Virus record (IMG/VR): IMGVR_UViG_3300032006_000003
Coordinates: 18,757 to 82,756 of that record
DNA: 64,000 bases
Reading direction: 5' to 3' (one strand)
Origin: a virus
Every line of letters begins with the position of its first letter. Position 1 is the first letter of the stretch. Shown piece after piece: positions 1 to 64,000 of the stretch. Under the pieces are notes generated by a model, which saw only the letters and a program-made list of their open reading frames with translations, searched no databases and was not told where the DNA came from. The position numbers and the translations under genes are program-made.

Positions 1-4
1 TATA

Positions 5-10
5 ACCTCC
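5..10 (-). promoter_or_regulatory. Ribosome binding site of the next gene, outside the window
   Basis: On the minus strand the last bases read GGAGGT just after the stop codon of the zinc-knuckle gene. This is the same strong Shine-Dalgarno form used throughout the window. It implies that another gene in the same direction starts a few bases beyond coordinate 1, so the transcription unit continues off the left edge. Confidence 0.6.
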
Positions 11-12
11 GT

Positions 13-213
13 TTATGTTGCTGGTTTCTCCACCTCGATTAATGCTTGCGTTGCATCCTGTACCTTACATAACCTACAACGCCGCCATGTAATCTTAGCC
101 TGATATTTGACATCTAAGTTATTTAATTGAAGAGAGAAGCTACCTTTAGCAGCTGGGTTCTCATCACATATAATACAATGGGATACAATATACTTATGTA
201 ATTCCACAGTCAT
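13..213 (-). CDS. Small zinc-knuckle protein (two CxxC pairs)
   Basis: A 66-residue protein with two CxxC pairs, at about C13/C16 and C46/C49, which fits a single treble-clef or zinc-ribbon metal site. The middle is mixed beta-like and there is no signal peptide or membrane segment. The start has an AGGAG ribosome site about 6 nt upstream that overlaps the stop codon of the gene before it, suggesting coupled translation. It is one of many tiny zinc-binding proteins in this phage. The function is unknown; nucleic-acid binding or a host-takeover role are possible but unsupported. Confidence 0.75.
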   Translation of the reverse strand: MTVELHKYIVSHCIICDENPAAKGSFSLQLNNLDVKYQAKITWRRCRLCKVQDATQALIEVEKPAT

Positions 214-222
214 ACCATTCTC

Positions 223-693
223 CTATACTTTATTTCTGCTTACAGTTAAGTTAGATTGAGGTCCAATATCATATTCAAGTAATGCTGGAAGTATCTTTGG
301 AGATTTGCTAGGATTAATCATTGCTTGGCTTGTTAACGTTTTAGACCCGCCTTCAAATTCAATTTTTCCTCCGCCATCTCCACCACTACTGCCTGAACTA
401 CTCCCCCCTGTTATAGCTTTAAAAACTTCAATAGCCTTTTCCATTTTATCCTGATAGCCTGAATTAAAATCATCAACCTCAAAGTCTGTGTCTGTTCCGG
501 GTTTAAATGTAGGAACTACTTCCTGATTCGTAGATAGATTTGCTACTTGACTCGCTACATTTTTTGCGTTTGAAGGGGCCTCTTTAGGCTGCTGCCTTAT
601 ATAATTTATGCCTGCTTGTACACCACCGCTACCTCCTGAAGTTGAAGGACCTGTAATCGCTTTATTAATTCCAAATGTTTTACGTACATTCAT
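223..693 (-). CDS. Glycine/serine-rich hypothetical protein with duplicated KAITG motif
   Basis: A 156-residue, mostly disordered protein that I do not recognise. A short module of the form KAITGxSxSGGSGG occurs twice, at about residues 11-24 and 92-109. The second copy is preceded by an amphipathic helix (KMEKAIEVFKAIT). The flexible Gly/Ser linkers and short helices resemble the other disordered proteins encoded between 223 and 5614, so I infer a head-associated or internal virion role. Its ATG overlaps the TGA of the cysteine-rich gene upstream (ATGA). No enzymatic motif is visible. Confidence 0.75.
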   Translation of the reverse strand: MNVRKTFGINKAITGPSTSGGSGGVQAGINYIRQQPKEAPSNAKNVASQVANLSTNQEVVPTFKPGTDTDFEVDDFNSGYQDKMEKAIEVFKAITGGSSSGSSGGDGGGKIEFEGGSKTLTSQAMINPSKSPKILPALLEYDIGPQSNLTVSRNKV

Positions 694-860
694 TCGCTAT
701 TTACTCCACACATACAGTTACCTCCACAAGGACATCCATTCATTGTAAAGTCAGCACATTGATCACACTCACAATCACCAGTACATAAACATATAGATTC
801 TTCTATACATATACATATTTCACTATCAATATCACATATACATTCCGTTGTTATATTCAT
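690..860 (-). CDS. Metallothionein-like cysteine-rich peptide
   Basis: A 56-residue peptide with 14 cysteines (25 percent), arranged as CxC, CxC, CxC, CxxxCxCxxC and CxCxxxxCxC. It is otherwise acidic (Glu and Asp rich) with no aromatic residue except one Phe. Dense CxC and CxxC clusters in a very short acidic peptide are the hallmark of metallothioneins, which bind zinc, copper or cadmium in thiolate clusters. Both ends overlap neighbours by 4 nt as ATGA (start inside the stop of the 857-1510 gene, stop inside the start of the 223-693 gene), which strongly supports it as a real, translationally coupled gene. An AAGGA sits about 7 nt before the ATG. The family assignment is inference from composition. 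An extracellular disulfide-rich peptide is less likely because no signal peptide is present. Confidence 0.72.
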   Translation of the reverse strand: MNITTECICDIDSEICICIEESICLCTGDCECDQCADFTMNGCPCGGNCMCGVNSE

Positions 861-1510
861 TGTTGTTTCCTTCTCCCACGAAAATCTAATCCACGACTCT
901 CGTTAAACTGTTTTCTTTGATACTCTTCTTCCATCTGATTTACGGCATCTTCTGTGGGTTTGCCCGGATTGATTCCAGTACTTCTTACATACGCTTCAAA
1001 ACCCCGTCGTCGTTGTCTTGTTCGTGCCTCAGTTATCTTAGAACGATCATCTTTAGGTTTGCGTCTTGATAAATCTCGTAGTTCAAACCGATGATCTCGC
1101 ATGGAATTAATATTAACTTCATCTTCCATGTATGGGGTTTCTTTCATTGCATCTCGTACATGTGTTAATAATTCATCAGGATGATATGAATCGTTTAATG
1201 CATCTCTCCATCTAACTCCTTTTTCTGCTAAAGGATTTTGCATATTAGATAGGTCTGCTTCATTTCCTGCGATATGCCTAAAATTACGAATCCCTGTCAA
1301 TAAAGTTTGCGGGGTTCCTTCGTAAATATTATTTTTATATTCTTCATGTTGTGGACCGAAATCTTCTTTATCTGAAATACGTAACGTATAATCTTTATCA
1401 GGATGTAACTCCCGTGGGTCATAACGCATTTTTCCTTTTGCCATAGCAACCCCCAATGATTTTCGTAATCTTCGGTTCCTTGCTTTTCGTAAGGCTACGT
1501 ATCTTTTCAT
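857..1510 (-). CDS. Basic hypothetical protein
   Basis: A 217-residue, strongly basic and arginine-rich protein. The first 30 residues and the last 70 are rich in Arg/Lys (for example RKARNRRLRKS near the N-terminus, RTRQRRRGF near residue 170). The middle is hydrophilic with predicted helices. There is no recognisable domain, membrane segment or cysteine. Its position among disordered head-region proteins downstream of the prohead protease makes an internal, DNA-contacting virion protein plausible, but this is inference. The stop overlaps the start of the metallothionein-like gene. Confidence 0.75.
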   Translation of the reverse strand: MKRYVALRKARNRRLRKSLGVAMAKGKMRYDPRELHPDKDYTLRISDKEDFGPQHEEYKNNIYEGTPQTLLTGIRNFRHIAGNEADLSNMQNPLAEKGVRWRDALNDSYHPDELLTHVRDAMKETPYMEDEVNINSMRDHRFELRDLSRRKPKDDRSKITEARTRQRRRGFEAYVRSTGINPGKPTEDAVNQMEEEYQRKQFNESRGLDFRGRRKQQ

Positions 1511-1523
1511 TTATGTTTAACCT

Positions 1524-1676
1524 CTATTCACTTTCAAGTACTTTCATTCCTAATGCAATAATACCACCAGTACAGCCCGTCGCAATTTCATTCATTCCAT
1601 AGTATAGACCTACTCCTGAGAGTATACCTAGTACTATTATCGCCATAAATATCTGTGGTCTTAATTTCCCCATCAT
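1524..1676 (-). CDS. Small two-helix membrane protein (holin-like)
   Basis: A 50-residue protein with two hydrophobic helices, about residues 9-26 (IFMAIIVLGILSGVGLYY) and 32-45 (TGCTGGIIALGMKVL), joined by a short polar turn and ending in an acidic tail. The charged start (MGKLRPQ) precedes the first helix. Two adjacent ATG codons can serve; an AGGAG about 8 nt upstream supports the first. Size and topology fit small phage membrane proteins such as class II holins, but nothing specific shows lysis function and no endolysin lies nearby. The role is unproven. Confidence 0.65.
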   Translation of the reverse strand: MMGKLRPQIFMAIIVLGILSGVGLYYGMNEIATGCTGGIIALGMKVLESE

Positions 1677-1687
1677 TATATCCTCTC

Positions 1688-1789
1688 CTAATACCACCTA
1701 TCATATCTTGGTGGTTGCTTCTTCTCCCCTACATTTTCAATCTCTTCCCAATATTTAACTGAATCATATGATCTATCTCTAGTAGTCAT
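1688..1789 (-). CDS. Short acidic/aromatic peptide, hypothetical
   Basis: A 33-residue frame filling the gap between the 690-residue disordered protein and the small membrane protein. It begins MTTRDRSYDSVKYWEEIE and ends with PPRYDRWY. A GGAG lies about 10 nt before the ATG. Support is only its position in an otherwise tightly packed array and a plausible ribosome site. No family is recognised and it could be non-coding leader. Confidence 0.4.
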   Translation of the reverse strand: MTTRDRSYDSVKYWEEIENVGEKKQPPRYDRWY

Positions 1790-1824
1790 GGCGAACCATC
1801 TCCATAGAGATCGCAGGACTCTTA

Positions 1825-3897
1825 TCATTTATAGTTCCTTCTCCTATCAATATTTTTGGCAAGGGAAACCATTGTATCGTACATGCCATCTAATGTCTTA
1901 TATAATTTCTGCATCTTCTCAGGACCTGATACTATTGATCGTCCGCCCCGTTCTCCCATCCACTTATCATATTTATCTTTTGTCTGTTTAGCCTTCCTTT
2001 CTTTAGCACGATCTGGATGTTGTCTATAAGCCTCTCTAGCCTTCTGTTCTTCTCGTTCACGATCCCTGTTTGTGTTACCTATTCTACCTTCTTCATAGTA
2101 AGAACCCTCACCATGTCTTTCAGAAAGCAATCGTCCTCGATCATCTGTTTGTTCTTCAATAGGTTTCTTCGCTTCTCTAGACCTTCGTTCTACTTCTCTC
2201 CGATGGCTAGGATGGCTATCGCCCCATATCTGATCATCCCATCCTCCTTTATCATCCCAATCTTCTTTTACAGCATCTCCCACATCTGCATATATTGTAT
2301 CTGACCAATCTCGTGTCTGTCTTCCAACTGGTCCTTCTCTTTTTCCTGTTGGGGCAGTAGGTATACCCTGTAGAAACGCATCATCAGGATATTGATCTTT
2401 TAATCCTTGTGTAGCCATCATACCACCAGATGTCCGATTCGCATGACTATCCAAAAATTGTGGGTTTCCTTCCTCTGGAGAATCGTCACCCTTCTTTCCT
2501 TTAAAAGGATTCCAATCTTTCATCATTTGAGCAGCCATAACATATTGTTTCAATAGTTTTTGAGAAGCGTAACTATCTATCCCTGTATCAGGAGCCTGCT
2601 TATATAATTTAAGTAATCGTTTAGTTAATGACATTGTTTCTTTGCCCTCCCTATTAGTAGCCTTTGGTGATTTAGAATAAGACGGAGCATCTTCATCATT
2701 AATCTCCGCAATCATTTCACTATTCTCTGCAACAATCCACGGTGGTTTATTATGCATGACCACACCCTTACCATCAGTCTCCACTTCTGCGTAACGTTGA
2801 TATCGTCCAGCAGCAGGATCAATCTCTGATGGGAAGCCATACTCTCGTAATAGATGATCATGTTCCCGTTTCCGTGCTTCATAGTTATGTAATGTAGTAA
2901 AGGACTCTCCCGTTTTTAATGGGTCTTTCCCGGATGATTTGCCAGTAGCCTTAGTATTTTTGTGATTTATGTCAAAGTCTACTTTTTGTTTCAATAGTTT
3001 TTGTGATGGATGGTTAGCATCATAATGCGCTTCAGGATTTTCTCCTTGTCGTTGTCGTAGTGCTTCATTAGCAGCTGAAAAATCCAGCTTGATTTTCCCG
3101 CCTTTTTTAGCAGGACCTCTACCTCGCATATCTTGAATTTCTTCCGCACTTAATTCAGGAAACTGTTCTTCATATGCTTTATCTGGACCTTTAGGAAAAT
3201 GTCTTGCTAAAGCATCCTCAAGATGTCGGGAGCCTCTCCTTCTTTTTCCACCAAAATCTTTTGACGGACCTTCACCTTCAACATCAATAGAAGGATTTCT
3301 TTTTTTAGCCCTATCGTAAGCAGATTCTTTCTCCTCATGTTCCTTCAATAGTTTCAGAAACTTTTCTACATTGGGGTCCCTACTACTTCCCTCATCATAT
3401 GCTGAGTAAGGAGAATCTGGAGTCCAAGGTTTAAATTTTCTTTTCCCCGGTATTTGACTCTCAGGCATCTCAACAACATTGCCTTCATTTGTTTCAAGCA
3501 TTGCTATTCGTTCTTCTTGAGTTGGCTTACTAGGATTCCTATTTGAAAGTTCTTCATACTCTCGTATCAAAGCTTCTTCTAAAGTCTCACCGGGTCTTCG
3601 GTTCCCCTTCAAACCACCCTTCAAAAGTTGATTTGCTCTAGCAAAAGACTTCAACATTTCGGTAGAGAATACCATATTCTGCATTCCTCCCCCTCGTCCT
3701 CCTCGTCCTGCCATAGTTTCGTCATGCATAGGACCACCTTGCCCCATATCTTTAGGTTTACGAACCCAATGTCCAATAGCAGCAGAGTCCATTCCTAGTT
3801 GCCGATAATTTTCTTCGGTTACTAAGTCGTGAGTATCTGCCGAAGGTAAACCTTCTTTCGCAGTATATTTACTTCCTCTTCGTTGTTTTCCCGGCAT
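1825..3897 (-). CDS. Large disordered hydrophilic protein with repeated LLK helices
   Basis: A 690-residue protein, almost entirely low-complexity and charged, with many Gly, Lys, Glu and Asp, and no cysteine, membrane segment or enzymatic motif. Short amphipathic helices of related form recur along it: STEMLKSFARANQLLKGG near residue 80, FLKLLKEHEEKE near 180, SQKLLKQ near 300, and SQKLLKQYVMAAQMMK and MQKLYKTL towards the C-terminus. Similar helices cap both ends of the next protein upstream. Such helix-plus-linker proteins beside a prohead protease recall the internal core or inner-body proteins of other phages, but this is inference. An AGGAGG lies about 8 nt before the ATG. Confidence 0.7.
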   Translation of the reverse strand: MPGKQRRGSKYTAKEGLPSADTHDLVTEENYRQLGMDSAAIGHWVRKPKDMGQGGPMHDETMAGRGGRGGGMQNMVFSTEMLKSFARANQLLKGGLKGNRRPGETLEEALIREYEELSNRNPSKPTQEERIAMLETNEGNVVEMPESQIPGKRKFKPWTPDSPYSAYDEGSSRDPNVEKFLKLLKEHEEKESAYDRAKKRNPSIDVEGEGPSKDFGGKRRRGSRHLEDALARHFPKGPDKAYEEQFPELSAEEIQDMRGRGPAKKGGKIKLDFSAANEALRQRQGENPEAHYDANHPSQKLLKQKVDFDINHKNTKATGKSSGKDPLKTGESFTTLHNYEARKREHDHLLREYGFPSEIDPAAGRYQRYAEVETDGKGVVMHNKPPWIVAENSEMIAEINDEDAPSYSKSPKATNREGKETMSLTKRLLKLYKQAPDTGIDSYASQKLLKQYVMAAQMMKDWNPFKGKKGDDSPEEGNPQFLDSHANRTSGGMMATQGLKDQYPDDAFLQGIPTAPTGKREGPVGRQTRDWSDTIYADVGDAVKEDWDDKGGWDDQIWGDSHPSHRREVERRSREAKKPIEEQTDDRGRLLSERHGEGSYYEEGRIGNTNRDREREEQKAREAYRQHPDRAKERKAKQTKDKYDKWMGERGGRSIVSGPEKMQKLYKTLDGMYDTMVSLAKNIDRRRNYK

Positions 3898-3915
3898 GAC
3901 TTACCTCCTATGGTT

Positions 3916-3922
3916 ATTATAC
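3916..3922 (-). promoter_or_regulatory. Putative -10 element (GTATAATA motif)
   Basis: Minus strand reads ATAGTATAATAACC, overlapping the stop codon of the 3917-5614 gene and lying about 25 nt before the next start. The same GTATAATA core occurs in seven other intergenic gaps of this window. No convincing -35 box is seen, so it remains a candidate. Confidence 0.35.
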
Positions 3923-5614
3923 TATATCGAGTATCTCTTTCGCTAGGGCGTACTCAGTTTCCATACGTAACGTATCTTTTTGTATAGGTAACCCTTTTAA
4001 TATTTCAAGTGCTTTAACGTGTTCTTTTATTAATTTTTGTGGCATCATCAGAGACAATCCATAGAAAGTGTCGCTTAACGATTCAGGTGCTTTCCACGGT
4101 TTCTGATTATTTGATGCCTGCATTGATTCCGAAAGAGCAGCAGCACTACTATTTGCTGGCTGCTTTGCTGTAACCGTGTGGGCAGTATTAACCGGGGGCT
4201 TTGTAAAATTAGTTGCATTTACAGGCTTATACTTAACGCTAGTAGACGTTACTGTATTATGAGCAGCTGGATTTTGAATACTATTAGATGCTACGGCTCT
4301 TGGTGGTGGTGTACCACTTGTAGTCTTTAGTCCTGAATTAGGATCGTTAGGATTATTTAAGTTCATATTATAGTTAGGATTCTCTGTTTTGAACTTAGCT
4401 TGAGCCTCTGCCCCAACAGGTGTATTATATTTATCGTATTGAGCAGCCATTCTCTCAGCAGCTGCTCTACGAGGATCATCTGCTCGTAAATCCGCAGGAA
4501 GTTCTAAAGTATCGTTATCACCCGAACCAAACCGATAAACAACCATATCTCCTTTCTGGCCTGCAAAGTCCTCATCAACAACATCAGTACGAATTTCTTT
4601 CCCTGTAATACTTGTTTGTGTCATAGCACCTTTTTGTTTATCTTCTATAGGAGTTATTGCAGTATCATCTGATCTATATTGTTTACCTGTAGCTGGGTTA
4701 ACAACAGTAGGTGTAGGTGCAACATCGGACTCCAGATTCTCCTTACCTCCGCTACCAGCAGCACTACTACCAGCAGCATCACTACCAGTAGCAGCATTTC
4801 CGCCACCAGCGGGGGCAGCGGCTGCCTCATTAGCTGTCTCAGTAGTAATTGATGCTACATCAACCCAACCAGTATCAGATTCATTTCGCTGGAAAGTTTG
4901 ATTCCCCAGACGATAATATGTTTGTCCATCTGCACCAATATATTCACCATCAATATTATTGTCAGCAGATGCAACCTCATCTACAGGATTAGGATCGTCA
5001 CCATCAACAGCCTCAAGAGCAGCATTAGCTGCGTTATTTGCATCAATAGTTTCATTCAAGTCTGCATTAGCAGCAGCACCTTTAGCGGCTTCAGCATCAG
5101 CAGCTGCTTGGTCTGCAACCTCAATTCGCATTTGATTATCTATAAAATCTTGTTCAGAGTATCCGGGGTCATCCTCAAAGATTTCATTATAAGGAGGCTT
5201 AGACCACCACGGATCACCACCTACAGCTGTGTCTGCGGGTGCTTCTACATTAGCGGTTGGAGTAGTAGCAGCATCAGGATCAAAAGTACCTTCTGGATAC
5301 CCTACAATATTACCAGATGAATCTCTATAAACTCCTTCAACTTCTGAATCATCAATATCATCTGGATTCATATTTCGTAATTTAGCTAATGCTTCTTTAG
5401 CTTCCTGCCTAAGAGTAGCCTCTGTATCTCCACCCCCATCATCTTGTGATGCTGGTGCTTCAGGATTAGCGGCGTATCCGGGGTCACCGGGAAACTGTAC
5501 AGTTGTATCATCTCTAGGTGTACCGTCATGTTTATGCGTAGCTTGTGTACCCATTTGATGTTTGAGCAATTCTTCTGCCCTTGTGTATGCTTTTAATAAC
5601 TTTAATTTATTCAT
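3917..5614 (-). CDS. Large Ala/Asp-rich disordered protein, helix-capped
   Basis: A 565-residue acidic, alanine-, asparagine- and proline-rich protein without cysteine. It begins with an amphipathic helix (KLKLLKAYTRAEELLK) and has a related one near the C-terminus (QKLIKEHVKALEILKG), with about 480 disordered residues between them. A short beta-like patch near residue 230 (DGQTYYRLGNQTFQRN) is the only folded-looking element. It sits directly after the prohead protease gene with almost no spacing, so it belongs to the head operon. An internal head or scaffold-like role is inferred and no family is recognised. Confidence 0.7.
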   Translation of the reverse strand: MNKLKLLKAYTRAEELLKHQMGTQATHKHDGTPRDDTTVQFPGDPGYAANPEAPASQDDGGGDTEATLRQEAKEALAKLRNMNPDDIDDSEVEGVYRDSSGNIVGYPEGTFDPDAATTPTANVEAPADTAVGGDPWWSKPPYNEIFEDDPGYSEQDFIDNQMRIEVADQAAADAEAAKGAAANADLNETIDANNAANAALEAVDGDDPNPVDEVASADNNIDGEYIGADGQTYYRLGNQTFQRNESDTGWVDVASITTETANEAAAAPAGGGNAATGSDAAGSSAAGSGGKENLESDVAPTPTVVNPATGKQYRSDDTAITPIEDKQKGAMTQTSITGKEIRTDVVDEDFAGQKGDMVVYRFGSGDNDTLELPADLRADDPRRAAAERMAAQYDKYNTPVGAEAQAKFKTENPNYNMNLNNPNDPNSGLKTTSGTPPPRAVASNSIQNPAAHNTVTSTSVKYKPVNATNFTKPPVNTAHTVTAKQPANSSAAALSESMQASNNQKPWKAPESLSDTFYGLSLMMPQKLIKEHVKALEILKGLPIQKDTLRMETEYALAKEILDIV

Positions 5615-5615
5615 G

Positions 5616-7139
5616 TTAATTTCCTAAATTAGATTTATTTTGTAAGCCGTAGGGTCCCCAATTAAAGCTAGGAGGTTCTTCATTTAATGTCCATTGCTGT
5701 TGAGCATCCGATAGATACTTAACCATAGCTGTTATATTATCTCCTTCTTCTACCTCCCACTTAGTATCAACCGTCACATCTGCGGGAGTTGGTTTTAATC
5801 CTGTCTTTAAAGCATTGCCCGTATTGGAAAACCATCCATCAGGTATAGGATCAAACTTAGTAAGAAACTTCTGTAGTTTATCTATATCAGATTCTTCTTC
5901 ATCCTCCGTATCCCATTTGGCTTGAAGTTCAGGAGGAACCTCCGCAGCCGATGTAGGTTCGGTATCTTGATCAGGATTCCGTGGCATAATAACATCATCT
6001 AAAACGCTATCTTCCATACTATGGGGGGCTTTAAACCTTGTAATGAGGTTTTCTATCTCGTCACCACTTAGATGATCGGGGATATCCTCCTTTGTTTTTA
6101 TCAAGTCTAAAAATGAGCGGGTGAAATCTATTGATCCATCCTCTCTTTTACTTAGATGTATCTCAATTGAGATGCCTTCTTCCTCTTCTGTGTCCAATGT
6201 GTGAGGCGAATCCTCTTCAGGTTTATATAGAGTACAGTAATCATCTGCTTCTATATCTCCTGACACCGTTTCACAGGAGTTCTCTTGTTCATTAAAGTAT
6301 ATACAAGAGCCACATGCTATATTCATTGCTAGTTCAGCGGGTGTAGATTCTCTATAACCACATTGTTCTTTAGATACCTTACCCGTCTGTTCACTCATAT
6401 CTGCTTTTAATAGATCAAATGAAGCCCCTTGGTTAACACCTTTCTCACATACAGTAACTTCGGCAAGTTCCATCTCATCGACTTGCATGTATGGCATTAA
6501 TCCTTTGGTCATGTTCTGAACCTTTGTAGCAGACCCCGCAATGGAATAGGATTTTAGTTTCCCTTGTTTAATTTGATCCCTTACTCTATCTGCGATCTTA
6601 GTATCATTCCGTATTTCACAGATAAAGAAGAGTCCTTTATCATTCACATCACTCTTATATATTTGTCCACCCTTTGTTATATAGGCTGGTAATGCCCAAC
6701 CTACCTGTACATCAGAGTGGAGAACCATAGCGTTACGAGTACGGAAGTTTTCCATGTACTTTTTAAAAGCTGTTCGTAAGGCTCCTGTAGTAATCAAATG
6801 GCCTTCCCTGTCTATTAATTCGACTGATGCTGGCCCACCTACCACCATAACACTCTCGTCGGGTATACCCATCGCCGCTTGTGTATAAGTGGGGCTATCA
6901 GGAAAGGCTCGTGATAAGGTCAGTATTTCAGCATCAGAGGCAACTCCAGCATTAAAGAGCCTGTCAAACTCATCTAAGGCTTCGGTTATGTTTTCCATAG
7001 TAGTAGTTCCCCCAAATGTTTCTACAGGAGATTCTGCCTTTTCAAGAAACATAACCTCTGCATCTGAGGGAACTTGTTGAAATTGGTCACGAACTCCCAG
7101 AAAAAATGATCGGGGTTTGTGGCTTGTAAAAGTAACCAT
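5616..7139 (-). CDS. Prohead serine protease (S78/XkdF-like) with C-terminal cysteine cluster
   Basis: A 507-residue protein from the chosen start. The protease core spans about residues 95-250: LITTGALRTAF, a histidine in VLHSDVQVGWALP (about H141), a serine in KSYSIAGSA (about S199), then MELAEVTVCEKGVNQGA, which matches the E(L/I)xEVSxxxxPANxxA block of XkdF-like head maturation proteases. These enzymes cleave scaffold and capsid delta-domains during head assembly. Beyond the core lies an unusual cluster CGSCxYF...C...VxGxI...YCxLY (about residues 276-302) resembling small metal or iron-sulfur binding motifs, then an acidic disordered tail. I chose the ATG at 7139 because it overlaps the stop of the upstream gene (TAATG); an ATG 21 nt further upstream is possible. 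Confidence 0.82.
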   Translation of the reverse strand: MVTFTSHKPRSFFLGVRDQFQQVPSDAEVMFLEKAESPVETFGGTTTMENITEALDEFDRLFNAGVASDAEILTLSRAFPDSPTYTQAAMGIPDESVMVVGGPASVELIDREGHLITTGALRTAFKKYMENFRTRNAMVLHSDVQVGWALPAYITKGGQIYKSDVNDKGLFFICEIRNDTKIADRVRDQIKQGKLKSYSIAGSATKVQNMTKGLMPYMQVDEMELAEVTVCEKGVNQGASFDLLKADMSEQTGKVSKEQCGYRESTPAELAMNIACGSCIYFNEQENSCETVSGDIEADDYCTLYKPEEDSPHTLDTEEEEGISIEIHLSKREDGSIDFTRSFLDLIKTKEDIPDHLSGDEIENLITRFKAPHSMEDSVLDDVIMPRNPDQDTEPTSAAEVPPELQAKWDTEDEEESDIDKLQKFLTKFDPIPDGWFSNTGNALKTGLKPTPADVTVDTKWEVEEGDNITAMVKYLSDAQQQWTLNEEPPSFNWGPYGLQNKSNLGN

Positions 7140-8152
7140 TAGCCAGAATGTACTCCCCATATGTATCCACGTATTGTAGTACCAGCACTAGAGGCAATTA
7201 CACTAACTGAGTTGGCTTCTATAGGCCAATTAGTTTCAAATGTATCTCCTCCTGCTATGGGAATTCCTTCTCCAGCTACGGCTACATCATCGAATGCTAC
7301 GGTAATTATATTATTAGTAGCATGGTAACTTTCTTGATTAATTATTTTAATTCCTCTTACATGGGTCATGCCTGAAAATTTTTGTGATGCCGACAAGTCT
7401 GCGGCTCCTTCCCAAACAAAACGTTCCCCTACAGAGGATAGTGGTTGATGCCCATCTACATATGCAGAGTGGGCGTTTTGAGTTCGTAATTCATACATAA
7501 ACATATCAGCATACCAAGCTGTTGTATTGTTATTCCACATACTTCCTGAAGGGCGTACCTGAATTCTATATTCTTCAGACGTTCCAACTGGAACATGGTA
7601 AGCAACAGAGATGCGTTGGAATGACGTAGTTAAAGTAACTGCATCTCCAGTAGCAAGGGTTGTAGTTCCTGCTGCATTTTGAATAACCATTTCGACAGCT
7701 GCCGTTGCCGACCCTGACTTCGCAACATAGACGGATGCTTCCATCGCAGTTCCGTATCTACCACCGCCACCAATCTGTGGGGTTGCTACATAAAACCCAT
7801 CCGCAGTAGTTGAGGTCGCTGCTCCACCACCACGAGTAACTTTTAGTCCATGAGCCACTCCATTAGGTGTAGTAGACCCACTAATAGCTTCTCCACTATA
7901 TGCAACTCGTGCTAGGGTGACATCGCCACCACCAGTTTTAGTATACATTGTAATATCGGCGTTTTCAATGTTTGGGTTTGTGGCAAGATTTACGGCAGGG
8001 ATTCCACGATTAGCTGTGTCCACTAAAGTCACAGCTGACGTACCTATGTCCTGTTGGGTTATTCCAATATATTTAGTCCATAAATGAACGCTGGACCGTG
8101 TACTTGGGTCTATCTCCCATGAGGTCCAATCTTCTGCACGTAATGATGACAT
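7139..8152 (-). CDS. Virion surface protein with carbohydrate-binding-like jelly-roll domain
   Basis: A 337-residue, beta-rich, Gly/Ser/Thr-rich protein. Near residue 55 it has NLATNPNIENADITMY, the typical entry strand of CBM-like jelly rolls used in phage head or tail decorations (NLxxNPxFE pattern). The jelly roll appears to run to about residue 220. The last 70 residues, ending TTIRGYIWG, closely resemble the C-terminal half of the small protein at 57657-57986. It lies between the prohead protease and the small membrane and decoration genes, so it probably decorates the head or mediates surface binding. The carbohydrate ligand is inference. Confidence 0.7.
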   Translation of the reverse strand: MSSLRAEDWTSWEIDPSTRSSVHLWTKYIGITQQDIGTSAVTLVDTANRGIPAVNLATNPNIENADITMYTKTGGGDVTLARVAYSGEAISGSTTPNGVAHGLKVTRGGGAATSTTADGFYVATPQIGGGGRYGTAMEASVYVAKSGSATAAVEMVIQNAAGTTTLATGDAVTLTTSFQRISVAYHVPVGTSEEYRIQVRPSGSMWNNNTTAWYADMFMYELRTQNAHSAYVDGHQPLSSVGERFVWEGAADLSASQKFSGMTHVRGIKIINQESYHATNNIITVAFDDVAVAGEGIPIAGGDTFETNWPIEANSVSVIASSAGTTIRGYIWGVHSG

Positions 8153-8162
8153 AATGTTTCTC

Positions 8163-8420
8163 CTATTTTAGTAGGCGCATCATACCAAAAATGGAACTAA
8201 GAACAAAGGTAGTATGTACTATAAGTAATCCTATACCTCCTGTTATCCATTTAGCCCCTAAAAATTTGCTACGCCAATCCCGTATTTCGTCTACTTCCGA
8301 ATCTATTTTTTCTAATCTAAGACATAAATTTGCATTTAAGTTAGCTTGAGTTTCTATATAATTATCTAATCTTTCCATGTATACAGCGAGTTTGACATTT
8401 AAATCGTTTTTCGCTGCCAT
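8163..8420 (-). CDS. Coiled-coil protein with C-terminal membrane anchor (XhlA-like)
   Basis: An 85-residue protein. Residues 1-50 form a heptad-patterned helix (DNYIETQANLNANLCLRLEKI) and residues 53-80 a single hydrophobic span (AKWITGGIGLLIVHTTFVLSSIFG) followed by MMRLLK. This architecture matches XhlA/hemolysin-like small phage proteins often linked to holins. A lysis or membrane-remodelling role is possible, but the neighbours are head genes and no endolysin adjoins. Confidence 0.65.
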   Translation of the reverse strand: MAAKNDLNVKLAVYMERLDNYIETQANLNANLCLRLEKIDSEVDEIRDWRSKFLGAKWITGGIGLLIVHTTFVLSSIFGMMRLLK

Positions 8421-8424
8421 ACTA

Positions 8425-8748
8425 CTATCTACCGAAAGCTATAATACGAACTACTTCAGCAACTGTACCAGTAGCTTCCTGAAGAGCATTACCATCTCCA
8501 CTAGCCACATACAAATCAAGTGTTCCATTTGTGTAGTCATACTGTGGAACATAAGCAGAGTTTGCTCCTCCATCAGCTTCTGATGCACAAAGCATTATAT
8601 GTATTGACTCTAGTCCTATATCGGTCGCTGAGATTGCGGCTCCTGCATATGAACCTGAAAACGTAACTGTTTTAATTACGTACTTATTATTACCGGGAAC
8701 TCCTGCCATATCGGAAGCATTCCCCGGAGTTGTGATTGCAAATGCCAT
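8425..8748 (-). CDS. Head decoration or stabilisation protein
   Basis: A 107-residue beta-rich protein (YVIKTVTFSGSYAGAA ... DIGLESI ... YVPQYDYTNGTLDLYV ... GTVAEVVRIIAFGR). This pattern, with the DIGL and YDYTNxxL blocks and a VVRxxAxG end, is familiar from small structural proteins encoded next to the major capsid gene in aquatic phages. It lies immediately downstream of the capsid gene behind a strong GGAGGA ribosome site. It likely binds the capsid shell. The assignment rests on pattern memory and position. Confidence 0.65.
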   Translation of the reverse strand: MAFAITTPGNASDMAGVPGNNKYVIKTVTFSGSYAGAAISATDIGLESIHIMLCASEADGGANSAYVPQYDYTNGTLDLYVASGDGNALQEATGTVAEVVRIIAFGR

Positions 8749-8770
8749 TGTATTCCTCCTTACATATGAA

Positions 8771-8798
8771 GGGGGTAGAGCGTGAGAACCCTACCCCC
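8771..8798 (-). other. Strong hairpin between capsid and decoration genes
   Basis: An 8-bp perfect GC-rich stem (GGGGGTAG paired with CTACCCCC) with a 12-nt loop, placed between the stop of the capsid gene and the ribosome site of the decoration gene. There is no U-tract after it, so it is more likely an mRNA-stabilising or processing element, or a weak attenuator setting capsid to decoration expression, than a full terminator. Confidence 0.6.
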
Positions 8799-8808
8799 AA
8801 CAATTTAA

Positions 8809-10209
8809 TTAAGCGTTTAAGTCGCCTATCTTCGCCTGTACGAAGAAGTTCCTGCATCGCATCTCACCCATTGTATAGAGTAGACCCCTAATTACCAGCT
8901 GGTTTGCAGCAAAGTAGTCACGGTTCTCAATATACTGAGTCGGCTGTGCAATCGCAATCTCCAAATAATCGGTGTCTAGAACGTATACGTTTGACCCCAA
9001 TGTATTATAAGGTGAAGCTACTGCTACGGACTTTGGAACGTCCGCATCTGGTAGAATCGGGATGCCCATATAGGTAGCAAGAATCAGACCTGTTCGAGTA
9101 CCGGGAAAGGTTCTCTCAGAGCCGACACCAACCTGATACTCTTCCTGTCCCATATACCTTTGCTGCGAGTTTAGAAGTCTCTCTAGCTTAAAGTACTGGT
9201 CATGTCCAAGAAGAATAAGTTTGGGTTCACCACCATTCTCCCTAATCTTCTGAATACAAGTATCCAAAGCGTTCAGGGATAGGTCACGCCCTACACCAGC
9301 GTTATAATCAACGTTTGCTGCCGCATTCCATGCACCCGCAGTTCGGGCATATGTTACGTCATAAGCTTTTGGTCCGTTTCCAGCACCTGAAGTAGGCCAT
9401 GTTACACCATTGCTTATTCCGTCTGCTTCAACAACATCGTCAATAGAAGTTATTCCAGCCCTTGAATAGGCGAAAAGAATATCGCCTGCGGCTGACTGCT
9501 TAGAGTTTGTCCACGCACCATGTGTAAAGGTAGCCTGTGAAGAGGCTATGGAACGGTCCGTAATTTTAGTTGCTGTTTCAGTAGCAGGACCGTTAGTATC
9601 CAACAAAGAAATAACGTCACCAATGTGAAAGTCATTCTGTGCTGCTTCGTGAATCTTACTCGTTGTGGTTGCACCACCAGCAGCAACGGCTACGTGCCTA
9701 GAAGCTGATAGTAGTTCCTCGTTAATTTCTTTCATGTGGTCTAGTTGAGAGTTCTCATTCTCCAGAGCCAGCACATCTCCGATACCGCCTTCCAACTGTG
9801 CCGTGAAGACTGACTTCACCGAAGCACCGAAGGTCGTAGCGACTATTCGGGGTAGGCTGGAAACTGGCTCAATGTTCGACACATCGACTGCGGGAAGCGT
9901 TCCTGCTTCCTCTACAGGTCGGCTGCGAAGCGAACCCCTATCTGTCCTTACCCTCCAACCAGCTGTATTGCCCCATACTACACGGGGTACAGCGTTGAAG
10001 AAACGGGTCTGGTTGTTAAGTGCTTGCCAGACTTTCCGTCCGTAGGTGGTTGTGAAGATAGATGCCGTTGAACTTGCGTCACCAGCCGTGCCAGTACCAA
10101 ACGCCGTTCCACTAAAGTTATCCTTCTTCAACATTCCATCGCCGAATATGGACTGATATAGACCCCTCTGGGACTGCGAAATATATTCGCTTAGTGATGG
10201 GTTAGCCAT
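8809..10209 (-). CDS. Major capsid protein (HK97 fold)
   Basis: A 466-residue protein. The N-terminal arm is followed by blocks typical of HK97-type capsids: an N-arm/E-loop region (RVRTDRGSLRSRPVEEAGTLP), a P-domain-like segment around residues 115-175 (ATTFGASVKSVFTAQLEGG, KEINEELLSA), a central insertion, then an A-domain helix-strand block (LDTCIQKIRENGGEPKLILL), GHDQYFKLERLLNSQQR, and a C-terminal block (MGIPILPDADVP ... NVYVLDTDYLEIAI). It directly follows the acidic scaffold-like gene and precedes a decoration gene, the standard head order. Its codons are visibly more GC-rich than those of neighbours, consistent with very high expression. AGGAGG lies about 7 nt before the ATG. Confidence 0.88.
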   Translation of the reverse strand: MANPSLSEYISQSQRGLYQSIFGDGMLKKDNFSGTAFGTGTAGDASSTASIFTTTYGRKVWQALNNQTRFFNAVPRVVWGNTAGWRVRTDRGSLRSRPVEEAGTLPAVDVSNIEPVSSLPRIVATTFGASVKSVFTAQLEGGIGDVLALENENSQLDHMKEINEELLSASRHVAVAAGGATTTSKIHEAAQNDFHIGDVISLLDTNGPATETATKITDRSIASSQATFTHGAWTNSKQSAAGDILFAYSRAGITSIDDVVEADGISNGVTWPTSGAGNGPKAYDVTYARTAGAWNAAANVDYNAGVGRDLSLNALDTCIQKIRENGGEPKLILLGHDQYFKLERLLNSQQRYMGQEEYQVGVGSERTFPGTRTGLILATYMGIPILPDADVPKSVAVASPYNTLGSNVYVLDTDYLEIAIAQPTQYIENRDYFAANQLVIRGLLYTMGEMRCRNFFVQAKIGDLNA

Positions 10210-10238
10210 ATCATTTCCTCCTGATTAATCTTAATAAT

Positions 10239-11072
10239 TTATCCTAATAGTTCTCTAGGAACACCATCGGTATCCCCTGTCTCAATAGCAATCTGCATAT
10301 CTCGAAGTTGCTTATATGAGAGTTCTGTCAACTGGTCTACTACCGCATCGCCTGAACTGTCGGCTGACTTAGTAAGAGGTGTTGCACCATCAATACCAAA
10401 TCCGTCGTAGTTTATTGTCGTGGGTCGTTGTAGACTAGTCTCTTCCTTAAAGCCCATCTTTCGTAGTCGAGCCTCAGTTTCTCTCTGTACAGCTTTCTCA
10501 ATAGAATTATTGGTACTTACCGCTTTAGTCAAGTTCATAATCTGCTTCTGCATGTTCTCTAACTTTCCATAATATCCACTTTCGATATTCTCTTCTGATC
10601 CTTCGTCGTCATCTTCCTCTTCGTCCATATCCATATCTTCATATTCCTTTGCCAAATTCTGTAGCTGTAGCTGCATAGCCTGTATTGTATGCTGTACATT
10701 TTCTGTCTTGGAATCAATTGTTACAGGGGATTCTGAATCATCTGCATCCGCTCCACCTGTATCACTTGGTCCTTCTGCCTTCGCCTTTGTTTCAGGGTCA
10801 GGGCTGACATCCATCCCAGCATCACCATCATACTGACTTGCTTTGAAAATGTTAGCAACTTCGTTAGTTACTGCTTTAATAAGCAGGGCTTTCTCCATTG
10901 CAGCATTTTCCATTTCTTCCTCTTCCTCTCTTTTCTCAGCATCTTCGGCATCATCTTCTTCAGCCTTCTTTAGTCGGGAATCCATTTTTTGCAAAACTTC
11001 TGCCACGGCAGCCATCGCAAGACCATTGCCTTCCATCTGCTTCTCAATTCGATCTAGAATTGCATCGTCCAT
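10239..11072 (-). CDS. Putative capsid scaffold protein
   Basis: A 277-residue, very acidic, helical protein with coiled-coil stretches (residues 5-80 and 130-200), runs of Glu/Asp near residues 45 and 150, and no cysteine. It has a flexible middle and a short ordered C-terminal part (QLTELSYKQLRDMQIAIE). Acidic helical proteins encoded immediately upstream of the capsid gene are usually scaffolds removed by the prohead protease during maturation. A 120-nt gap with a promoter-like motif and a hairpin precedes it. The identification rests on position and composition. Confidence 0.72.
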   Translation of the reverse strand: MDDAILDRIEKQMEGNGLAMAAVAEVLQKMDSRLKKAEEDDAEDAEKREEEEEMENAAMEKALLIKAVTNEVANIFKASQYDGDAGMDVSPDPETKAKAEGPSDTGGADADDSESPVTIDSKTENVQHTIQAMQLQLQNLAKEYEDMDMDEEEDDDEGSEENIESGYYGKLENMQKQIMNLTKAVSTNNSIEKAVQRETEARLRKMGFKEETSLQRPTTINYDGFGIDGATPLTKSADSSGDAVVDQLTELSYKQLRDMQIAIETGDTDGVPRELLG

Positions 11073-11096
11073 TCCATTACCTCCTTAATTGCATTT

Positions 11097-11128
11097 AGAA
11101 GGTTGGTCTAAGCCACCTCCGACCTTCT
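11097..11128 (-). other. Leader hairpin upstream of scaffold and capsid genes
   Basis: On the minus strand AGAAGGTCGG pairs with CCAACCTTCT (10 bp with one mismatch) around a 12-nt loop. It lies in the leader between the GTATAATA motif and the AAGGAGG ribosome site of the scaffold gene. With no U-tract it is not a typical terminator; a leader-stabilising element is plausible for a highly expressed head transcript. Confidence 0.5.
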
Positions 11129-11156
11129 TATAAAATAGTGAACTTCTCACATAAAT

Positions 11157-11163
11157 ATTATAC
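11157..11163 (-). promoter_or_regulatory. Putative promoter -10 element for the head operon
   Basis: Minus strand reads GTTAGTATAATATTTATG in a 120-nt non-coding gap, the largest gap before the capsid genes. It is one of eight intergenic copies of the GTATAATA core. The upstream side is T-rich but no clear TTGACA is seen. Position before scaffold and capsid fits a late promoter, possibly read by the phage sigma factor at 32665-33198. Confidence 0.45.
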
Positions 11164-11193
11164 TAACGTTCTACAAAAAACCTACGTTTTATA

Positions 11194-11403
11194 TTAAGAA
11201 TCAGAAACCGTAGTCTTTGTAGTTACATATTGTAACATTTCGTTACGAAAATCATATAAAGGAACTTGGATTAACTTCTTAAACTTTTCACATTGAGTCC
11301 CTTCAGGAAGGGAAACTTCTACTAAATCTAATACTTTACCTACCATTCGTGAATGACGGGCTAAAATATATTCTTGCTCTGCGGTTACTTTACTTACATC
11401 CAT
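11194..11403 (-). CDS. Small hypothetical protein
   Basis: A 69-residue soluble, mainly helical protein (EQEYILARHSRMVGKVLDLVE ... GTQCEKFKKLIQVPLYDFRNEML) with one cysteine and no membrane segment. I do not recognise a family with certainty. It sits in the block between the metallophosphoesterase and the head operon, 12 nt after the 150-residue gene, with a GGAGT ribosome site. It is likely a small regulatory or accessory protein. Confidence 0.65.
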   Translation of the reverse strand: MDVSKVTAEQEYILARHSRMVGKVLDLVEVSLPEGTQCEKFKKLIQVPLYDFRNEMLQYVTTKTTVSDS

Positions 11404-11415
11404 AATTCCTACTCC

Positions 11416-11868
11416 TTACATTCTCCTATTTCGTCGCATGACATTCTCAACTGCTGTGTCAATAACATCATCAATAAACGGATTCTTAAATACCATAACT
11501 TGTTTTTCTTTCTCTACGGGAGTTAATTGTTCGTCAAGTGTTGGCTGTTCTTGCTGTCGTGTATGCTGCCTAACTTGTTCTACACCTCCTGTTTTTCCTC
11601 GTCTACGATAAGATCGTATTCGTTTTGGAATTAAACGAGAGACAAAAGAAGGTTCGACTACTTCTTCTGTAACCGTATCGAACCCTCCCGACTCTCGGAT
11701 ATCTACAGCCTCATGTGCATCAGGAAAAAGAATCTTATCTATATAGATTCCTTCCCCTCGTTGTCGCCATTTTCCCTGCGCTTCTGGGGGCGATTGAGCA
11801 TTAAGGAGGGCATAAATTTCCTCCTGAACCTCTTTCTGTAGTTTTCCAATCATATCTTGTACACTCAT
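11416..11868 (-). CDS. Hypothetical basic protein
   Basis: A 150-residue protein with an N-terminal helix (MIGKLQKEVQEEIYALL), a short beta segment (GIYIDKILFP), a basic stretch in the middle (PKRIRSYRRRGKTGG) and a C-terminal helix ending VENVMRRNRRM. No known domain is recognised. It starts 6 nt after the metallophosphoesterase stop, so the two are probably co-translated. Confidence 0.65.
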   Translation of the reverse strand: MSVQDMIGKLQKEVQEEIYALLNAQSPPEAQGKWRQRGEGIYIDKILFPDAHEAVDIRESGGFDTVTEEVVEPSFVSRLIPKRIRSYRRRGKTGGVEQVRQHTRQQEQPTLDEQLTPVEKEKQVMVFKNPFIDDVIDTAVENVMRRNRRM

Positions 11869-11874
11869 ATTTAA

Positions 11875-13122
11875 TTATACTTGAATTCCTGAATTTATCC
11901 ACACATCATCTAATGTATCATTAAAGGTTTTATTAGACTCATCATACCTATTTAAATAAATTACTTCTTTTCCTACATAACCATGTTCAGGATGCCAATA
12001 CGTAGCTAAATGTTTTGGTGGTGAATAAACAATTAGCTTCTGTAAAGCATATTCATCACCTCCTTTCATCGTGCCACATATATGTACTTCACCTGTCCCA
12101 ATATCAAATTCATCAATACGATGAAAGTGTCCCATCATTACAGAATCAAAACCATAATGTAAAACATTACGGAAATTAGAAACTATTCTAAGGATAGATG
12201 TTCCTACTCCTGCTCCCGGAACTGAATCTCCATGCATTATTAATACGGTTTTGTTTCCTGCTTGAAATGAATTTACAAACCCTTTAGGAATATCAAAGGT
12301 AATGTTTGACTGTTCCCTACAAAAAGCTGCTACCCATTGGTATAACATGTAATCCCAATCCATATACTTATCTTTCATAGGAGGTTTCCTTGTCATACGT
12401 CCGTGGTTACCTACTACACAAGGAACATGAATCGTTTGAAAATTCCCTGCTAGGAACATCAATGCTTGAGCCACTAAGTTGGCTCCCCTAATCATTTGCC
12501 CCATACAATTATCAATATTGGTACGGGCTAACTCCTCATGAATATCTCCACTAATCATATCTCCCAACATTGGAACAACTAGGTCGTCAATAGGAGCGAA
12601 GTTTCTACGAAGTTCTACTAGTTCTAATAGCTGATTTGCCCACCCGTATAATCTTTTATTGAAGATATCAATATTATATTCATTTAATCCGACCATTTGG
12701 GCTTCTTCAACCCTATCTCCAATGTGCAAATCCGTAAGTGGAGCAACGACCGTTTGCGGTTTATGTGACCCATTACGAGGTTTATACTTAGGTATTGACA
12801 CAGCTTTAATGGCAGGAGCCATATTCTGTATTGTATCAATAATAAGTTCTTTCTTAGCCGTTTGCTTAATCGACTGTTCATAAAGTTTTTTCCAATAAGA
12901 AGCTTCTGCTTTAAAGGTTTGTGACTTCTTATCTAAATCTACTTGCTCATCAGTCTCTAAAGAAAATCTGTCTGAGTATGCCCATTTGTCGTGACAACGT
13001 TGAACGGTCGTCCGATGAACGTCGAGGCCAAATCTTTCCCTTAGTCTTTGGGCTATCCCCGTCCATGTTTGTCCAGCTTTCCGTAGTCTTAGTATCTCTT
13101 CTCTCGCCTGTTCTGGTATCAT
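11875..13122 (-). CDS. Calcineurin-like metallophosphoesterase with N-terminal HTH
   Basis: A 415-residue protein. Residues 1-50 form a helix-turn-helix (ILRLRKAGQTWTGIAQRL ... HRTTVQRC) and residues 60-105 a helical linker. The catalytic domain from about 125 onward carries all metal-binding blocks: DLHIGD (about D131/H133), GDMISGD, GNHGR, MHGDS and GHFH. The family hydrolyses phosphoesters, and phage members are usually DNA nucleases or phosphatases related to the SbcD/Mre11 group. The fused DNA-binding head suggests sequence-targeted or DNA-end-linked activity; the substrate is inference. AGGAGAGGA precedes the ATG. Confidence 0.82.
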   Translation of the reverse strand: MIPEQAREEILRLRKAGQTWTGIAQRLRERFGLDVHRTTVQRCHDKWAYSDRFSLETDEQVDLDKKSQTFKAEASYWKKLYEQSIKQTAKKELIIDTIQNMAPAIKAVSIPKYKPRNGSHKPQTVVAPLTDLHIGDRVEEAQMVGLNEYNIDIFNKRLYGWANQLLELVELRRNFAPIDDLVVPMLGDMISGDIHEELARTNIDNCMGQMIRGANLVAQALMFLAGNFQTIHVPCVVGNHGRMTRKPPMKDKYMDWDYMLYQWVAAFCREQSNITFDIPKGFVNSFQAGNKTVLIMHGDSVPGAGVGTSILRIVSNFRNVLHYGFDSVMMGHFHRIDEFDIGTGEVHICGTMKGGDEYALQKLIVYSPPKHLATYWHPEHGYVGKEVIYLNRYDESNKTFNDTLDDVWINSGIQV

Positions 13123-13243
13123 TTCCTCTCCTTATATGTAAATAAACTACTTTTCCACAATCTACGCATCCTAAATCTTGATCAGTATTCATGTACATTG
13201 CCCCATTACATTTAGGACACGACTTTAAAAATAGCTTACTCAT
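12950..13243 (-). CDS. Zinc-ribbon protein, out-of-frame overlap with the phosphoesterase
   Basis: The first 35 residues are a clear zinc ribbon: CPKC (about residues 9-12) and CVDC (about 26-29) with a GAMYM strand between. Its ATG overlaps the stop of the 435-residue gene (ATGA), and nothing else covers 13123-13240, which supports a real gene. The frame then stays open for a further 173 nt inside the start of the metallophosphoesterase, giving a basic, low-order tail (97 residues in total). Whether the tail matters is unknown. Ribosome site weak (AAGAAG). Confidence 0.6.
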   Translation of the reverse strand: MSKLFLKSCPKCNGAMYMNTDQDLGCVDCGKVVYLHIRRGNDTRTGERRDTKTTESWTNMDGDSPKTKGKIWPRRSSDDRSTLSRQMGILRQIFFRD

Positions 13244-14547
13244 AACTTCTTTGTCAATAGAAAATCTCTAAACCATTGTGCCGTACTCTGTTCTTGTGCT
13301 TTTCTCACAGTTTTTTCTACCTCCTTCTCATCTAATAAAATATCTTCTGGTAATTCCTTCTCCTTATCAAGATCACCCCCTCTTACTAAAGCGTCATTAT
13401 TCTGAAGATTAAATCCTTTTTCCATTGATTGTACATATCCTCCTATTGAAGCTGCTGCTTCTAATGGTGGTTCAACTACACTTTCTGAATCTTGTTTATC
13501 TCTTCGTCTTTTTTCTTGTACTTTATTAACGAAGTCATTTTGTTTTACATCTGTATTTAAAGGCTTATCACCTTTTCGTTCAATATACTTTGGTATTTTA
13601 TCACCCGTTCCTTGACGAGGTTGAACAACTGTTAACGTATGTGGTGCGCCTCCGCCAACTGTATCAGCTTTCTCCATCGCTTGAAAATTATTACCACTCT
13701 GGGCTGGCATTTCTAAAGTGGCTCCTGATTTAATATATCCTTTCTGTTTTTTTGGTATTTGCTGCGCCCCTACCTTTTCATCTGCATCATTCATTTCAGC
13801 CCCAGCCCGTCCTGATTCCATTAATCCCGCCATCCCCATATTATGAGCAACTGGATTAGTAGGTACGCTGTTCTCTGTTTTAGGCGTGTCTTCTGATCCT
13901 TCTCCTTGTAAAGAATCAGCTGGACGTAATCGTTGATGTGGGTTTAAACTATAGTCATCGTAATGCGAAGGAGCATTATGATTCTTTTTAAGTTCGGTTC
14001 GAGCAAATTGTACTAGGTCATAGACAAAAGATTTATCGAGGTTTTGTACCGTTGCGTGAGAATGGTCTGGTGTTGTACTCATACCAACACTACTCGTTCC
14101 CATCCCGGTCGTGATCACCCCCTTTCGTCGATTAGATTTGATTTCAGTATATGGTTCCCCATATGCCTTGTCAAGGGATTTAGTAGGGGAAAAGTCCCTA
14201 AGAAATGCATCGACTCTCTCAATACCACTTTTCTCTTTAACCTTCTTTTTATCATTATCAAAGGCTTCATCTGCATCCTCAGTACTTGTAAAAACAATAT
14301 CATCATCTAAGTCTTTTCGTAACTTCTTTTTCTTTGGAAACGTTGAACCGTATGTCGTTGTTGAAACATCCGCAGATGTAAACCCTCCAATGGCTCCGCC
14401 GCCTCCGTCCCCTTCTTTCATAAAATCAATAAATTTTTCATAGCCCGATGCGTGGGCAGCTTGTGAAACCTCCTCTGCTTTTTTACGTGAATTAAACGGA
14501 CCCTTACTTCCCCAATACCATCCATCACTCTTCTTACTAATCGGCAT
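13240..14547 (-). CDS. Disordered protein with N-terminal small folded domain
   Basis: A 435-residue protein. The first 40 residues (SDGWYWGSKGPFNSRKKAEE ... ASGYEKF) form a compact motif of the type WYWGSKGPFxSRxKAEEV that occurs in other phage head proteins. The remainder is largely disordered, Lys/Glu/Gly-rich, with short LDK and MEK-type helices (NLDKSFVYDLVQFARTELKK near 175). The start overlaps the end of the portal gene by 11 nt, so it is a portal-linked gene, perhaps an internal or portal-associated virion protein. Function not recognised. Confidence 0.7.
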   Translation of the reverse strand: MPISKKSDGWYWGSKGPFNSRKKAEEVSQAAHASGYEKFIDFMKEGDGGGGAIGGFTSADVSTTTYGSTFPKKKKLRKDLDDDIVFTSTEDADEAFDNDKKKVKEKSGIERVDAFLRDFSPTKSLDKAYGEPYTEIKSNRRKGVITTGMGTSSVGMSTTPDHSHATVQNLDKSFVYDLVQFARTELKKNHNAPSHYDDYSLNPHQRLRPADSLQGEGSEDTPKTENSVPTNPVAHNMGMAGLMESGRAGAEMNDADEKVGAQQIPKKQKGYIKSGATLEMPAQSGNNFQAMEKADTVGGGAPHTLTVVQPRQGTGDKIPKYIERKGDKPLNTDVKQNDFVNKVQEKRRRDKQDSESVVEPPLEAAASIGGYVQSMEKGFNLQNNDALVRGGDLDKEKELPEDILLDEKEVEKTVRKAQEQSTAQWFRDFLLTKKL

Positions 14548-16534
14548 TGTCTACTTCCTTATCTACTTCCTCTCTAGTATTACCGACTTGAGAAGGGTTA
14601 TAACTAATCTTAGGAGTATCTATAGTATTCTTAAAGGTTGCTTTTTCTACCCCTAGAATACCCGCACTTCCTAATGTAGCTGTATAATCTACCCCTTCAT
14701 TTACAAACCATAATTGTTTACCATCAGAAGTCATATCTTTTAGAATAGGGGCAACATAACCTCGACCAGTTAAGTCTTCAATCCATGACTTATTCATTAA
14801 GGTTAATTCATTGTTCTTATTGCGTCCTTCAGCGAACTCATCAATATCTCTTTCCTCGAAAGGAGATTTGTCATGCCAATCAGGAGTTCGTCCTGCGAAG
14901 CGTCCACCAAACTTCTTTGCATCTTTTCCTAATGACATATTCTGTAAAGGTATCTGTGGGGCAGGCTCTGATCCGGGTCCTTCACCACCTCCCGGTGCGG
15001 CTCCTGTATTACCGGGGGCTGGATTAACTCCTGTCATTCCCGGTACATTAGCTTGTTGTTGGGCTAATTGGGCTTCCATAGCTTCTTCTTGCATCCTCAT
15101 TTGCTGTACGCCCAATGCCATTTGTTCCCCTTGCATCTCCGCCATTGGAACAGCTTGACCGCCAATAATAAATTCTGCCTGATCTAGTGGTACATCATCC
15201 TCTTTAAGAGAGACTTGATAACCTAATTGTAAGTACATAGCGGCTACTTGCGCCCTTTGCTGGGCAAAGCTAATGCGAGTAGCTTCTGCTTTCTCTTCAG
15301 GGTTTTCCAAATGTATTTCATAATCTGTTATGCCAAAAGCTTCAAGAATTAAAGGGAAGACTTTTTCATGGAAGATTCGTTGATCTCCTTCTACTACACG
15401 ACTCATAACAACTAACTGTTGAGTCTGTGTTGATAATCCACCGAATGCTTCTGGTGCGCCTTGCCATGCTGGAGTTACACCCCACATAGCTGCAATACGT
15501 TCTCGTATTTCATTACGTACTGGAAGATAATCCATCTCTTGTAAAGTATGGAATAGTCTAAGTAGTTCTACTCTACCCCTTTGATTCCTAGAAGAGACAG
15601 CAACCATCGGTACATAGTTAGGGTCTTGCCGTGTCTGAGCCGTAATGTTTTCACGTTCTCGTCGCAGACTTTCAGGATCGTCTGTATAGACCATCATCAT
15701 TGCCGCAGGCATTTTTCTCTCAAAGAAATAACGAAATAGGTTTTTATCCATACCAATTAAGGTTAATGCTTTTTCAAAGATTGTTAGGATAGGACTCCAT
15801 CCATATGTTTCTGAAGGAGTAAATTTAGAACTATGAACTATTTCGGCATCGAACATATAAATGTGCTTATTCCGATGATAGTACTTATACATGACAGGGC
15901 GAAGATCGACTTCACAATCTTCTTCTTGGCAGTTTCCGGGTTCCTCATGGACTTCTTCTCTGTGTATTGGACACATAAAATGTGCGTTCTTAGGTAAGCC
16001 AGCTGCGTCAAGATCGAATTCGACAAGGGCTGGATTAAGTCTTCGGACTTCTTTAACTTTTGATCTGATGGTTCCATCATCGCCTGCCTTATACTCTTTA
16101 GCTAAGTATAAAAATCCGTCATCAATAGAATTTATATCGAAATGAAACTGTCTTAATACTTCTTCAAAGCTTTGATCAAATACATTACAGTCATCTAAGA
16201 AAGCTTTTAATCTATCTAACTGTTCTGTATCAGGGTCTTCGACTGTGGGTTTAAAGATTATCCCCCTACGAAAAACCTCATTAGTTATATGTTGAAGTGG
16301 TCCTCTAATCTCTTCTACTGAAAAAGCTACCATCTGTAAGTCCATTACCAATTGTTGGCGATACGCCATTTGGTGACGTACCCATGTATTAACAATATGA
16401 TCAAGACCTATAGTTGGTGCTTGTCCTATATCCCCTGCCGATTTCATTAAATCTAATTGATTTAATTGATTAGTTAGCTGAACCATTTGGTCAGCCATAT
16501 GGGGGACTTCAGGTAAGTATTCTGATAATCTCAT
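14537..16534 (-). CDS. Portal protein
   Basis: A 665-residue protein matching phage portals in size and layout. It has an N-terminal helical region (residues 20-130), the clip and wing region with FTPSETYGWSPI near 240, a long stem-like helix section (RYFFERKMPAAMMM), the GVTPAWQGAPEAFGGLSTQ block near 355, and a Gln/Ala-rich helical tail (residues 440-500). It would form the dodecameric DNA channel at one head vertex. An unusual insertion near residue 190 carries CPIH ... NCQEEDC, which could bind zinc. The C-terminal 130 residues add a further domain (WHDKSPFEERDIDEFAEGR). The terminase and small genes lie just upstream. Confidence 0.85.
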   Translation of the reverse strand: MRLSEYLPEVPHMADQMVQLTNQLNQLDLMKSAGDIGQAPTIGLDHIVNTWVRHQMAYRQQLVMDLQMVAFSVEEIRGPLQHITNEVFRRGIIFKPTVEDPDTEQLDRLKAFLDDCNVFDQSFEEVLRQFHFDINSIDDGFLYLAKEYKAGDDGTIRSKVKEVRRLNPALVEFDLDAAGLPKNAHFMCPIHREEVHEEPGNCQEEDCEVDLRPVMYKYYHRNKHIYMFDAEIVHSSKFTPSETYGWSPILTIFEKALTLIGMDKNLFRYFFERKMPAAMMMVYTDDPESLRRERENITAQTRQDPNYVPMVAVSSRNQRGRVELLRLFHTLQEMDYLPVRNEIRERIAAMWGVTPAWQGAPEAFGGLSTQTQQLVVMSRVVEGDQRIFHEKVFPLILEAFGITDYEIHLENPEEKAEATRISFAQQRAQVAAMYLQLGYQVSLKEDDVPLDQAEFIIGGQAVPMAEMQGEQMALGVQQMRMQEEAMEAQLAQQQANVPGMTGVNPAPGNTGAAPGGGEGPGSEPAPQIPLQNMSLGKDAKKFGGRFAGRTPDWHDKSPFEERDIDEFAEGRNKNNELTLMNKSWIEDLTGRGYVAPILKDMTSDGKQLWFVNEGVDYTATLGSAGILGVEKATFKNTIDTPKISYNPSQVGNTREEVDKEVDNAD

Positions 16535-16537
16535 ACA

Positions 16538-16981
16538 CTATTCCCTCTCGGTTAAATTAGTCATATCTGACATTGAAACCAGTTTAACAATATTATTCAT
16601 AGCTTTTTCTTTTAGTTCATAATCTTCTGATCTTTGAACCTTACGAATTGTTATAGCATTCGTTTCTTTTAGATCAGCAATTTCTTGTCGTAACTGGATA
16701 ATTGTATCATCTTTCTCCTGTGTTACATCTTCTAGTAGTCCTTCTTCTCCTTCAAAGGATGCATTTTGAAGTACACCCATTCTGGCTGCTTCTCGTATTA
16801 ACGAGATAAAAGCCCCCTCAGTTAAAATTGTTACTGCGGGATTATCATCTTCGATATCATCATCAGGACCTACTTGGGTTAAAGCCTCGTGCCATGTATC
16901 CAAAATCCGCCATGTTGATGTTGTATCATCCCTATGAGCAACATACTGCTGTTCTCGTCCACGTAAAATATTACCTAACAT
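16538..16981 (-). CDS. Hypothetical protein encoded before portal
   Basis: A 147-residue protein with an N-terminal alpha/beta part (STWRILDTWHEALTQVG, ILTEGAFISLIREAARMG) and a C-terminal coiled-coil (DTIIQLRQEIADLKETNAITIRK). No cysteines and no membrane segment. It ends 3 nt before the portal start, so it is in the head gene run. The coiled-coil may mediate oligomers or portal contact, but the function is unknown. Confidence 0.68.
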   Translation of the reverse strand: MLGNILRGREQQYVAHRDDTTSTWRILDTWHEALTQVGPDDDIEDDNPAVTILTEGAFISLIREAARMGVLQNASFEGEEGLLEDVTQEKDDTIIQLRQEIADLKETNAITIRKVQRSEDYELKEKAMNNIVKLVSMSDMTNLTERE

Positions 16982-17001
16982 ACTTACCTCTACTTTATTC
17001 T

Positions 17002-17008
17002 ATTATAC
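17002..17008 (-). promoter_or_regulatory. Putative -10 element upstream of the portal block
   Basis: Minus strand reads AAGTAGTATAATAGAAT, starting at the stop codon of the glutaredoxin gene and about 20 nt before the next start. It shares the TAGTATAATA form with the copies at 42750 and 60854. No -35 box is obvious. Confidence 0.4.
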
Positions 17009-17238
17009 TACTTGCTTAAAGCTTTCTCCAATTTACCCGGAGCAAACCCCGCAATCATATCTGTTCCTATAACTGTAACTGGTGTAACTCTAAAACCCAT
17101 CCGTACTAAATCTTCTGCGTAATCAGCATTTTCTGAAATATTATATTCAGTAAATTCATGTCCGTTCTTTTTCAACCAAGACTTGGTTGCTGTACAAGGA
17201 CCTCAACCACTACTCGTGAATACTTTAATATCAGCCAC
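17008..17238 (-). CDS. Glutaredoxin/NrdH-like protein with in-frame TGA (putative selenocysteine, UGPC)
   Basis: A 76-codon gene whose product has the glutaredoxin fold order: strand DIKVFTSSG, active site x-GPC, helix TATKSWLKKNG, strand EFTEYNI, cis-proline block RVTPVTVIG, and the GFAPGKLEKAL end. The 12th codon is TGA (17203-17205), exactly where the first active-site cysteine of CGPC is expected, so reading it as selenocysteine gives UGPC. The frame is open and conserved-looking on both sides. TGA serves as a normal stop in other genes here, which argues against a code change. A hairpin follows at bacterial SECIS distance. Start is GTG with GGAGG 4 nt upstream, overlapping the zinc-ribbon gene. 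The likely role is reduction of the class II ribonucleotide reductase encoded at 19198-21036. The alternative is a nonsense mutation or sequencing error making it a pseudogene. Confidence 0.75.
17173..17189 (-). promoter_or_regulatory. Bacterial SECIS-like hairpin in the glutaredoxin gene
   Basis: Directly after the in-frame TGA, minus strand CAACCAAGTCTTGGTTG folds into a 6-bp stem (CAACCA/TGGTTG) with the apical loop AGUCU. There are 13 nt between TGA and stem and 19 nt between TGA and loop. Bacterial SECIS elements sit in the coding region roughly 15-40 nt after UGA and need a G near the start of a small apical loop. The E. coli fdhF element has the loop GGUCU, close to this one. The fold is seen in the sequence; SelB binding is inference. 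Confidence 0.65.
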
Positions 17239-17341
17239 CTTCCCTCCTTTGTTTACGTTCACAAACATAACATATCTTATGCCCTTTCTTAATACTTAGT
17301 TTAACACCACATTTACATTTTGACCAATTACGTCTAGCCAT
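17231..17341 (-). CDS. Tiny zinc-ribbon peptide
   Basis: A 36-residue basic peptide (MARRNWSKCKCGVKLSIKKG, then HKICYVCERKQRRE). The pairs CxC and CxxC form a minimal zinc site and the ends are Arg/Lys-rich, fitting a nucleic-acid-binding knuckle. It overlaps the membrane peptide gene before it by 8 nt and the glutaredoxin gene after it by 8 nt, and its last codons contain the glutaredoxin ribosome site, so the three are coupled. Too short for usual gene callers, but the packing and cysteine spacing support it. Confidence 0.62.
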   Translation of the reverse strand: MARRNWSKCKCGVKLSIKKGHKICYVCERKQRREGG

Positions 17342-17441
17342 TTATCACTCCTATTATTCCTACTCCTACTAATCCTATAATTGATATGAGAACTAATAAT
17401 TGTATTACTAGCCCCCATAACTCTGGGTTCTTCCACCACAT
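17334..17441 (-). CDS. Tiny single-span membrane peptide
   Basis: A 35-residue peptide starting MWWKNPELWG, followed by one hydrophobic helix (LVIQLLVLISIIGLVGVG) to the end. AGGTGAG lies about 5 nt before the ATG, and the stop overlaps the start of the zinc-ribbon peptide. It follows the 475-residue membrane protein gene by 10 nt. It may be a holin-like or host-membrane-acting peptide. Assignment beyond membrane location is not possible. Confidence 0.55.
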   Translation of the reverse strand: MWWKNPELWGLVIQLLVLISIIGLVGVGIIGVING

Positions 17442-17451
17442 ATTCTCACCT

Positions 17452-18879
17452 TTATTCGTTAGTAACCGTTACTGTCGGTGCGCCAGTAAGAACCTCTACG
17501 TTGTCACTAACATTCCAGTTAGCTGCGGTTACGCTCTGATTAATCTTAAACTCCTTAGTTGCAAATCCGTCTGAAGCACCAGCGTTACCACCACCACCTA
17601 TCTCGTTAAGCTGAATAGTTAGGGTTCCAATCTTCATACGGTCGAAGGAACAAGAGCCTCCTTCAGTATACAAATTGCTCAGAATCAGCTTATCTATTTT
17701 TCCATTAACAGCGGATGTAGGAGCATCTATATGTATGCGGTCATATGTACCGCCTGAAGTTACCATTGCTTCTGCCTGATGATGACCTCCGCCAACTGCT
17801 CGCATTCTGGAAGTCCCCGGAGTCTGGTTAATACTTTGACCATCTGAGGCATTTCCAATTATGTTAATGGTGTGTGCTGTTATGTTGTCAAAGTACATAG
17901 TTGTACACCGTGACTTTTCAATTAGCATTTCACCTACCTCTAGGAATGTACTTGTCTCACCATTACCACTCTTTACTGTTCCACCAATCAATACCGCAGT
18001 CGCACTAGCGGCTGTTCCATTAAGAGAAGTATGTGCAGAAGATGGTACTGCACCTCCAGTAAATACAGTTCCTACTGTTACATTCTCAATTTTAATCTCT
18101 CTTACGGGAGTCGAACCCATAACAACTCTTAACGTGTTGTCTTCCTTATATTCTTGCCTCCAAGCCATTGCCTGTTCCAATGTGGGATCAGGGTTTTGAG
18201 CAGGGGCGGCGTATATGCCTGAGTCACCGTTTGTGAAGCTTCTGTCAGCCAAAACTGTCTCATTCACCACGACTCCAGTTCCAGCAGTACCTCCGATTGC
18301 GAGAAGTCCTATTGCCATCTGTGGACTGAATCCCATCATTCTTAGGAATGAATATGGAGACATCAGTATTTTAAATGTCGTCTTCCATTTTGCCGATTCA
18401 TTATTAGCATATTCAATCTTTTCCAATACCCAATTTCGCCAGACCGTAATTTTTTTGTATAGAGTAATCGGAGATCGTAGAATTGCTTTTGGAGCCGTTC
18501 TAAAGTTATTTAAGTGTAGCAATAGTCCAAATAGGATTAAACCTGATGAAACTCCTATAGTAGGAATTAAATTAGCTTGTAGAAATAATACTTGAGTATA
18601 TAACTCATTTGCTAATCCCATTGAGATATAAGGAGTAATTGCTGGGATTGGATTAATATAAGATACAAATAACCCTAGGCCCCCTAGCAGTACGAGTAAA
18701 GCTGTATTAATGGCTCCCACCACAGTACTAATCCCTTTTAAAGGAATTTTAATAGAAGGCAAATTAACTTTAGGCATATCCAAACGTATCATTGGCAATG
18801 ATGCTTTCGGCAATCTAAAACTGATTTTAGGCATATTAAGTGTTGGAATTGTTAATTTTCGTAAAAAACGTTTAAACAT
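17452..18879 (-). CDS. Multi-span membrane protein with beta-rich C-terminal domain
   Basis: A 475-residue protein from the ATG at 18879, chosen because GGAGG lies 6 nt before it; an upstream ATG at 18960 would overlap the previous gene by 71 nt. Residues 1-50 carry repeated basic LPxI-type segments (LPKASLPMIRLDMPKVNLPSIKIPL). There are three hydrophobic spans near residues 50-78, 95-130 and 190-210. The rest (about 215-475) is a soluble Gly/Thr/Val-rich beta domain with repeated I-x-NVTVGT-like strands. The beta half is more GC-rich than the membrane half. It may be a membrane-anchored virion or host-surface protein; function unknown. Confidence 0.68.
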   Translation of the reverse strand: MFKRFLRKLTIPTLNMPKISFRLPKASLPMIRLDMPKVNLPSIKIPLKGISTVVGAINTALLVLLGGLGLFVSYINPIPAITPYISMGLANELYTQVLFLQANLIPTIGVSSGLILFGLLLHLNNFRTAPKAILRSPITLYKKITVWRNWVLEKIEYANNESAKWKTTFKILMSPYSFLRMMGFSPQMAIGLLAIGGTAGTGVVVNETVLADRSFTNGDSGIYAAPAQNPDPTLEQAMAWRQEYKEDNTLRVVMGSTPVREIKIENVTVGTVFTGGAVPSSAHTSLNGTAASATAVLIGGTVKSGNGETSTFLEVGEMLIEKSRCTTMYFDNITAHTINIIGNASDGQSINQTPGTSRMRAVGGGHHQAEAMVTSGGTYDRIHIDAPTSAVNGKIDKLILSNLYTEGGSCSFDRMKIGTLTIQLNEIGGGGNAGASDGFATKEFKINQSVTAANWNVSDNVEVLTGAPTVTVTNE

Positions 18880-18889
18880 AGCGGACCTC

Positions 18890-19171
18890 CTATTCATCAA
18901 ATGACAGTATGTATATTGGAGTTCGTTCTCCCATATATGCTCCACGGATATTAAACTCAAAAAAGTCTATTGCATCTTCATAAGTCATCTTATCTCGCTT
19001 CACCAGCACATCTAAAATTTTTTCCTCACTATATACTGCTCGTGGTGGATCATCATCAGTTACGCCTAAAAATGCTTCTGCGTAATCCATCCGTTCTTCA
19101 TCTGATCCTAACACTAACAGACTTTCATCCATCATTTCCGCCCATTCCATTGCAATCTCTAATCTATTCAT
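18890..19171 (-). CDS. Small acidic phage protein
   Basis: A 93-residue acidic protein, helical (EIAMEWAEMMDESLLVL, ERMDYAEAFLGV), ending with MTYEDAIDFFEFNIRGAYMG then ERTPIYIL. The DAxxFFEFNxxGAxxGExTPI block is familiar from uncharacterised proteins of many phages, where function is also unknown. It lies between the ribonucleotide reductase and the membrane protein gene. The ATG is only about 12 nt after an AGGAG and directly follows a GTATAATA motif. Confidence 0.7.
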   Translation of the reverse strand: MNRLEIAMEWAEMMDESLLVLGSDEERMDYAEAFLGVTDDDPPRAVYSEEKILDVLVKRDKMTYEDAIDFFEFNIRGAYMGERTPIYILSFDE

Positions 19172-19177
19172 CGTTAT

Positions 19178-19184
19178 ATTATAC
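19178..19184 (-). promoter_or_regulatory. Putative -10 element downstream of the reductase gene
   Basis: Minus strand reads AGGAGTATAATATAACGATG. If used as a -10 box the transcript would start at or next to the ATG of the 93-residue gene; the AGGAG in the same stretch may instead be its ribosome site. It shares the GTATAATA core with seven other gaps. This is the weakest member of the set. Confidence 0.28.
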
Positions 19185-19197
19185 TCCTAATTTCGTA

Positions 19198-21036
19198 TTA
19201 TGCTATGACACATACACTAAAACCGCAGTTTTTACATGTCTCACACCCTGAATCAGCTACTATATAAGGTGAATCACAACATGGCTCATTCATTGGAGAG
19301 TCTTGTGTACCTTTAACTAGTACTTCTTTCTCTCGACTTCCTGCCCTATACACAGTAATTCCTTTACATTGTTCTCGCCACGCCAACATATATGTATCGT
19401 ATACATCCTCAACTGTTGCTTCTGTAGGCATATTAATAGTTTTTGATATACCTGAATCTATGTGAGGCTGGAAGAATGCTTGCATTAATACATGGTCAGC
19501 AGCTGAGATTTCAGGAGCCGTAATATATATCTTTTTAATATCGTCAGGTACTTCATCTCTATCCTGTAAGGATTCTCCTTTAGCTAAAGCGTTCATTAAC
19601 TCTTCAGAATAAAACCCTCGATCACGGGCTTCCTTCTCAAAATATTCATTAGTATATCGTAAAGTCTTGCCTTCTAGTATATTTTGCTTTTCCCATGCTA
19701 AAGCGAATGTAGGCTCAATTCCTGATGAACAGTTAGCAATCATAGAAATAGTTCCCGTTGGGGCGATAGTCATACGACACGCATTTCTATATACCTCTGT
19801 AATTGGATGAAAATTACTCTGTTCAAAAGCTGGAAAAGGTCCTCGTTTAACTGCAAGATCGAGAGATGCTTGATCAGCAATCTCTTGAATATATCTTATA
19901 AGAGATTGCCCAATTTTTCTCGCTTCTAATGAATTATATGGAACCCTAAGTTGTATTAATAAATCAGCGAAACCCATTATACCTACACCAATCTTTCGAG
20001 TAGCTTTTGTCATCTTCTCAATAGCAGGCGTAGCATAATGATTAGCGTCAATAACATTATCTAGAAAGTTTACAGATAACTGCGTAACTCTTTTTAAGCC
20101 TTCCCAATCAATTTTATCTTCCCATTTTTCAGTCCATTCATCCTGATAAAATTTTGCTATATTAATTGAACCTAAGTTGCAAGATTCATTTGGTAATAGT
20201 GGTTGTTCACCACATGGATTTGTAGCAATCATTTGACCGAACTCTTTCTTAACATGATTATCCGCATTTACTTTATCTAGAAAAATCATTCCCGGCTCAC
20301 CATTTTTCCATGCCCCTTCACATATCTTTTTAAATACGTATCGTGCTGATATAGTATCAACCATATGCTTTGTCTGTGGATCAATTAACCCATATGACAG
20401 GTCATACTCAACCATTTTCATAAACTGAGTATCAACGCCAACACTAATATTGAAATTGTGTATATCACCTTCACTAGATTTAGCGTCGATAAATTCAAGA
20501 ATGTCGGGATGATAGACAGACATAACAGCCATATTCGCTCCATCACGTTTACCTCCCTGTGTAATCATGGACGAAACTCTTGAAAGTGTTTTTAATACTT
20601 CAATTGGTCCACAAGCAACACCATGTGTAGATTTAATTTTGGCTCCTTTAGGACGGAGTTTGGATAATGAAAATCCTGTTCCACCCCCAAATTTCTGTAC
20701 CATTGCGGAATCTGTAGCGGCTTGCATAATACCTTCCATACTATCTTCTAAAGGGATTACAAAACAGGCAGACAACGTACCTTGTTCTGTTCCTGCATTC
20801 ATTAATGTAGGCGAATTTGGAATAAATTCAAAATTTGACATCATATGATAAAAATCTAATTCAAGCATAGTTTTCTCAACAGGTAACGTAAGGTACTGAT
20901 TTTCTATATCAGCAACTGCTTTTGCTACCCTTTTAAATAAACCATCAGCGTCTTCAACAGGCTCACTTTTTTCATTCTTTAAAAAATATCTGTGTCCTAA
21001 TACCGTTGCTGCCTGCGGTGAAACTGTTGTTGTCAT
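19198..21036 (-). CDS. nrdJ: Class II adenosylcobalamin-dependent ribonucleotide reductase
   Basis: A 612-residue enzyme that converts ribonucleotides to deoxyribonucleotides for phage DNA synthesis using a B12-generated thiyl radical. Visible blocks: FIPNSPTLMNAG with GTLSACFV (C91), VQKFGGGTGFSLSKLRP, the catalytic NPCGEQPLLPNESCNLGS (C275, E277, C286, the latter pairing with C91 as redox partner), GVGIMGFADLL and RMTIAPTGTISMIANCSSG. The C-terminus has several cysteines (SGCETCKNCGFSVCVIA), the mobile redox tail that a glutaredoxin or thioredoxin reduces. The lack of a class I small subunit gene and of a glycyl-radical motif supports class II. The glutaredoxin-like gene lies about 2 kb downstream in the same direction. 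Confidence 0.92.
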   Translation of the reverse strand: MTTTVSPQAATVLGHRYFLKNEKSEPVEDADGLFKRVAKAVADIENQYLTLPVEKTMLELDFYHMMSNFEFIPNSPTLMNAGTEQGTLSACFVIPLEDSMEGIMQAATDSAMVQKFGGGTGFSLSKLRPKGAKIKSTHGVACGPIEVLKTLSRVSSMITQGGKRDGANMAVMSVYHPDILEFIDAKSSEGDIHNFNISVGVDTQFMKMVEYDLSYGLIDPQTKHMVDTISARYVFKKICEGAWKNGEPGMIFLDKVNADNHVKKEFGQMIATNPCGEQPLLPNESCNLGSINIAKFYQDEWTEKWEDKIDWEGLKRVTQLSVNFLDNVIDANHYATPAIEKMTKATRKIGVGIMGFADLLIQLRVPYNSLEARKIGQSLIRYIQEIADQASLDLAVKRGPFPAFEQSNFHPITEVYRNACRMTIAPTGTISMIANCSSGIEPTFALAWEKQNILEGKTLRYTNEYFEKEARDRGFYSEELMNALAKGESLQDRDEVPDDIKKIYITAPEISAADHVLMQAFFQPHIDSGISKTINMPTEATVEDVYDTYMLAWREQCKGITVYRAGSREKEVLVKGTQDSPMNEPCCDSPYIVADSGCETCKNCGFSVCVIA

Positions 21037-21045
21037 GAAAACCTC

Positions 21046-22737
21046 CTATCCTCTATAGTTACAATAAATGCAAAATTTGCGTTCCGGGACCCAAAATGAT
21101 GGTCGGCACTCTCCTTCATCACACTTTGGGTTAGGGCAATCCTTCATTGTTAAATCTGAATTGATTGACCCACTATAATTCATTGGCGGGGAATGTGTCA
21201 ATAACTCATCTCCATCTTGCTTATCTGTAACTGTAGATTGGACATCAAAGTTCATTTCTGCTGCTGGACTCGCATCGCCTGCTATATCATCTGCCCATAT
21301 TTGAATGTTTCCAACATGGACTACCTGATTCCACGTATGTTCATGGGCTGCCTGTAAAGCCATAGCAATCGAAAAGAATGCGTCCCCATGTCCCATCGGA
21401 GTTTCAGGTGCTTTTAATTCATTATTTACTGATAAAATTTGTTGTTTTTGTCGTTCATCTTTTAGGAGACTTACTCTATCTCCATGTACATATTGTTCAA
21501 AAATTTGTGCCATTGTGTTCTTTGCTTTTAATGTAAAATGCATAGGCCACCATGAATGGTCTAATCCTCTATCTTCTAGTTCGCCACGAGTATTATCTAT
21601 ATATCCTTTTGTTAAATCGTAATGTTCCGCTACCTCATTTAAATATTCAATTTGATCAGAGTAACTCCACCCATCTAACCATGATTGGTGTATTTGACGG
21701 GCTACCCCATTCTTTACACTAAAAATTACTAAGTGTGATGGGTGTCGTTTCTTTCCTACATCAAAGCCTGCAAATAACTGTTCATCTCTATCCACTTCAT
21801 ATCCTTTAGAGATAGGATAATTTTTTAAGTTTGCGTCTTCACATTTAGTAATATCATCATCTTCAAAATAAGCCTCTGTAGAAAAGTGTGGAATTAACAT
21901 GAACTCCGAAGCAAATGATTTAGGTCTGGCTCGTTGCTGTTGCAATAACCACTCTTCACTATATAGTTCAGGCATTAACACTCTTCTATCGGGGGCAGGG
22001 TCTAAAGCTGGAAGTACCCTAGATTTAAACCGATCATCATCTTGTAGCTTAGAAAGTAAGTCTCCCGGCATCATTGGAGTTCCTAATACAATAACAGGTA
22101 CTCCTTTCAATGGAATGAATAAACTCTCTGTAAGAAAGTGATCTTCGACTTTAGTAATCTGTGTAGCATTTAAGGGGTTCTCTGGGTCACGCATTACGTC
22201 ATCAGCTATTAAAGCCCCATTCACATGCATTCCACGTTTAAATGAAAATAGTCCTCCATGCATAATCTCAATCGGTTTATTATCTTTCATATACCGAAAC
22301 GAATAATCAGCCTTTGGATTCCTATTTGTAATCATATCCTTTAATAGGGGATTACGATTAACTGTCTTATTAATTTCTGAGATATGATACTGCGCCATTC
22401 CATCGCTATACGATAAATAAAGTACTGACATATCTCTAGTAGCCTGTAAGAGTCTCCAAATACTGAAGGCATGACCTAACACCGTAGATTTAAAATGGAA
22501 TCTAGGTAGTACAGCTACGTAATTTAAGTCTTCCTGTAAGCATTGTTCAATATCTTCAGCTACTACTCCTACATGCCAAGCCCTAAAATATTCAGGATGG
22601 TCAAATCCTTGTGACCAAATGTCTCTAAGAAACTCCCAAAAGCTTCCTTTAAATTGTGTACTTCCACCAGAGACTAACCCGTCAGCTAATTGGGAAAATG
22701 CATCAGTATAAGTAGTAACAGATTCTTTAGTAGTCAT
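21046..22737 (-). CDS. terL: Terminase large subunit
   Basis: A 563-residue DNA-packaging motor. The ATPase domain shows an adenine-binding and Walker A-like PRFHFKST (about 78-85), Walker B LIADDV (about 176) and the coupling motif GTPMMPGD (about 218). The nuclease domain has FAGFDVGKKRHPS (about 317), YIDNTRGE and HGDAFFS, matching the RNase H-like terminase nuclease. The C-terminus ends in a zinc site (CPNPKCDEGEC ... CIYC), which is less common. It starts immediately after the small subunit gene (1-nt overlap). It packages DNA into proheads through the portal. Confidence 0.92.
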   Translation of the reverse strand: MTTKESVTTYTDAFSQLADGLVSGGSTQFKGSFWEFLRDIWSQGFDHPEYFRAWHVGVVAEDIEQCLQEDLNYVAVLPRFHFKSTVLGHAFSIWRLLQATRDMSVLYLSYSDGMAQYHISEINKTVNRNPLLKDMITNRNPKADYSFRYMKDNKPIEIMHGGLFSFKRGMHVNGALIADDVMRDPENPLNATQITKVEDHFLTESLFIPLKGVPVIVLGTPMMPGDLLSKLQDDDRFKSRVLPALDPAPDRRVLMPELYSEEWLLQQQRARPKSFASEFMLIPHFSTEAYFEDDDITKCEDANLKNYPISKGYEVDRDEQLFAGFDVGKKRHPSHLVIFSVKNGVARQIHQSWLDGWSYSDQIEYLNEVAEHYDLTKGYIDNTRGELEDRGLDHSWWPMHFTLKAKNTMAQIFEQYVHGDRVSLLKDERQKQQILSVNNELKAPETPMGHGDAFFSIAMALQAAHEHTWNQVVHVGNIQIWADDIAGDASPAAEMNFDVQSTVTDKQDGDELLTHSPPMNYSGSINSDLTMKDCPNPKCDEGECRPSFWVPERKFCIYCNYRG

Positions 22738-23234
22738 TAATTCTCCTCAGATACCAATCGTCGAAAACGTGTTGCAATACGATCAATAGTTCCTTGATCT
22801 GAAACTTCTTCTAAAATTATTGTTAATACTTCTTGTACAAAAGTCAAATTCATCATCCCTTCCATAATTTTACGTTCACCTTGAATACTTAAATCAGCGG
22901 CTCTAACCGCATCTATTGCTCTATCAAAGACTAACCCGTCTAATTCATGAGTTGCTTTATGTCGCATAGACTCATAATTAAGTAACTGCTCTTCTTGAAT
23001 CCGTGTAAAGCGATTCTTTTCAGATTCTTGTACAACATCCATTGCATCAGTACGGGCTTCATCTCGTTTATCATTCCAATTAAATCGTTTCGCCCACGCA
23101 TATATTGTAGGCGGTTTTACAGACACATTAAAATCCGTAGACACCTTTCGGGCTATATTAGCCGCAGATAAATTCCCTTCTAAATATAGGTCCATTGCTT
23201 TCATCTGAACCTCTTGAGGTATTAATTTGGGCAT
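22737..23234 (-). CDS. terS: Terminase small subunit
   Basis: A 165-residue helical protein. The N-terminal helix-turn-helix (NLSAANIARKVSTDFNVSVK, then PPTIYAWAKRFNW) is the DNA-recognition module and the rest (about residues 60-160) is an oligomerising helical region (ERKIMEGMMNLTFVQEVLTI). Size, domain order and overlap with the large terminase gene make this a confident call. It would recognise the phage packaging site and deliver DNA to the large subunit. Confidence 0.85.
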   Translation of the reverse strand: MPKLIPQEVQMKAMDLYLEGNLSAANIARKVSTDFNVSVKPPTIYAWAKRFNWNDKRDEARTDAMDVVQESEKNRFTRIQEEQLLNYESMRHKATHELDGLVFDRAIDAVRAADLSIQGERKIMEGMMNLTFVQEVLTIILEEVSDQGTIDRIATRFRRLVSEEN

Positions 23235-23237
23235 CTA

Positions 23238-23852
23238 TTACTCTCCGATAGTGTGGTCTGTACTTCGGTTATTCTTGCTACCTTGTCCACCATAATTAAC
23301 AATTCTTTCTCGTCCTCCTCCCCATTGGCTAGGAAGTCCATATGAATAATCATTAGAGTTAACAGTTTGAGAATCTATATTTCCCCCATACGGAGAACCG
23401 TCACCCTGTATTAATTTAGAAAAGTCTATATGACCTGTCTTTCCATTTTTAGCTGCTGTATAGCAATAAGGAACCATTACTTTATCACCCGTGGCTCCAC
23501 GAATTGGACGGAACCGTAAAGCAATCTCAGTAGGTCGAGAACAAATTCGGTGGAATACTGCTTCTCCAGCGTTTGTTCCTATCGGTTGATAATTAGGATT
23601 ACCTTGAATTGTTCCCCATGTCTTTTGTAAATCTTTAACTGTATCATTCCAAAAACAGTCTTTGAACTCACACCAAACAAGTTTTCCATATTTCTCTTTA
23701 ATATCTTCTTCAGTTGTTCCTTCAGGAAGCTTATCTTCATATTCAATTTTATCAGTATACTCATCAGTAAATTGAACTTTAATCTGTCCCTCATTCGTCT
23801 TTTTTATTGATCTACTCGGTCGTTGATTTGTATTACCATAACTATTTACCAT
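23238..23852 (-). CDS. Hypothetical protein with scattered cysteines
   Basis: A 204-residue protein with a disordered, Asn/Gly/Ser-rich start and end and an ordered middle (KLVWCEFKDCFWNDTVKDLQ, HRICSRPTEIALRFRP, VMVPYCYTAA). Four cysteines in the middle could form a metal site. Not recognised. It overlaps the resolvase gene by 11 nt and ends 3 nt before the small terminase start, so it is in the replication-to-packaging junction. Confidence 0.65.
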   Translation of the reverse strand: MVNSYGNTNQRPSRSIKKTNEGQIKVQFTDEYTDKIEYEDKLPEGTTEEDIKEKYGKLVWCEFKDCFWNDTVKDLQKTWGTIQGNPNYQPIGTNAGEAVFHRICSRPTEIALRFRPIRGATGDKVMVPYCYTAAKNGKTGHIDFSKLIQGDGSPYGGNIDSQTVNSNDYSYGLPSQWGGGRERIVNYGGQGSKNNRSTDHTIGE

Positions 23853-24342
23853 TTAATCTCTCCTTAACTTTCCAAGCTGCTATACAAGTTGCGTCTGCAA
23901 AATCTTGTTCGGGAAACTCTTCGCCCCATTTTTCTATTGCATATTCCATAATATCTGTCTTCTTTGCATTACCATTACCAATAATTTCTTTTTTCCATTT
24001 GCGATTGTCTACAACCTCTACATCAAATCCATTAACGAGACAAGCAGTACGAACACAGCCAATAACATTGGCAATCTCTACAGTTGTCTTAGGATTTTGA
24101 ATAAAAATAGCTTGTTCAATTGCTACATAAACCTTTTCATTTTCTGAACTTCTTATGTATATTTTACTCAAATCATGCCAAAAATTCACCGCAAATTCCA
24201 TGAATCTTTTTTCAAATGTCTTCTCTTTACTACTCCATTTCTTCTGAGTAATAAGATTATAATCACCGTCTAAAACAGCGCAATGAATTGCTTTACTAGA
24301 GCAATCGAATCCTAAATATGCTGTTTGTTCTTTAGTCGTCAT
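23842..24342 (-). CDS. RuvC-like Holliday junction resolvase
   Basis: A 166-residue RNase H-fold nuclease. The four acidic positions of RuvC-like enzymes are visible: LGFDCSS (about D13), VAIEQAIF (about E75), and DFADATCIA near residue 147 with paired Asp residues. The linking helices match the RuvC order. It would resolve four-way junctions or debranch DNA before packaging, which fits its place just ahead of the terminase genes. I chose the ATG at 24342 (AAGGTG 5 nt upstream); an upstream ATG at 24375 would extend into the previous gene. Confidence 0.8.
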   Translation of the reverse strand: MTTKEQTAYLGFDCSSKAIHCAVLDGDYNLITQKKWSSKEKTFEKRFMEFAVNFWHDLSKIYIRSSENEKVYVAIEQAIFIQNPKTTVEIANVIGCVRTACLVNGFDVEVVDNRKWKKEIIGNGNAKKTDIMEYAIEKWGEEFPEQDFADATCIAAWKVKERLNGK

Positions 24343-24523
24343 GAAACACCTTATGTACCTTTGGATGCTTTGCAACAGCCGCTACTACAAATCCGAATGT
24401 GATAGTTGCTATAAATAATATAAATATATTAATCTCAGTATACCGTCCTAATATTATTAAAAGAGCATCCTCAAAAAAATGTAATATAGAAACAATAACT
24501 GTAAATGGTATTAATCCTTTCAT
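24332..24523 (-). CDS. Small two-span membrane protein
   Basis: A 63-residue protein with two hydrophobic helices, about residues 3-26 (GLIPFTVIVSILHFFEDALLI as core) and 30-50 (INIFILFIATITFGFVVAAVA), and a basic, histidine-containing tail (KHPKVHKVFHDD). Topology resembles small holins, but it lies amid recombination genes, and several such peptides occur in the window, so a lysis role cannot be assigned. It overlaps the resolvase gene by 11 nt. Confidence 0.62.
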   Translation of the reverse strand: MKGLIPFTVIVSILHFFEDALLIILGRYTEINIFILFIATITFGFVVAAVAKHPKVHKVFHDD

Positions 24524-25042
24524 TTACATCCCCCTATGTGTATTATCCATACGGATAGTGACTACTCTAGAGACTGTATTATACGCTGTAGTGTATGTAT
24601 TTAATAGACCCGTTATACGAGTTTCAACAGCTTCTTGTTCAATAATCTCTCGTTTTAATTCTTTAAGAGAATCATATTTATCCATTACAGCCCCTCGAAC
24701 TTCTTCTCGTGTCAATTTCTTTTTTCCTGCCTCCTCTCGTTCATCAGCAACTCGACTAACGGCAGTTGCATATCCCTCCTCAAAGGCTGCAATTAAAGCA
24801 TTTTTCTTAGCTTGTGCGTCAGATATTTGACTTTCAAGATAGGCTTTATACCCCCCGTACACAACTAAAAATTCTTCTAATTCTTTATTAGTTGAATTCA
24901 TCAAATCTGAGAATTCTAAATGTTCTCGATCTTCTAAATTAACCCCCAAGGTTGGAACCATTAAAGAATCTACATATCTAGATGCAGACCCTAACGCTTT
25001 CATTGGGGACCAGCTAGAGTCACGTCTTTGCATTGACACCAT
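24524..25042 (-). CDS. Helical hypothetical protein of the recombination block
   Basis: A 172-residue, mostly alpha-helical soluble protein with a long charged coiled-coil-like section (YKAYLESQISDAQAKKNALI, EEAGKKKLTREEVRGAVMDK). The last 40 residues form two amphipathic helices. No catalytic motif. It overlaps the end of the iron-sulfur nuclease gene by 43 nt and begins behind GGAGG spaced 6 nt. Being wedged between nuclease and resolvase, it may be a recombination accessory protein, which is inference from position only. Confidence 0.68.
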   Translation of the reverse strand: MVSMQRRDSSWSPMKALGSASRYVDSLMVPTLGVNLEDREHLEFSDLMNSTNKELEEFLVVYGGYKAYLESQISDAQAKKNALIAAFEEGYATAVSRVADEREEAGKKKLTREEVRGAVMDKYDSLKELKREIIEQEAVETRITGLLNTYTTAYNTVSRVVTIRMDNTHRGM

Positions 25043-25665
25043 CTATTACCTCCACATTTACTTGGTACTTCAATCATTTCCATAATACGTAAACACCGAT
25101 CTGTAATCTCTTTCCATTTCACCGGGTCACGCTGTAATTCAAACGCCTTTAGTTGTTGATCATTCTTATTCTCATATAATACCACACCATGATCCATTGG
25201 TAATAGATTTAAATAAATCTGTAATTGAATCTCATGTTCTGGTTTTGGGGCATTTTTAAGTGCATTAAAGCCCCTTGAATTAATTGACTTTAACTCCAAA
25301 GCTATCTCTTCATACTTCTCGTGAGCCAATATAAAGTCTACCCGCCCTGAAATAACAGGATACTCCAACTTAACTCGTAGTTCACGAGAAATTAATATAT
25401 CTAAATTTGCAAAATAGTCCTCCATTCGTTCTTCCAAATAAGACCCATTATCAAAAATACGTTGTAGTTTTGCGTCTAACGGTCGTTCTTTAATAAAACC
25501 ATTATAAGCTAAATACAAATATCTATCGCAAGTATTTCCTAAAGCAGAAGGATAAAACTTTCCTGCTTCCATTGGACTAAACTCTCCTGTTAGATATTTA
25601 TCCAACTCTTTTAAAAGCCATTTATCTTGTGGGAAGGTCACTCCAATTTGCTTAATGCCTGCCAT
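25000..25665 (-). CDS. PD-(D/E)XK exonuclease with iron-sulfur cysteines (Cas4/RecB-like)
   Basis: A 221-residue nuclease. Core residues: GRVDF (D110), ALELKS (E124/K126) and QLQIY (Q147/Y151), which is the RecB-type active-site order. One cysteine lies before the core (TCDRYLY, C46) and three after it (CGGNRWCQC, C204/C210/C212). This 1+3 cysteine layout is the 4Fe-4S clasp of Cas4 and AddB-type nucleases. It probably resects DNA ends for the RecA-like recombinase encoded just upstream. No CRISPR array or other cas gene is present, so a phage recombination role is more likely than spacer capture. Confidence 0.85.
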   Translation of the reverse strand: MAGIKQIGVTFPQDKWLLKELDKYLTGEFSPMEAGKFYPSALGNTCDRYLYLAYNGFIKERPLDAKLQRIFDNGSYLEERMEDYFANLDILISRELRVKLEYPVISGRVDFILAHEKYEEIALELKSINSRGFNALKNAPKPEHEIQLQIYLNLLPMDHGVVLYENKNDQQLKAFELQRDPVKWKEITDRCLRIMEMIEVPSKCGGNRWCQCKDVTLAGPQ

Positions 25666-25961
25666 AATGTCTCCTTTATATCTTTATATCCTACCTCTTT
25701 AATATGTAAAACATGTTGTACCATAGGTAATTCCATTAAGTCCATATCTCTTTTAATATCTCGTTTTTTATAATGTCCGTATATACCATCTGCTTCAATA
25801 ATCATGTTGATCTCAGGAATCCAGAAATCAACGACATACCGCATAAGAAAATGCTGTGTATCATATCGTAACCCAAACTCATCCAATATCTTTTCAATAA
25901 TTTTCTCCTGTGGGGTATTATCTTTAGGCGGTAAATTCATTTTGTAATTTTGTATAGGCAT
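25638..25961 (-). CDS. Vsr/DUF559-like small endonuclease
   Basis: A 107-residue protein with the compact restriction-endonuclease-like core of Vsr and DUF559 proteins: a helix with EKIIEKIL, RYVVDFWIPEINMIIEADG (acidic metal ligands in VVDFWIP and EADG), a KKRDIKRDMDL helix and a hydrophobic strand with HVLHIKEV. It likely nicks or cuts DNA in repair or recombination. The start is uncertain: ATG at 25961 or 25940, both inside the end of the recombinase gene and without a good ribosome site, so coupling by re-initiation is likely. Confidence 0.72.
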   Translation of the reverse strand: MPIQNYKMNLPPKDNTPQEKIIEKILDEFGLRYDTQHFLMRYVVDFWIPEINMIIEADGIYGHYKKRDIKRDMDLMELPMVQHVLHIKEVGYKDIKETLWQALSKLE

Positions 25962-26865
25962 CTGTATTAGTTAAAAAGAATTCTTTAATCCCATTCATTC
26001 CCATTGCCTTTTCTTCTCCATAAGTATACCACGGCCCCGCTTGTGTAATTAATTTTCGTGCTAATCCTTCTCTAATATAGCTTTCCAATATGTCAATACC
26101 GCCTTCCACACGGAAGGGTACGACCGCAGATTTCCAGTTTTCCCCTCCCACTTTACTCTTTCTAAGGCGTACTTCCATGTCAAATCCCACATTATCATTT
26201 CCCTCCTTAATCCAACCATTACGACGTACCTGTAATAGAAAATGAGCGAAGAACCCTTGTGCTAATCCTCCGGGCATATTATCTAATGCTACAGGTCCCA
26301 TACTTGATCGAACTTGATTAATAGCAATAAATGCTGATCCATGTTTTAAATTAGGTAATAGTCTTGGTAAAGAACTGTTTACAAATCGTGCTTGCCATGC
26401 AATTGGACTATATGAAAAATCTTCATCATGAATAGCTGTTGGAACAATTCCTGCAATACTATCTAAAACAATTAAATCCACTCCAGCCTGCATGAGTTCC
26501 CTAACTGTGTCCATTGCTTCTTCCCCATTCGTGGGTTGGGCTACCATAACATTACTGCTATCTACTCCACATTTCTCTACCCATGCTGCATCCCATGACA
26601 ATTCAGTATCAATCCATGCTGCGATTCCCCCCTCTCGTTGAACACTAACAACTGCTTGAGAGGCTAAATAAGACTTCCCTACGTTAGTTGGTCCGTATAC
26701 AAGAGTCATTCTTTTCTTAGGTATACCACCACCAGTAAGAGTATCAAGAGCAGGAATCCCGAAAGCGATACGTCCATAGGAAAAATCATCGCTATCACCT
26801 CGCAGTAAATTTAACGATTTTGATTTTAATAAACTTTCAATTGCTTCATCCGCAGTCTTCTTCAT
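25924..26865 (-). CDS. RecA/RadA-like recombinase
   Basis: A 313-residue strand-exchange ATPase. Motifs: Walker A GPTNVGKS (about 58-65), a catalytic glutamate in WIDTELSW, Walker B DLIVLDSI (about 130), a DNA-binding loop region and INQVRSSMG, and a PGG block before the last strands. It would form filaments on single-stranded DNA to promote homologous recombination and replication restart. Neighbours (SSB-like, iron-sulfur nuclease, RuvC-like) form a full recombination set. UvsX or archaeal RadA relationship cannot be decided here. Confidence 0.85.
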   Translation of the reverse strand: MKKTADEAIESLLKSKSLNLLRGDSDDFSYGRIAFGIPALDTLTGGGIPKKRMTLVYGPTNVGKSYLASQAVVSVQREGGIAAWIDTELSWDAAWVEKCGVDSSNVMVAQPTNGEEAMDTVRELMQAGVDLIVLDSIAGIVPTAIHDEDFSYSPIAWQARFVNSSLPRLLPNLKHGSAFIAINQVRSSMGPVALDNMPGGLAQGFFAHFLLQVRRNGWIKEGNDNVGFDMEVRLRKSKVGGENWKSAVVPFRVEGGIDILESYIREGLARKLITQAGPWYTYGEEKAMGMNGIKEFFLTNTDAYTKLQNEFTA

Positions 26866-27131
26866 TCTCGTTGCCTCCTATGTACTGCTTCTGCCCATGC
26901 AAAATAAACAGCACAACATTGAATAATTTCTTCATACATGTGGATATCATCTTGTTCCCAAATTGCTCTAGCTACTTCACCATTCTCTTCTGTAGCAATT
27001 ACATTCCAATATTCATCAGAATGGGCTTTTTGATCTCCATACATGGAATCTTGTCTTTCTCGTTCTTTTAAAACATCTTCTAATACTATTGCTCTCGCCA
27101 CTTCATTTTCCATATTATCCTCCTGACTCAT
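26862..27131 (-). CDS. MazG-like all-alpha protein
   Basis: An 89-residue helical protein with the pattern KERERQDSMYGDQ ... HSDEYWNVIATEENGEVARA ... EEIIQCCAVYFAWAEAV. The RQxxxxGxQ start, EENGEVAxA and the helix with acidic residues before CCAVYFAW match small phage MazG-like NTP pyrophosphohydrolases, which bind magnesium through acidic side chains and cleave NTPs or ppGpp-like nucleotides. Residue spacing is shorter than in cellular MazG, so activity is not certain. Its stop overlaps the recombinase start. Confidence 0.66.
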   Translation of the reverse strand: MSQEDNMENEVARAIVLEDVLKERERQDSMYGDQKAHSDEYWNVIATEENGEVARAIWEQDDIHMYEEIIQCCAVYFAWAEAVHRRQRE

Positions 27132-27336
27132 CTAGCATCTCATCTATATCATGATCAACTCTCTCTTTTATAAATGTCCAGACCTGATCAGCAGCTTCTT
27201 TAGACTCCTCTAATTGCTGTTGAATAGGTAACTCGGTATCAATCTGATCGACGGATAAATCTATACGACCATACTGATTAGTTTGTAAATCTCCTACTCT
27301 AAATGTAAATCCTAAATGCATACTAACTTTTGGCAT
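27115..27336 (-). CDS. Small acidic hypothetical protein
   Basis: A 73-residue soluble protein, first half beta-like (SMHLGFTFRVGDLQTNQYGR, then IDLSVDQI), second half an acidic helix (EESKEAADQVWTFIKERVDHDIDEML). Not recognised. It is the first gene after the structured RNA that follows the polymerase gene, with AGGAGG 6 nt before the ATG, and overlaps the MazG-like gene by 17 nt. Confidence 0.66.
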   Translation of the reverse strand: MPKVSMHLGFTFRVGDLQTNQYGRIDLSVDQIDTELPIQQQLEESKEAADQVWTFIKERVDHDIDEMLDESGG

Positions 27337-27354
27337 TCTTTCCTCCTACTATTT

Positions 27355-27466
27355 GACTTATGAGGGCTTTCAGGCTTATCCCTCTAGCAAGGCTTACCAC
27401 GTCTGGTTATATCCAGTTTTTGAACCTCCTAGGCAATCGCCTAAACCTACCCACGTACCTTGTCTA
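27355..27466 (-). ncRNA. Structured intergenic RNA downstream of polA, unknown class
   Basis: The 130-nt gap between polymerase and the 73-residue gene is unusually GC-rich for this genome and reads as nested stems on the minus strand. P1 is CAAGG/CCUUG (27458-27462 with 27388-27392), enclosing P2 UAGGC-GAUU-GCCUA (27430-27443) and P3 CUGG-AUAUAA-CCAG (27403-27416). A further stem GAGGG/CCCUC (27362-27366 with 27380-27384) follows. ACGUGG occurs twice within P1 and UAAGCCU occurs twice. No tRNA cloverleaf, ribozyme core or riboswitch consensus I know fits. It may be a cis-regulator of the next gene, a processed small RNA or a polymerase mRNA end. Confidence 0.6.
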
Positions 27467-27467
27467 A

Positions 27468-29438
27468 TTATTCCCAATCTATAAAATCCTCCATTCTTGT
27501 TTTAAAATGTCCATTGGACAATGCCTTATCTAAATCTACTTTGGTTGCCCACGATGGATCACATAATTCCATATCCACTTGGAGTGGTATGTTCAAACTA
27601 TTTGTAATCATAACATCTTTAATCTGATCTGGCAAGGTTCTAATGTCGTCTTTATGTATTTCACATATCACTTCGTCATGTACCTGTAATAATAAATGAC
27701 TTTTAGTATCTTGTAATAACTTATGTACTTCAATTAAGCGTTCATTTAATATATCAGCACTAGTTCCTTGAACTAAGTAGTTAACTCCTTTATACCCTAA
27801 ATCGGCAGGAATCTTATATATCCGACCATATCTATTCTTAATCCATCCCCGTGTCTCTACAGTTTGAACTACGGAATCAAAGAACGGCTTAGACCCCTTT
27901 AGCCCTGCGAAATAGCGTTTTTTATATTGCCCCGCCTCTTTAGGACTAGTTCCTAATTGAATCGCTAATTTCTTATTACCGATACCATAAATAGTTCCGA
28001 AGGTTATGGCCTTTGCCATCTGTCTATAGAACTTAAAATCATCTTTATCTTCATCTGTATTAAACGCAAGCTTTGCTGCTTCCCCATGAAAGTCTACATC
28101 TGTTCGATTTAATAATGTATTGATCTCTTCATTTTGTAAATAACTTAGAAAGACTCTTACTTCCATCTGTGAGTAATCAAAACCTACCAAATAATAATCA
28201 GGGCGAGGTCTAAATAATCTACGGATTGCAATTTGATAATCTATAGACTCGTCAAAGGATTCATCTCCTATAAAAGCCCATGTATCAATTACTTCGGGAC
28301 TTAGATTAGCGGTTCCTGAATCTCCTTTCGCTGCTAAAATTGCATTAACCCTCTGCGCCACTTCTTCTCTATCTTCATCTGATAAATCTAAATCTGCTAA
28401 CTTAAAATGATTACGAGGTATGTTCTGTAGGTTTGGTTCCCTAGAAGATAGTCTTCCTGTAACCGTTCCCCAATTACAGAAACCTGTATGTAATTCTGTT
28501 ACCTCTTTATTAGGTTCAAGATAGGTAGAACGTAATTTTTCTAATGTTCTATACTGTCGTATATATCCTGCAACAGGATGATTTAATCTGACTAAAGCTG
28601 CTTCACTCCATGACTGCGCCCCTTTAGGAGTTAATACAGGAGAATATATACCGTGAGAATTTAATATCTCCCCCATTTGCTTTGTACTATTAATATTAAA
28701 CTCGCCAACCAAAGAATGAATCTTTGTTTGTAAATAGTCTTTACGCTTTTCAATCTTTTGCATCGCCGTATCAACATACTCTGTATCAATTTGAATCCCT
28801 CTATGTTCCATTTTAAAGAGAGCATAAGTTAATTCAATCTCTAACTCTAATATCTCTTCTTGATTTGATTTCTTTATTATTCCTAATGCATCATGATATA
28901 ACTTCCGTGTCCAATAGACATCTTTCTCACAATACGGTCCTAATATATCGGGAGGGGCTAAAGAAAAATCTTTATTCCATTTATTACTACGTAACTGTTT
29001 TTTGGTATCTATATCATACTGAGCGTCCGACTCTCCATACCGCCGTTTTATCGTCTGAGTCAGTCCTAAATCTTTAACTGAAGCTGACTCGATTAGACGT
29101 ACCATTACAATTACATCCACTAATCTACTCTCTAAGGTGTTTAACCCCTCCTTCTCTAAAAAATGTAAATCGAATTTAATGTTATATCCGATTAGAGTCG
29201 AACAACCACTCAGTATGGTCATTAAATTGTTTATTGTTTCGGGAGGAAGATTGCTTCCCTGTTGATGCCTAAAGGGGAAATAGTATGTGTCCCCATTCAA
29301 TCCTGCTACACCAACCCCACAAATTTGATTCATGCCAAACGCATCTAACCCATTTGTTTCTACATCCACAATTAAGGTGTCTTGTATTTTTAATATTTGC
29401 TCAACTTCATTATATTGAGCAAGTGTTTCGACAAGCAT
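27468..29438 (-). CDS. polA: DNA polymerase family A with 3'-5' exonuclease
   Basis: A 656-residue replicative polymerase. The proofreading domain has LIVDVETNG (D25/E27), LIGYNIKFDLHFL and YCEKDVYWTRKLY (exo III). The polymerase domain shows TGRLSSREPNLQNIP, motif A VGFDYSQMEVRVF, motif B RQMAKAITFGTIYGIG and motif C LQVHDEV. There is no 5'-3' exonuclease domain. At the position equivalent to E. coli Pol I 762 the residue is phenylalanine (the F in AITFG). It copies phage DNA with the helicase and primase genes just upstream. It is followed by the structured RNA. Confidence 0.93.
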   Translation of the reverse strand: MLVETLAQYNEVEQILKIQDTLIVDVETNGLDAFGMNQICGVGVAGLNGDTYYFPFRHQQGSNLPPETINNLMTILSGCSTLIGYNIKFDLHFLEKEGLNTLESRLVDVIVMVRLIESASVKDLGLTQTIKRRYGESDAQYDIDTKKQLRSNKWNKDFSLAPPDILGPYCEKDVYWTRKLYHDALGIIKKSNQEEILELEIELTYALFKMEHRGIQIDTEYVDTAMQKIEKRKDYLQTKIHSLVGEFNINSTKQMGEILNSHGIYSPVLTPKGAQSWSEAALVRLNHPVAGYIRQYRTLEKLRSTYLEPNKEVTELHTGFCNWGTVTGRLSSREPNLQNIPRNHFKLADLDLSDEDREEVAQRVNAILAAKGDSGTANLSPEVIDTWAFIGDESFDESIDYQIAIRRLFRPRPDYYLVGFDYSQMEVRVFLSYLQNEEINTLLNRTDVDFHGEAAKLAFNTDEDKDDFKFYRQMAKAITFGTIYGIGNKKLAIQLGTSPKEAGQYKKRYFAGLKGSKPFFDSVVQTVETRGWIKNRYGRIYKIPADLGYKGVNYLVQGTSADILNERLIEVHKLLQDTKSHLLLQVHDEVICEIHKDDIRTLPDQIKDVMITNSLNIPLQVDMELCDPSWATKVDLDKALSNGHFKTRMEDFIDWE

Positions 29439-29453
29439 CTCCCCTCCCGAACT

Positions 29454-30152
29454 TTAAAATAAATCGTCGCTTTCGGCATCAACTTTCACTACATCACCTG
29501 TCCCATTTTGAGACTCTTCATTTCCTCCGCCATAACGACTAAGGAAATATTCTCGAATAGTAGGAAGGTCTGTAACATCTTCCGACCTATCATCAGGAAC
29601 ATCAGTATCTCGTGCTGTTGCTGCTATAGTATATGACGTATCGTACATACCTGTACCAGTTCTTTTTACTCGAATGACACCCTTATTTAGAGTTCCCCAA
29701 TCGTGGTAAATATCTACTAACTGGTTCCAAATATAATCACTTCGTCCAAAGGTTAATGTAATCACCCTAAAGTCATTAACTTCTTCTTTGAAAAGTTTTC
29801 TCCCACCGGGACCTGTAACTTCAATACAATCGTCTGTTCGTTTATCTGGATGAACAATCTCATGTACATATCCCCAAAAGGCAAATTTGTGTGAAGGTCT
29901 GTAAGTATCTGGAACCATACTAGTATCCACATCCTTATCAGACAGGAGATTTATCCAACGTCCACCTGACTGATAGGTATATAAATATAGTTCATCAAGT
30001 AAATTATCGCCCTCATCACCTGTGGCTACAGGGGTAATAAATGCCTGATCTCCATCCTTAAACCAAATCTCTCGTCGTGGAGGTTGTGAATCTTGTCTGG
30101 TCTGTGACCATGTTTCTACTCTTGTCGCTGCTATTTTACTTATACCGCCCAT
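29454..30152 (-). CDS. Single-stranded DNA-binding-like protein with acidic C-terminal tail
   Basis: A 232-residue protein with a beta-rich core (FKDGDQAFITPVATGDEGDN, YLYTYQSGGRWINLL, KFAFWGYVHEI, FRVITLTFG) suggestive of an OB-fold. The flexible C-terminus ends VDAESDDLF. An acidic tail finishing with phenylalanine is typical of SSBs and T7 gp2.5-type proteins, where it recruits polymerase and helicase. The position between primase and polymerase genes supports this. Sequence similarity to a named SSB family is not obvious by eye, so the call is inferred. Confidence 0.66.
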   Translation of the reverse strand: MGGISKIAATRVETWSQTRQDSQPPRREIWFKDGDQAFITPVATGDEGDNLLDELYLYTYQSGGRWINLLSDKDVDTSMVPDTYRPSHKFAFWGYVHEIVHPDKRTDDCIEVTGPGGRKLFKEEVNDFRVITLTFGRSDYIWNQLVDIYHDWGTLNKGVIRVKRTGTGMYDTSYTIAATARDTDVPDDRSEDVTDLPTIREYFLSRYGGGNEESQNGTGDVVKVDAESDDLF

Positions 30153-30164
30153 TTAATTTTCCTC

Positions 30165-31025
30165 CTACCACAAAGCCCTATTCTCTAAAGCCTCGTGTAA
30201 TATTTGTGAATCTCGTATATCTTGAACATCCTTATAACCTTTAGGAATCTGTACAGTACTTACTATACACCTTTGGCTAAGAGTCGTCAAAACTTTTTCT
30301 GTAGCTTTTGAGCCTGCTTCATCGTTATCTAAACAAAGCACTATCTCATTTGTTGGTAGCTGTAATAACTTTTCTTGTTGGACCCTAGATGCATTGGCTC
30401 CTAGAAGTGCTACAGACGTGTATCCATGTTGGTCAAGCCACATTGTATCTAAGCATCCCTCCGTTACGCAAATAAATGGTTGTGGAGTAACATGATTATT
30501 TCCAAATAAAACTTGCGACTTCTTTAAACCTTTGGAGTATAAATACTTCGGAGTCATATATAATCTTCTAGTGATCCATCCAACTACCTTCTTTCCCTCA
30601 AAAATAGGGATTACCAAACTATTCTCTAAATCAACTGCACACCTCCATTTACTTAATGTTTCTTTATTAAACTCTCTATTGAATATCCACTCAGGGACAT
30701 ATCCCATCTCATACGGAAATTCTACTTCAGACATCTCTACTATGTCAACATCTTCTTCAGTATCAAACATATTTAAATCAAATGTTAATTGTTTTGTTAA
30801 GAGTACTTCATCTATAGCATCCCATGATATCTTTAAATACTTGGCGAGAAATCCTTTTAACCCCCCTTGTCCACATCCTGCATGACAAATCCATACTCCT
30901 TTATCTAAATTAACTGAGAGTGATGGTTCTACGTCAGAATGAAATGGGCAAGTCATGTTAAATTCATCACGATCTGCTGGAACATTAATTCCTGACTCTA
31001 ATAGTACAGAGGCCCAATTTACCAT
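30165..31025 (-). CDS. DnaG-type DNA primase (zinc finger plus TOPRIM)
   Basis: A 286-residue primase. The N-terminal CHC2-type zinc site is TCPFH (C26/H29) with ICHAGC (C47/C51). A catalytic core follows, with the TOPRIM blocks CVTEGCLDT (about 190) and LCLDNDEAG (about 231). It makes RNA primers for lagging-strand synthesis. It lies next to the DnaB-like helicase gene, its usual partner, separated by a small zinc-ribbon gene whose stop overlaps its start (TAATG). Shorter than bacterial DnaG because the helicase-interaction domain is missing or minimal. Confidence 0.88.
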   Translation of the reverse strand: MVNWASVLLESGINVPADRDEFNMTCPFHSDVEPSLSVNLDKGVWICHAGCGQGGLKGFLAKYLKISWDAIDEVLLTKQLTFDLNMFDTEEDVDIVEMSEVEFPYEMGYVPEWIFNREFNKETLSKWRCAVDLENSLVIPIFEGKKVVGWITRRLYMTPKYLYSKGLKKSQVLFGNNHVTPQPFICVTEGCLDTMWLDQHGYTSVALLGANASRVQQEKLLQLPTNEIVLCLDNDEAGSKATEKVLTTLSQRCIVSTVQIPKGYKDVQDIRDSQILHEALENRALW

Positions 31026-31207
31026 TACGCTTTTTTATCCTTCCTCAAGAAAAAGACTACCTCATTCTTATAACCACAATACGGGCAGGGTAGTGACCCT
31101 TGCTGAATATGTCCAACCGTTGCATCAATTCGTTGTCTACAACCCTTACATAATTTTGGTTTGCCTACTGCTACCCTACTCTTATCTAATAACCAATTCA
31201 TAATCAT
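31025..31207 (-). CDS. Small zinc-ribbon protein of the primase-helicase block
   Basis: A 60-residue protein with CKGC (about residues 20-23) and CPYC (about 41-44) separated by a short hairpin, a standard zinc ribbon, ending in a basic tail (LRKDKKA). An AGGAGG sits 6 nt before the first ATG. Placed between helicase and primase genes, it may assist primase DNA binding or helicase-primase contact; this is inference from location. Confidence 0.72.
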   Translation of the reverse strand: MIMNWLLDKSRVAVGKPKLCKGCRQRIDATVGHIQQGSLPCPYCGYKNEVVFFLRKDKKA

Positions 31208-31217
31208 TACTTACCTC

Positions 31218-32453
31218 CTAATAATCCGGGTTTACTTCATAAATCTCGCCTATATCTGGGTTCCAATGCATAACTGACGTTTCTACAAATGACTCAGCAT
31301 CTCTGTATTTTTGGTATTGAATTAGCCTTCTAGTAGGCATATCTTCTACCTCGCACATTGAGAGTACTACATCAGACGCTCTTAGTAAAGCATCTCCAAA
31401 TGCAACTTGGTCAGCTTGTGGGGGTCTATATATATCTGCCGCATCTCTATTTGCTTGTGTAGCGGCTAACATGCTTACATCATTCGATGTACATAAGTTC
31501 TTTAATCCGTAAAATAATGCATGACTTTCTTCCCATGCTTGTCGTCTACCGTTTCCACTTTGAATTAAATATACACCATCAATCACTACAAAATCAGGAG
31601 AGTGTTTCCTAATTAAATTAGCAATAGAAGATAAGGTAATACCATTTTGTCCTGCAATATGGTCACAAATTAATAGTGGTCTACCATCTAGTTCTTGTAA
31701 GAAAGTTTTATAGGCGTTTTCATCTATAGCTTCGCCACTTCGTAAGGCTCTATGCGAAAAGTTATACCCCATTATATTAGCCATAATTACGTCTGCTCGT
31801 AAACTAATTGCTGATAAGGGCATCTCCGTAGAAATTAATAAGGTTTTATATCCTTGAGAAGCTGCTACGGCAGCTGAATGTACCAATAACCAAGTCTTTC
31901 CAATAGAGGGTCGAGCAAAAACTGAAATCAATTCTCCCGACAACCATCCAACACCTGTCTTATTAATAGCATCAAATATAGTAGGCATCCCTAAAATGCC
32001 TCCTTGAATATTTCGTTGAGCATTTCGGGCTTGCCACTCTTCATACCTAGTTAATGCGCCTGATCCATAAGGTACTACATCTTCATCATAAACTACACCA
32101 ACATCATTCAATGCAGTTGTAATAGACGCATATGCTTTCTTAGGATCATCTTGCAATAATGGTTTATTATCTTGAAAAACTCCTACAATCTGACGATATA
32201 GAACCTGTCGTTTAAAACTATCTAAAGTATACTCTAACTGTAATGTTTGAGCCGCAGGGTCTAAGGTTGGAAAATTCTCTTGTAATATCTCAGGCGAAGG
32301 GAACTCTCCATAGTTATCAAAATGCCTAAGAAGAAATTCATATGCATCCCCATGAATTGCAAAATCTTTAGTTGTATACCTAAACTGTCGTAACGCTTTC
32401 GGACTTTCCAATCCAAATACTATTCCTGACTCAATAAACTCAAAGCTTTCCAC
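31218..32453 (-). CDS. Replicative DNA helicase (DnaB-like)
   Basis: A 411-residue helicase. The N-terminal about 120 residues are helical (DnaB-type collar). The RecA-fold motor begins near 170 with SGELISVFARPSIGKTWLL (Walker A about 180-188), then LISTEMPLSAI, Walker B DFVVIDGVYL, LAATQANR (sensor), and a late arginine-containing block (RLIQYQKYRDAE). It unwinds DNA at the phage fork and pairs with the primase gene downstream. Confidence 0.88.
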   Translation of the reverse strand: MESFEFIESGIVFGLESPKALRQFRYTTKDFAIHGDAYEFLLRHFDNYGEFPSPEILQENFPTLDPAAQTLQLEYTLDSFKRQVLYRQIVGVFQDNKPLLQDDPKKAYASITTALNDVGVVYDEDVVPYGSGALTRYEEWQARNAQRNIQGGILGMPTIFDAINKTGVGWLSGELISVFARPSIGKTWLLVHSAAVAASQGYKTLLISTEMPLSAISLRADVIMANIMGYNFSHRALRSGEAIDENAYKTFLQELDGRPLLICDHIAGQNGITLSSIANLIRKHSPDFVVIDGVYLIQSGNGRRQAWEESHALFYGLKNLCTSNDVSMLAATQANRDAADIYRPPQADQVAFGDALLRASDVVLSMCEVEDMPTRRLIQYQKYRDAESFVETSVMHWNPDIGEIYEVNPDY

Positions 32454-32456
32454 TAC

Positions 32457-32705
32457 TTACCTCCTTGTCGAAAAGACTTCTTCCATAAGGTTTCCTTCAT
32501 TATCTTCCCCATATACAGAACATGTCAAGTAGTTAGATGCCTGTATTCGGGCAATTAAGACAGCTTCTTTTAAATTTGTATGCTTTCCGAAGTCGGCAAT
32601 CTCAGATAAATCTGTCTCAGCTAAAACTCTATAGTAAGTAGGTGTAGGTGTCAAGAGGCTCTTTTTAATCAGCGATCCCCGTTGCCCACGCTTCATGTAA
32701 GGCAT
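32457..32705 (-). CDS. Small hypothetical protein overlapping the sigma gene
   Basis: An 82-residue protein from the ATG at 32705, chosen because GGAGG lies 5 nt upstream; further upstream ATG codons lack a site. The start is basic (MPYMKRGQRGSLIKK), the rest alpha/beta (YYRVLAETDLSEIADFG, LKEAVLIARIQASNYLTCSV). Not recognised. It overlaps the last 41 nt of the sigma-factor gene in another frame and ends 3 nt before the helicase start. Confidence 0.62.
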   Translation of the reverse strand: MPYMKRGQRGSLIKKSLLTPTPTYYRVLAETDLSEIADFGKHTNLKEAVLIARIQASNYLTCSVYGEDNEGNLMEEVFSTRR

Positions 32706-33198
32706 CATTACCTCCAATTTTATTTTGAAGACTTTGACGTATTCGGTACGCTGAATCTTCAAGTTCATGAGAAATTTCTTCCATTGTTAATCCTTCTAAA
32801 CGTAAAAAGACAAATCGTTGTTCTTTTAATGTTAAATCATACTGGTTTAATACATCTGCTATTTCAAATCGTTCCTTATCATCAGCAGCTTGTAAAAGGT
32901 TTAATATCTTTGTTGGTATAACTTCAGCATCTGTAATCTGATCTAAGCTATCTGAAATTACTTGTCGTTGGGCTTTTGAAATTAATGTTCGTAATGTATT
33001 TACCATTGCTGTATGTAAATAAGTATGGAATAAAACTCCTTTATCTTCATTAAATCCTCGTGCTGCTTTAATAATTGCTATTCGTAACTCCTGTTCTAAA
33101 TCTCCGTGATCCATACCGATTACAAAAGTATTCTGTAATAAGCGGTGTATCTTAGGTTCCCATTGTTTAATTAGATCATCATTTATCTCAATTGTCAT
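32665..33198 (-). CDS. Sigma-70-like factor
   Basis: A 177-residue protein with sigma region 2 features: DLEQELRIAIIKAARGF and GVLFHTYLHTAMVNTLR, the core-binding and -10 recognition helices. The C-terminal region 4-like HTH is LTLKEQRFVFLRLEGLTMEE, continuing ISHELEDSAYRIRQSLQ. It would redirect host RNA polymerase to phage promoters, and the repeated GTATAATA motif in this window is a candidate target. The ATG at 33198 overlaps the previous stop (TAATG) behind GGAGGG; an ATG 15 nt earlier is less well placed. Confidence 0.8.
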   Translation of the reverse strand: MTIEINDDLIKQWEPKIHRLLQNTFVIGMDHGDLEQELRIAIIKAARGFNEDKGVLFHTYLHTAMVNTLRTLISKAQRQVISDSLDQITDAEVIPTKILNLLQAADDKERFEIADVLNQYDLTLKEQRFVFLRLEGLTMEEISHELEDSAYRIRQSLQNKIGGNDALHEAWATGIAD

Positions 33199-33572
33199 TA
33201 GCCATCCCTCCATCCTCTATAAGTACATGAACGACTACAATAAATATTCTTATAGCCGTATCTATAATTTTTTAATAATACATGTCGTTTACGATAAAAC
33301 TTAACATGGCAAAACGAACATTCTACTTCAATATTAGTGTATTTAAATCGACACGCATTAGAGCAGAACTTTCTATTGTACCCATGAAGTATACTACAAC
33401 CAGTACAGGTACGCAAATCTTTTTTAGCTTTTGGCACACATGTAATTAAATCATTTTTCTGAAGTATATAGGATACATATTGTTTACTAACTCCTACTGT
33501 TTTTGCAATATCAATAGAAGGTAATAAAGGATACTTCTTACGTAACCGTACAATCCTATTTTTAGCTTTCAT
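33198..33572 (-). CDS. HTH plus zinc-finger regulatory protein
   Basis: A 124-residue basic protein. Residues 15-45 form a helix-turn-helix (PSIDIAKTVGVSKQYVSYIL). The remaining part has three cysteine groups: CTGC ... FCSNAC, ECSFC, and YCSRSC, enough for two zinc sites (treble-clef type). No HNH histidine/asparagine pattern is seen. A DNA-binding regulator, encoded just ahead of the sigma factor, is likely; target unknown. Confidence 0.75.
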   Translation of the reverse strand: MKAKNRIVRLRKKYPLLPSIDIAKTVGVSKQYVSYILQKNDLITCVPKAKKDLRTCTGCSILHGYNRKFCSNACRFKYTNIEVECSFCHVKFYRKRHVLLKNYRYGYKNIYCSRSCTYRGWRDG

Positions 33573-36500
33573 TAGCTAGACTCTAATATCTCAATCCGTC
33601 TTTTTAATTCTTTTACGGCCCCAATAAGAGGGGCAATAAACTGTTCATAATTTAATGTTCTCATATTTGCTTCACTTACAGTTGAATTACCTGTAATCTC
33701 TCCTGTTGTTGGGTCTACAGTATCTCTAGTAATATCCGAAGTTTCTGCTGTGGGTATTTTAATTAGCCCTGACTTCGTTTTATCAATACTTAGTCCAGTT
33801 AAAACATCTTCAACTTCTTGAGCAACCAATCCATAATGTAGGATATCACCTCCATGCTTATTGAATTTGCGTGGGGTTAAAGCATTTATGAATGCTAATG
33901 AATCAGCATTTGTAAACTCGACTATATTAGATTTCAGTCGTGAATCTGATCCAGTATTACCTCCGTTATAATATACATCCCCTGCAAAATAACCATCTTT
34001 CCATCTATAGCTATTTGTTCCCCAATCAGTATTCCCATTATTAAATGCATTAACATGGTAATTAGTACTCATCCAGAAAAATAAATCATCAAAATAATTC
34101 TCGTATACGTACCCTGTTGTACTACGCAATCTATATTGATTACTACCTCCATTATAAAAATAGATACTAGGTGAGTCTCCACTAACACCATAAAATTTTG
34201 CGTCATTACTATCTAATACATACCGAGAAACCCCAGAATTGGCGGAAGTTTGTATAGTTGTGCCTGTAATAGTCCCGCTAGTTATAGACCCTATATTAGC
34301 ATTTATTGCCGATAACCCCGTAGTATTAAAAGAGGATGTATTAATTTCAGCTGCTGTAATCTGACCAGAAGCTATCTCATTTACTGTAATAGCGTTAGCA
34401 GCTATTTGACCTGTATCAATTGTATTAGCCCTAATTTGTGTGGCTGTAAGAGAGCCAGTTGCTATCTGTACAGCATTTAATGTAGGTATCCTAGAGCCAA
34501 ACGGAAGTATTGTTGGTGCATCTCCCCATCCATTTAAACTTGTTTGAACAGTAGCAAGCATTACTTTATTTGCTCCAATTGCATCTGAATATGTTGTTGA
34601 AGGAGTTGCCATACTATATGTTTGCCCATTAAGAAATCCGCTACTTCCTGCATCTACATAGAAATAATAACCAGTATTCTGTGCCAAACTTGCTGCTACG
34701 CCCGCATTAATAGTACAGACTGTACCATCATCGAACTCTATTGATCCGTTACCATTATTTGTTCCATTATCCCATTTTAATGCATTCCATGCCGTGCCTG
34801 TCCAACGTAAGTTAGTGGCCCACGGTTGAATATTCTTTGCAATTTCTGTAGCGGAAATTGATCCTGAAGTTATAATATTAGATGCAGCCATTTTATTTGC
34901 TGCTTGACCGGGAGAAGAGGCTCCAAAAATACCAAATTCTACTTCAGGGTCACCATAACGTACCCATAAAATACGAATTTTATTAGAACTCTCAACGTAT
35001 GAAGCTTCAGCTTTTACTTGAAATTCTGACTTACTTACACTTGGATCATAATAAACATAATATATTGTAGACCCGGATAAGGCGGTATTACTTAATTTAG
35101 CATAAGTATTTCCTGCTGCGATAGTTTCAGTTCCTGATGCACTATATAATGTTCCTGTAGTCCATTCTAATCTATCACCCTTATTATTTCCACTAACTCC
35201 TGCTACAAATTCACCTGTTTCATATCTCCATCCTAATGTACCAATACCTGTTTCTGCTTCAAGAGTATCTCCTCTTGCGGCATCAATAATTCCTGCAAAT
35301 CCACTTTCTCCTCCGGGAACATTGAAAACATCTGTATCATTATTTTCACCTACAGTATGCCATGTTGAATCTGATTTACCAGCACCTTCCAGATATATAG
35401 TCTTTGTAACTAAGTGGTTTCCTTTTACGCCTTGAGCCAAATTTTCAACTCGTAAATCATCTCCTGCTCGTACAGGAATATAAATTCGGACATAATGATC
35501 GGCTCCCATTTCTGTATTTGTTGTCGCCTTGTTCATATTAATTGTAAGCGTAGTATCTGAAGCATATGCAGCTATTTGTCCATGCGCTACTTCAGTAGTG
35601 AAAGAAGCATCCGTACCATAAAATCTAGCTGTCATACCTACTCTAACTCCATACTCATTTATAGGTACGGTAGTTGAGCCATCTATATTTGTAAATCCCA
35701 TTGTTCGTTGACGAGTTCCGCTACCACCCGGATTAGAACTAATTTGAATATCTAGATAGTAGTAGGGGCTTCTTGTAGTTGCGAAACTACCCCGTCTAAT
35801 ATCTTTTGTAGTCCGTCTTAATTTAGATAAAACAGCTTCTCGTAAACTATCTGGATGATCATCATTTCTATGCATCATTCTTACAGGTCTACGAACATTC
35901 CATGCGTTTAAAGCACGACCTTCATAAGCATGGGTAATGTTAGGAGAAGCATTAAATTTACAATAGGCTCCTGATGTATCTCCTCTAATATATACATAAG
36001 TATCGGTTCCAAAGTTATTTAAAGGGAAGGCTTTTCCTGCTCCAGTAGAGGTAGTAGTACTTGCGGCATCAGTATTTCTTACATCTGATACTAAAATATG
36101 TTCTATGCCAGCTTGAGTATTAACCCCCCCTGTTTCTACCGAATTATATTGGATTGTGCCAACGTTTAAAGCTAAACAAGAACCGTCATTAGCATTAAAA
36201 CTAGGAGTTCCTGACTCTGCTTTAAATACACTAAAGGTTTCAGCTGCTCCTGCACCCGCAACCTCATTATTTGAATCGGTACTAATTTTTTTAGCATTAT
36301 GAGTCTTAAATCTTGGAAAACAAGCAAAGCTATTGCCAAGGGAAAGAGCGAAATCATAAGTATACCATAATTCAAAAATAGTAGTGGCTCGTATATCTTC
36401 TCGATCTGACTCTTCAGTAGCAAAGTCTGCGGCAGCCCCACCAGATGTTTTAACATTTGATGAGGAGTTATCTCTTGCATTATAAGTTACTATTACGTGA

Positions 36501-37693
36501 CTATTTAAATTCGTACTAGGATCAATAAAATCTGAATTCGGTAACATAAGTCGTCGAGCGGGCAACGTAGTAGTCCCATCTCTGGGTTGTACTCCTTGTT
36601 CAACATATGAGTTAGATGTAGGGTCTGTTATAATTAAACCATTTGTTGCGAAGTTTGCTGATAGTGGTCGAGTTCCTCGTTTATGATAGTTAAATTCTTG
36701 TTTATGAGTTCCGCCATTTGGTAATATCCATGCCCGTTCAACCGTGGCTCCTATTAGATGGGTAGTAGCTTGGTTAAAAGTAGGTGGGTCAGTAGGTGTA
36801 ATTCGAGTAGCAACTGTGAGTGTTGTACTATCAGGTATACCAGTAATTGTCATTTGTTCGGAGCCAATCACAATAGCATCAGAAGTAGCAAAGCCTATTG
36901 TAGATGCAACTGTTACTGTAGTAGCACTTGGACTAGCGGATAATAATACTGTTAAACTTGTAGACTGATCGGGTTTTGGATACGTAAAATTAGGATCGAC
37001 ATAATAATCAAAACCAATATTTTCATAACGAGAAGTATTATGAGGATCATCCATAGCTATTTCGTTAATTGTTTGAAGAACAGATCGTTGTGAATGCTCT
37101 AATATTAAATTACTTTTAACATTTTCTATTGATAATTGATTACGAGATTTTGTAACTGTAGCACCACTTGTTCCTGTCGCAACATCGGTAACCCCTAAAA
37201 TCTTACTATTAACACAATCTGTACTTTCAATTAAATATTCAATTTGTTTCTGTTTGGTATTAGCAAGACTATAGAGAATTCCTTGTTTCTTTTGAGGTAA
37301 TACATCAACACCTAATTCTCTTGCAGGATAATCTCTTAATTCTCCTAATGCGTCATTAGCTACTAGTCTAATTGAATCTCCCCATTGTGCGTCCCATTTA
37401 GTGTCTGCTTCGTAACAATAGCCTGCAAAAACAATCATATGTGTTTCGTCATCAACTAATATAATAGGTTTAAATAAATTAAATTTATCTGTATATGGAC
37501 CTGTACGACTATCTTCATCATCTACAAGTGATCTATCAGGCGCACGATTTGAAATAGTAATAGTAGCAATTCTACCATTTCCTAAACTGTCTTCTAATTC
37601 AAGCCCGATAACAGCACTTGCATCATTGTTAGTTGTAACAGCTTCCCAACGTAAACTATTCCAATAATATAAATTTAATTTAGGGGCTGCCAT
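33572..37693 (-). CDS. Tail-tip or central fibre protein with C-terminal S74 chaperone
   Basis: A 1373-residue protein. The first about 250 residues form a baseplate-hub-like section (LELEDSLGNGRIATITISNR). Beta-rich domains follow and from about 1060 there are repeated ITAxEI/TGQIAANAIT-type segments that trimerise in fibres. The last 125 residues are an intramolecular chaperone: GSDSRLKSNIV (about 1249, catalytic Ser-Asp dyad), LTPRKFNK, HYGLVAQEVE, LNYEQFIAPLI and a C-terminal coiled-coil. S74 domains fold the trimer and cut themselves off. Position after the distal tail and tape measure genes suggests tail-tip or central fibre, probably host contact. Confidence 0.8.
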   Translation of the reverse strand: MAAPKLNLYYWNSLRWEAVTTNNDASAVIGLELEDSLGNGRIATITISNRAPDRSLVDDEDSRTGPYTDKFNLFKPIILVDDETHMIVFAGYCYEADTKWDAQWGDSIRLVANDALGELRDYPARELGVDVLPQKKQGILYSLANTKQKQIEYLIESTDCVNSKILGVTDVATGTSGATVTKSRNQLSIENVKSNLILEHSQRSVLQTINEIAMDDPHNTSRYENIGFDYYVDPNFTYPKPDQSTSLTVLLSASPSATTVTVASTIGFATSDAIVIGSEQMTITGIPDSTTLTVATRITPTDPPTFNQATTHLIGATVERAWILPNGGTHKQEFNYHKRGTRPLSANFATNGLIITDPTSNSYVEQGVQPRDGTTTLPARRLMLPNSDFIDPSTNLNSHVIVTYNARDNSSSNVKTSGGAAADFATEESDREDIRATTIFELWYTYDFALSLGNSFACFPRFKTHNAKKISTDSNNEVAGAGAAETFSVFKAESGTPSFNANDGSCLALNVGTIQYNSVETGGVNTQAGIEHILVSDVRNTDAASTTTSTGAGKAFPLNNFGTDTYVYIRGDTSGAYCKFNASPNITHAYEGRALNAWNVRRPVRMMHRNDDHPDSLREAVLSKLRRTTKDIRRGSFATTRSPYYYLDIQISSNPGGSGTRQRTMGFTNIDGSTTVPINEYGVRVGMTARFYGTDASFTTEVAHGQIAAYASDTTLTINMNKATTNTEMGADHYVRIYIPVRAGDDLRVENLAQGVKGNHLVTKTIYLEGAGKSDSTWHTVGENNDTDVFNVPGGESGFAGIIDAARGDTLEAETGIGTLGWRYETGEFVAGVSGNNKGDRLEWTTGTLYSASGTETIAAGNTYAKLSNTALSGSTIYYVYYDPSVSKSEFQVKAEASYVESSNKIRILWVRYGDPEVEFGIFGASSPGQAANKMAASNIITSGSISATEIAKNIQPWATNLRWTGTAWNALKWDNGTNNGNGSIEFDDGTVCTINAGVAASLAQNTGYYFYVDAGSSGFLNGQTYSMATPSTTYSDAIGANKVMLATVQTSLNGWGDAPTILPFGSRIPTLNAVQIATGSLTATQIRANTIDTGQIAANAITVNEIASGQITAAEINTSSFNTTGLSAINANIGSITSGTITGTTIQTSANSGVSRYVLDSNDAKFYGVSGDSPSIYFYNGGSNQYRLRSTTGYVYENYFDDLFFWMSTNYHVNAFNNGNTDWGTNSYRWKDGYFAGDVYYNGGNTGSDSRLKSNIVEFTNADSLAFINALTPRKFNKHGGDILHYGLVAQEVEDVLTGLSIDKTKSGLIKIPTAETSDITRDTVDPTTGEITGNSTVSEANMRTLNYEQFIAPLIGAVKELKRRIEILESS

Positions 37694-38506
37694 TTATAAA
37701 TAACCTTCTCGTGAACGGGAAACTAATTGCATTGTAAAATCCCACCTATCTTCTTTAGCAGCATTTAATTGAAATCGTGCCTGTTGAATGGCTACTTGAT
37801 AAATACCACCACCTGTTGAACCATGTGTATGCGAACCAGAGCCATGAGTATGTGTTAATAATTCATGGTGTTCGGCGGCTCCGACTTCTAACTCTAAATT
37901 TATATCGTTTTCCGCAACTAATGTATATATATGATCCTCTAATTTATTTTTATATGGAATATAGTAATTTAAAGTTTGCCCCGTATGTTCTACAACAGAA
38001 GCATTAGCATAATTACTTTGAAATCCACTAGTTACGGTTATATTACCCGGTCTTACTGCAAGATCAGGATTACCTTTGGCGGGAGCAATTGAACTTATAG
38101 TTCTTGGATTTGATGTATCTCCATTAATAATAATCGAGTAGCCTACTTGAAGTCCATTAACATTTGCTACAGAGCATGTTACACCAGTTCCAGACGCTGC
38201 TGTAAGGGTAGTCGCTACATGTTTATTTGTATGGGGAATAATTTCCATTCCTTCAAAATCAATTACGCTATCTCCTCCTGTTTTAGTAGTATTTGTATTA
38301 ACTGATGACCCATCAACTATTCCAGTTAAGGTAATTGATGGACGAAACATACCAATATCTAGTAGTATTGGGGATAGTCGTGCTACTGGAATTTGAATGG
38401 GTGTCTTTGTAACTTGAACAGCTACATCAGAACATTTTAATGCGTAACGTATTTTAGTTGCTAATGCATGAGGACCATTTCTAAATAAAACTGCTATATC
38501 TGCCAT
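37694..38506 (-). CDS. Distal tail or tail-tip component
   Basis: A 270-residue beta-rich protein located between the tape measure and the tail-tip/fibre genes, the usual place of the distal tail protein. Residues 40-90 (PVARLSPILLDIGMFRPSIT) and the C-terminal block (YQVAIQQARFQLNAAKEDRWDF) look like tail-tube-fold strands. A His/Gly segment HTHGSGSHTHGS near residue 220 could bind metal, as in other tail-tip proteins. Assignment rests on order and composition. Confidence 0.62.
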   Translation of the reverse strand: MADIAVLFRNGPHALATKIRYALKCSDVAVQVTKTPIQIPVARLSPILLDIGMFRPSITLTGIVDGSSVNTNTTKTGGDSVIDFEGMEIIPHTNKHVATTLTAASGTGVTCSVANVNGLQVGYSIIINGDTSNPRTISSIAPAKGNPDLAVRPGNITVTSGFQSNYANASVVEHTGQTLNYYIPYKNKLEDHIYTLVAENDINLELEVGAAEHHELLTHTHGSGSHTHGSTGGGIYQVAIQQARFQLNAAKEDRWDFTMQLVSRSREGYL

Positions 38507-38515
38507 TAAATTCTC

Positions 38516-40180
38516 CTATCTTAATACGTTACTGGCATCTACTTCAACTCTATGCCCCGCCGCAATTAATTCCGTATAATGATTAAAAGATTCTGCCCAA
38601 GACATTTGATAATATTGTTCAGGACCATGTCCCATCGGACCTCCGAATTGTACTGTAAATGTTACGTTACCGGGTGTAACCTCACCTCCCGGAACCCACG
38701 GTTTTTGTCCTGAACCTACATATTTCCAGATATTTGCCATAGACGCTACGCCCAAATCTCCTGTCCCTCCAAAGGCCATTCTCCATGCCATATCCCATAT
38801 ACCTGATTCTTTATTTATACCTTCTATACCTACTTCTGTACCAGCAAAACTTTGCATTTGATTCATGAATTTACCAGCCCAATTCTGCATATAATTTGGA
38901 TCATTTAACTTTTCAGGAGTTAACAGTTGAAATTGGCGATTTAATTCATCTTGCATTCCTGCATAAGCACCGCCAAGACCTATCATCGCTGGAAGTAACG
39001 CCATCATCATCATAGGACTTCGTGATTTACCAAAGGCGATATCAGTTGCTCCTTCCGCATAACGTAAAAATTTCATGGCTTGTAGGGAATCGACCATGTC
39101 TACTCGACCTTCAGGAACACCAGCAGCTTGTATTGCATCAGCTATTAGCTTTCTTTCATGTTGATCTGCCAACCATTCCTTACCAATTTTATATGCACCG
39201 CCCATTATTGCGAAAACTTGTCCTGCCCTTCCTAATTTAGCTAATGCTCCTGCTCCTGCTTTTGTATAAATATTAACTCTCTTCCCCTCAATTTCTCTAA
39301 AACCTAGCGAATAATCTCTTGCTTGTTTAGTTAAATTGGCTAAACCCGCAGGAATTTTGCCTCCCATAATAGCTTTTTGACTTAGTCCGCCCCATGAAGC
39401 TACTTTTCGTCCTGTATCCGCTATACTAGTCACAACTTTCCCAACTCTACCTGATTTACCTACATCCCCAGCAGCATCCGCAGTAGCAGAGGCCGCTTTC
39501 CCTAATCCGGGAGAAGCTGCCCATTTCAATGCTCCCCACCCTAATCCAATAGCAAGCGGAGCGATTTTAAAAGAAAGTTTTCGCATCATAGCCAAGGCGA
39601 TTATTCCACCAATCGTGGACCAACCGGGATGATCTCCCATCCATTCAGTTATGCCTGCTACTAGACCTTTAGCAAACCCTAGTCCATGATCGTCCATCCA
39701 ACCCTGCATCTTCTGACTAAGAATTTCCATTCCTGATTCCCAACCGCCCGCAAAAACAGTTCTTAACCAATTCCACAGAGGAGTTAATATTTCGACTAGC
39801 CGATCAATTTTTTTCTGCGCCCAATCTGCAACAACAGGAACTTTACTTGCAAGCCATTGCATAGCAGGAATTAAAATAGGCATTAATGGAGCCAACATAA
39901 CGTCAACCATTGCTCCAAAAATTTGGAATAAAGAACCTACATAGCTAGTAAAAATCTGAGATTGTTTTAACATAGACTTTAAACTGACTTCAATTCCCAT
40001 CTGTTTAAAGAAGCCTGTTAAAGGAGGAACACGGTTTTGTATTTCTCTCTGTACATTTTTAAGTCCAGCCTGTATTTCGGCTGGCATGTCACCGGGAACT
40101 GCTGGGGACCCACCACCGTTGGCGACCGCCGCAGCCCCTTCGGACTGAAACTTAATAAAATACGTTGCACCTGATGCCAT
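38516..40180 (-). CDS. Tail tape measure protein
   Basis: A 554-residue protein with hydrophobic segments (SLFQIFGAMVDVMLAPLMPI, IPAMQWLASKVPVV, GWSTIGGIIALAMM, MMMALLPAMIGLGGAYAG) amid helical, Ala/Gly-rich stretches, typical of tape measure proteins that set tail length and enter the host envelope on infection. It directly follows the frameshifted chaperone gene, whose extended frame stops on its start codon (TAATG). The modest length suggests a fairly short tail. The C-terminal 100 residues are beta-like (NVTFTVQFGGPMGHG). Confidence 0.8.
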   Translation of the reverse strand: MASGATYFIKFQSEGAAAVANGGGSPAVPGDMPAEIQAGLKNVQREIQNRVPPLTGFFKQMGIEVSLKSMLKQSQIFTSYVGSLFQIFGAMVDVMLAPLMPILIPAMQWLASKVPVVADWAQKKIDRLVEILTPLWNWLRTVFAGGWESGMEILSQKMQGWMDDHGLGFAKGLVAGITEWMGDHPGWSTIGGIIALAMMRKLSFKIAPLAIGLGWGALKWAASPGLGKAASATADAAGDVGKSGRVGKVVTSIADTGRKVASWGGLSQKAIMGGKIPAGLANLTKQARDYSLGFREIEGKRVNIYTKAGAGALAKLGRAGQVFAIMGGAYKIGKEWLADQHERKLIADAIQAAGVPEGRVDMVDSLQAMKFLRYAEGATDIAFGKSRSPMMMMALLPAMIGLGGAYAGMQDELNRQFQLLTPEKLNDPNYMQNWAGKFMNQMQSFAGTEVGIEGINKESGIWDMAWRMAFGGTGDLGVASMANIWKYVGSGQKPWVPGGEVTPGNVTFTVQFGGPMGHGPEQYYQMSWAESFNHYTELIAAGHRVEVDASNVLR

Positions 40181-40811
40181 TAACGCATACTCCTTGCTTG
40201 CTGTTGCTGTTGACGTTCCTCTATTGCTAGTTCAACGCCTAATATAACTGCGATATCCGTTTCTCCTAGTTCCTCTATCTTATCCCACGGAATACCTAAT
40301 CTCAACAATTTTAGTATTACCGTCCAATACTGAAATACTAAGCCCTCAGTTTGAGAAGTTCCTTGTACTCCCGCAAGAAAAACTAGGACTCGTCTTTTAA
40401 ATTGTCAATCTGTTCTAAACCTCCTGCTTCTGTATCATCTCCACCAAATGCTTTTGGTACGACTTCTTCCAAGGCTCCTCCTAATCGTTCATCAATTGAA
40501 AGTAGAAAACTTTCAGTCGTCTTTCCCCACGGAGCATCAACAATCATTTCTCGTAAACACATTCGTACATAGGCATCTCCATCAAAAGATGTTTGTCCAT
40601 CAGTTCCCCACTTAACCGCCTTTGAAAGAATTTGATTCCGTCTAGCCCATGAAAGCTTTTTAACTTGTACTTCAAATGTTTCTTTTGTATCCTCTATTGT
40701 AAGAGTCTGTGTTTCTGGTGTCGTTGTAATTTGGTAATTTTTAAAATCAAAGGGTTTCCCTATTTCCTGTGCTTTAAAATTTTCCTGTGCTGTTTGCTTT
40801 TCTTCTGCCAT
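40180..40811 (-). CDS. Tail assembly chaperone, -1 frameshift fusion (gpGT-type)
   Basis: The 142-codon gene continues into the -1 frame after a perfect slippery heptamer T TTA AAA. The first 139 codons are followed by 71 more, giving a 210-residue fusion. The added part reads LAGVQGTSQTEGLVFQYW, then IPWDKIEELGETDIAVILG and a Gln-rich end, the helical shape of gpT-like extensions. Its stop codon overlaps the tape measure start. Two chaperone forms in a fixed ratio, gpG and gpGT, are a near-universal feature of long-tailed phages and coat the tape measure during tail assembly. The 200-nt stretch would otherwise be an unexplained gap. Confidence 0.85.
40383..40811 (-). CDS. Tail assembly chaperone, unshifted form (gpG-type)
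   Basis: A 142-residue acidic protein made when ribosomes do not slip: a disordered start, beta strands (FKNYQITTTPETQTLTIED), a helical middle (KKLSWARRNQILSKAV, DAYVRMCLREMI) and an acidic end (IDNLKDES) placed just after the slippery site. It lies between the tail tube and the tape measure genes, the canonical position. It should be the more abundant of the two chaperone forms. Confidence 0.85.
   Translation of the reverse strand: MAEEKQTAQENFKAQEIGKPFDFKNYQITTTPETQTLTIEDTKETFEVQVKKLSWARRNQILSKAVKWGTDGQTSFDGDAYVRMCLREMIVDAPWGKTTESFLLSIDERLGGALEEVVPKAFGGDDTEAGGLEQIDNLKDES
40395..40401 (-). promoter_or_regulatory. Programmed -1 ribosomal frameshift site (T TTA AAA)
   Basis: On the minus strand GACAAT TTAAAAG contains the heptamer TTTAAAA in the phase X XXY YYZ relative to the chaperone frame, four codons before its TAG stop. 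Slippage into the -1 frame opens 71 codons that end on the tape measure start. Clear in sequence; efficiency unknown. Confidence 0.85.
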
Positions 40812-40828
40812 CTAGTCCTCCTCATAAT

Positions 40829-42712
40829 CTATGGATAAAAATATTCTGAATCTGAAATTTTAATTTTTAAATTTGGAACCATAAAGTTAACTGATTGTTC
40901 CATTGGATTGGCCCCATCTACATTAATGGGAGCCGCTGTTAATATTGCACCTTGATTTAATCCTCCTTCTCCTTCTGCTCCATCACTTGGAATCTGAATA
41001 GAGATTTGATCCGCCGAGTTATTGGCTCGTTGGAATATTAAACTAATTGTAACACCTTCTAAGTTAGTATAGTTACTTGATGTTGGGTGATCACTAGCCT
41101 GCATTATTTCTTTAAACAAGCTATGCTGAGTCGCAGACACGAAATCTGCTGAATCAGGCAATCCAACTGTCGCCGTCATACTATAAGTACGTTGCCCTTC
41201 AAAAATCTCTTTAGGTCCTCTATTATCATTTCCTCTCTGTTCAACATAATATTTTGGTTCTAATGCATTAGATATATCTAATGAGAAGTTTTGAATCCTT
41301 CCGACTGTAGTTCCAAAGAACTTAATCTCCCCCTCTGAAAAATAGTATGGTTCTGTAGTGGGCAAATATCTTCCATCCACATTTGAACTTCCACTTAATG
41401 CTGGTGATCCAATATCTGTCTTTGCAATATCATGCATAAAGGTAAAGCCTCTAACATTTTCTGATGATGTAAGCTGTCCTGTATTTGAACCAGAACTATC
41501 AGAAAGGGCTATATTATGATTCATTCCTAAGAAAGAGGACGCATTCCAATCGCATGTAATTAAACCCCCTGCATCTGCACTTAATGTAAGCCCGTCTATT
41601 TTACCGCCATAATATCTTCTTTGGAAAGCATTAGCCCCCTCATCATCCTTTACATTAACATTCCACGCAAGAGAGGGTAATTTAACGTCTTCCATTAGAT
41701 GGTGTACGAAGGTTGCTCCAGAAGCAGCTATGCTTGTTGTTGTCCCACTATTCGATCCACTTTCATGATCAAAGAATAAAGGATAGTTAAGTCTAATAAA
41801 TGCATCGTGTGCTAGGGTTCCTCCTCCTGAAACAACTCGACGAATTTCTTGTCGAGCATCTGCTGTTGGAGTGGCTGATCCAGTTAATTGAGTCGAGCCT
41901 GCCGCCCCATTTCCTCCAAGACAGAGTGTTGCCCCATTAGCAATCGCAACTGTGCCTGTACCACCCGTAGCTTTTACTTGTACCATTGGTGATCCTGCGG
42001 TTCCTACTATTCCAGCACAATTACTAATTGCAGACGGAGCAGCCGCTGGTACAGAAATTACTTTACCTAAAGGAAAACGAAGAGGGAATCCGTTTAACAA
42101 TACCATACCTGATACAGAACCTGAATAAGCTTGCTGTCCTTTATAGTATTGGTATACATTACGATTAGTATTTTGTCCTAAAACGTATCTCTGATCAAAA
42201 GATTCTTCAACGTCAGGGCAATCTACAGAGTCATAAACACCGGGAAACCATGTTATATATCTATCAATATCAGGTCCTCCATAATTAGAGGATTCTGCCT
42301 GTGATTGAGCCGTTAATCCAGCACTATAATCCATGTTGCGAACAACTGCCCCAATTCCATGAGGAAAGGCTACAGGAGGATCGACTGTAACTGAGGTTCC
42401 ACTTACATGTGTAACTCTACGTACTTCAGGAACAGAGTAATGAGTTACCGCTCCTGATGTAACCTGATTCGCTGTGGTAGCTGTAGAATCAATAATAATG
42501 AATCGTTGATCTAAGTCTGATCCTGAAACATGTGATCCTTTTAAACTACCCGCAGATGCTAACGTAAGAACAGTATCTCCCGGATTTGTTGCCTCAGTAA
42601 GAGTAGTAGTTAACGTAGAACCTGACGGTAAAGGCGTAGCTAACTGCGCTTCAGGCGGTCCTTCACCCGCTGCGAATGTAAATTGTGCTTGATCACTTCG
42701 ATATATAGCCAT
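40829..42712 (-). CDS. Major tail tube protein
   Basis: A 627-residue, beta-rich protein upstream of the tail chaperone, the standard tube position. It contains long regular beta blocks (TFAAGEGPPEA; ITWFPGVYDSV; LPSLAWNVNVKD) and a tube-like C-terminal portion (AEVTISLI-like strands near 560, MEQSVNFMVPNLKIKI at the end). It is larger than minimal tube proteins (about 150-250 residues), so it probably carries inserted decoration domains. Binding GGAGGTxxxxxATG-type ribosome site is weak but GGGGGAA is present. Confidence 0.65.
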   Translation of the reverse strand: MAIYRSDQAQFTFAAGEGPPEAQLATPLPSGSTLTTTLTEATNPGDTVLTLASAGSLKGSHVSGSDLDQRFIIIDSTATTANQVTSGAVTHYSVPEVRRVTHVSGTSVTVDPPVAFPHGIGAVVRNMDYSAGLTAQSQAESSNYGGPDIDRYITWFPGVYDSVDCPDVEESFDQRYVLGQNTNRNVYQYYKGQQAYSGSVSGMVLLNGFPLRFPLGKVISVPAAAPSAISNCAGIVGTAGSPMVQVKATGGTGTVAIANGATLCLGGNGAAGSTQLTGSATPTADARQEIRRVVSGGGTLAHDAFIRLNYPLFFDHESGSNSGTTTSIAASGATFVHHLMEDVKLPSLAWNVNVKDDEGANAFQRRYYGGKIDGLTLSADAGGLITCDWNASSFLGMNHNIALSDSSGSNTGQLTSSENVRGFTFMHDIAKTDIGSPALSGSSNVDGRYLPTTEPYYFSEGEIKFFGTTVGRIQNFSLDISNALEPKYYVEQRGNDNRGPKEIFEGQRTYSMTATVGLPDSADFVSATQHSLFKEIMQASDHPTSSNYTNLEGVTISLIFQRANNSADQISIQIPSDGAEGEGGLNQGAILTAAPINVDGANPMEQSVNFMVPNLKIKISDSEYFYP

Positions 42713-42749
42713 AATAAGTTCCCCCTATTAGTTTCTTGACCTATTATAT

Positions 42750-42756
42750 ATTATAC
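42750..42756 (-). promoter_or_regulatory. Putative -10 element upstream of the tail tube gene
   Basis: Minus strand reads CCTAGTATAATATATAATAGG, overlapping the stop of the tail terminator gene and about 38 nt before the tail tube start. It has the TAGTATAATA form shared with copies at 17002 and 60854. A separate promoter for a highly expressed tube protein would make sense. Confidence 0.42.
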
Positions 42757-43214
42757 TAGGTTTCGAGTAAAACCATTTGATTAACAACCTGTAAGCTTGC
42801 TATACCATGCCATAGATTTACTTGCTGTTGTGTCTCTTCATTAAAAGCTTCAAATTGTAATCGTTGAAAGTTTGTTAATGAATGTCTTCTTGCATGGCAA
42901 ATACGTCTTACTTCTCGCATTAAATTATATAATTGTTGCCTACTTTTTCGTGTATAAATTTCCATTGATATATTATAAGTTCGATTTCCATATAACCAAT
43001 TACCGATAGGTTCTTCTTCAAAAGAAGGAGAACCGGGTCTTGTAACTATTACATCCCCTCTATTTAAATCAAATCTAATAGGGTCAGCTACATTATCTGT
43101 GCCTGTCCCCGTTGCCTCTAAAAAAGTGGGGGTAGTATTATCAACATTACCCGTTGTCCATTGAGAATTAATCTCATCTAAAATTTCATTGGTAGGCATT
43201 GGTTCTGTAGGCAT
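42756..43214 (-). CDS. Tail terminator / tail completion protein
   Basis: A 152-residue protein between the head-tail connector and tail tube genes, the usual place of the terminator (gpU-type). The core has strands (DVIVTRPGSPSFEEEP), a helix MEIYTRKSRQQLYNLMREVR with RICHARRHSL, and a final strand (IASLQVVNQMVLLE). This helix-strand order resembles tail-completion proteins that cap the tube and join it to the head. Overlap with the connector gene is 1 nt. Confidence 0.68.
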   Translation of the reverse strand: MPTEPMPTNEILDEINSQWTTGNVDNTTPTFLEATGTGTDNVADPIRFDLNRGDVIVTRPGSPSFEEEPIGNWLYGNRTYNISMEIYTRKSRQQLYNLMREVRRICHARRHSLTNFQRLQFEAFNEETQQQVNLWHGIASLQVVNQMVLLET

Positions 43215-44350
43215 TAAAAGACCTCAAAAGCTTTCAATCTGTCTAATTCATCCTGAACTTCTAATGACCATGATTCGGCTCTTTGGGCAGCCATAATTCG
43301 GTCTGCTCCACTAACTGTTAAATTACCGAAATCTCCAGATTGAATAATATTTATTGCCGCTAATTTACGAGCCGCTTCGGTAATAATACCTGATTCTCGT
43401 TGATCTACATGGATATCTCGTCCTGCTAAATAGCTAATTTTAATTGGTTGGGTAAACTCTCCACCTCCCCATCTCCATACAGGAGCATTATAAGAAGCGA
43501 ATCTTGCGGGAAGTAAGAAATATCTTGAGAAGTGAACCATTCCTGTATCAGGAACATAGAAGAAATCATTTTTTCTTCCATACTCTTTTTTATCCCATGA
43601 TGCGCCACTCCAAATTTCAACACTTAAAATCTTATAAATATCTGAATTTTGTGGTTTAAAACCATTTAAATTAAATTGATGATATTCATCTGTAATTAAT
43701 GATGGTCGCCATGATTTACGAGTAGTAAAATCAATAAAAGATTGAGCAGCAATAATATAATCTTCTACAGTTTCTTTACTTGGAATTGTTGTTGTTGTAA
43801 AATCAGTTCCTCCTAAAATATTATTTAACTGCATAAATCTAAATACGTCGCCCGTTGTACAATAAGCATTTATAGGACGCATTTGAATTCTTTTAACTGT
43901 CGGATTTGCTGCTACAGTCGCAGCGGTTACTCTGACCCAATATTTAGTTGTACTGTTATGGGCTGTCTGCGCCCATCCAGATAACGTATTAGAAGGGAAT
44001 TGTTCTATACCGTCTTCAGTAAAATCATATTGTTTACCTTCATCATCATCAGGATCAAGATTGTATCGTCCTGATGCAGGAGTAAACGTAGTCCAACCTG
44101 TCCCTGTACCTATAGAATACTGCCATGTTAAGGCTCCAAGACTACCAAAAGTATCTAAATCAAAAATAGCCATATCAAATTTTTCGGCATGACCTAAATA
44201 GAGGTAGTGGGCTGCACTATCAAAAATATCAAAGGTTGTTCCTGCTGGAGATTGTGCCTCCAAAGTCACATCCGTATAATTGCTAGATGCAGTCCCTGCC
44301 CCATCCCAATTAAATATGGTGTCAAAAAATAAGCTTGCTGATGAAGCCAT
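43214..44350 (-). CDS. Head-tail connector with N-terminal beta domain
   Basis: A 378-residue protein with two parts. Residues 1-165 form a beta domain (TDVTLEAQSPAGTTFDIFDS, YLYLGHAEKFDMAIF, YWVRVTAATV). From about 165 the helical part (CTTGDVFRFMQLNN, TIPSKETVEDYIIAAQSFID) matches the gp6-like head-tail connector shape, followed by an extended region and C-terminal helices. It would bind the portal and link it to the tail. The extra N-terminal domain is unusual and may be exposed on the virion neck. Confidence 0.7.
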   Translation of the reverse strand: MASSASLFFDTIFNWDGAGTASSNYTDVTLEAQSPAGTTFDIFDSAAHYLYLGHAEKFDMAIFDLDTFGSLGALTWQYSIGTGTGWTTFTPASGRYNLDPDDDEGKQYDFTEDGIEQFPSNTLSGWAQTAHNSTTKYWVRVTAATVAANPTVKRIQMRPINAYCTTGDVFRFMQLNNILGGTDFTTTTIPSKETVEDYIIAAQSFIDFTTRKSWRPSLITDEYHQFNLNGFKPQNSDIYKILSVEIWSGASWDKKEYGRKNDFFYVPDTGMVHFSRYFLLPARFASYNAPVWRWGGGEFTQPIKISYLAGRDIHVDQRESGIITEAARKLAAINIIQSGDFGNLTVSGADRIMAAQRAESWSLEVQDELDRLKAFEVF

Positions 44351-44358
44351 ATCCCCTC

Positions 44359-44625
44359 CTACGTAGTATTTACAGGATATTCAGTACTTCTCTCTAACTC
44401 ATCTTCTACTATAACTGCTTCTTCCGTTTGAACTTCTTCTATTGGCTCTTCTTCAGGGGGTAATTTTCCTCGCAAATACATTGCCACCCCATTTAAATTC
44501 TGTATCTGTGTAACTAAATTTTCTCGTGCTGAGTTCATTTTGTTTAATTCTTCAACTAACTTAGTTAGCTGATCATTTACAGCATTCAAATCATTCTGCA
44601 CATCTACTTCATTCATCGTGGTCAT
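44359..44625 (-). CDS. Small coiled-coil protein
   Basis: An 88-residue acidic protein; residues 5-50 form a heptad-rich coiled-coil (NAVNDQLTKLVEELNKMN, ENLVTQIQNLNGVAM) and the remaining part is an acidic disordered tail. AGGAGG lies 6 nt before the ATG. Located directly before the connector gene in the direction of transcription. Possibly a neck or fibre-attachment component; not recognised. Confidence 0.66.
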   Translation of the reverse strand: MTTMNEVDVQNDLNAVNDQLTKLVEELNKMNSARENLVTQIQNLNGVAMYLRGKLPPEEEPIEEVQTEEAVIVEDELERSTEYPVNTT

Positions 44626-44652
44626 TCAAAACCTCCTATACTCTACTTAGCT

Positions 44653-44669
44653 GAGAACCAATCGTTCTC
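44653..44669 (-). other. 5'-leader hairpin
   Basis: Minus strand GAGAACGATTGGTTCTC forms a perfect 6-bp stem around a 5-nt loop, just downstream of a GTATAATA motif, so it would lie at the very 5' end of a transcript started there. Such hairpins protect mRNA from 5' decay. There is no U-tract, so it is not a terminator. Confidence 0.55.
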
Positions 44670-44675
44670 TATATT

Positions 44676-44682
44676 ATTATAC
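44676..44682 (-). promoter_or_regulatory. Putative extended -10 promoter element
   Basis: Minus strand ATATGGTATAATAATATAGAGAAC lies in a 95-nt gap between the small fibre-associated gene and the coiled-coil gene. TGGTATAAT fits an extended -10, followed by a leader hairpin. It is the best promoter candidate in the window since it is in true intergenic DNA. Confidence 0.5.
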
Positions 44683-44720
44683 CATATATATTTATATTTA
44701 TTACTAACTACCAAAAATTA

Positions 44721-45083
44721 TTATGATGCACCTAAATCTTCTCCACAGTCAGAACATTTAGTCGCATCATAATTATTCAAAGTAACTATACCATCTTCTA
44801 TCCTACATTTATTAGGACATACTATTTTAAAATCCGTATTCTTCGTCCAATTGGAACCATCAAACTTATACTTATTTCCTACCCAATCTGCGGGTTCTGT
44901 GACCCCTGTATATTTAGTTGTGTTACTAGTCGTCATGGAAAGAATAACAAGTTCTTCTGTAAGTTCATATTTATCTTCTGAAGTAGGAGAAACTACTGTT
45001 TCCGTACTACTGATAGTAATAGTTCTACCATCATTAAATACATAATGAGATATACCTGTAGCTGTATCTACTAATGTTTGCAT
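44721..45083 (-). CDS. Small fibre-associated protein with C-terminal zinc site
   Basis: A 120-residue protein. A beta N-terminal part (ISHYVFNDGRTITISST) is followed by a short domain with DWVGNKYKFDGSNWTKN, a motif common at the ends of aquatic phage fibre proteins, and a C-terminal zinc-ribbon-like group (CPNKC ... CSDCGEDLG). It follows the 1477-residue fibre gene, so it may be its assembly factor or tip adaptor; this is inference. Confidence 0.63.
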   Translation of the reverse strand: MQTLVDTATGISHYVFNDGRTITISSTETVVSPTSEDKYELTEELVILSMTTSNTTKYTGVTEPADWVGNKYKFDGSNWTKNTDFKIVCPNKCRIEDGIVTLNNYDATKCSDCGEDLGAS

Positions 45084-45098
45084 AAAAAACCTCCTATA

Positions 45099-48000
45099 CT
45101 ACCTAAATGCCCAACCTTTTGAACCGTCTACTAGTAGCTTAGTAGCTGATATTGCTCTCCCCACATATAGCGAGGCTTGATGCATATCTGGCAGACCATT
45201 TGCATAAAGAGTGCCGAACTCATTCATAAAATAATGTTGTCCGATTGCTAGACCAGACTGCTGCTCGTTAACGCCTCCCTTAATCGTAACGGTAACCGTA
45301 TTACCAGCAGTTACATTACTGGCATCTGCTCCAAATCCTACAAACATTCCAGACAATGTCCCATAATTATCAAGAGGGGCAGTTGTACCAGAAATCTTCA
45401 TCATCCATATACCTGTCGTTCTTCCAGCATAAGTACCAAATCGGGACTCACTAAGGTCCCCTCTTGATGGATTACCAGCAGTAGTAGTCGAAGCTATAAC
45501 AACCCTACTTCTATCTGGATCAAAATCATGCCCTATACTCCCCAGACCCTCATGTTCACCCTGTGCATAAGGATTCAAAAATAAATCAGCAGTATCTACG
45601 GAAGTATTTGGAGATGCCACCACCCATCCACTATTGTAAGTCATACGTTTTGTATATTTTCCTCTCTGGTTACTCCAAGCACCATTTCCCGGAAGCACAC
45701 CACCAGATGGCGCACCAGAATTTCTACCACTTATTACCATCATGGTATTTGTAGTTCCTGTATACACCAGACCCAGCATGCCTGAATCTCCAGCACCCCC
45801 TCCTGCAACACTATTTGCGACAGCACCTTCAGAAGTTGAGTTATCACTACCTATAGCTACAGGAATCAGATAGCTTTGGTATGAACTATAGCTAGCAAAA
45901 ACGAAAGCCCATCCCGGCGTTCCAGTATATACCGCTACGTGAGGTCTAGGTTGAGACGATCCCCAATGACCAATAGTTATGTTAGAAATAGTAGTGCCGC
46001 TTGTTCCTATATCGAAGCCAAATTTAAACGCATAATAACCAAACACACACATCTGTTTACCGCCACCAGAATGGGTTGACCGCATCCATACCCCCGGTTT
46101 TTCATTGTAACTTGCCTGATTATATAGATTAGTTTCGCTTCCTGCTGTAATACCATGAGCAGCACCCTGAGTCTCATTCCAAGCAGTTCCAAAATCTAGC
46201 ACCCTAACTTTAGTGTAGTAACTGCCTCCCGTATAACTAATTATTCCTCTATGATCCGAACCACTACTAGCATCAGCAAACATAGTCTTATAATAATTAA
46301 CGCTACCTGTAGAAATACTCAACTCAGAACTAGCTACAACAGTAGTAGGATTTGTAGCTTTAGGTTTAAGTAAAAACACTACTGTTTCACTAGTAGAAAC
46401 AGTTATGGTAGCCACCATCTGTTGCCTAGTTTCTAAATACTGCAAATGTATACTATAACCATATAGAGAACGATCAGAGGTTATACGCATCTCTGTGCCA
46501 AAAGTAATATTATCGTTTGCATCAATCTCAAAAGGTACAGCAAATATTCCTTGATTAACCCCACCGTCCCGTACATCCTCTCCGTTTGAGGCGGTATATT
46601 TGGTAAATATCATTACATGAATATTTGTTTCAGTATCATAGGCAATTTCAGGCGATCTTATAGCATAAGTAGACTGAGTTTCAGGATAGCTATACATTAT
46701 TGGAGGAATATAATCCGCTCCAGTAGTAGTATATTCAACTGCCTGACCGCTACTATTTACCCCTACAGCCATTCCCGGTGTAATAGTCTGACCACTAGCA
46801 ACGGTTAATTCTATAGTCCCGCCGCCACCGCCAGCAGCATCTTCCCATGTAGCATCTCCATTAGCATCTGAAGTTAATACTTTATCCGCTCCGGGTGAAC
46901 CACCCTTAATTTTTAAAGTCCCAAACACAGTAGTTTTAGTAGTAGTACCAGTACCAGCAGTTGATGGACTTTCTATAGCTAGAGCGGGAGCCATAACTCC
47001 AACCGAATCAGCTACTTGCATTAATATATCTGCGCCATCTCTATCTGAGTGTTGATAGCTAGCCATCCTGAAGTCTATGAAGGCTTCTCCACCATTCGTT
47101 CCAGTTCCATGATGTAGATTTTGCGCCCCGATTCTTGCAAACACATCTCCTGCGGTTTCACCATCTCCTATTACCTTAACGATAGAAGCAGTATCATTCG
47201 AACCTTGAATAACGTTCAAATTTCCATTGACATCCACATTACCATTAGTGTCTATCTTTAAAGCGTTTGCTGTACTTCTTTCAGGTCGTAAGTAAGCATA
47301 TCCAGTAAAGTCCCAATATGTACCGCTGTTATCCGCAGTCAGTTCTATTGTTTTACCAGACCCACCCGACATCTGTAATTGCAATAAGTCAAAAGAAGAC
47401 CCGTCTCCTTCTATCTGTAATGGACTAGTTAAATCAATTCTATTGACGTTACCGTTGTGCCATATTTTCATATCGCCGCCAGTACCAAATAATGCGTTAG
47501 CACCGTCTACAAACTCTAATCCGTTATCAGAAGCATCCCAAACTACCTTAGATGTTCCGCTGTTAAAGAGTCTAACATCCCCACTAGGTTCTACTTTGAA
47601 TATGTCAGTACCGCTACCAGCAGAATCTCTTATTTTAAAGCTGTCACCATCATCTCCAAATAATCCTACTTGCATCCATCTAGCGTCATTATCAAATGTT
47701 AGCATTGCATTTGAATCAGCACCAGTTGTTTCGATATCTAGTCCTGCGGTTGATGCAGAAATGATATGTAACATAGCTTCAGGGGTAGTTATCCCACCGC
47801 CTATTGCCACCCTTCCATTAGTGTCAATAATTAATCTATCATTAGTGCCAAGTGCAGATGAATTAGATATTTTAAAATTATCTGAATTGCTGTGGTCTAT
47901 ACCTACAGAATAGTAGATATCGTTAGAACCACCATCAATATTCTCTAACATATAAAGTGTTTTAACGTCACCTGAACCAAGTGTTCTGATTTCCATATGG

Positions 48001-49532
48001 GCTGACGAACCAGAACCAGTACTTTGGTTATATGCTCTCACATAGCTAGCAGCACCACTATTAGTGTCATCAAATAACCCACTTCCGGGAACAACTATTC
48101 CTGTAGCAGAAGTATAGAATTTTAGAACATTATTATGATAAAGATTGACTCCAGCATCAACAATGAATCTCGCCATAAATTCATCGCCAACACCTTTATT
48201 TATCCTTACTTCTGATCCATTACTGCCAATAAGAAGGTTGCCCGTCCCATTATCAAGAAGAACACTATTACTAGCATCGTGATAAATCTCAAAATCGGAA
48301 CTAGTACCAAGAACAATTTTGTCATTATCTGCAAGAGTTACGTTACCAGCAGGGTCTAATACTAAGTCACCAGCAGTTGTGCTTAATTTAGCCCCACTAG
48401 ATGCTTGAAATGCAACTGTAGCAACATTAGAAGCTACTTGATATCTAGAATGGGAAGAACCCGTAACCTTTAATTCCATTTGGTCAGCTGGAGAATCGTC
48501 ACTCCCATAATATTTCCACCATGCTCTATCGGCATCCCCATTATTTCCAAAAATAACTGCACTAGCATATCCATCGTCAGACGAGATAGTAAGAGTTCTG
48601 TCGGCAGTATCTGTTGTATCTCCTATAGTTGCATTATCACTAATATCTAAAGTGGTTCCTGTAATCGTTCCAGAACTTGTTACTGCCCCGGCGTTCCATA
48701 CCCCAGAGGTTACAGTTCCAATAGTTGTACTAGTACCGCTAACTGTAAGATCAGTTAACGTACCAACAGATGTTAAAGATGATGCAGTAACTCCAGAAGC
48801 TAATGTATTTCCAGTTAAAGTTCCCGCAGGAGCAGTACCAGTAATATTTCCTTCTAGATTAGCCACTAATGTTCCTACTGTATAACCAGTTCCAGAAACA
48901 TTAACTGTTGTAGTTGGGGTAGCTTGTAAGTCTTTAAAAAGTTTCCATTTACCAGAATCATTCGCATCTCTAAATAAGCCGCCATATAAGTCTTGTGAAC
49001 CAGATGTATCATATAGTCCATAGATACCAATATCTATTGCATCAGATGAAGTATTACCTGTTGCAAGAGAAATCAACGGGTCTTCTACTGCTAATGTTGC
49101 CGTATTCACGGTAGTAGTATCTCCTGACACCGTAAAGTTCCCAGAAACTGTTACGTTTCCGGGAAGGGTTGGATTGTTAGGAATGCTTAATGTAATGGCT
49201 CCTGTCGAAGCAGAGGCAGCGATTTGATTTGCTGTACCCGCAATTGTGGCTGCATAGTTACCTGTTGTCTCTGTTCCTAAAATTACGCCCCCATCTTTAA
49301 TAGTTACAACTCCTGATGATACAGCAAAATTATCACTATTAAAAGATGCGACACCTTTGGCAGCTGTTGTAGCATCGGCAGCAGTAGTTAGATTCCAACT
49401 ATCACCATCCCATTGATATATTTTATCTGTATCAGTCTCAACAAAAATTACACCTAACTCGTTTGCTGTAAGTGTAGGTTTTGTGTCTCCTGCTAAACCA
49501 GATACGGTAGTGCCTAAATATTGTATTGCCAT
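45099..49532 (-). CDS. Large tail fibre protein
   Basis: A 1477-residue beta-rich fibre. The N-terminal segment IQYLGTTVSGLAGDTKP and IYQWDGDSWNLTTA is a typical fibre attachment block. Residues about 120-175 carry the module NVTVSGNFTVSGDTTTVNTA then VEDPLISLAT, which is shared with the 2071-residue protein. Many short repeats (LDISDNATIGDTTD, ISSDDGYASAV) resemble trimeric fibre shafts, and the C-terminal 500 residues form a compact receptor-type region (SRNSGAPSGGVLPGNG), ending in AISATKLLVDGSKGWAF. No S74 dyad is seen at its end. Likely mediates host recognition. Confidence 0.78.
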   Translation of the reverse strand: MAIQYLGTTVSGLAGDTKPTLTANELGVIFVETDTDKIYQWDGDSWNLTTAADATTAAKGVASFNSDNFAVSSGVVTIKDGGVILGTETTGNYAATIAGTANQIAASASTGAITLSIPNNPTLPGNVTVSGNFTVSGDTTTVNTATLAVEDPLISLATGNTSSDAIDIGIYGLYDTSGSQDLYGGLFRDANDSGKWKLFKDLQATPTTTVNVSGTGYTVGTLVANLEGNITGTAPAGTLTGNTLASGVTASSLTSVGTLTDLTVSGTSTTIGTVTSGVWNAGAVTSSGTITGTTLDISDNATIGDTTDTADRTLTISSDDGYASAVIFGNNGDADRAWWKYYGSDDSPADQMELKVTGSSHSRYQVASNVATVAFQASSGAKLSTTAGDLVLDPAGNVTLADNDKIVLGTSSDFEIYHDASNSVLLDNGTGNLLIGSNGSEVRINKGVGDEFMARFIVDAGVNLYHNNVLKFYTSATGIVVPGSGLFDDTNSGAASYVRAYNQSTGSGSSAHMEIRTLGSGDVKTLYMLENIDGGSNDIYYSVGIDHSNSDNFKISNSSALGTNDRLIIDTNGRVAIGGGITTPEAMLHIISASTAGLDIETTGADSNAMLTFDNDARWMQVGLFGDDGDSFKIRDSAGSGTDIFKVEPSGDVRLFNSGTSKVVWDASDNGLEFVDGANALFGTGGDMKIWHNGNVNRIDLTSPLQIEGDGSSFDLLQLQMSGGSGKTIELTADNSGTYWDFTGYAYLRPERSTANALKIDTNGNVDVNGNLNVIQGSNDTASIVKVIGDGETAGDVFARIGAQNLHHGTGTNGGEAFIDFRMASYQHSDRDGADILMQVADSVGVMAPALAIESPSTAGTGTTTKTTVFGTLKIKGGSPGADKVLTSDANGDATWEDAAGGGGGTIELTVASGQTITPGMAVGVNSSGQAVEYTTTGADYIPPIMYSYPETQSTYAIRSPEIAYDTETNIHVMIFTKYTASNGEDVRDGGVNQGIFAVPFEIDANDNITFGTEMRITSDRSLYGYSIHLQYLETRQQMVATITVSTSETVVFLLKPKATNPTTVVASSELSISTGSVNYYKTMFADASSGSDHRGIISYTGGSYYTKVRVLDFGTAWNETQGAAHGITAGSETNLYNQASYNEKPGVWMRSTHSGGGKQMCVFGYYAFKFGFDIGTSGTTISNITIGHWGSSQPRPHVAVYTGTPGWAFVFASYSSYQSYLIPVAIGSDNSTSEGAVANSVAGGGAGDSGMLGLVYTGTTNTMMVISGRNSGAPSGGVLPGNGAWSNQRGKYTKRMTYNSGWVVASPNTSVDTADLFLNPYAQGEHEGLGSIGHDFDPDRSRVVIASTTTAGNPSRGDLSESRFGTYAGRTTGIWMMKISGTTAPLDNYGTLSGMFVGFGADASNVTAGNTVTVTIKGGVNEQQSGLAIGQHYFMNEFGTLYANGLPDMHQASLYVGRAISATKLLVDGSKGWAFR

Positions 49533-49550
49533 TTAATCTATTTAGCCTCC

Positions 49551-50132
49551 TTAAAAATGCTCAATATACGAGATATAGTAACCCCATCCAGAATCTAAGT
49601 ACTTCTTAGCGGCATTGCTTGTGCCTACGTTACTTGATTCATTAGCAATTCGTAATAAATCTGCACCTTCCATATAAATTGGCCCTGTAATTGTATTAAC
49701 TGGATTATATCTATTATGAAGTGAAGTTTCTTCACCAGAGTTAGCATGGGTTTGAGGTATTGGAACCCACCAATGCCCATACAACGCCCCTTCTGTTGTG
49801 TTACCGTCTTCTAACTCCATATTATATCCGGGCATAGCTTCCTCATTATTTATGCTATGTTCATAACCCCCCCAACTTCCAGACCATTGATTCGCCCAAG
49901 CCATAGGGAATTGGCTTCTAGACATGGCAACTGTTACGTACGAAGGCTCTGTCCAAATACCAGTTACTTCTAGTACTTTACCCGGAATTCCTCGTAACAT
50001 AACATAGTTCATATATCCATAAGATTGTCCATTGTTGTCTGTCATATAAGTACTCCAACTACTTTGACCACCTGTTTTACCAAAAATAGTTTTGGGGATT
50101 GAATACTCACATGTTTTTAAATTAACTGTCAT
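49551..50132 (-). CDS. Putative tail or receptor-associated protein
   Basis: A 193-residue, aromatic- and glycine-rich beta protein (QSSWSTYMTDNNGQSYGYMN, WANQWSGSWGGYEHSI, HWWVPIPQTHAN). No named family is recognised. Its place between two fibre genes, and the pattern of exposed Trp/Tyr, suggest a virion surface or receptor-binding accessory protein. Confidence 0.65.
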   Translation of the reverse strand: MTVNLKTCEYSIPKTIFGKTGGQSSWSTYMTDNNGQSYGYMNYVMLRGIPGKVLEVTGIWTEPSYVTVAMSRSQFPMAWANQWSGSWGGYEHSINNEEAMPGYNMELEDGNTTEGALYGHWWVPIPQTHANSGEETSLHNRYNPVNTITGPIYMEGADLLRIANESSNVGTSNAAKKYLDSGWGYYISYIEHF

Positions 50133-50144
50133 TTTATAGTCTCC

Positions 50145-51389
50145 TTATGCGTCATTAACAACTTCAAAGCTAATTAAAATATCGCAATTTTTTCGATAGA
50201 ATTGCGGACTATTATCATTACAAACTACTTTCGCAGTTAGTTTATCTCCAGCCCCTAACCATATGGGTTGCTCGATAACATTAGTCGGCTTGTCCATTGT
50301 AGCTTTTTTTGTCTGACAAAGATTTGTTATTGCAACAGAACCGGGTGAAGAAGGTACAGTAATAATAGAACTATTTCCTGAATCTAAAATACCTGTATTT
50401 CCTGTTGCTAATCCCTCTATCTGCATATCAACATGCATATTAGGGACATCTGGGTTAATAATTTGAATGCTATTTATTTTTATAGTCTTATCAGCAGGCA
50501 CAGTAAATAACTCTGAGTGAGTACGAGGCGATTGTATATTCAGAAAACTGTAATTACTGACACCATAATCCCCCCATGTATGAGTCTTATGTCCCCAATA
50601 ATTACTAGCCTTTTTAACTTGAGGAAGTTCAAAATTATTGTTCGGCATTAGATACCACATATGACTTCCATTCAAAGTTCCATATGATGCATTAGAATCC
50701 ATATTTCCAGTTATAGTTCGGGCATTGGGGTCAGTAATATTAAAATAAGGGTAATGTGTTCCTGTCGCAAATCCGATAATAAGATCACCCATACGAGTTT
50801 TAATGGGTCTAACATGAGCAAAAGTATTATATTGGTAACCCTCCTGTGTCCAAATAACTTTGTCAGCAGTTCGTTGTTCACTACGCCCCGAATTAACAAT
50901 TCCAAAAGGATTTGTTTGGTCTACATTACCAAAATAGCCTATCCCCAAAAAAGCATACCCTCCCTGCGTAGCAACATGATCTATACTATATGGAACTGTT
51001 CCCCAACTACCTATAGAATCATCTGTAGATTTATCAGGATTAGTACGGTAATAATGAGCCATTGATATTGACTGCCCGGCTATTGCATCTGCTTTGTCTA
51101 ATAAGGTCATCGCATCCCCATTTTGAGTTACACCACTTGATGCTGACGAATCGTAATTGGCTACAGAACACAAAGTCATTGTATTTGCAATTGCCTCTGA
51201 TGAACCGTCATCAGTATAACCACCCATATTGCGATAATTAGTCGGTGTTGGGCATTTACCTGTAATAGAAGATGAACCATTGCTTGTTGCATGTCCTGCC
51301 CCAAACAAAGTTACTTGATCAGCAGTAATTGTCCACGACAACGTTCCTGTTGCTAAATTTGTTAAAGCTGCTATATTTGGATTTGCCAT
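50145..51389 (-). CDS. Putative tail or adsorption protein, beta-rich
   Basis: A 414-residue beta-rich protein with Gly/Ser/Thr/Asn bias (MANPNIAALTNLATGTLSW, ATSNGSSSITGKCPTPTNY, FTVPADKTIKINSIQIINP). The C-terminal 110 residues look like a jelly-roll (LFTVPADKTIKI ... IWLGAGDKLTAKVVC). It sits between the giant fibre and the smaller receptor-type gene and begins behind AAGGAGAA. Presumed virion fibre or tip component. Confidence 0.63.
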   Translation of the reverse strand: MANPNIAALTNLATGTLSWTITADQVTLFGAGHATSNGSSSITGKCPTPTNYRNMGGYTDDGSSEAIANTMTLCSVANYDSSASSGVTQNGDAMTLLDKADAIAGQSISMAHYYRTNPDKSTDDSIGSWGTVPYSIDHVATQGGYAFLGIGYFGNVDQTNPFGIVNSGRSEQRTADKVIWTQEGYQYNTFAHVRPIKTRMGDLIIGFATGTHYPYFNITDPNARTITGNMDSNASYGTLNGSHMWYLMPNNNFELPQVKKASNYWGHKTHTWGDYGVSNYSFLNIQSPRTHSELFTVPADKTIKINSIQIINPDVPNMHVDMQIEGLATGNTGILDSGNSSIITVPSSPGSVAITNLCQTKKATMDKPTNVIEQPIWLGAGDKLTAKVVCNDNSPQFYRKNCDILISFEVVNDA

Positions 51390-51419
51390 TTAGTTCTCCT
51401 TCAAAAAGTATTTCTTTAT

Positions 51420-51426
51420 ATTATAC
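51420..51426 (-). promoter_or_regulatory. Putative -10 element upstream of the 414-residue gene
   Basis: Minus strand reads TTGAGTATAATATAAAG in the 48-nt gap after the giant fibre gene, about 30 nt before the next start. It carries the shared GTATAATA core. No -35 box is clear. Confidence 0.4.
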
Positions 51427-51437
51427 TCAATTTTGTC

Positions 51438-54400
51438 TTATATACTTAATAAGCCTGCTGCATATGAAGTTGCAAAACCGCCTCCGCCACCTCCACCAAT
51501 TTCAGTCTCCGCTTCCTCATTTGAAATGAAATATAATTTTCCGTCTGATTTAGCATACAATATAACCCCATCTCCATCAGAAGGAGCAGAAGGTGAAGAA
51601 ACTTCACCAGACATATGTATAGCACCAGCCACCTCTAGTTTTTGATCGGGATCAGCTACACCAACTCCTACATTTCCACTACTATTAATACGTATTCCAT
51701 TAGTAGTTGTACTACCAACATACAACATCATATACGCATTTGCATGAGTATCCGCATTGTTAATAGTGAATTCACCATTATAGCGTTTAAGAATGTTTGC
51801 TGCTGAAGTAGCGTTATTAGCAGTATTGCGAGTAATTAATCTTATATCTATGGCATCAGTTGTTGCTGTAGTAGATTGGTTATGTAAGTCAAAATACTTT
51901 ATTCCGTTTACTGCACCACCACTACCGTATGAGAAATCTCCAGAACCTTTCCAAGTATGTGTTCCAGCGGCTGTTAAAGTAAAATCGACAACCCCTGCTC
52001 TACCCATTCTTAAATCATCTTCATAAACATCCATAAAGTAATAGTTATATGTGGAGTCAAAATCAGCGGCAGTACCAAGTCGTAGTTCTCCACCTTCTTT
52101 GTTTGCAGTACCTGAACCATTTCCATCACCGCCCAAGGCATGGAATATACCGGGAGTTGTATCATTTAACCCGATATACATAGTAGCTGCACTAGTGTCT
52201 ATGAACCCTACTTGAACATTGTTATGCTTCCAAATGAAATCTGAATTATTTGCCGTGTCCATTGTGAAGCTACCAGTATTATTATCCATTGTAAAGCTAT
52301 TACCAGTATGATACATCTGCATATCAGTAGAAGCATTCCCAGAAGTGCCACCAAAAGCTAGATAGGTATTATCCAAGAAGTGCATTCTGTTTTGGTCTTC
52401 ATCCCAAAGCACATGTCGCCCAGCGGTAGCACCAAAGAAAGTAACATCTACTCCAGTATCATCTACTCCAAAATTAGTAGCACTTGTTATTTCAACTTGA
52501 GATGCAGGATTTAATGTTAAGTCACCAGCATTTGTGCTAATAGTTGATGCAACATCAAATTCCAGATGATCTGCACCTATAGAAGTATATTTATTAGCGG
52601 TGGTATGTTCTTCAGTAACAATTCCTAAACCATGTATGTCAGTAGCAAATATACGTACATGATCAGATAAATATCCCGGTTCACTTGGGTCTTCTTGAAA
52701 TTCTATATATGACTTTTGCAGAACTATGTTATCGGAATCACCGTCTAGAGTAAGATCACCACTTAACGTAGTATTACCAGTAACTGTTAATGTATTTGTG
52801 GCTTCAATACTTTTTGCTTTAAGGTCTGCATAATTATCTATTGTTACGTTTCCAGCAGTTGCTCCAACTTCTGCATTAGCTTGAACGAATGAGAATTTAT
52901 CTGTAGACTCATCCCATATCAAACCCATATTATTCTGATTGCCACGTTCAATAATGAATCCAGCATCGTATGAAGGAGTACTTGAAACATTTTTAGCTAA
53001 TACTATTAATGGGTCTTCTACTAATAAATTAGTTGTATTAACTGTAGTAGTAGTTCCATCCACCTGTAAATTTCCTGAGACAGTTAAATTATTTCCAATG
53101 GTTACGTCATTAGGTAATCCTATAGTAACCGCTCCTGTACTAGCAGATACGTCTACTTCATTAGAAGTTCCTGCCACGGTAGCAACATAATTTCCAGTTG
53201 TGCCAGAGCCTAATGTAATCTGCCCACCACTATTAGAGGCAGCGTGGGTATGATTTGCATTTGCAAAACCTGTACCAGAAATAGTTGGTGTCGTTAATGT
53301 TTTAGCTGCGAGAGTTTCGGTTCCACCTAATGTGGCAAAACTTTCACTTTGTAATGCAGTATTAAATTCCGCAATAGAACCTGTAAGTGTGTTTGTACCT
53401 AGATCAATAGATTTATTTGTAAGTGTTCCTGTAGCAGCATAAAGAACAGACATATCCATTCTTTTCAAAGTCCCTGCATCGGAAACCATAAGTTCATCTG
53501 TTGTTGCTAATCCACTTGATAACTCTGTTTGTCCTGAAATAACATTAGTATTTAGCATAGAACCTTCAACAGAAGTAGCTGCAATAGTAGCTGTTAGTGT
53601 AGCATTACCTAATGTCGTTAAAGTAGCATTTCCAGATAAATCTCCTCCTAAAGTAATAACGGGAGACTTATTAATAGTTACTGCTGAATTAATATCTCCT
53701 GAATCAATATTTGCATTCGTTAAAGCTTGGGAATTAAGGTCTTGAGCCGAACTCCATGTTAAGCCTCCTGAAATAGTTGCCGCAGAAATATCCCCCGAAT
53801 CAATATTAACATTTGTTAATGCTTGAGAATTAAGGTTTTGTGCAGCACTCCAAGTTAAGGCTCCAGAAATAGTAACTCCTGTCATATCTCCAGAATCAAT
53901 ATCAACATTTGTCATATTCTGGCTATCAAAATTTATTGCTCCAGCTGCTGTGAAGGCTCCTAATTTAGTTACCGTTAAGGTATCAGTACCAGATGCAAAT
54001 ACGATATCTCCGTCCGAAGTAAATCCTCCGCTACCATCTGAAAGTTGTACACGTCCAACAACACCATCAGCTGTTCCTGATGCTTGTGTAGCCATATCTA
54101 ATCGTGTAATCGTTATAAAAGTACTACCAACGGCTCCACCCTCCACATTAAGATTAGCCCCGCTATTTTGATAAAGCTGAACAGTTAAATAGTCAGTTGG
54201 ATCATCTACATAAACCGTAACTGAATTACCTCCAATTGCTGTTGCTTGATTAGAAGGAGCCACTATTCTATCTGTTAGCAATACAATATCAGTACTACCT
54301 GATACATCTCGTTGTGTGACTTTCATTTCCCTATAGCCTGCGGAGTCTACTGCCCATTCATGTCCGATAGCTACATGGTAATATCCTGTGCCTCCAAAAG

Positions 54401-57400
54401 TAAATCTATTCGTAGGAGAAGCCCCATGAAAGGCTCCTATATCATACGCTTCTGACCATATCCCATTACTACCTGATCCTAACGTTGTAGATGTAGCAGT
54501 AGTAATAGCTAGATCGGCATTTAAATAGGCTTTAATTCCTCTAAAGGCTCCGCCTCCAGCAATTGCTCCTCCATCAGTTAATTTTACTTCAGAATTTGTA
54601 TCATTACGATAATATAATTCATTATCTGTTTTAGCATACACCATTCCATAACCACTTGTTGCATTTGGTGTAGCTTGTTCTTTAAGAGCTAATGAATTAT
54701 TTTTAATTTCTACATTAGAGGCAGCAGCAAAGCTATTACTGTTATTATATTGAATTTCATTACCTGATCCGACTGCTGTACCACTAATACCTAGATTATC
54801 AAGTTTTACTTTCTTTAATGCATTTGCATTTTGATCCCATACCATTACCATATCTTGGGCTGTATCAATACCTGACGAAGAAGTTATTTCTGAATGTCCT
54901 GTAATAACATTAGTATTTAACATTGTTCCTTCAACTGCCGTAGCTTGTATAGTTGAGGTTCCCGTTACGTTTGCAGTACCATCGAATGCAGCAGAAGTCC
55001 AAACAACATCTCCTGTCATTCCTATAGTTCTAGGGTTAGCTAAAGAAGCAGCTGATTGAGCGGTTCCTGTGACTACTCCAGAGAACCCTCCTGAAGCAGT
55101 AAGTACTCCAGTATTAGGATTATAGGTTAAGCCTGAATCCGTTTCAATTCCTTGTGCGCCTGTTTGTCCGTCCACAAATGTTGGATACACCGTTTCATTA
55201 GTTGAATTATTCGCAGTTGACGTTACATTCGTAGCTTCTGTTGCTGTAGTAGCATTCCCTTCAAAGGTTGTAGCTACTATCGTTCCAGCAGTACCTGACA
55301 CGACTTCACTAGTAATAGTAGCATCGGGAATAAAAGTAAACTTACCCGTATTATCGTCGTAACCAAAAAATCCGTTTTTCGCAGTCGTACCATTGTGCCA
55401 CCTAAAAGCAATTCCTCTATCTTTATTATCGTCTGACGACGGGGCAGTATCTCCACCCACTTGGAAAATAGGATCATCAACTGTAACTGTCGTACTATTA
55501 ACAGTTGTAGTTGTTCCATTAACCGTTAAGTTACCTGTAATAGTTACGTTATTAGGAAGTCCGATAGTTACGCCTGCTGTCTCAGACCCGCTTCCCGTAA
55601 CCTCGACTTCATTTGCTGTGCCTGTAATAGTAGCTATATAATTTCCTGTAGTATGCGTACCTAATGTAATTAAGTTATTTAATGTTGTCGCTCCTGTACC
55701 GCCTCTAGCGACTGCTAACGTTCCTGTAGTATCAGCTATAGCAAGTGTCCCGCCACCAGCTGCATTGGTATGATCATGAGTTGAATTTACAAAACTTCCA
55801 ATAGTTGGCGTTGTTAAAGTTTTACTCGTTAAAGTTTCACTACCCGTTAAAGAAACGAAGCTATCTCCTTGTAGAGCAGTATTAAACTCAGCTAATGTTC
55901 CTGTGACTGTGTTTGCATCTAAGTCAATTGTTTTATTGGTCAATGTTTCACTATTTGCTACTGTTGCCAATGTTCCTGATGTTGGTAATGTAATGTTTGT
56001 CGTCCCACCCGTAGTCAATGTTAAAGCATGACTACCTGTTGTAAAGGCGTTACCAAAAGTTAAATCCCCGGAAATTTCTAATGTTCTAGCAGCATTATTC
56101 GGATCAATAGTAACTACTCTATTTGCTGTTAACGTAGTAGCCCCCATTGCTATCTGCATTTCATATGCCGTAGCTGCCTGTTTAATACCAAAAGAAGTAA
56201 GACCATTAATTGTGCCTGAATTAATATCTATGCCTGTTTGGGCCGTTGACCATGTAAGATCAACAGCTATCTCACCGCCTGATACCGTAATCGCTGAACT
56301 GGCTCCTAATGTTGTGCTATCAATGTTTCCTCCATTGATATCAAAAGCACTACCTTCAATTTCAGTACTGCCTGCCGTTAATTTACCTGATAGACTAAAA
56401 TTACCGATAGTTGTGGCGGCAATTGTATTAACAGTTAATATATTAGTAGATGCGTTATATTCAAATCCTCCTTCAGAAGAAAGAAGCCCATTCGCTCCTG
56501 TATAAATAACTTCCCCTGCTGTTAATCCATCGGCTGTTAAGGTATTTGCCCTAAAACCATGTGTTCCTATATCTAGGTTACCCATTGCAGTTAGAGCCGT
56601 AACTCGATAGATACTTACAGCATCGTCTGAATTATCTCCAATTTGAATTGCGTTATTGTCACCCGTTAAAGAATCAATAGCTAAACTACCAATATTTAAA
56701 ATGGCATCATCACTAAAGTTTAATCCTGATACAGCATCAAGAATTAATTCCCCACTAGTTGAACTAATGGTATTTCCATCAATTCGTATATTATCTACGT
56801 TAAGTTGCCCCGCTGTAAGAACAGATGTTCCAATATCAATATTTCCAAAGCTGCTAGAAACTGCTCCAGAAGCTAGTATACCTACTGTAGTTAACGATGA
56901 GGTAACAACAGCCGAACCCAATGTTGTAGCGTTTAAGGTAGACGCATTATTTATCTTAAACTCTTTTCCTGATGCTATATTCCAATGTTCGCTAGAGGTC
57001 CAATTTGTATTAGAACTATCCCATATAATAGTTTTATCTGTAGCACCTTTAAGTGTTATTCCACCGCCATTAGCTGTCGTGTTGGTAGGAGTTCCAACAG
57101 AACCCATCGTAATATTTTTATCGTCTACATCTAATGTTGTTGAATTAACTGTGGTAGACGTTCCTTGAATATCTACATCACCAGTAATTACAACTTTACC
57201 AGACCCTTTAGGTTCAAGACGTAAATCAATATTTGTATCGGTTCCTAAAGCTTTTAATATTGGAGGATTATTTACAGCACTATTTGTAATTTGTAAATAG
57301 TTAACTGCACTTGCTACAGGAGAAAAGACTATTTGTTCATTACCATTTGCATCTAAAATTGTAGTTAGAACGGGATTGACATAAGTCTTATTTGTTAAAG

Positions 57401-57653
57401 TCTGTGCGGCGGTTGTGATTACCATCTCACCATCAGCAGATAAAGCTGGAATTGTAGCCGTGTAATGTTGGCTGGCTTCAGAGGTATCTCCGTGACCTAA
57501 ATAAATACCGTAGGTTTCCGTAGGTAATTTAAGTAATAAAGCTGTATTAAGAACTAAAGAGTCGATTTCCGCATAATCGAAAAAACCGGGGCGGTCAAAT
57601 AAATTGCCCCCGGCTCCAGACGATAAGCCTCCCATTCCTCTACGGATTGGCAT
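51438..57653 (-). CDS. Giant tail fibre protein (2071 residues)
   Basis: A beta-rich, Thr/Ala/Gly-rich trimeric-fibre type protein. A short attachment head ([20 protein letters not shown]) is followed by many repeated shaft segments of the form [25 protein letters not shown] and [14 protein letters not shown]. The module [22 protein letters not shown] or a close variant occurs three times (near residues 180, 760 and 1540) and once in the 1477-residue fibre. Around residues 1230-1320 three 32-residue tandem repeats occur. The C-terminal part ([12 protein letters not shown] at the very end, EIGGGGGGG before it) is small and lacks an S74 dyad. It likely reaches the host surface. Confidence 0.78.
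53695..53960 (-). repeat. Three 96-bp tandem repeats inside the giant fibre gene
   Basis: The motif encoding [35 protein letters not shown] units recurs with starts at about 53701, 53797 and 53893, exactly 96 bp (32 residues) apart. The copies have diverged at the DNA level but keep the same length, which indicates tandem duplication followed by drift. They encode shaft repeats and could expand or contract by recombination to change fibre length. Confidence 0.8.
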
Positions 57654-57656
57654 ATG

Positions 57657-57986
57657 TTACCTCCCCCAGATAATACCTCGAATTCTGGCATTAGTTGATG
57701 TGGCTCGTAATATACTGATCTTAGAACCAATATAAACAGAGTCATCAAAATACCCTTCATCTTGAGGTACTAGCATAGTTGATGTTGATGCATCCTCATC
57801 GAATGCTATATAGGCTGGACCATTCTCTACTACAAACGAAACTTTATTACACTCTTCCATAGCTGTTGTTATATCTACAGCAGTTGTGGCATTACCATCT
57901 GTTGTTTCAACGGTAAAGGTTTTATTTTTACTATAATTTTGGAGCAGTTCAATTTCATTTCTCCAAGGCTTATTTCTCGTCGTCAT
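57657..57986 (-). CDS. Small beta-rich virion protein sharing a domain with the CBM-like protein
   Basis: A 109-residue protein. Residues about 45-109 (FVVENGPAYIAFDEDAS ... GSKISILRATSTNARIRGII) parallel the last 70 residues of the 337-residue protein at 7139-8152: an xxAFDxx strand, an acidic loop, then SxIxAxxxxxIRGxIWG at the end. The common domain suggests a shared binding partner on the virion. It lies just upstream of the giant fibre gene and overlaps the coiled-coil gene by 17 nt. Confidence 0.68.
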   Translation of the reverse strand: MTTRNKPWRNEIELLQNYSKNKTFTVETTDGNATTAVDITTAMEECNKVSFVVENGPAYIAFDEDASTSTMLVPQDEGYFDDSVYIGSKISILRATSTNARIRGIIWGR

Positions 57987-58983
57987 TTCCGTCCTCCCGT
58001 TTAAATTTCAAAAGGGTTGGTGAGCCTAACCCCATATATTTTCTATGGACTGCTTGTGAAGCTACTGGTAATCCTGCTCGTTTCATTATCGGAGCAGTTG
58101 AAAAATACCTAGGCTTCCTAACCTCAGTTAATAATGCAGAATTAAATTCAATTAATTCTTCTTTCTCCTGCAATAAATAATTAACTGTCTCTCCTAATTC
58201 TTCTATAACTATTGTACTATCAGATAGCTTTTGTTCTAAAGCAGATGATTTTGAGGTTGTTGTTGAAGATTCTTTACTTAACCTCTTGATCCAATTATCT
58301 AATTGGCTTTTAATTCCTTCTAAAGTCTCTATTTTCTCTCTAGCTGCTCTATTATCATTAATTAATTGTTGAGTCTCTAACTCTAAGTCTTTAAAATTAT
58401 TAAGAGTTAATGAAAGAGTCTTTGAATATTCACTATTGTCACTAACAAGAGTTGTATTTAAATTAGTTAATTCAGTTAATTTATTTTCTTGATCGAACAT
58501 TTTTACATTTTGGTCATGTATCTCAATAGATTGTTCTTCTTGTTTCTTCTGACTCTCTGCTAAATTAGTTTCAAAAGTCTCTAATACATTAATATAATGG
58601 TTAGTTTCTAATTTTAATTCATTACGTTCAGTAGTTACTTGTTGAAGATTATTTTCTAAAGAGGGAATTTGATCAAGCATTTTACGTAAATCTTCATTAT
58701 TCTCTTTTAATAAGTCTTGAGCAAGTTGTTGTTGCTGTAATTGTATACCTAATTGTCCATTTTCATTAGTAATTACTGTAAGTCTTTCTGAATTATCATT
58801 AAATCTTATTTGTAATTCATTATGTTGTTGAATCAACTCTTGATATTTCTTATTATCACTAGTTAAATCTTTAATTTGATTTTCTAATTTAGAAGTTTGA
58901 ACTTCATTATTTATTAATTTAACAACTGGTGATTTAATTTTTCTTTTTACAGGAGTTGAATTATTATAATCACGTAGTTTCAT
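57970..58983 (-). CDS. Long coiled-coil protein
   Basis: A protein of about 337 residues, residues 30-260 forming near-continuous coiled-coil (IQQHNELQIRFNDNSERL, EDLRKMLDQIPSLENNLQQ, KIETLEGIKSQLDNWIKRL), with a C-terminal basic segment (APIMKRAGLPVASQAVHRKY, MGLGSPTLLKFKRED). The ATG at 58983 is chosen; a TTG 12 nt earlier follows AAAGGA and could also initiate. Long parallel coiled-coils fit a fibre shaft, neck whisker or tail-sheath-free fibre anchor. Function not recognised. Confidence 0.66.
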   Translation of the reverse strand: MKLRDYNNSTPVKRKIKSPVVKLINNEVQTSKLENQIKDLTSDNKKYQELIQQHNELQIRFNDNSERLTVITNENGQLGIQLQQQQLAQDLLKENNEDLRKMLDQIPSLENNLQQVTTERNELKLETNHYINVLETFETNLAESQKKQEEQSIEIHDQNVKMFDQENKLTELTNLNTTLVSDNSEYSKTLSLTLNNFKDLELETQQLINDNRAAREKIETLEGIKSQLDNWIKRLSKESSTTTSKSSALEQKLSDSTIVIEELGETVNYLLQEKEELIEFNSALLTEVRKPRYFSTAPIMKRAGLPVASQAVHRKYMGLGSPTLLKFKREDGNDDEK

Positions 58984-59380
58984 ATTCTGAATCAATTCCT
59001 TTAATTATATACTGATCTCCATACTTCATTTCAAATTTTCCTTTGTCTAAATTAATAAACCATTCTACACCACCAACTACAGATTTAACCATATCTGATG
59101 TACTACCTGTAGAAGGATCAGTAACAGGATAACTACCTAAATTTAAAATGTCAAGAAACTCTCTCCAACTAGGGAATTCTCCATTAGGAGTAGCTTCTAA
59201 AATATCTGTAGACTCTACGTACATTATTTGTCCTGCTAATCGTTCTCCACCTCGTGATGGATCAGCAGGCTTAAAATATAAATACCCCCAATATTTTTTA
59301 GGTAAAGCCCTCTCTTCAACAGGTTGGACTTTCTTAGGTCTTCCCCTTTTACGTTTTTCTGTGCTATTATCTGTAGTCAT
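58970..59380 (-). CDS. AT-hook-bearing hypothetical protein
   Basis: A 136-residue protein. Its N-terminus KRKRGRPKKVQ is a textbook AT-hook, a minor-groove DNA-binding motif. The remainder is a small alpha/beta domain (YWGYLYFKPADPSRGGERLA, YVESTDILEATPNGEFPSWR, WFINLDKGKFEMKYGDQYII). It may bind AT-rich phage or host DNA. The end overlaps the coiled-coil gene start. Confidence 0.68.
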   Translation of the reverse strand: MTTDNSTEKRKRGRPKKVQPVEERALPKKYWGYLYFKPADPSRGGERLAGQIMYVESTDILEATPNGEFPSWREFLDILNLGSYPVTDPSTGSTSDMVKSVVGGVEWFINLDKGKFEMKYGDQYIIKGIDSEYETT

Positions 59381-59389
59381 ATTGACCTC

Positions 59390-60838
59390 CTATTTAAATC
59401 TCTTAACTGTTTTCCGTCTTTGTAATTTTGGAGAGGCTGCTCCCTTCGCCGATAAATATCGTTGAGAAGGATGTGGAGCCTCATGAGGTCGAGCCGTTCC
59501 ACTATCCGCAACTCCTCTAAATCTACGTCCCTCTTGCTGCCTACGAATTGGTCCTCTTCCATGACCTCCAACACGTCTTTCATGAACACCTGTACCATGT
59601 CCTCTAATACGCTTACCTCCCTGTACTTCTGATACGCTATGCCCATGATTTTCAGGACGTACCCATTTATGTTTAACTGCGTCCCAAACTAACCCCTGTC
59701 GTGGTGGCACAGGAGCATGGTCCTTCAATAAGTCTACCATGATATCCATTGCTTTAGCAATAGCCCCACCTTTAGCAGGAGTCTTTTGATGATAATCATC
59801 AGTTTTTTCAGACCAGAAATTTTGAATCTTCATAAATTCAGGGAAGTCATCAACTGATTTTTTAGTTCTCATAGCCCGTCGCATTGATCGTTCATGTCGT
59901 CGTCTATCTGCGGCTGAACGTTTTTCTTCTCGTCTTCGTTCCTCCATCTCCTCTCGACGTGCTTGACGACGTAAAGCTTCAGCCCATTCTGATTCTTGAG
60001 CAGCAGTCCTCTCTCCTCTTGGAGAACCTCCTCCTGATCGAACCGTATCATCACTTAATGCCCAGCCTGCCGCCGCAGCTAATAATCTAGCTAAATCGGG
60101 TCCCATCTTTGTTAAATCCATAGTTTTCTCCATTCCTTCATATGGTTTATACGCCCTTTTAGGAGCATCTTGTTGTCCATACTCCCAATATCGTTTTACA
60201 TTTTCTCCTGACATGTTAGGCTTATCCCACGGATAACCCCCACTTCCAAGATTACCTCCCTCTCCTTGCCATGCTCCCATTGCCTCTTGCATAAATTGTT
60301 GGAATCGTCTATCATCTTCAGAGGGTTCTTCTCCATAACGTTCTTTATATTGTTCTATTAAGTCAGGAGGTGCATTTAATTTAGCTTTTTCTAAGTCCAT
60401 GCCCTTTGGGGCAAAATCTGCAAATGGGTTTGGCCTTCTCGATGGAGCCTCCGTTTTCGGGGTTTCTGGTTCAGGCCCCCAAGGTAATTCATCAGATTCG
60501 TCTGAAGACTGGACACCACTCATTAATTTTTCAGCTTCTCGTACTAATTCGGCATAACCTTGTCCTGAGAAACCTTCTCGCTCAGTAATACCCGGAATTA
60601 TATCGGAAACTAATCTATCTCGTAATTGACCTCCCAAATTGCCTGATGAAAATATACCCTCAAACCACGGAGGAGCATCACCCGTACCTCTAGGAAACCA
60701 TTTCGCATTTTCTTTATGACGATCTCCTTTCCAACTAGGGTTGACTTGTATTAAAGCTGCGGTTGCCCAAGCATATGGATCATCTTTAGACGGTTTACCA
60801 TATGGTTGCCGCCCCTTTTCAATTTTTGTTGCTTCCAT
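59390..60838 (-). CDS. Arg-rich largely disordered protein
   Basis: A 482-residue protein. The N-terminal 130 residues look folded (PYAWATAALIQVNPSWKGDR, AKWFPRGTGDAPPWFEGIFS). The middle carries amphipathic helices (KTMDLTKMGPDLARLLAAAA; GGAIAKAMDIMVDLLKDHA) and a long Arg/Glu helix (RRQARREEMEERRREEKRSA). The C-terminal 100 residues are His/Arg/Gly-rich (GHGTGVHERRVGGHGRGPIR), likely nucleic-acid-binding. The LLK-type helices resemble those of the disordered proteins at 1825-5614. Possibly an internal, DNA-associated virion protein. Not recognised. Confidence 0.68.
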   Translation of the reverse strand: MEATKIEKGRQPYGKPSKDDPYAWATAALIQVNPSWKGDRHKENAKWFPRGTGDAPPWFEGIFSSGNLGGQLRDRLVSDIIPGITEREGFSGQGYAELVREAEKLMSGVQSSDESDELPWGPEPETPKTEAPSRRPNPFADFAPKGMDLEKAKLNAPPDLIEQYKERYGEEPSEDDRRFQQFMQEAMGAWQGEGGNLGSGGYPWDKPNMSGENVKRYWEYGQQDAPKRAYKPYEGMEKTMDLTKMGPDLARLLAAAAGWALSDDTVRSGGGSPRGERTAAQESEWAEALRRQARREEMEERRREEKRSAADRRRHERSMRRAMRTKKSVDDFPEFMKIQNFWSEKTDDYHQKTPAKGGAIAKAMDIMVDLLKDHAPVPPRQGLVWDAVKHKWVRPENHGHSVSEVQGGKRIRGHGTGVHERRVGGHGRGPIRRQQEGRRFRGVADSGTARPHEAPHPSQRYLSAKGAASPKLQRRKTVKRFK

Positions 60839-60853
60839 AGATCACCTCAATAT

Positions 60854-60860
60854 ATTATAC
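60854..60860 (-). promoter_or_regulatory. Putative -10 element near the right end
   Basis: Minus strand reads TTATAGTATAATATATTGAGG, starting at the stop of the large helical gene and about 16 nt before the next start. It shares TAGTATAATA with the copies at 17002 and 42750. A transcript from here would have only a very short leader containing the GAGGTG ribosome site. Confidence 0.4.
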
Positions 60861-63800
60861 TATAAGCCAGCAAATCTCCCTTGTTCAGGTTCTACCGTTT
60901 CTGGTTCAGGAGTATCCATTTCCTCTACGTTAGAAGGTTGAACCGTTGTTTGAGGTGTTTGACCTGTGAGTGGACCACCATATTGCTGATAAAAGGCTTC
61001 TACTGAACTAGTTGGTTGTTCAATTGGTTCTGGCTCTTTTGGAGGCTTAGAAGCATCTGCAATGCCTTGATTAGCAATTTGAGCATGTATACGATCTACA
61101 TTTTTCGGGTCTTCTAAACTCGTCATAACAATTTGATATCTAGGGTCGTCAGGTGATAATATATTATTTAAATGTTCTGTAACTTGTTGTCGTTTATCTT
61201 GTTGTGCTTGTGGATTAACAACGGAAGATATTAATTCTTTATGTGACTCTAAGAATTTTTGCTCATCAAAACGTCGTTGTGCATATTGATTCATACCCTC
61301 TATAAATATGTCTGTTTTACTACGAGGAATTAATCCTCCAAAATTTAAATTGAATAGTCCAAGAGGGGTATTTAAAAAGTCTCGTGTAATCCTTTTCAAA
61401 GAACGCATTACAGAGGCTCTTTCCATTACATTTGGAGCAACCTCTCCCGGAGTCCATTTACGAGATTCAAGCATCTGTAAAAATCTTGCTGCTGCCCCTT
61501 CTGCTGCCCCTATCGGGTCCGCATCGAAACCCTTAGAAGATTCTTCAGGAACAGGATTTCGTTGTATAATTGGATTATTTCCTAAGTTCTCTAGAGGGGC
61601 TGCGGAATATTGTCCTTTCTCATTTATATTTAATGGAATAATTGGATTAATAGATTGATCATCTAAATAATATCCCTGTGCATTATTATCCATATCCAAT
61701 CCTAATTGGTGTGCCATTATTGACGGCTTTATTTCATCCGGGTATAATGGAAGTTGCATATCAGGAGTTGTTGAATTATCAGGAATATGATGGATTTCAC
61801 CTTTATCCGTAATCATAATTGACGGGCTTTGTTCTAAGGGGCTACCTTCCAAAGGAATGATTGGACTAATAGTCTGATCTCCTACTTGGGTAGCTAAGAT
61901 ACCCGGATTACGATATAAGACCGCATTATTTGGAGAATCCTCTATATGCCTTTGATGTTCCTCTAAAAAGCGTGGATGTACCATTGCGTGTAGTTCAGGA
62001 CTATATATACCTTCTATAGTTTCCCCTGTTTCAGGATCGGTAAAGGTAGGCATTTCATCAGGCATAGGTCTATTTAAGGCTTCTTGACGTTCAGTTTTAG
62101 TTAAGCCTGCCCTATCTAATTGTTCCTGTGTAAAAGTTTTATTTTCTAAGAACCGAAGTTCCGTCAGTTTTAATTTATCTTGGATTTCTTGTAATCGTTT
62201 TTCACCCCCTTCTATAGCTTCATATTGTTCTCGAAGACTTTCCGCTTCCTTGGCATAAAGTTTATTTATATGATATTCATTGAAGGCTTCTTGTTGTTCT
62301 GGGGTTATACCCTGTATAATAGGAGGCATAATCTCATCCTCATACTCATCAGAGAATAATGTATTTAAATCTGTATTAGCAACAAAATCTTGGAACTCTT
62401 GATAGGTTTTACGTTTTTCTTCTAATGCTTTTTCGTTCTTCTCAACGTAATCCTCTAATTCATCTAAGCCACTATCGGGCTGATCTGAATGTAACAGTTG
62501 TAATTCAGCAATTAACTGTTGACCATTAAAATTAGGGTGTTGTTGAACAGCCCCCATTAATTGAGCATGTATTTGCCGTATCTGATCTTTCTCATCAAAA
62601 ATAAGCTTCTTATTAATATCAGTCGCTTGTAGATATTTAGCATTAAATAACACTAACTGTCTAGCATACTGCATAGTATCATCTACTGTTGCGTTTGGAG
62701 CCAACGGAGACTGTAAAGTCCCTATCATTTGCTGGGCTTGTAAACGTAAACCACTTACTGTTGCCGCATCTTCTTTCTCTTTATAATCTTGTTCATATTG
62801 TTTATAATCTTTATCTAACTCTTGAACAGTTTTATTCTGTAAAAATTCCGTAGTTAATTCCGCAGCATTCCTATTGGCTCGTTGATAAGCCTCTTGAACT
62901 TTAGTAATTAAAGTATCCTTATCTTCAAATTGTGAAGCATCAACTACATCTTTATGGAGATTTTTAAATTCCTTATCCTCCATCCTCTCTAGAAATGCAT
63001 AGTAACCTCGTGGAGTACTATTATCATCCAGTTCTCTTATATTCCAAGACGAATATTCCCAATCATTTCCGAAGCGTTGCTTCATAATATCTTCCATCTG
63101 CTGTTCTCGTAGGGTTAATCCTCTACGACGGAAATAAGAAGCGGTCGCAGGATCACGATTTGCATCTACCCCAGCTTGAATCTTAGAGTTGAAATCTTCG
63201 ATAGATAAGGTTTCTGTTGGAATATTTCTATTACTTTGAATACGCATCTCTTCTAAATTAGGGAATAATGCGATAAAAGATTCTGCATATTCAGGACTTA
63301 GTACATCACCGGGAGTTCCATCAGATTTAGCAAATGCCCATTGCAATGAACCCTGCTCTCCAATTAAGGTTAACATTGGGCGACCATTTTGATCTCGAAG
63401 CACATAAGTAGCTTCCTGCCCTTCTATTGCTTCGTCCGTTGCTTCTTCTGCTGCTTCTGCTAACGCCTGCTGTCTGACTTTCGCCCATTGGCCTCCTGTC
63501 TCGACGACTTCTTGGGCCTTTGGTTCGTCTGTAACTATCTCAGAGTCTAAAGCGTTAAACTCTAATTTTGGTCCTCGCCAATTTGATTCAATATCATTTA
63601 ACATTTCAATAGCAAGTTCTGGTTGAATAACCCCTTCAAATCGAGGATCGTCTAAAGGAATGCCCGCCCTATTTAATATTTCTGATACTTCGGAATCTAC
63701 TGGTTGAGCATCGTTTTCCGCCTGCCAAGCTACTATATCCTCATCAGACATAGCCCTTACTTTTTCTATAGCCTCTGTTCGATCTTGTCCTGCGGTTTCC

Positions 63801-63973
63801 ATAGCGGCTAATATTTCCAGTTGTGCTGGATTTAACCCTTCTAACGCTGGATCAATCTGATCGAATGGGTCCTGTTTATCAGTTCCAGCTGGACTACCTA
63901 TCTGAATACCTCCCGCTGTTTGGACATACTTGACTTTATCATCATCTGAAAGCTTATTATAAACATCTCTCAC
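60860..63973 (-). CDS. Very large helical protein, possibly internal virion (ejection) protein
   Basis: About 1037 residues, mostly alpha-helical and Gln/Glu-rich, with no membrane segment or cysteine and no known catalytic motif. Short repeated phrases occur in the middle: TISPIIPLEGSP, SINPIIPLNINE and GNNPIIQRNP. A region near residue 850 (KRITRDFLNTPLGLFNLNFG, GLIPRSKTDIFIEG) looks like a folded helical domain. The C-terminus is Pro/Glu-rich. Size and composition recall internal virion proteins that enter the host with DNA, but this is inference. The start is uncertain: the frame is open without a ribosome site upstream of this GTG and closes at a TGA in the last three bases of the window. 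Confidence 0.65.
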   Translation of the reverse strand: MRDVYNKLSDDDKVKYVQTAGGIQIGSPAGTDKQDPFDQIDPALEGLNPAQLEILAAMETAGQDRTEAIEKVRAMSDEDIVAWQAENDAQPVDSEVSEILNRAGIPLDDPRFEGVIQPELAIEMLNDIESNWRGPKLEFNALDSEIVTDEPKAQEVVETGGQWAKVRQQALAEAAEEATDEAIEGQEATYVLRDQNGRPMLTLIGEQGSLQWAFAKSDGTPGDVLSPEYAESFIALFPNLEEMRIQSNRNIPTETLSIEDFNSKIQAGVDANRDPATASYFRRRGLTLREQQMEDIMKQRFGNDWEYSSWNIRELDDNSTPRGYYAFLERMEDKEFKNLHKDVVDASQFEDKDTLITKVQEAYQRANRNAAELTTEFLQNKTVQELDKDYKQYEQDYKEKEDAATVSGLRLQAQQMIGTLQSPLAPNATVDDTMQYARQLVLFNAKYLQATDINKKLIFDEKDQIRQIHAQLMGAVQQHPNFNGQQLIAELQLLHSDQPDSGLDELEDYVEKNEKALEEKRKTYQEFQDFVANTDLNTLFSDEYEDEIMPPIIQGITPEQQEAFNEYHINKLYAKEAESLREQYEAIEGGEKRLQEIQDKLKLTELRFLENKTFTQEQLDRAGLTKTERQEALNRPMPDEMPTFTDPETGETIEGIYSPELHAMVHPRFLEEHQRHIEDSPNNAVLYRNPGILATQVGDQTISPIIPLEGSPLEQSPSIMITDKGEIHHIPDNSTTPDMQLPLYPDEIKPSIMAHQLGLDMDNNAQGYYLDDQSINPIIPLNINEKGQYSAAPLENLGNNPIIQRNPVPEESSKGFDADPIGAAEGAAARFLQMLESRKWTPGEVAPNVMERASVMRSLKRITRDFLNTPLGLFNLNFGGLIPRSKTDIFIEGMNQYAQRRFDEQKFLESHKELISSVVNPQAQQDKRQQVTEHLNNILSPDDPRYQIVMTSLEDPKNVDRIHAQIANQGIADASKPPKEPEPIEQPTSSVEAFYQQYGGPLTGQTPQTTVQPSNVEEMDTPEPETVEPEQGRFAGL

Positions 63974-64000
63974 CCAATTTCGAGCCTGTGTTTTAGTTCA

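Follow-up and report, generated by a model that had tools for sequence, protein, structure and literature searches.

An NrdH-like glutaredoxin gene with an in-frame TGA in an uncultured tailed phage: a probable phage selenoprotein

Can a phage encode a selenoprotein and leave its decoding to the host? The question is raised by one short gene in the window analyzed here, a stretch of 64,000 nucleotides from the IMG/VR virus record IMGVR_UViG_3300032006_000003 (positions 18,757 to 82,756). The window belongs to an uncultured tailed phage with an SU10-type capsid protein, a family A DNA polymerase, DnaB and DnaG, and the gene is a glutaredoxin frame whose catalytic motif opens with TGA. Viral selenoproteins are rare. 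Sec-glutaredoxins are an experimentally verified family in bacteria (PMC13188914); that source, a 2026 review of the prokaryotic selenoproteome, nowhere refers to phages or viruses, and an ocean survey lists glutaredoxin selenoproteins without mention of phages (PMC2398784). A tRNA-Sec gene in Basilisk-like Bacillus phages was called the first in phages (PMC6145125). No phage-encoded selenoprotein was found in the open-access literature searched; an earlier report is possible outside it.

The redoxin gene and its in-frame TGA

The gene and its signals, in window coordinates, are as follows:

17231..17341, minus strand: 36-aa upstream ORF with CxC/CxxC, whose ordinary TGA stop overlaps the redoxin GTG start
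17243..17248, minus strand: Shine-Dalgarno sequence AGGAGG, four bases before the redoxin GTG start (direct sequence reading)
17008..17238, minus strand: putative NrdH-like Sec-glutaredoxin coding sequence, 76 aa, with GTG start at 17238, UGA-Sec at codon 12 and TAG stop at 17010-17008
17203..17205, minus strand: in-frame TGA, the putative selenocysteine codon (codon 12), at the first position of U-G-P-C
17194..17196, minus strand: resolving Cys of U-G-P-C, TGT at codon 15, invariant in alignment A1
17173..17189, minus strand: SECIS-type hairpin of class A, CAACCA-AGUCU-UGGUUG, with the loop at 17183-17179 and G at loop position 2

Translation from 17238 to 17008 on the minus strand reads VADIKVFTSSG*GPCTATKSWLKKNGHEFTEYNISENADYAEDLVRMGFRVTPVTVIGTDMIAGFAPGKLEKALSK and then TAG. 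Codon 12 is followed by GGU CCU UGU, which yields the active site U-G-P-C. A preliminary description made from the letters had reported a 76-codon glutaredoxin frame with TGA as its sole interruption, and both the translation and the match to the Pfam glutaredoxin family PF00462 (E=5e-12; 46.2 bits against a gathering score of 22.9) agree with it to the base. Translational coupling of the 36-aa ORF with the redoxin is likely. Some relatives, e.g., L004, also have a cysteine-bearing frame before the redoxin, like this micro-ORF.

The nearest NCBIfam models are the NrdH and YruB-type glutaredoxins, both scoring below cut-off; for NrdH (TIGR02194) the score is 60 bits against a curated cut-off of 85.75, and the protein may work like NrdH, yet is not filed as one. 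Scores against the UXX-star selenoprotein families (NF041212, NF041211, NF045501) reach 43 bits, and lower, against a cut-off of 66. An AlphaFold2 model computed with 12 related sequences as input (mean pLDDT 94.7) has a thioredoxin fold with CxxC at the start of helix 1, and its closest solved structures are E. coli NrdH and cGrx1 (TM 0.83-0.91).

Comparison with known systems places the protein between these neighbors. Like the Sec-glutaredoxins (UxxC, PF00462), exemplified by cGrx1 (PDB 7c10), which we take to be from Clostridium oremlandii/OhILAs, it has the U/CxxC motif, the fold (TM 0.91), predicted Sec at the attacking position and a bacterial-type SECIS within the gene; it differs from cGrx1 in being phage-encoded beside a phage class II ribonucleotide reductase (RNR), in its hairpin class (A) and in sequence (~35% identity). 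It resembles NrdH-redoxins (TIGR02194; E. coli 1h75, M. tuberculosis 4hs1) in size, fold (TM 0.86-0.87), the C-terminal GF-P motif and coupling to ribonucleotide reductase, here by gene neighborhood, but has putative Sec in place of the first Cys and scores below the curated cut-off. UXX-star (seleno)proteins are likewise small glutaredoxin-like selenoprotein domains, from which the window protein is set apart by scores far below cut-off and its UGPC motif. Judged by sequence, then, the gene appears to be a phage-borne form of a known bacterial kind, the Sec-glutaredoxin. NrdH/glutaredoxins of cultured phages (331 INPHARED records) belong to the same family at <60% identity; in the one that was read, from Staphylococcus phage Machias, the position is Cys. 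The Machias gene (MW349128.1, 63967-64185) is an intact, unannotated Cys NrdH-like gene near an annotated RNR flavodoxin gene.

The hairpin and its coupling to the TGA

The 6-bp hairpin with loop AGUCU, beginning 13 nt after the TGA, was found just as first described and is present in the predicted fold. Published bSECIS constraints ask for a loop of 3-9 nt with G in its first two positions, a stem of 4-16 bp, a distance of 16-37 nt from the UGA and an MFE <= -7.5 (PMC13188914). The proposal that the hairpin is a bacterial SECIS is consistent with every one of these in loop, G, stem, spacing and energy, the window element having a 5-nt loop of pattern NGUNN and a 6-bp stem, 19 nt from the UGA, at -11.2 kcal/mol. 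Folding energy alone was rejected as a measure of significance: the single-sequence fold is unremarkable, with a z-score of only about -1.2 and 20 of 200 shuffles folding equally well. The hairpin stands above chance because of its conservation in 52 viral contigs, its covariation and the codon choice inside it.

Searched at the protein level with the window redoxin, IMG/VR returned four relatives (51-73% identity), each of which has TGA at this codon; a search with an alignment gave 25 loci, the window-like ones with TGA and L032-L036 with TGC or TGT. The preliminary description had expected Cys or Sec at this column in homologues, and the column indeed holds only TGA or Cys (82 TGA and 9 Cys alignments; codons TGA, TGT and TGC). 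IMG/VR was also searched with a DNA pattern that required TGA within the redoxin motif and left the hairpin free. It matched 57 contigs, comprising 52 true redoxins and 5 chance matches without a redoxin. A SECIS-type hairpin is carried by 52 of the 52 TGA-redoxin contigs, which come from 30-odd metagenomes; because TGA was demanded, this count tests only the co-occurrence of TGA and hairpin and gives no estimate of the Sec/Cys ratio among phages. Class A hairpins, like that of the window, account for 39 contigs from 21 metagenomes, and class B for 13 contigs.

In a lone genome, an in-frame stop such as this TGA can always be put down to a sequencing error or a disabling mutation, with the redoxin as a pseudogene. 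Recurrence of the same TGA in 52 viral contigs, its replacement by TGT or TGC only, and the conservation of class A redoxins (47-77% identical to the window protein) past the TGA make that reading extremely improbable.

Variation within the stems points to pairing. The outermost class A pair is C-G in 13 distinct sequences, U-A in 12 and unpaired in 4, and the other class A changes are wobbles (A-U to G-U, C-G to U-G); class B stems show U-A/C-G and G-C/U-A exchanges. Overall, 97.7% of class A stem cells pair, versus 6-48% with the partner shifted along. Both classes have an invariant G at loop position 2 (AGNNN in class A, NGUNN in class B). Codon choice inside the class A hairpin follows suit: Lys, whose codon provides the loop G, is written AAG in 31/31 genes (versus 34/123 Lys codons in the rest of these genes), and Thr is written ACC in 27/30 (versus 11/173 in the rest), counts that are indicative and not phylogenetically independent, since the sequences are related. 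By these signs the hairpin appears to be selected as RNA.

Cys orthologues provide a natural control. Those of L032-L036 lie at the same place in their phage genomes (terminase - NrdJ - redoxin - 147-aa protein - portal). Their peptide is still MATKSWL, yet its ATKSWL is encoded by GCT ACG AAA TCT TGG TTA, where the window has GCA ACC AAG TCT TGG TTG. These codons break three of the six class A pairs, remove the loop G and destroy the hairpin; the predicted energy of the segment reaches no more than -4.8 or -6.4 kcal/mol. L038, the Cys form from SAR202, likewise has no class B helix. The hairpin thus tracks the TGA and not the protein sequence. One syntenic locus has both putative Sec and Cys orthologues, the hairpin being confined to the former, and amounts to a natural experiment on selenocysteine gain and loss. 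In L032-L036 the motif is C-S/A-P-C instead of CGPC; the Sec/Cys difference accompanies a change of the next residue.

Hosts and phages that recode UGA exist, and a phage or host that assigns UGA to a standard amino acid (Trp, Gly or Cys, as in a code 4/25-like system) would also explain an open frame. Here, however, TGA is the ordinary stop of 6 of the 47 main genes, in keeping with the preliminary judgment that a code change was unlikely, and it also ends the 36-aa ORF that overlaps the redoxin start. Free reassignment would, moreover, need no hairpin. Further selenoproteins were sought by comparing all TGA-containing frames of the 82.7-kb record with the fetched loci: the redoxin gave the only clean U/C column, and the remaining rows appear to be antisense shadows of real genes, or else mixed in residue or low in count. 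A changed code is, on these grounds, scarcely credible; with TGA in use as a stop and a single clean TGA/Cys column, SECIS-directed recoding remains.

Cellular relatives and the decoding machinery

Among cells, the closest relatives found belong to SAR202-type Chloroflexota. Among 79 genomes related to the SAR202 MAG of L038, 17 contain a strongly matching redoxin gene that has a single in-frame TGA and carries a class B hairpin (L090-L097, L099-L107), some of them on megabase contigs and some of those >3 Mb; the codon that is TGA in these 17 loci is Cys in L038. The chromosomal genes share family, TGA codon and nearly the same SECIS distance with the window gene, and differ in having the class B hairpin GUGAAAG-NGUNN-CUUUCAC where the window has class A. 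In a tree built on few columns, class B phages group with SAR202-type cells (L063 and L071 fall among them, with moderate support of 81/77) and the class A sequences are phage-only.

Searches for SelA, SelB and tRNA-Sec covered the same cells: SelB scores over its cut-off in 69 of the 79 genomes and SelA in 67, and most have strong tRNA-Sec matches. This bears on another reading, in which the hairpin does drive recoding and the residue inserted is Cys, delivered by a sulfur-charged Sec-like machinery or by a tRNA-Cys with anticodon UCA. Variants of the Sec system that insert Cys are known, and Cys and Sec interchange at this very column within the family. Cells with the same gene nevertheless have full-length SelA, SelB and tRNA-Sec, and a UGA with its SECIS would be pointless for Cys when TGT is one base away. 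Cys insertion is accordingly rated very unlikely, and Sec is preferred because of the machinery in related cells.

The phage itself appears to contribute none of this machinery. Neither the window nor the remaining 18.8 kb of the record gave a tRNA or Rfam match, no SelB gene was found in the record, and 27 related loci have no tRNA; phage-encoded Sec machinery was rejected on these results. With no tRNA or SelB gene there, decoding must rest on the host, and we infer that the phage uses host SelB and tRNA-Sec. If the gene works, its host must decode Sec.

SAR202 as the host of the window phage is not established: the window terminase has only 35-37% matches in the class of SAR202, and the class A hairpin design is absent from the cells sampled, its pattern being missing from 393 genomes of that class and from 399 Pseudomonadota. 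An archaeal host, hinted at by halovirus-like portal matches, was judged unlikely because the replication genes are of bacterial type (PolA, DnaB, DnaG) and because the SECIS elements of archaea are mostly found in 3'-UTRs (PMC13188914).

A separate set of SAR202-type frames deserves mention. G040, G055, G061, G029, G059 and others contain frames of 240-300 aa with one in-frame TGA and a weak redoxin profile match, possibly HUGP/GUXX-star fusion selenoproteins; a quick motif check of L120-L122 for such fusions found nothing.

The phage locus and the role of the redoxin

The genes around the redoxin are as follows:

21046..22737, minus strand: terminase large subunit (tblastn to annotated terminases; syntenic in relatives)
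19198..21036, minus strand: class II (adenosylcobalamin) ribonucleotide reductase NrdJ (TIGR02504, 668 bits, over cut-off; Pfam; Cys-rich C-terminus)
17452..18960, minus strand: 502-aa conserved phage protein between RNR and redoxin, kept in related phages, with no Pfam or PHROG match
16538..16981, minus strand: 147-aa conserved phage protein immediately after the redoxin, kept in related phages, with no Pfam or PHROG match
14537..16534, minus strand: portal protein (Pfam PF04860, weak; halovirus portal matches)

INPHARED holds no nucleotide-level relative of the redoxin region. The sole INPHARED relatives of the portal protein are from haloarchaeal tailed viruses (27-30%), alongside replication genes of bacterial type. 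In L060, a TGA redoxin with a class A hairpin sits between DNA polymerase and single-strand-binding genes, outside the RNR-portal locus, and the redoxin gene has therefore moved within the phage group.

NrdJ, the presumed redox partner of the redoxin, is one large gene away, about 2 kb upstream. Class A phages have it close to the redoxin, as do most class B phages whose flanking sequence is long enough to tell; in several class B phages an RNR with only 46-49% identity lies no more than about 2.5 kb from the redoxin. Ribonucleotide reductases are known to receive electrons from NrdH-type redoxins. Given that background and a class II RNR near the gene in both phage groups, the redoxin probably reduces the phage class II RNR, a role suggested by gene neighborhood and family resemblance. 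Alternatively, the selenoprotein could be made for general antioxidant or thiol repair in the infected host. Glutaredoxins have many substrates, and SAR202-type cells keep the same protein on their chromosomes. The closest families and folds, however, are NrdH redoxins and cGrx1, and a class II RNR adjoins the gene in class A and lies near it in several class B phages despite the RNR divergence just noted. An antioxidant role is for these reasons the less likely one, though it deserves more weight than any of the alternatives to Sec itself.

Taken together, the gene very probably encodes a phage selenoprotein, an NrdH-type U-G-P-C glutaredoxin whose hairpin would be a SECIS recruiting host SelB. 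The host ribosome would read 11 codons and then meet the UGA; the downstream hairpin, acting as a bacterial SECIS, would recruit host SelB with Sec-tRNA-Sec, and selenocysteine would be inserted in place of termination. In the finished 76-aa redoxin, Sec12 would be the attacking nucleophile and Cys15 the resolving residue, and the protein would most likely re-reduce the phage's own class II RNR and so feed phage DNA synthesis. The recoding signal, its conservation, its coupling to the TGA, the gene neighborhood and the predicted fold are read from the sequences themselves, and from them we infer actual Sec insertion. The preliminary description is thus confirmed in what it observed and, as far as sequence can tell, supported in its interpretation.

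More tentatively, and with slightly greater doubt than confidence, two distant groups of uncultured dsDNA phages may each have kept, across deep divergence, a Sec redoxin with its own SECIS as a dedicated reductant of class II RNR, the class A SECIS being a phage-specific design. Were this true, phage DNA synthesis would depend on the selenium status and Sec machinery of the host.

If the selenoprotein reading is correct, an active-site residue of a phage enzyme is tied to the selenium economy of its host. Host range would be limited to Sec-decoding bacteria, and the gene could serve as a genomic marker for such hosts. Since standard annotation would cut the gene at the TGA, phage selenoproteins may be generally overlooked.
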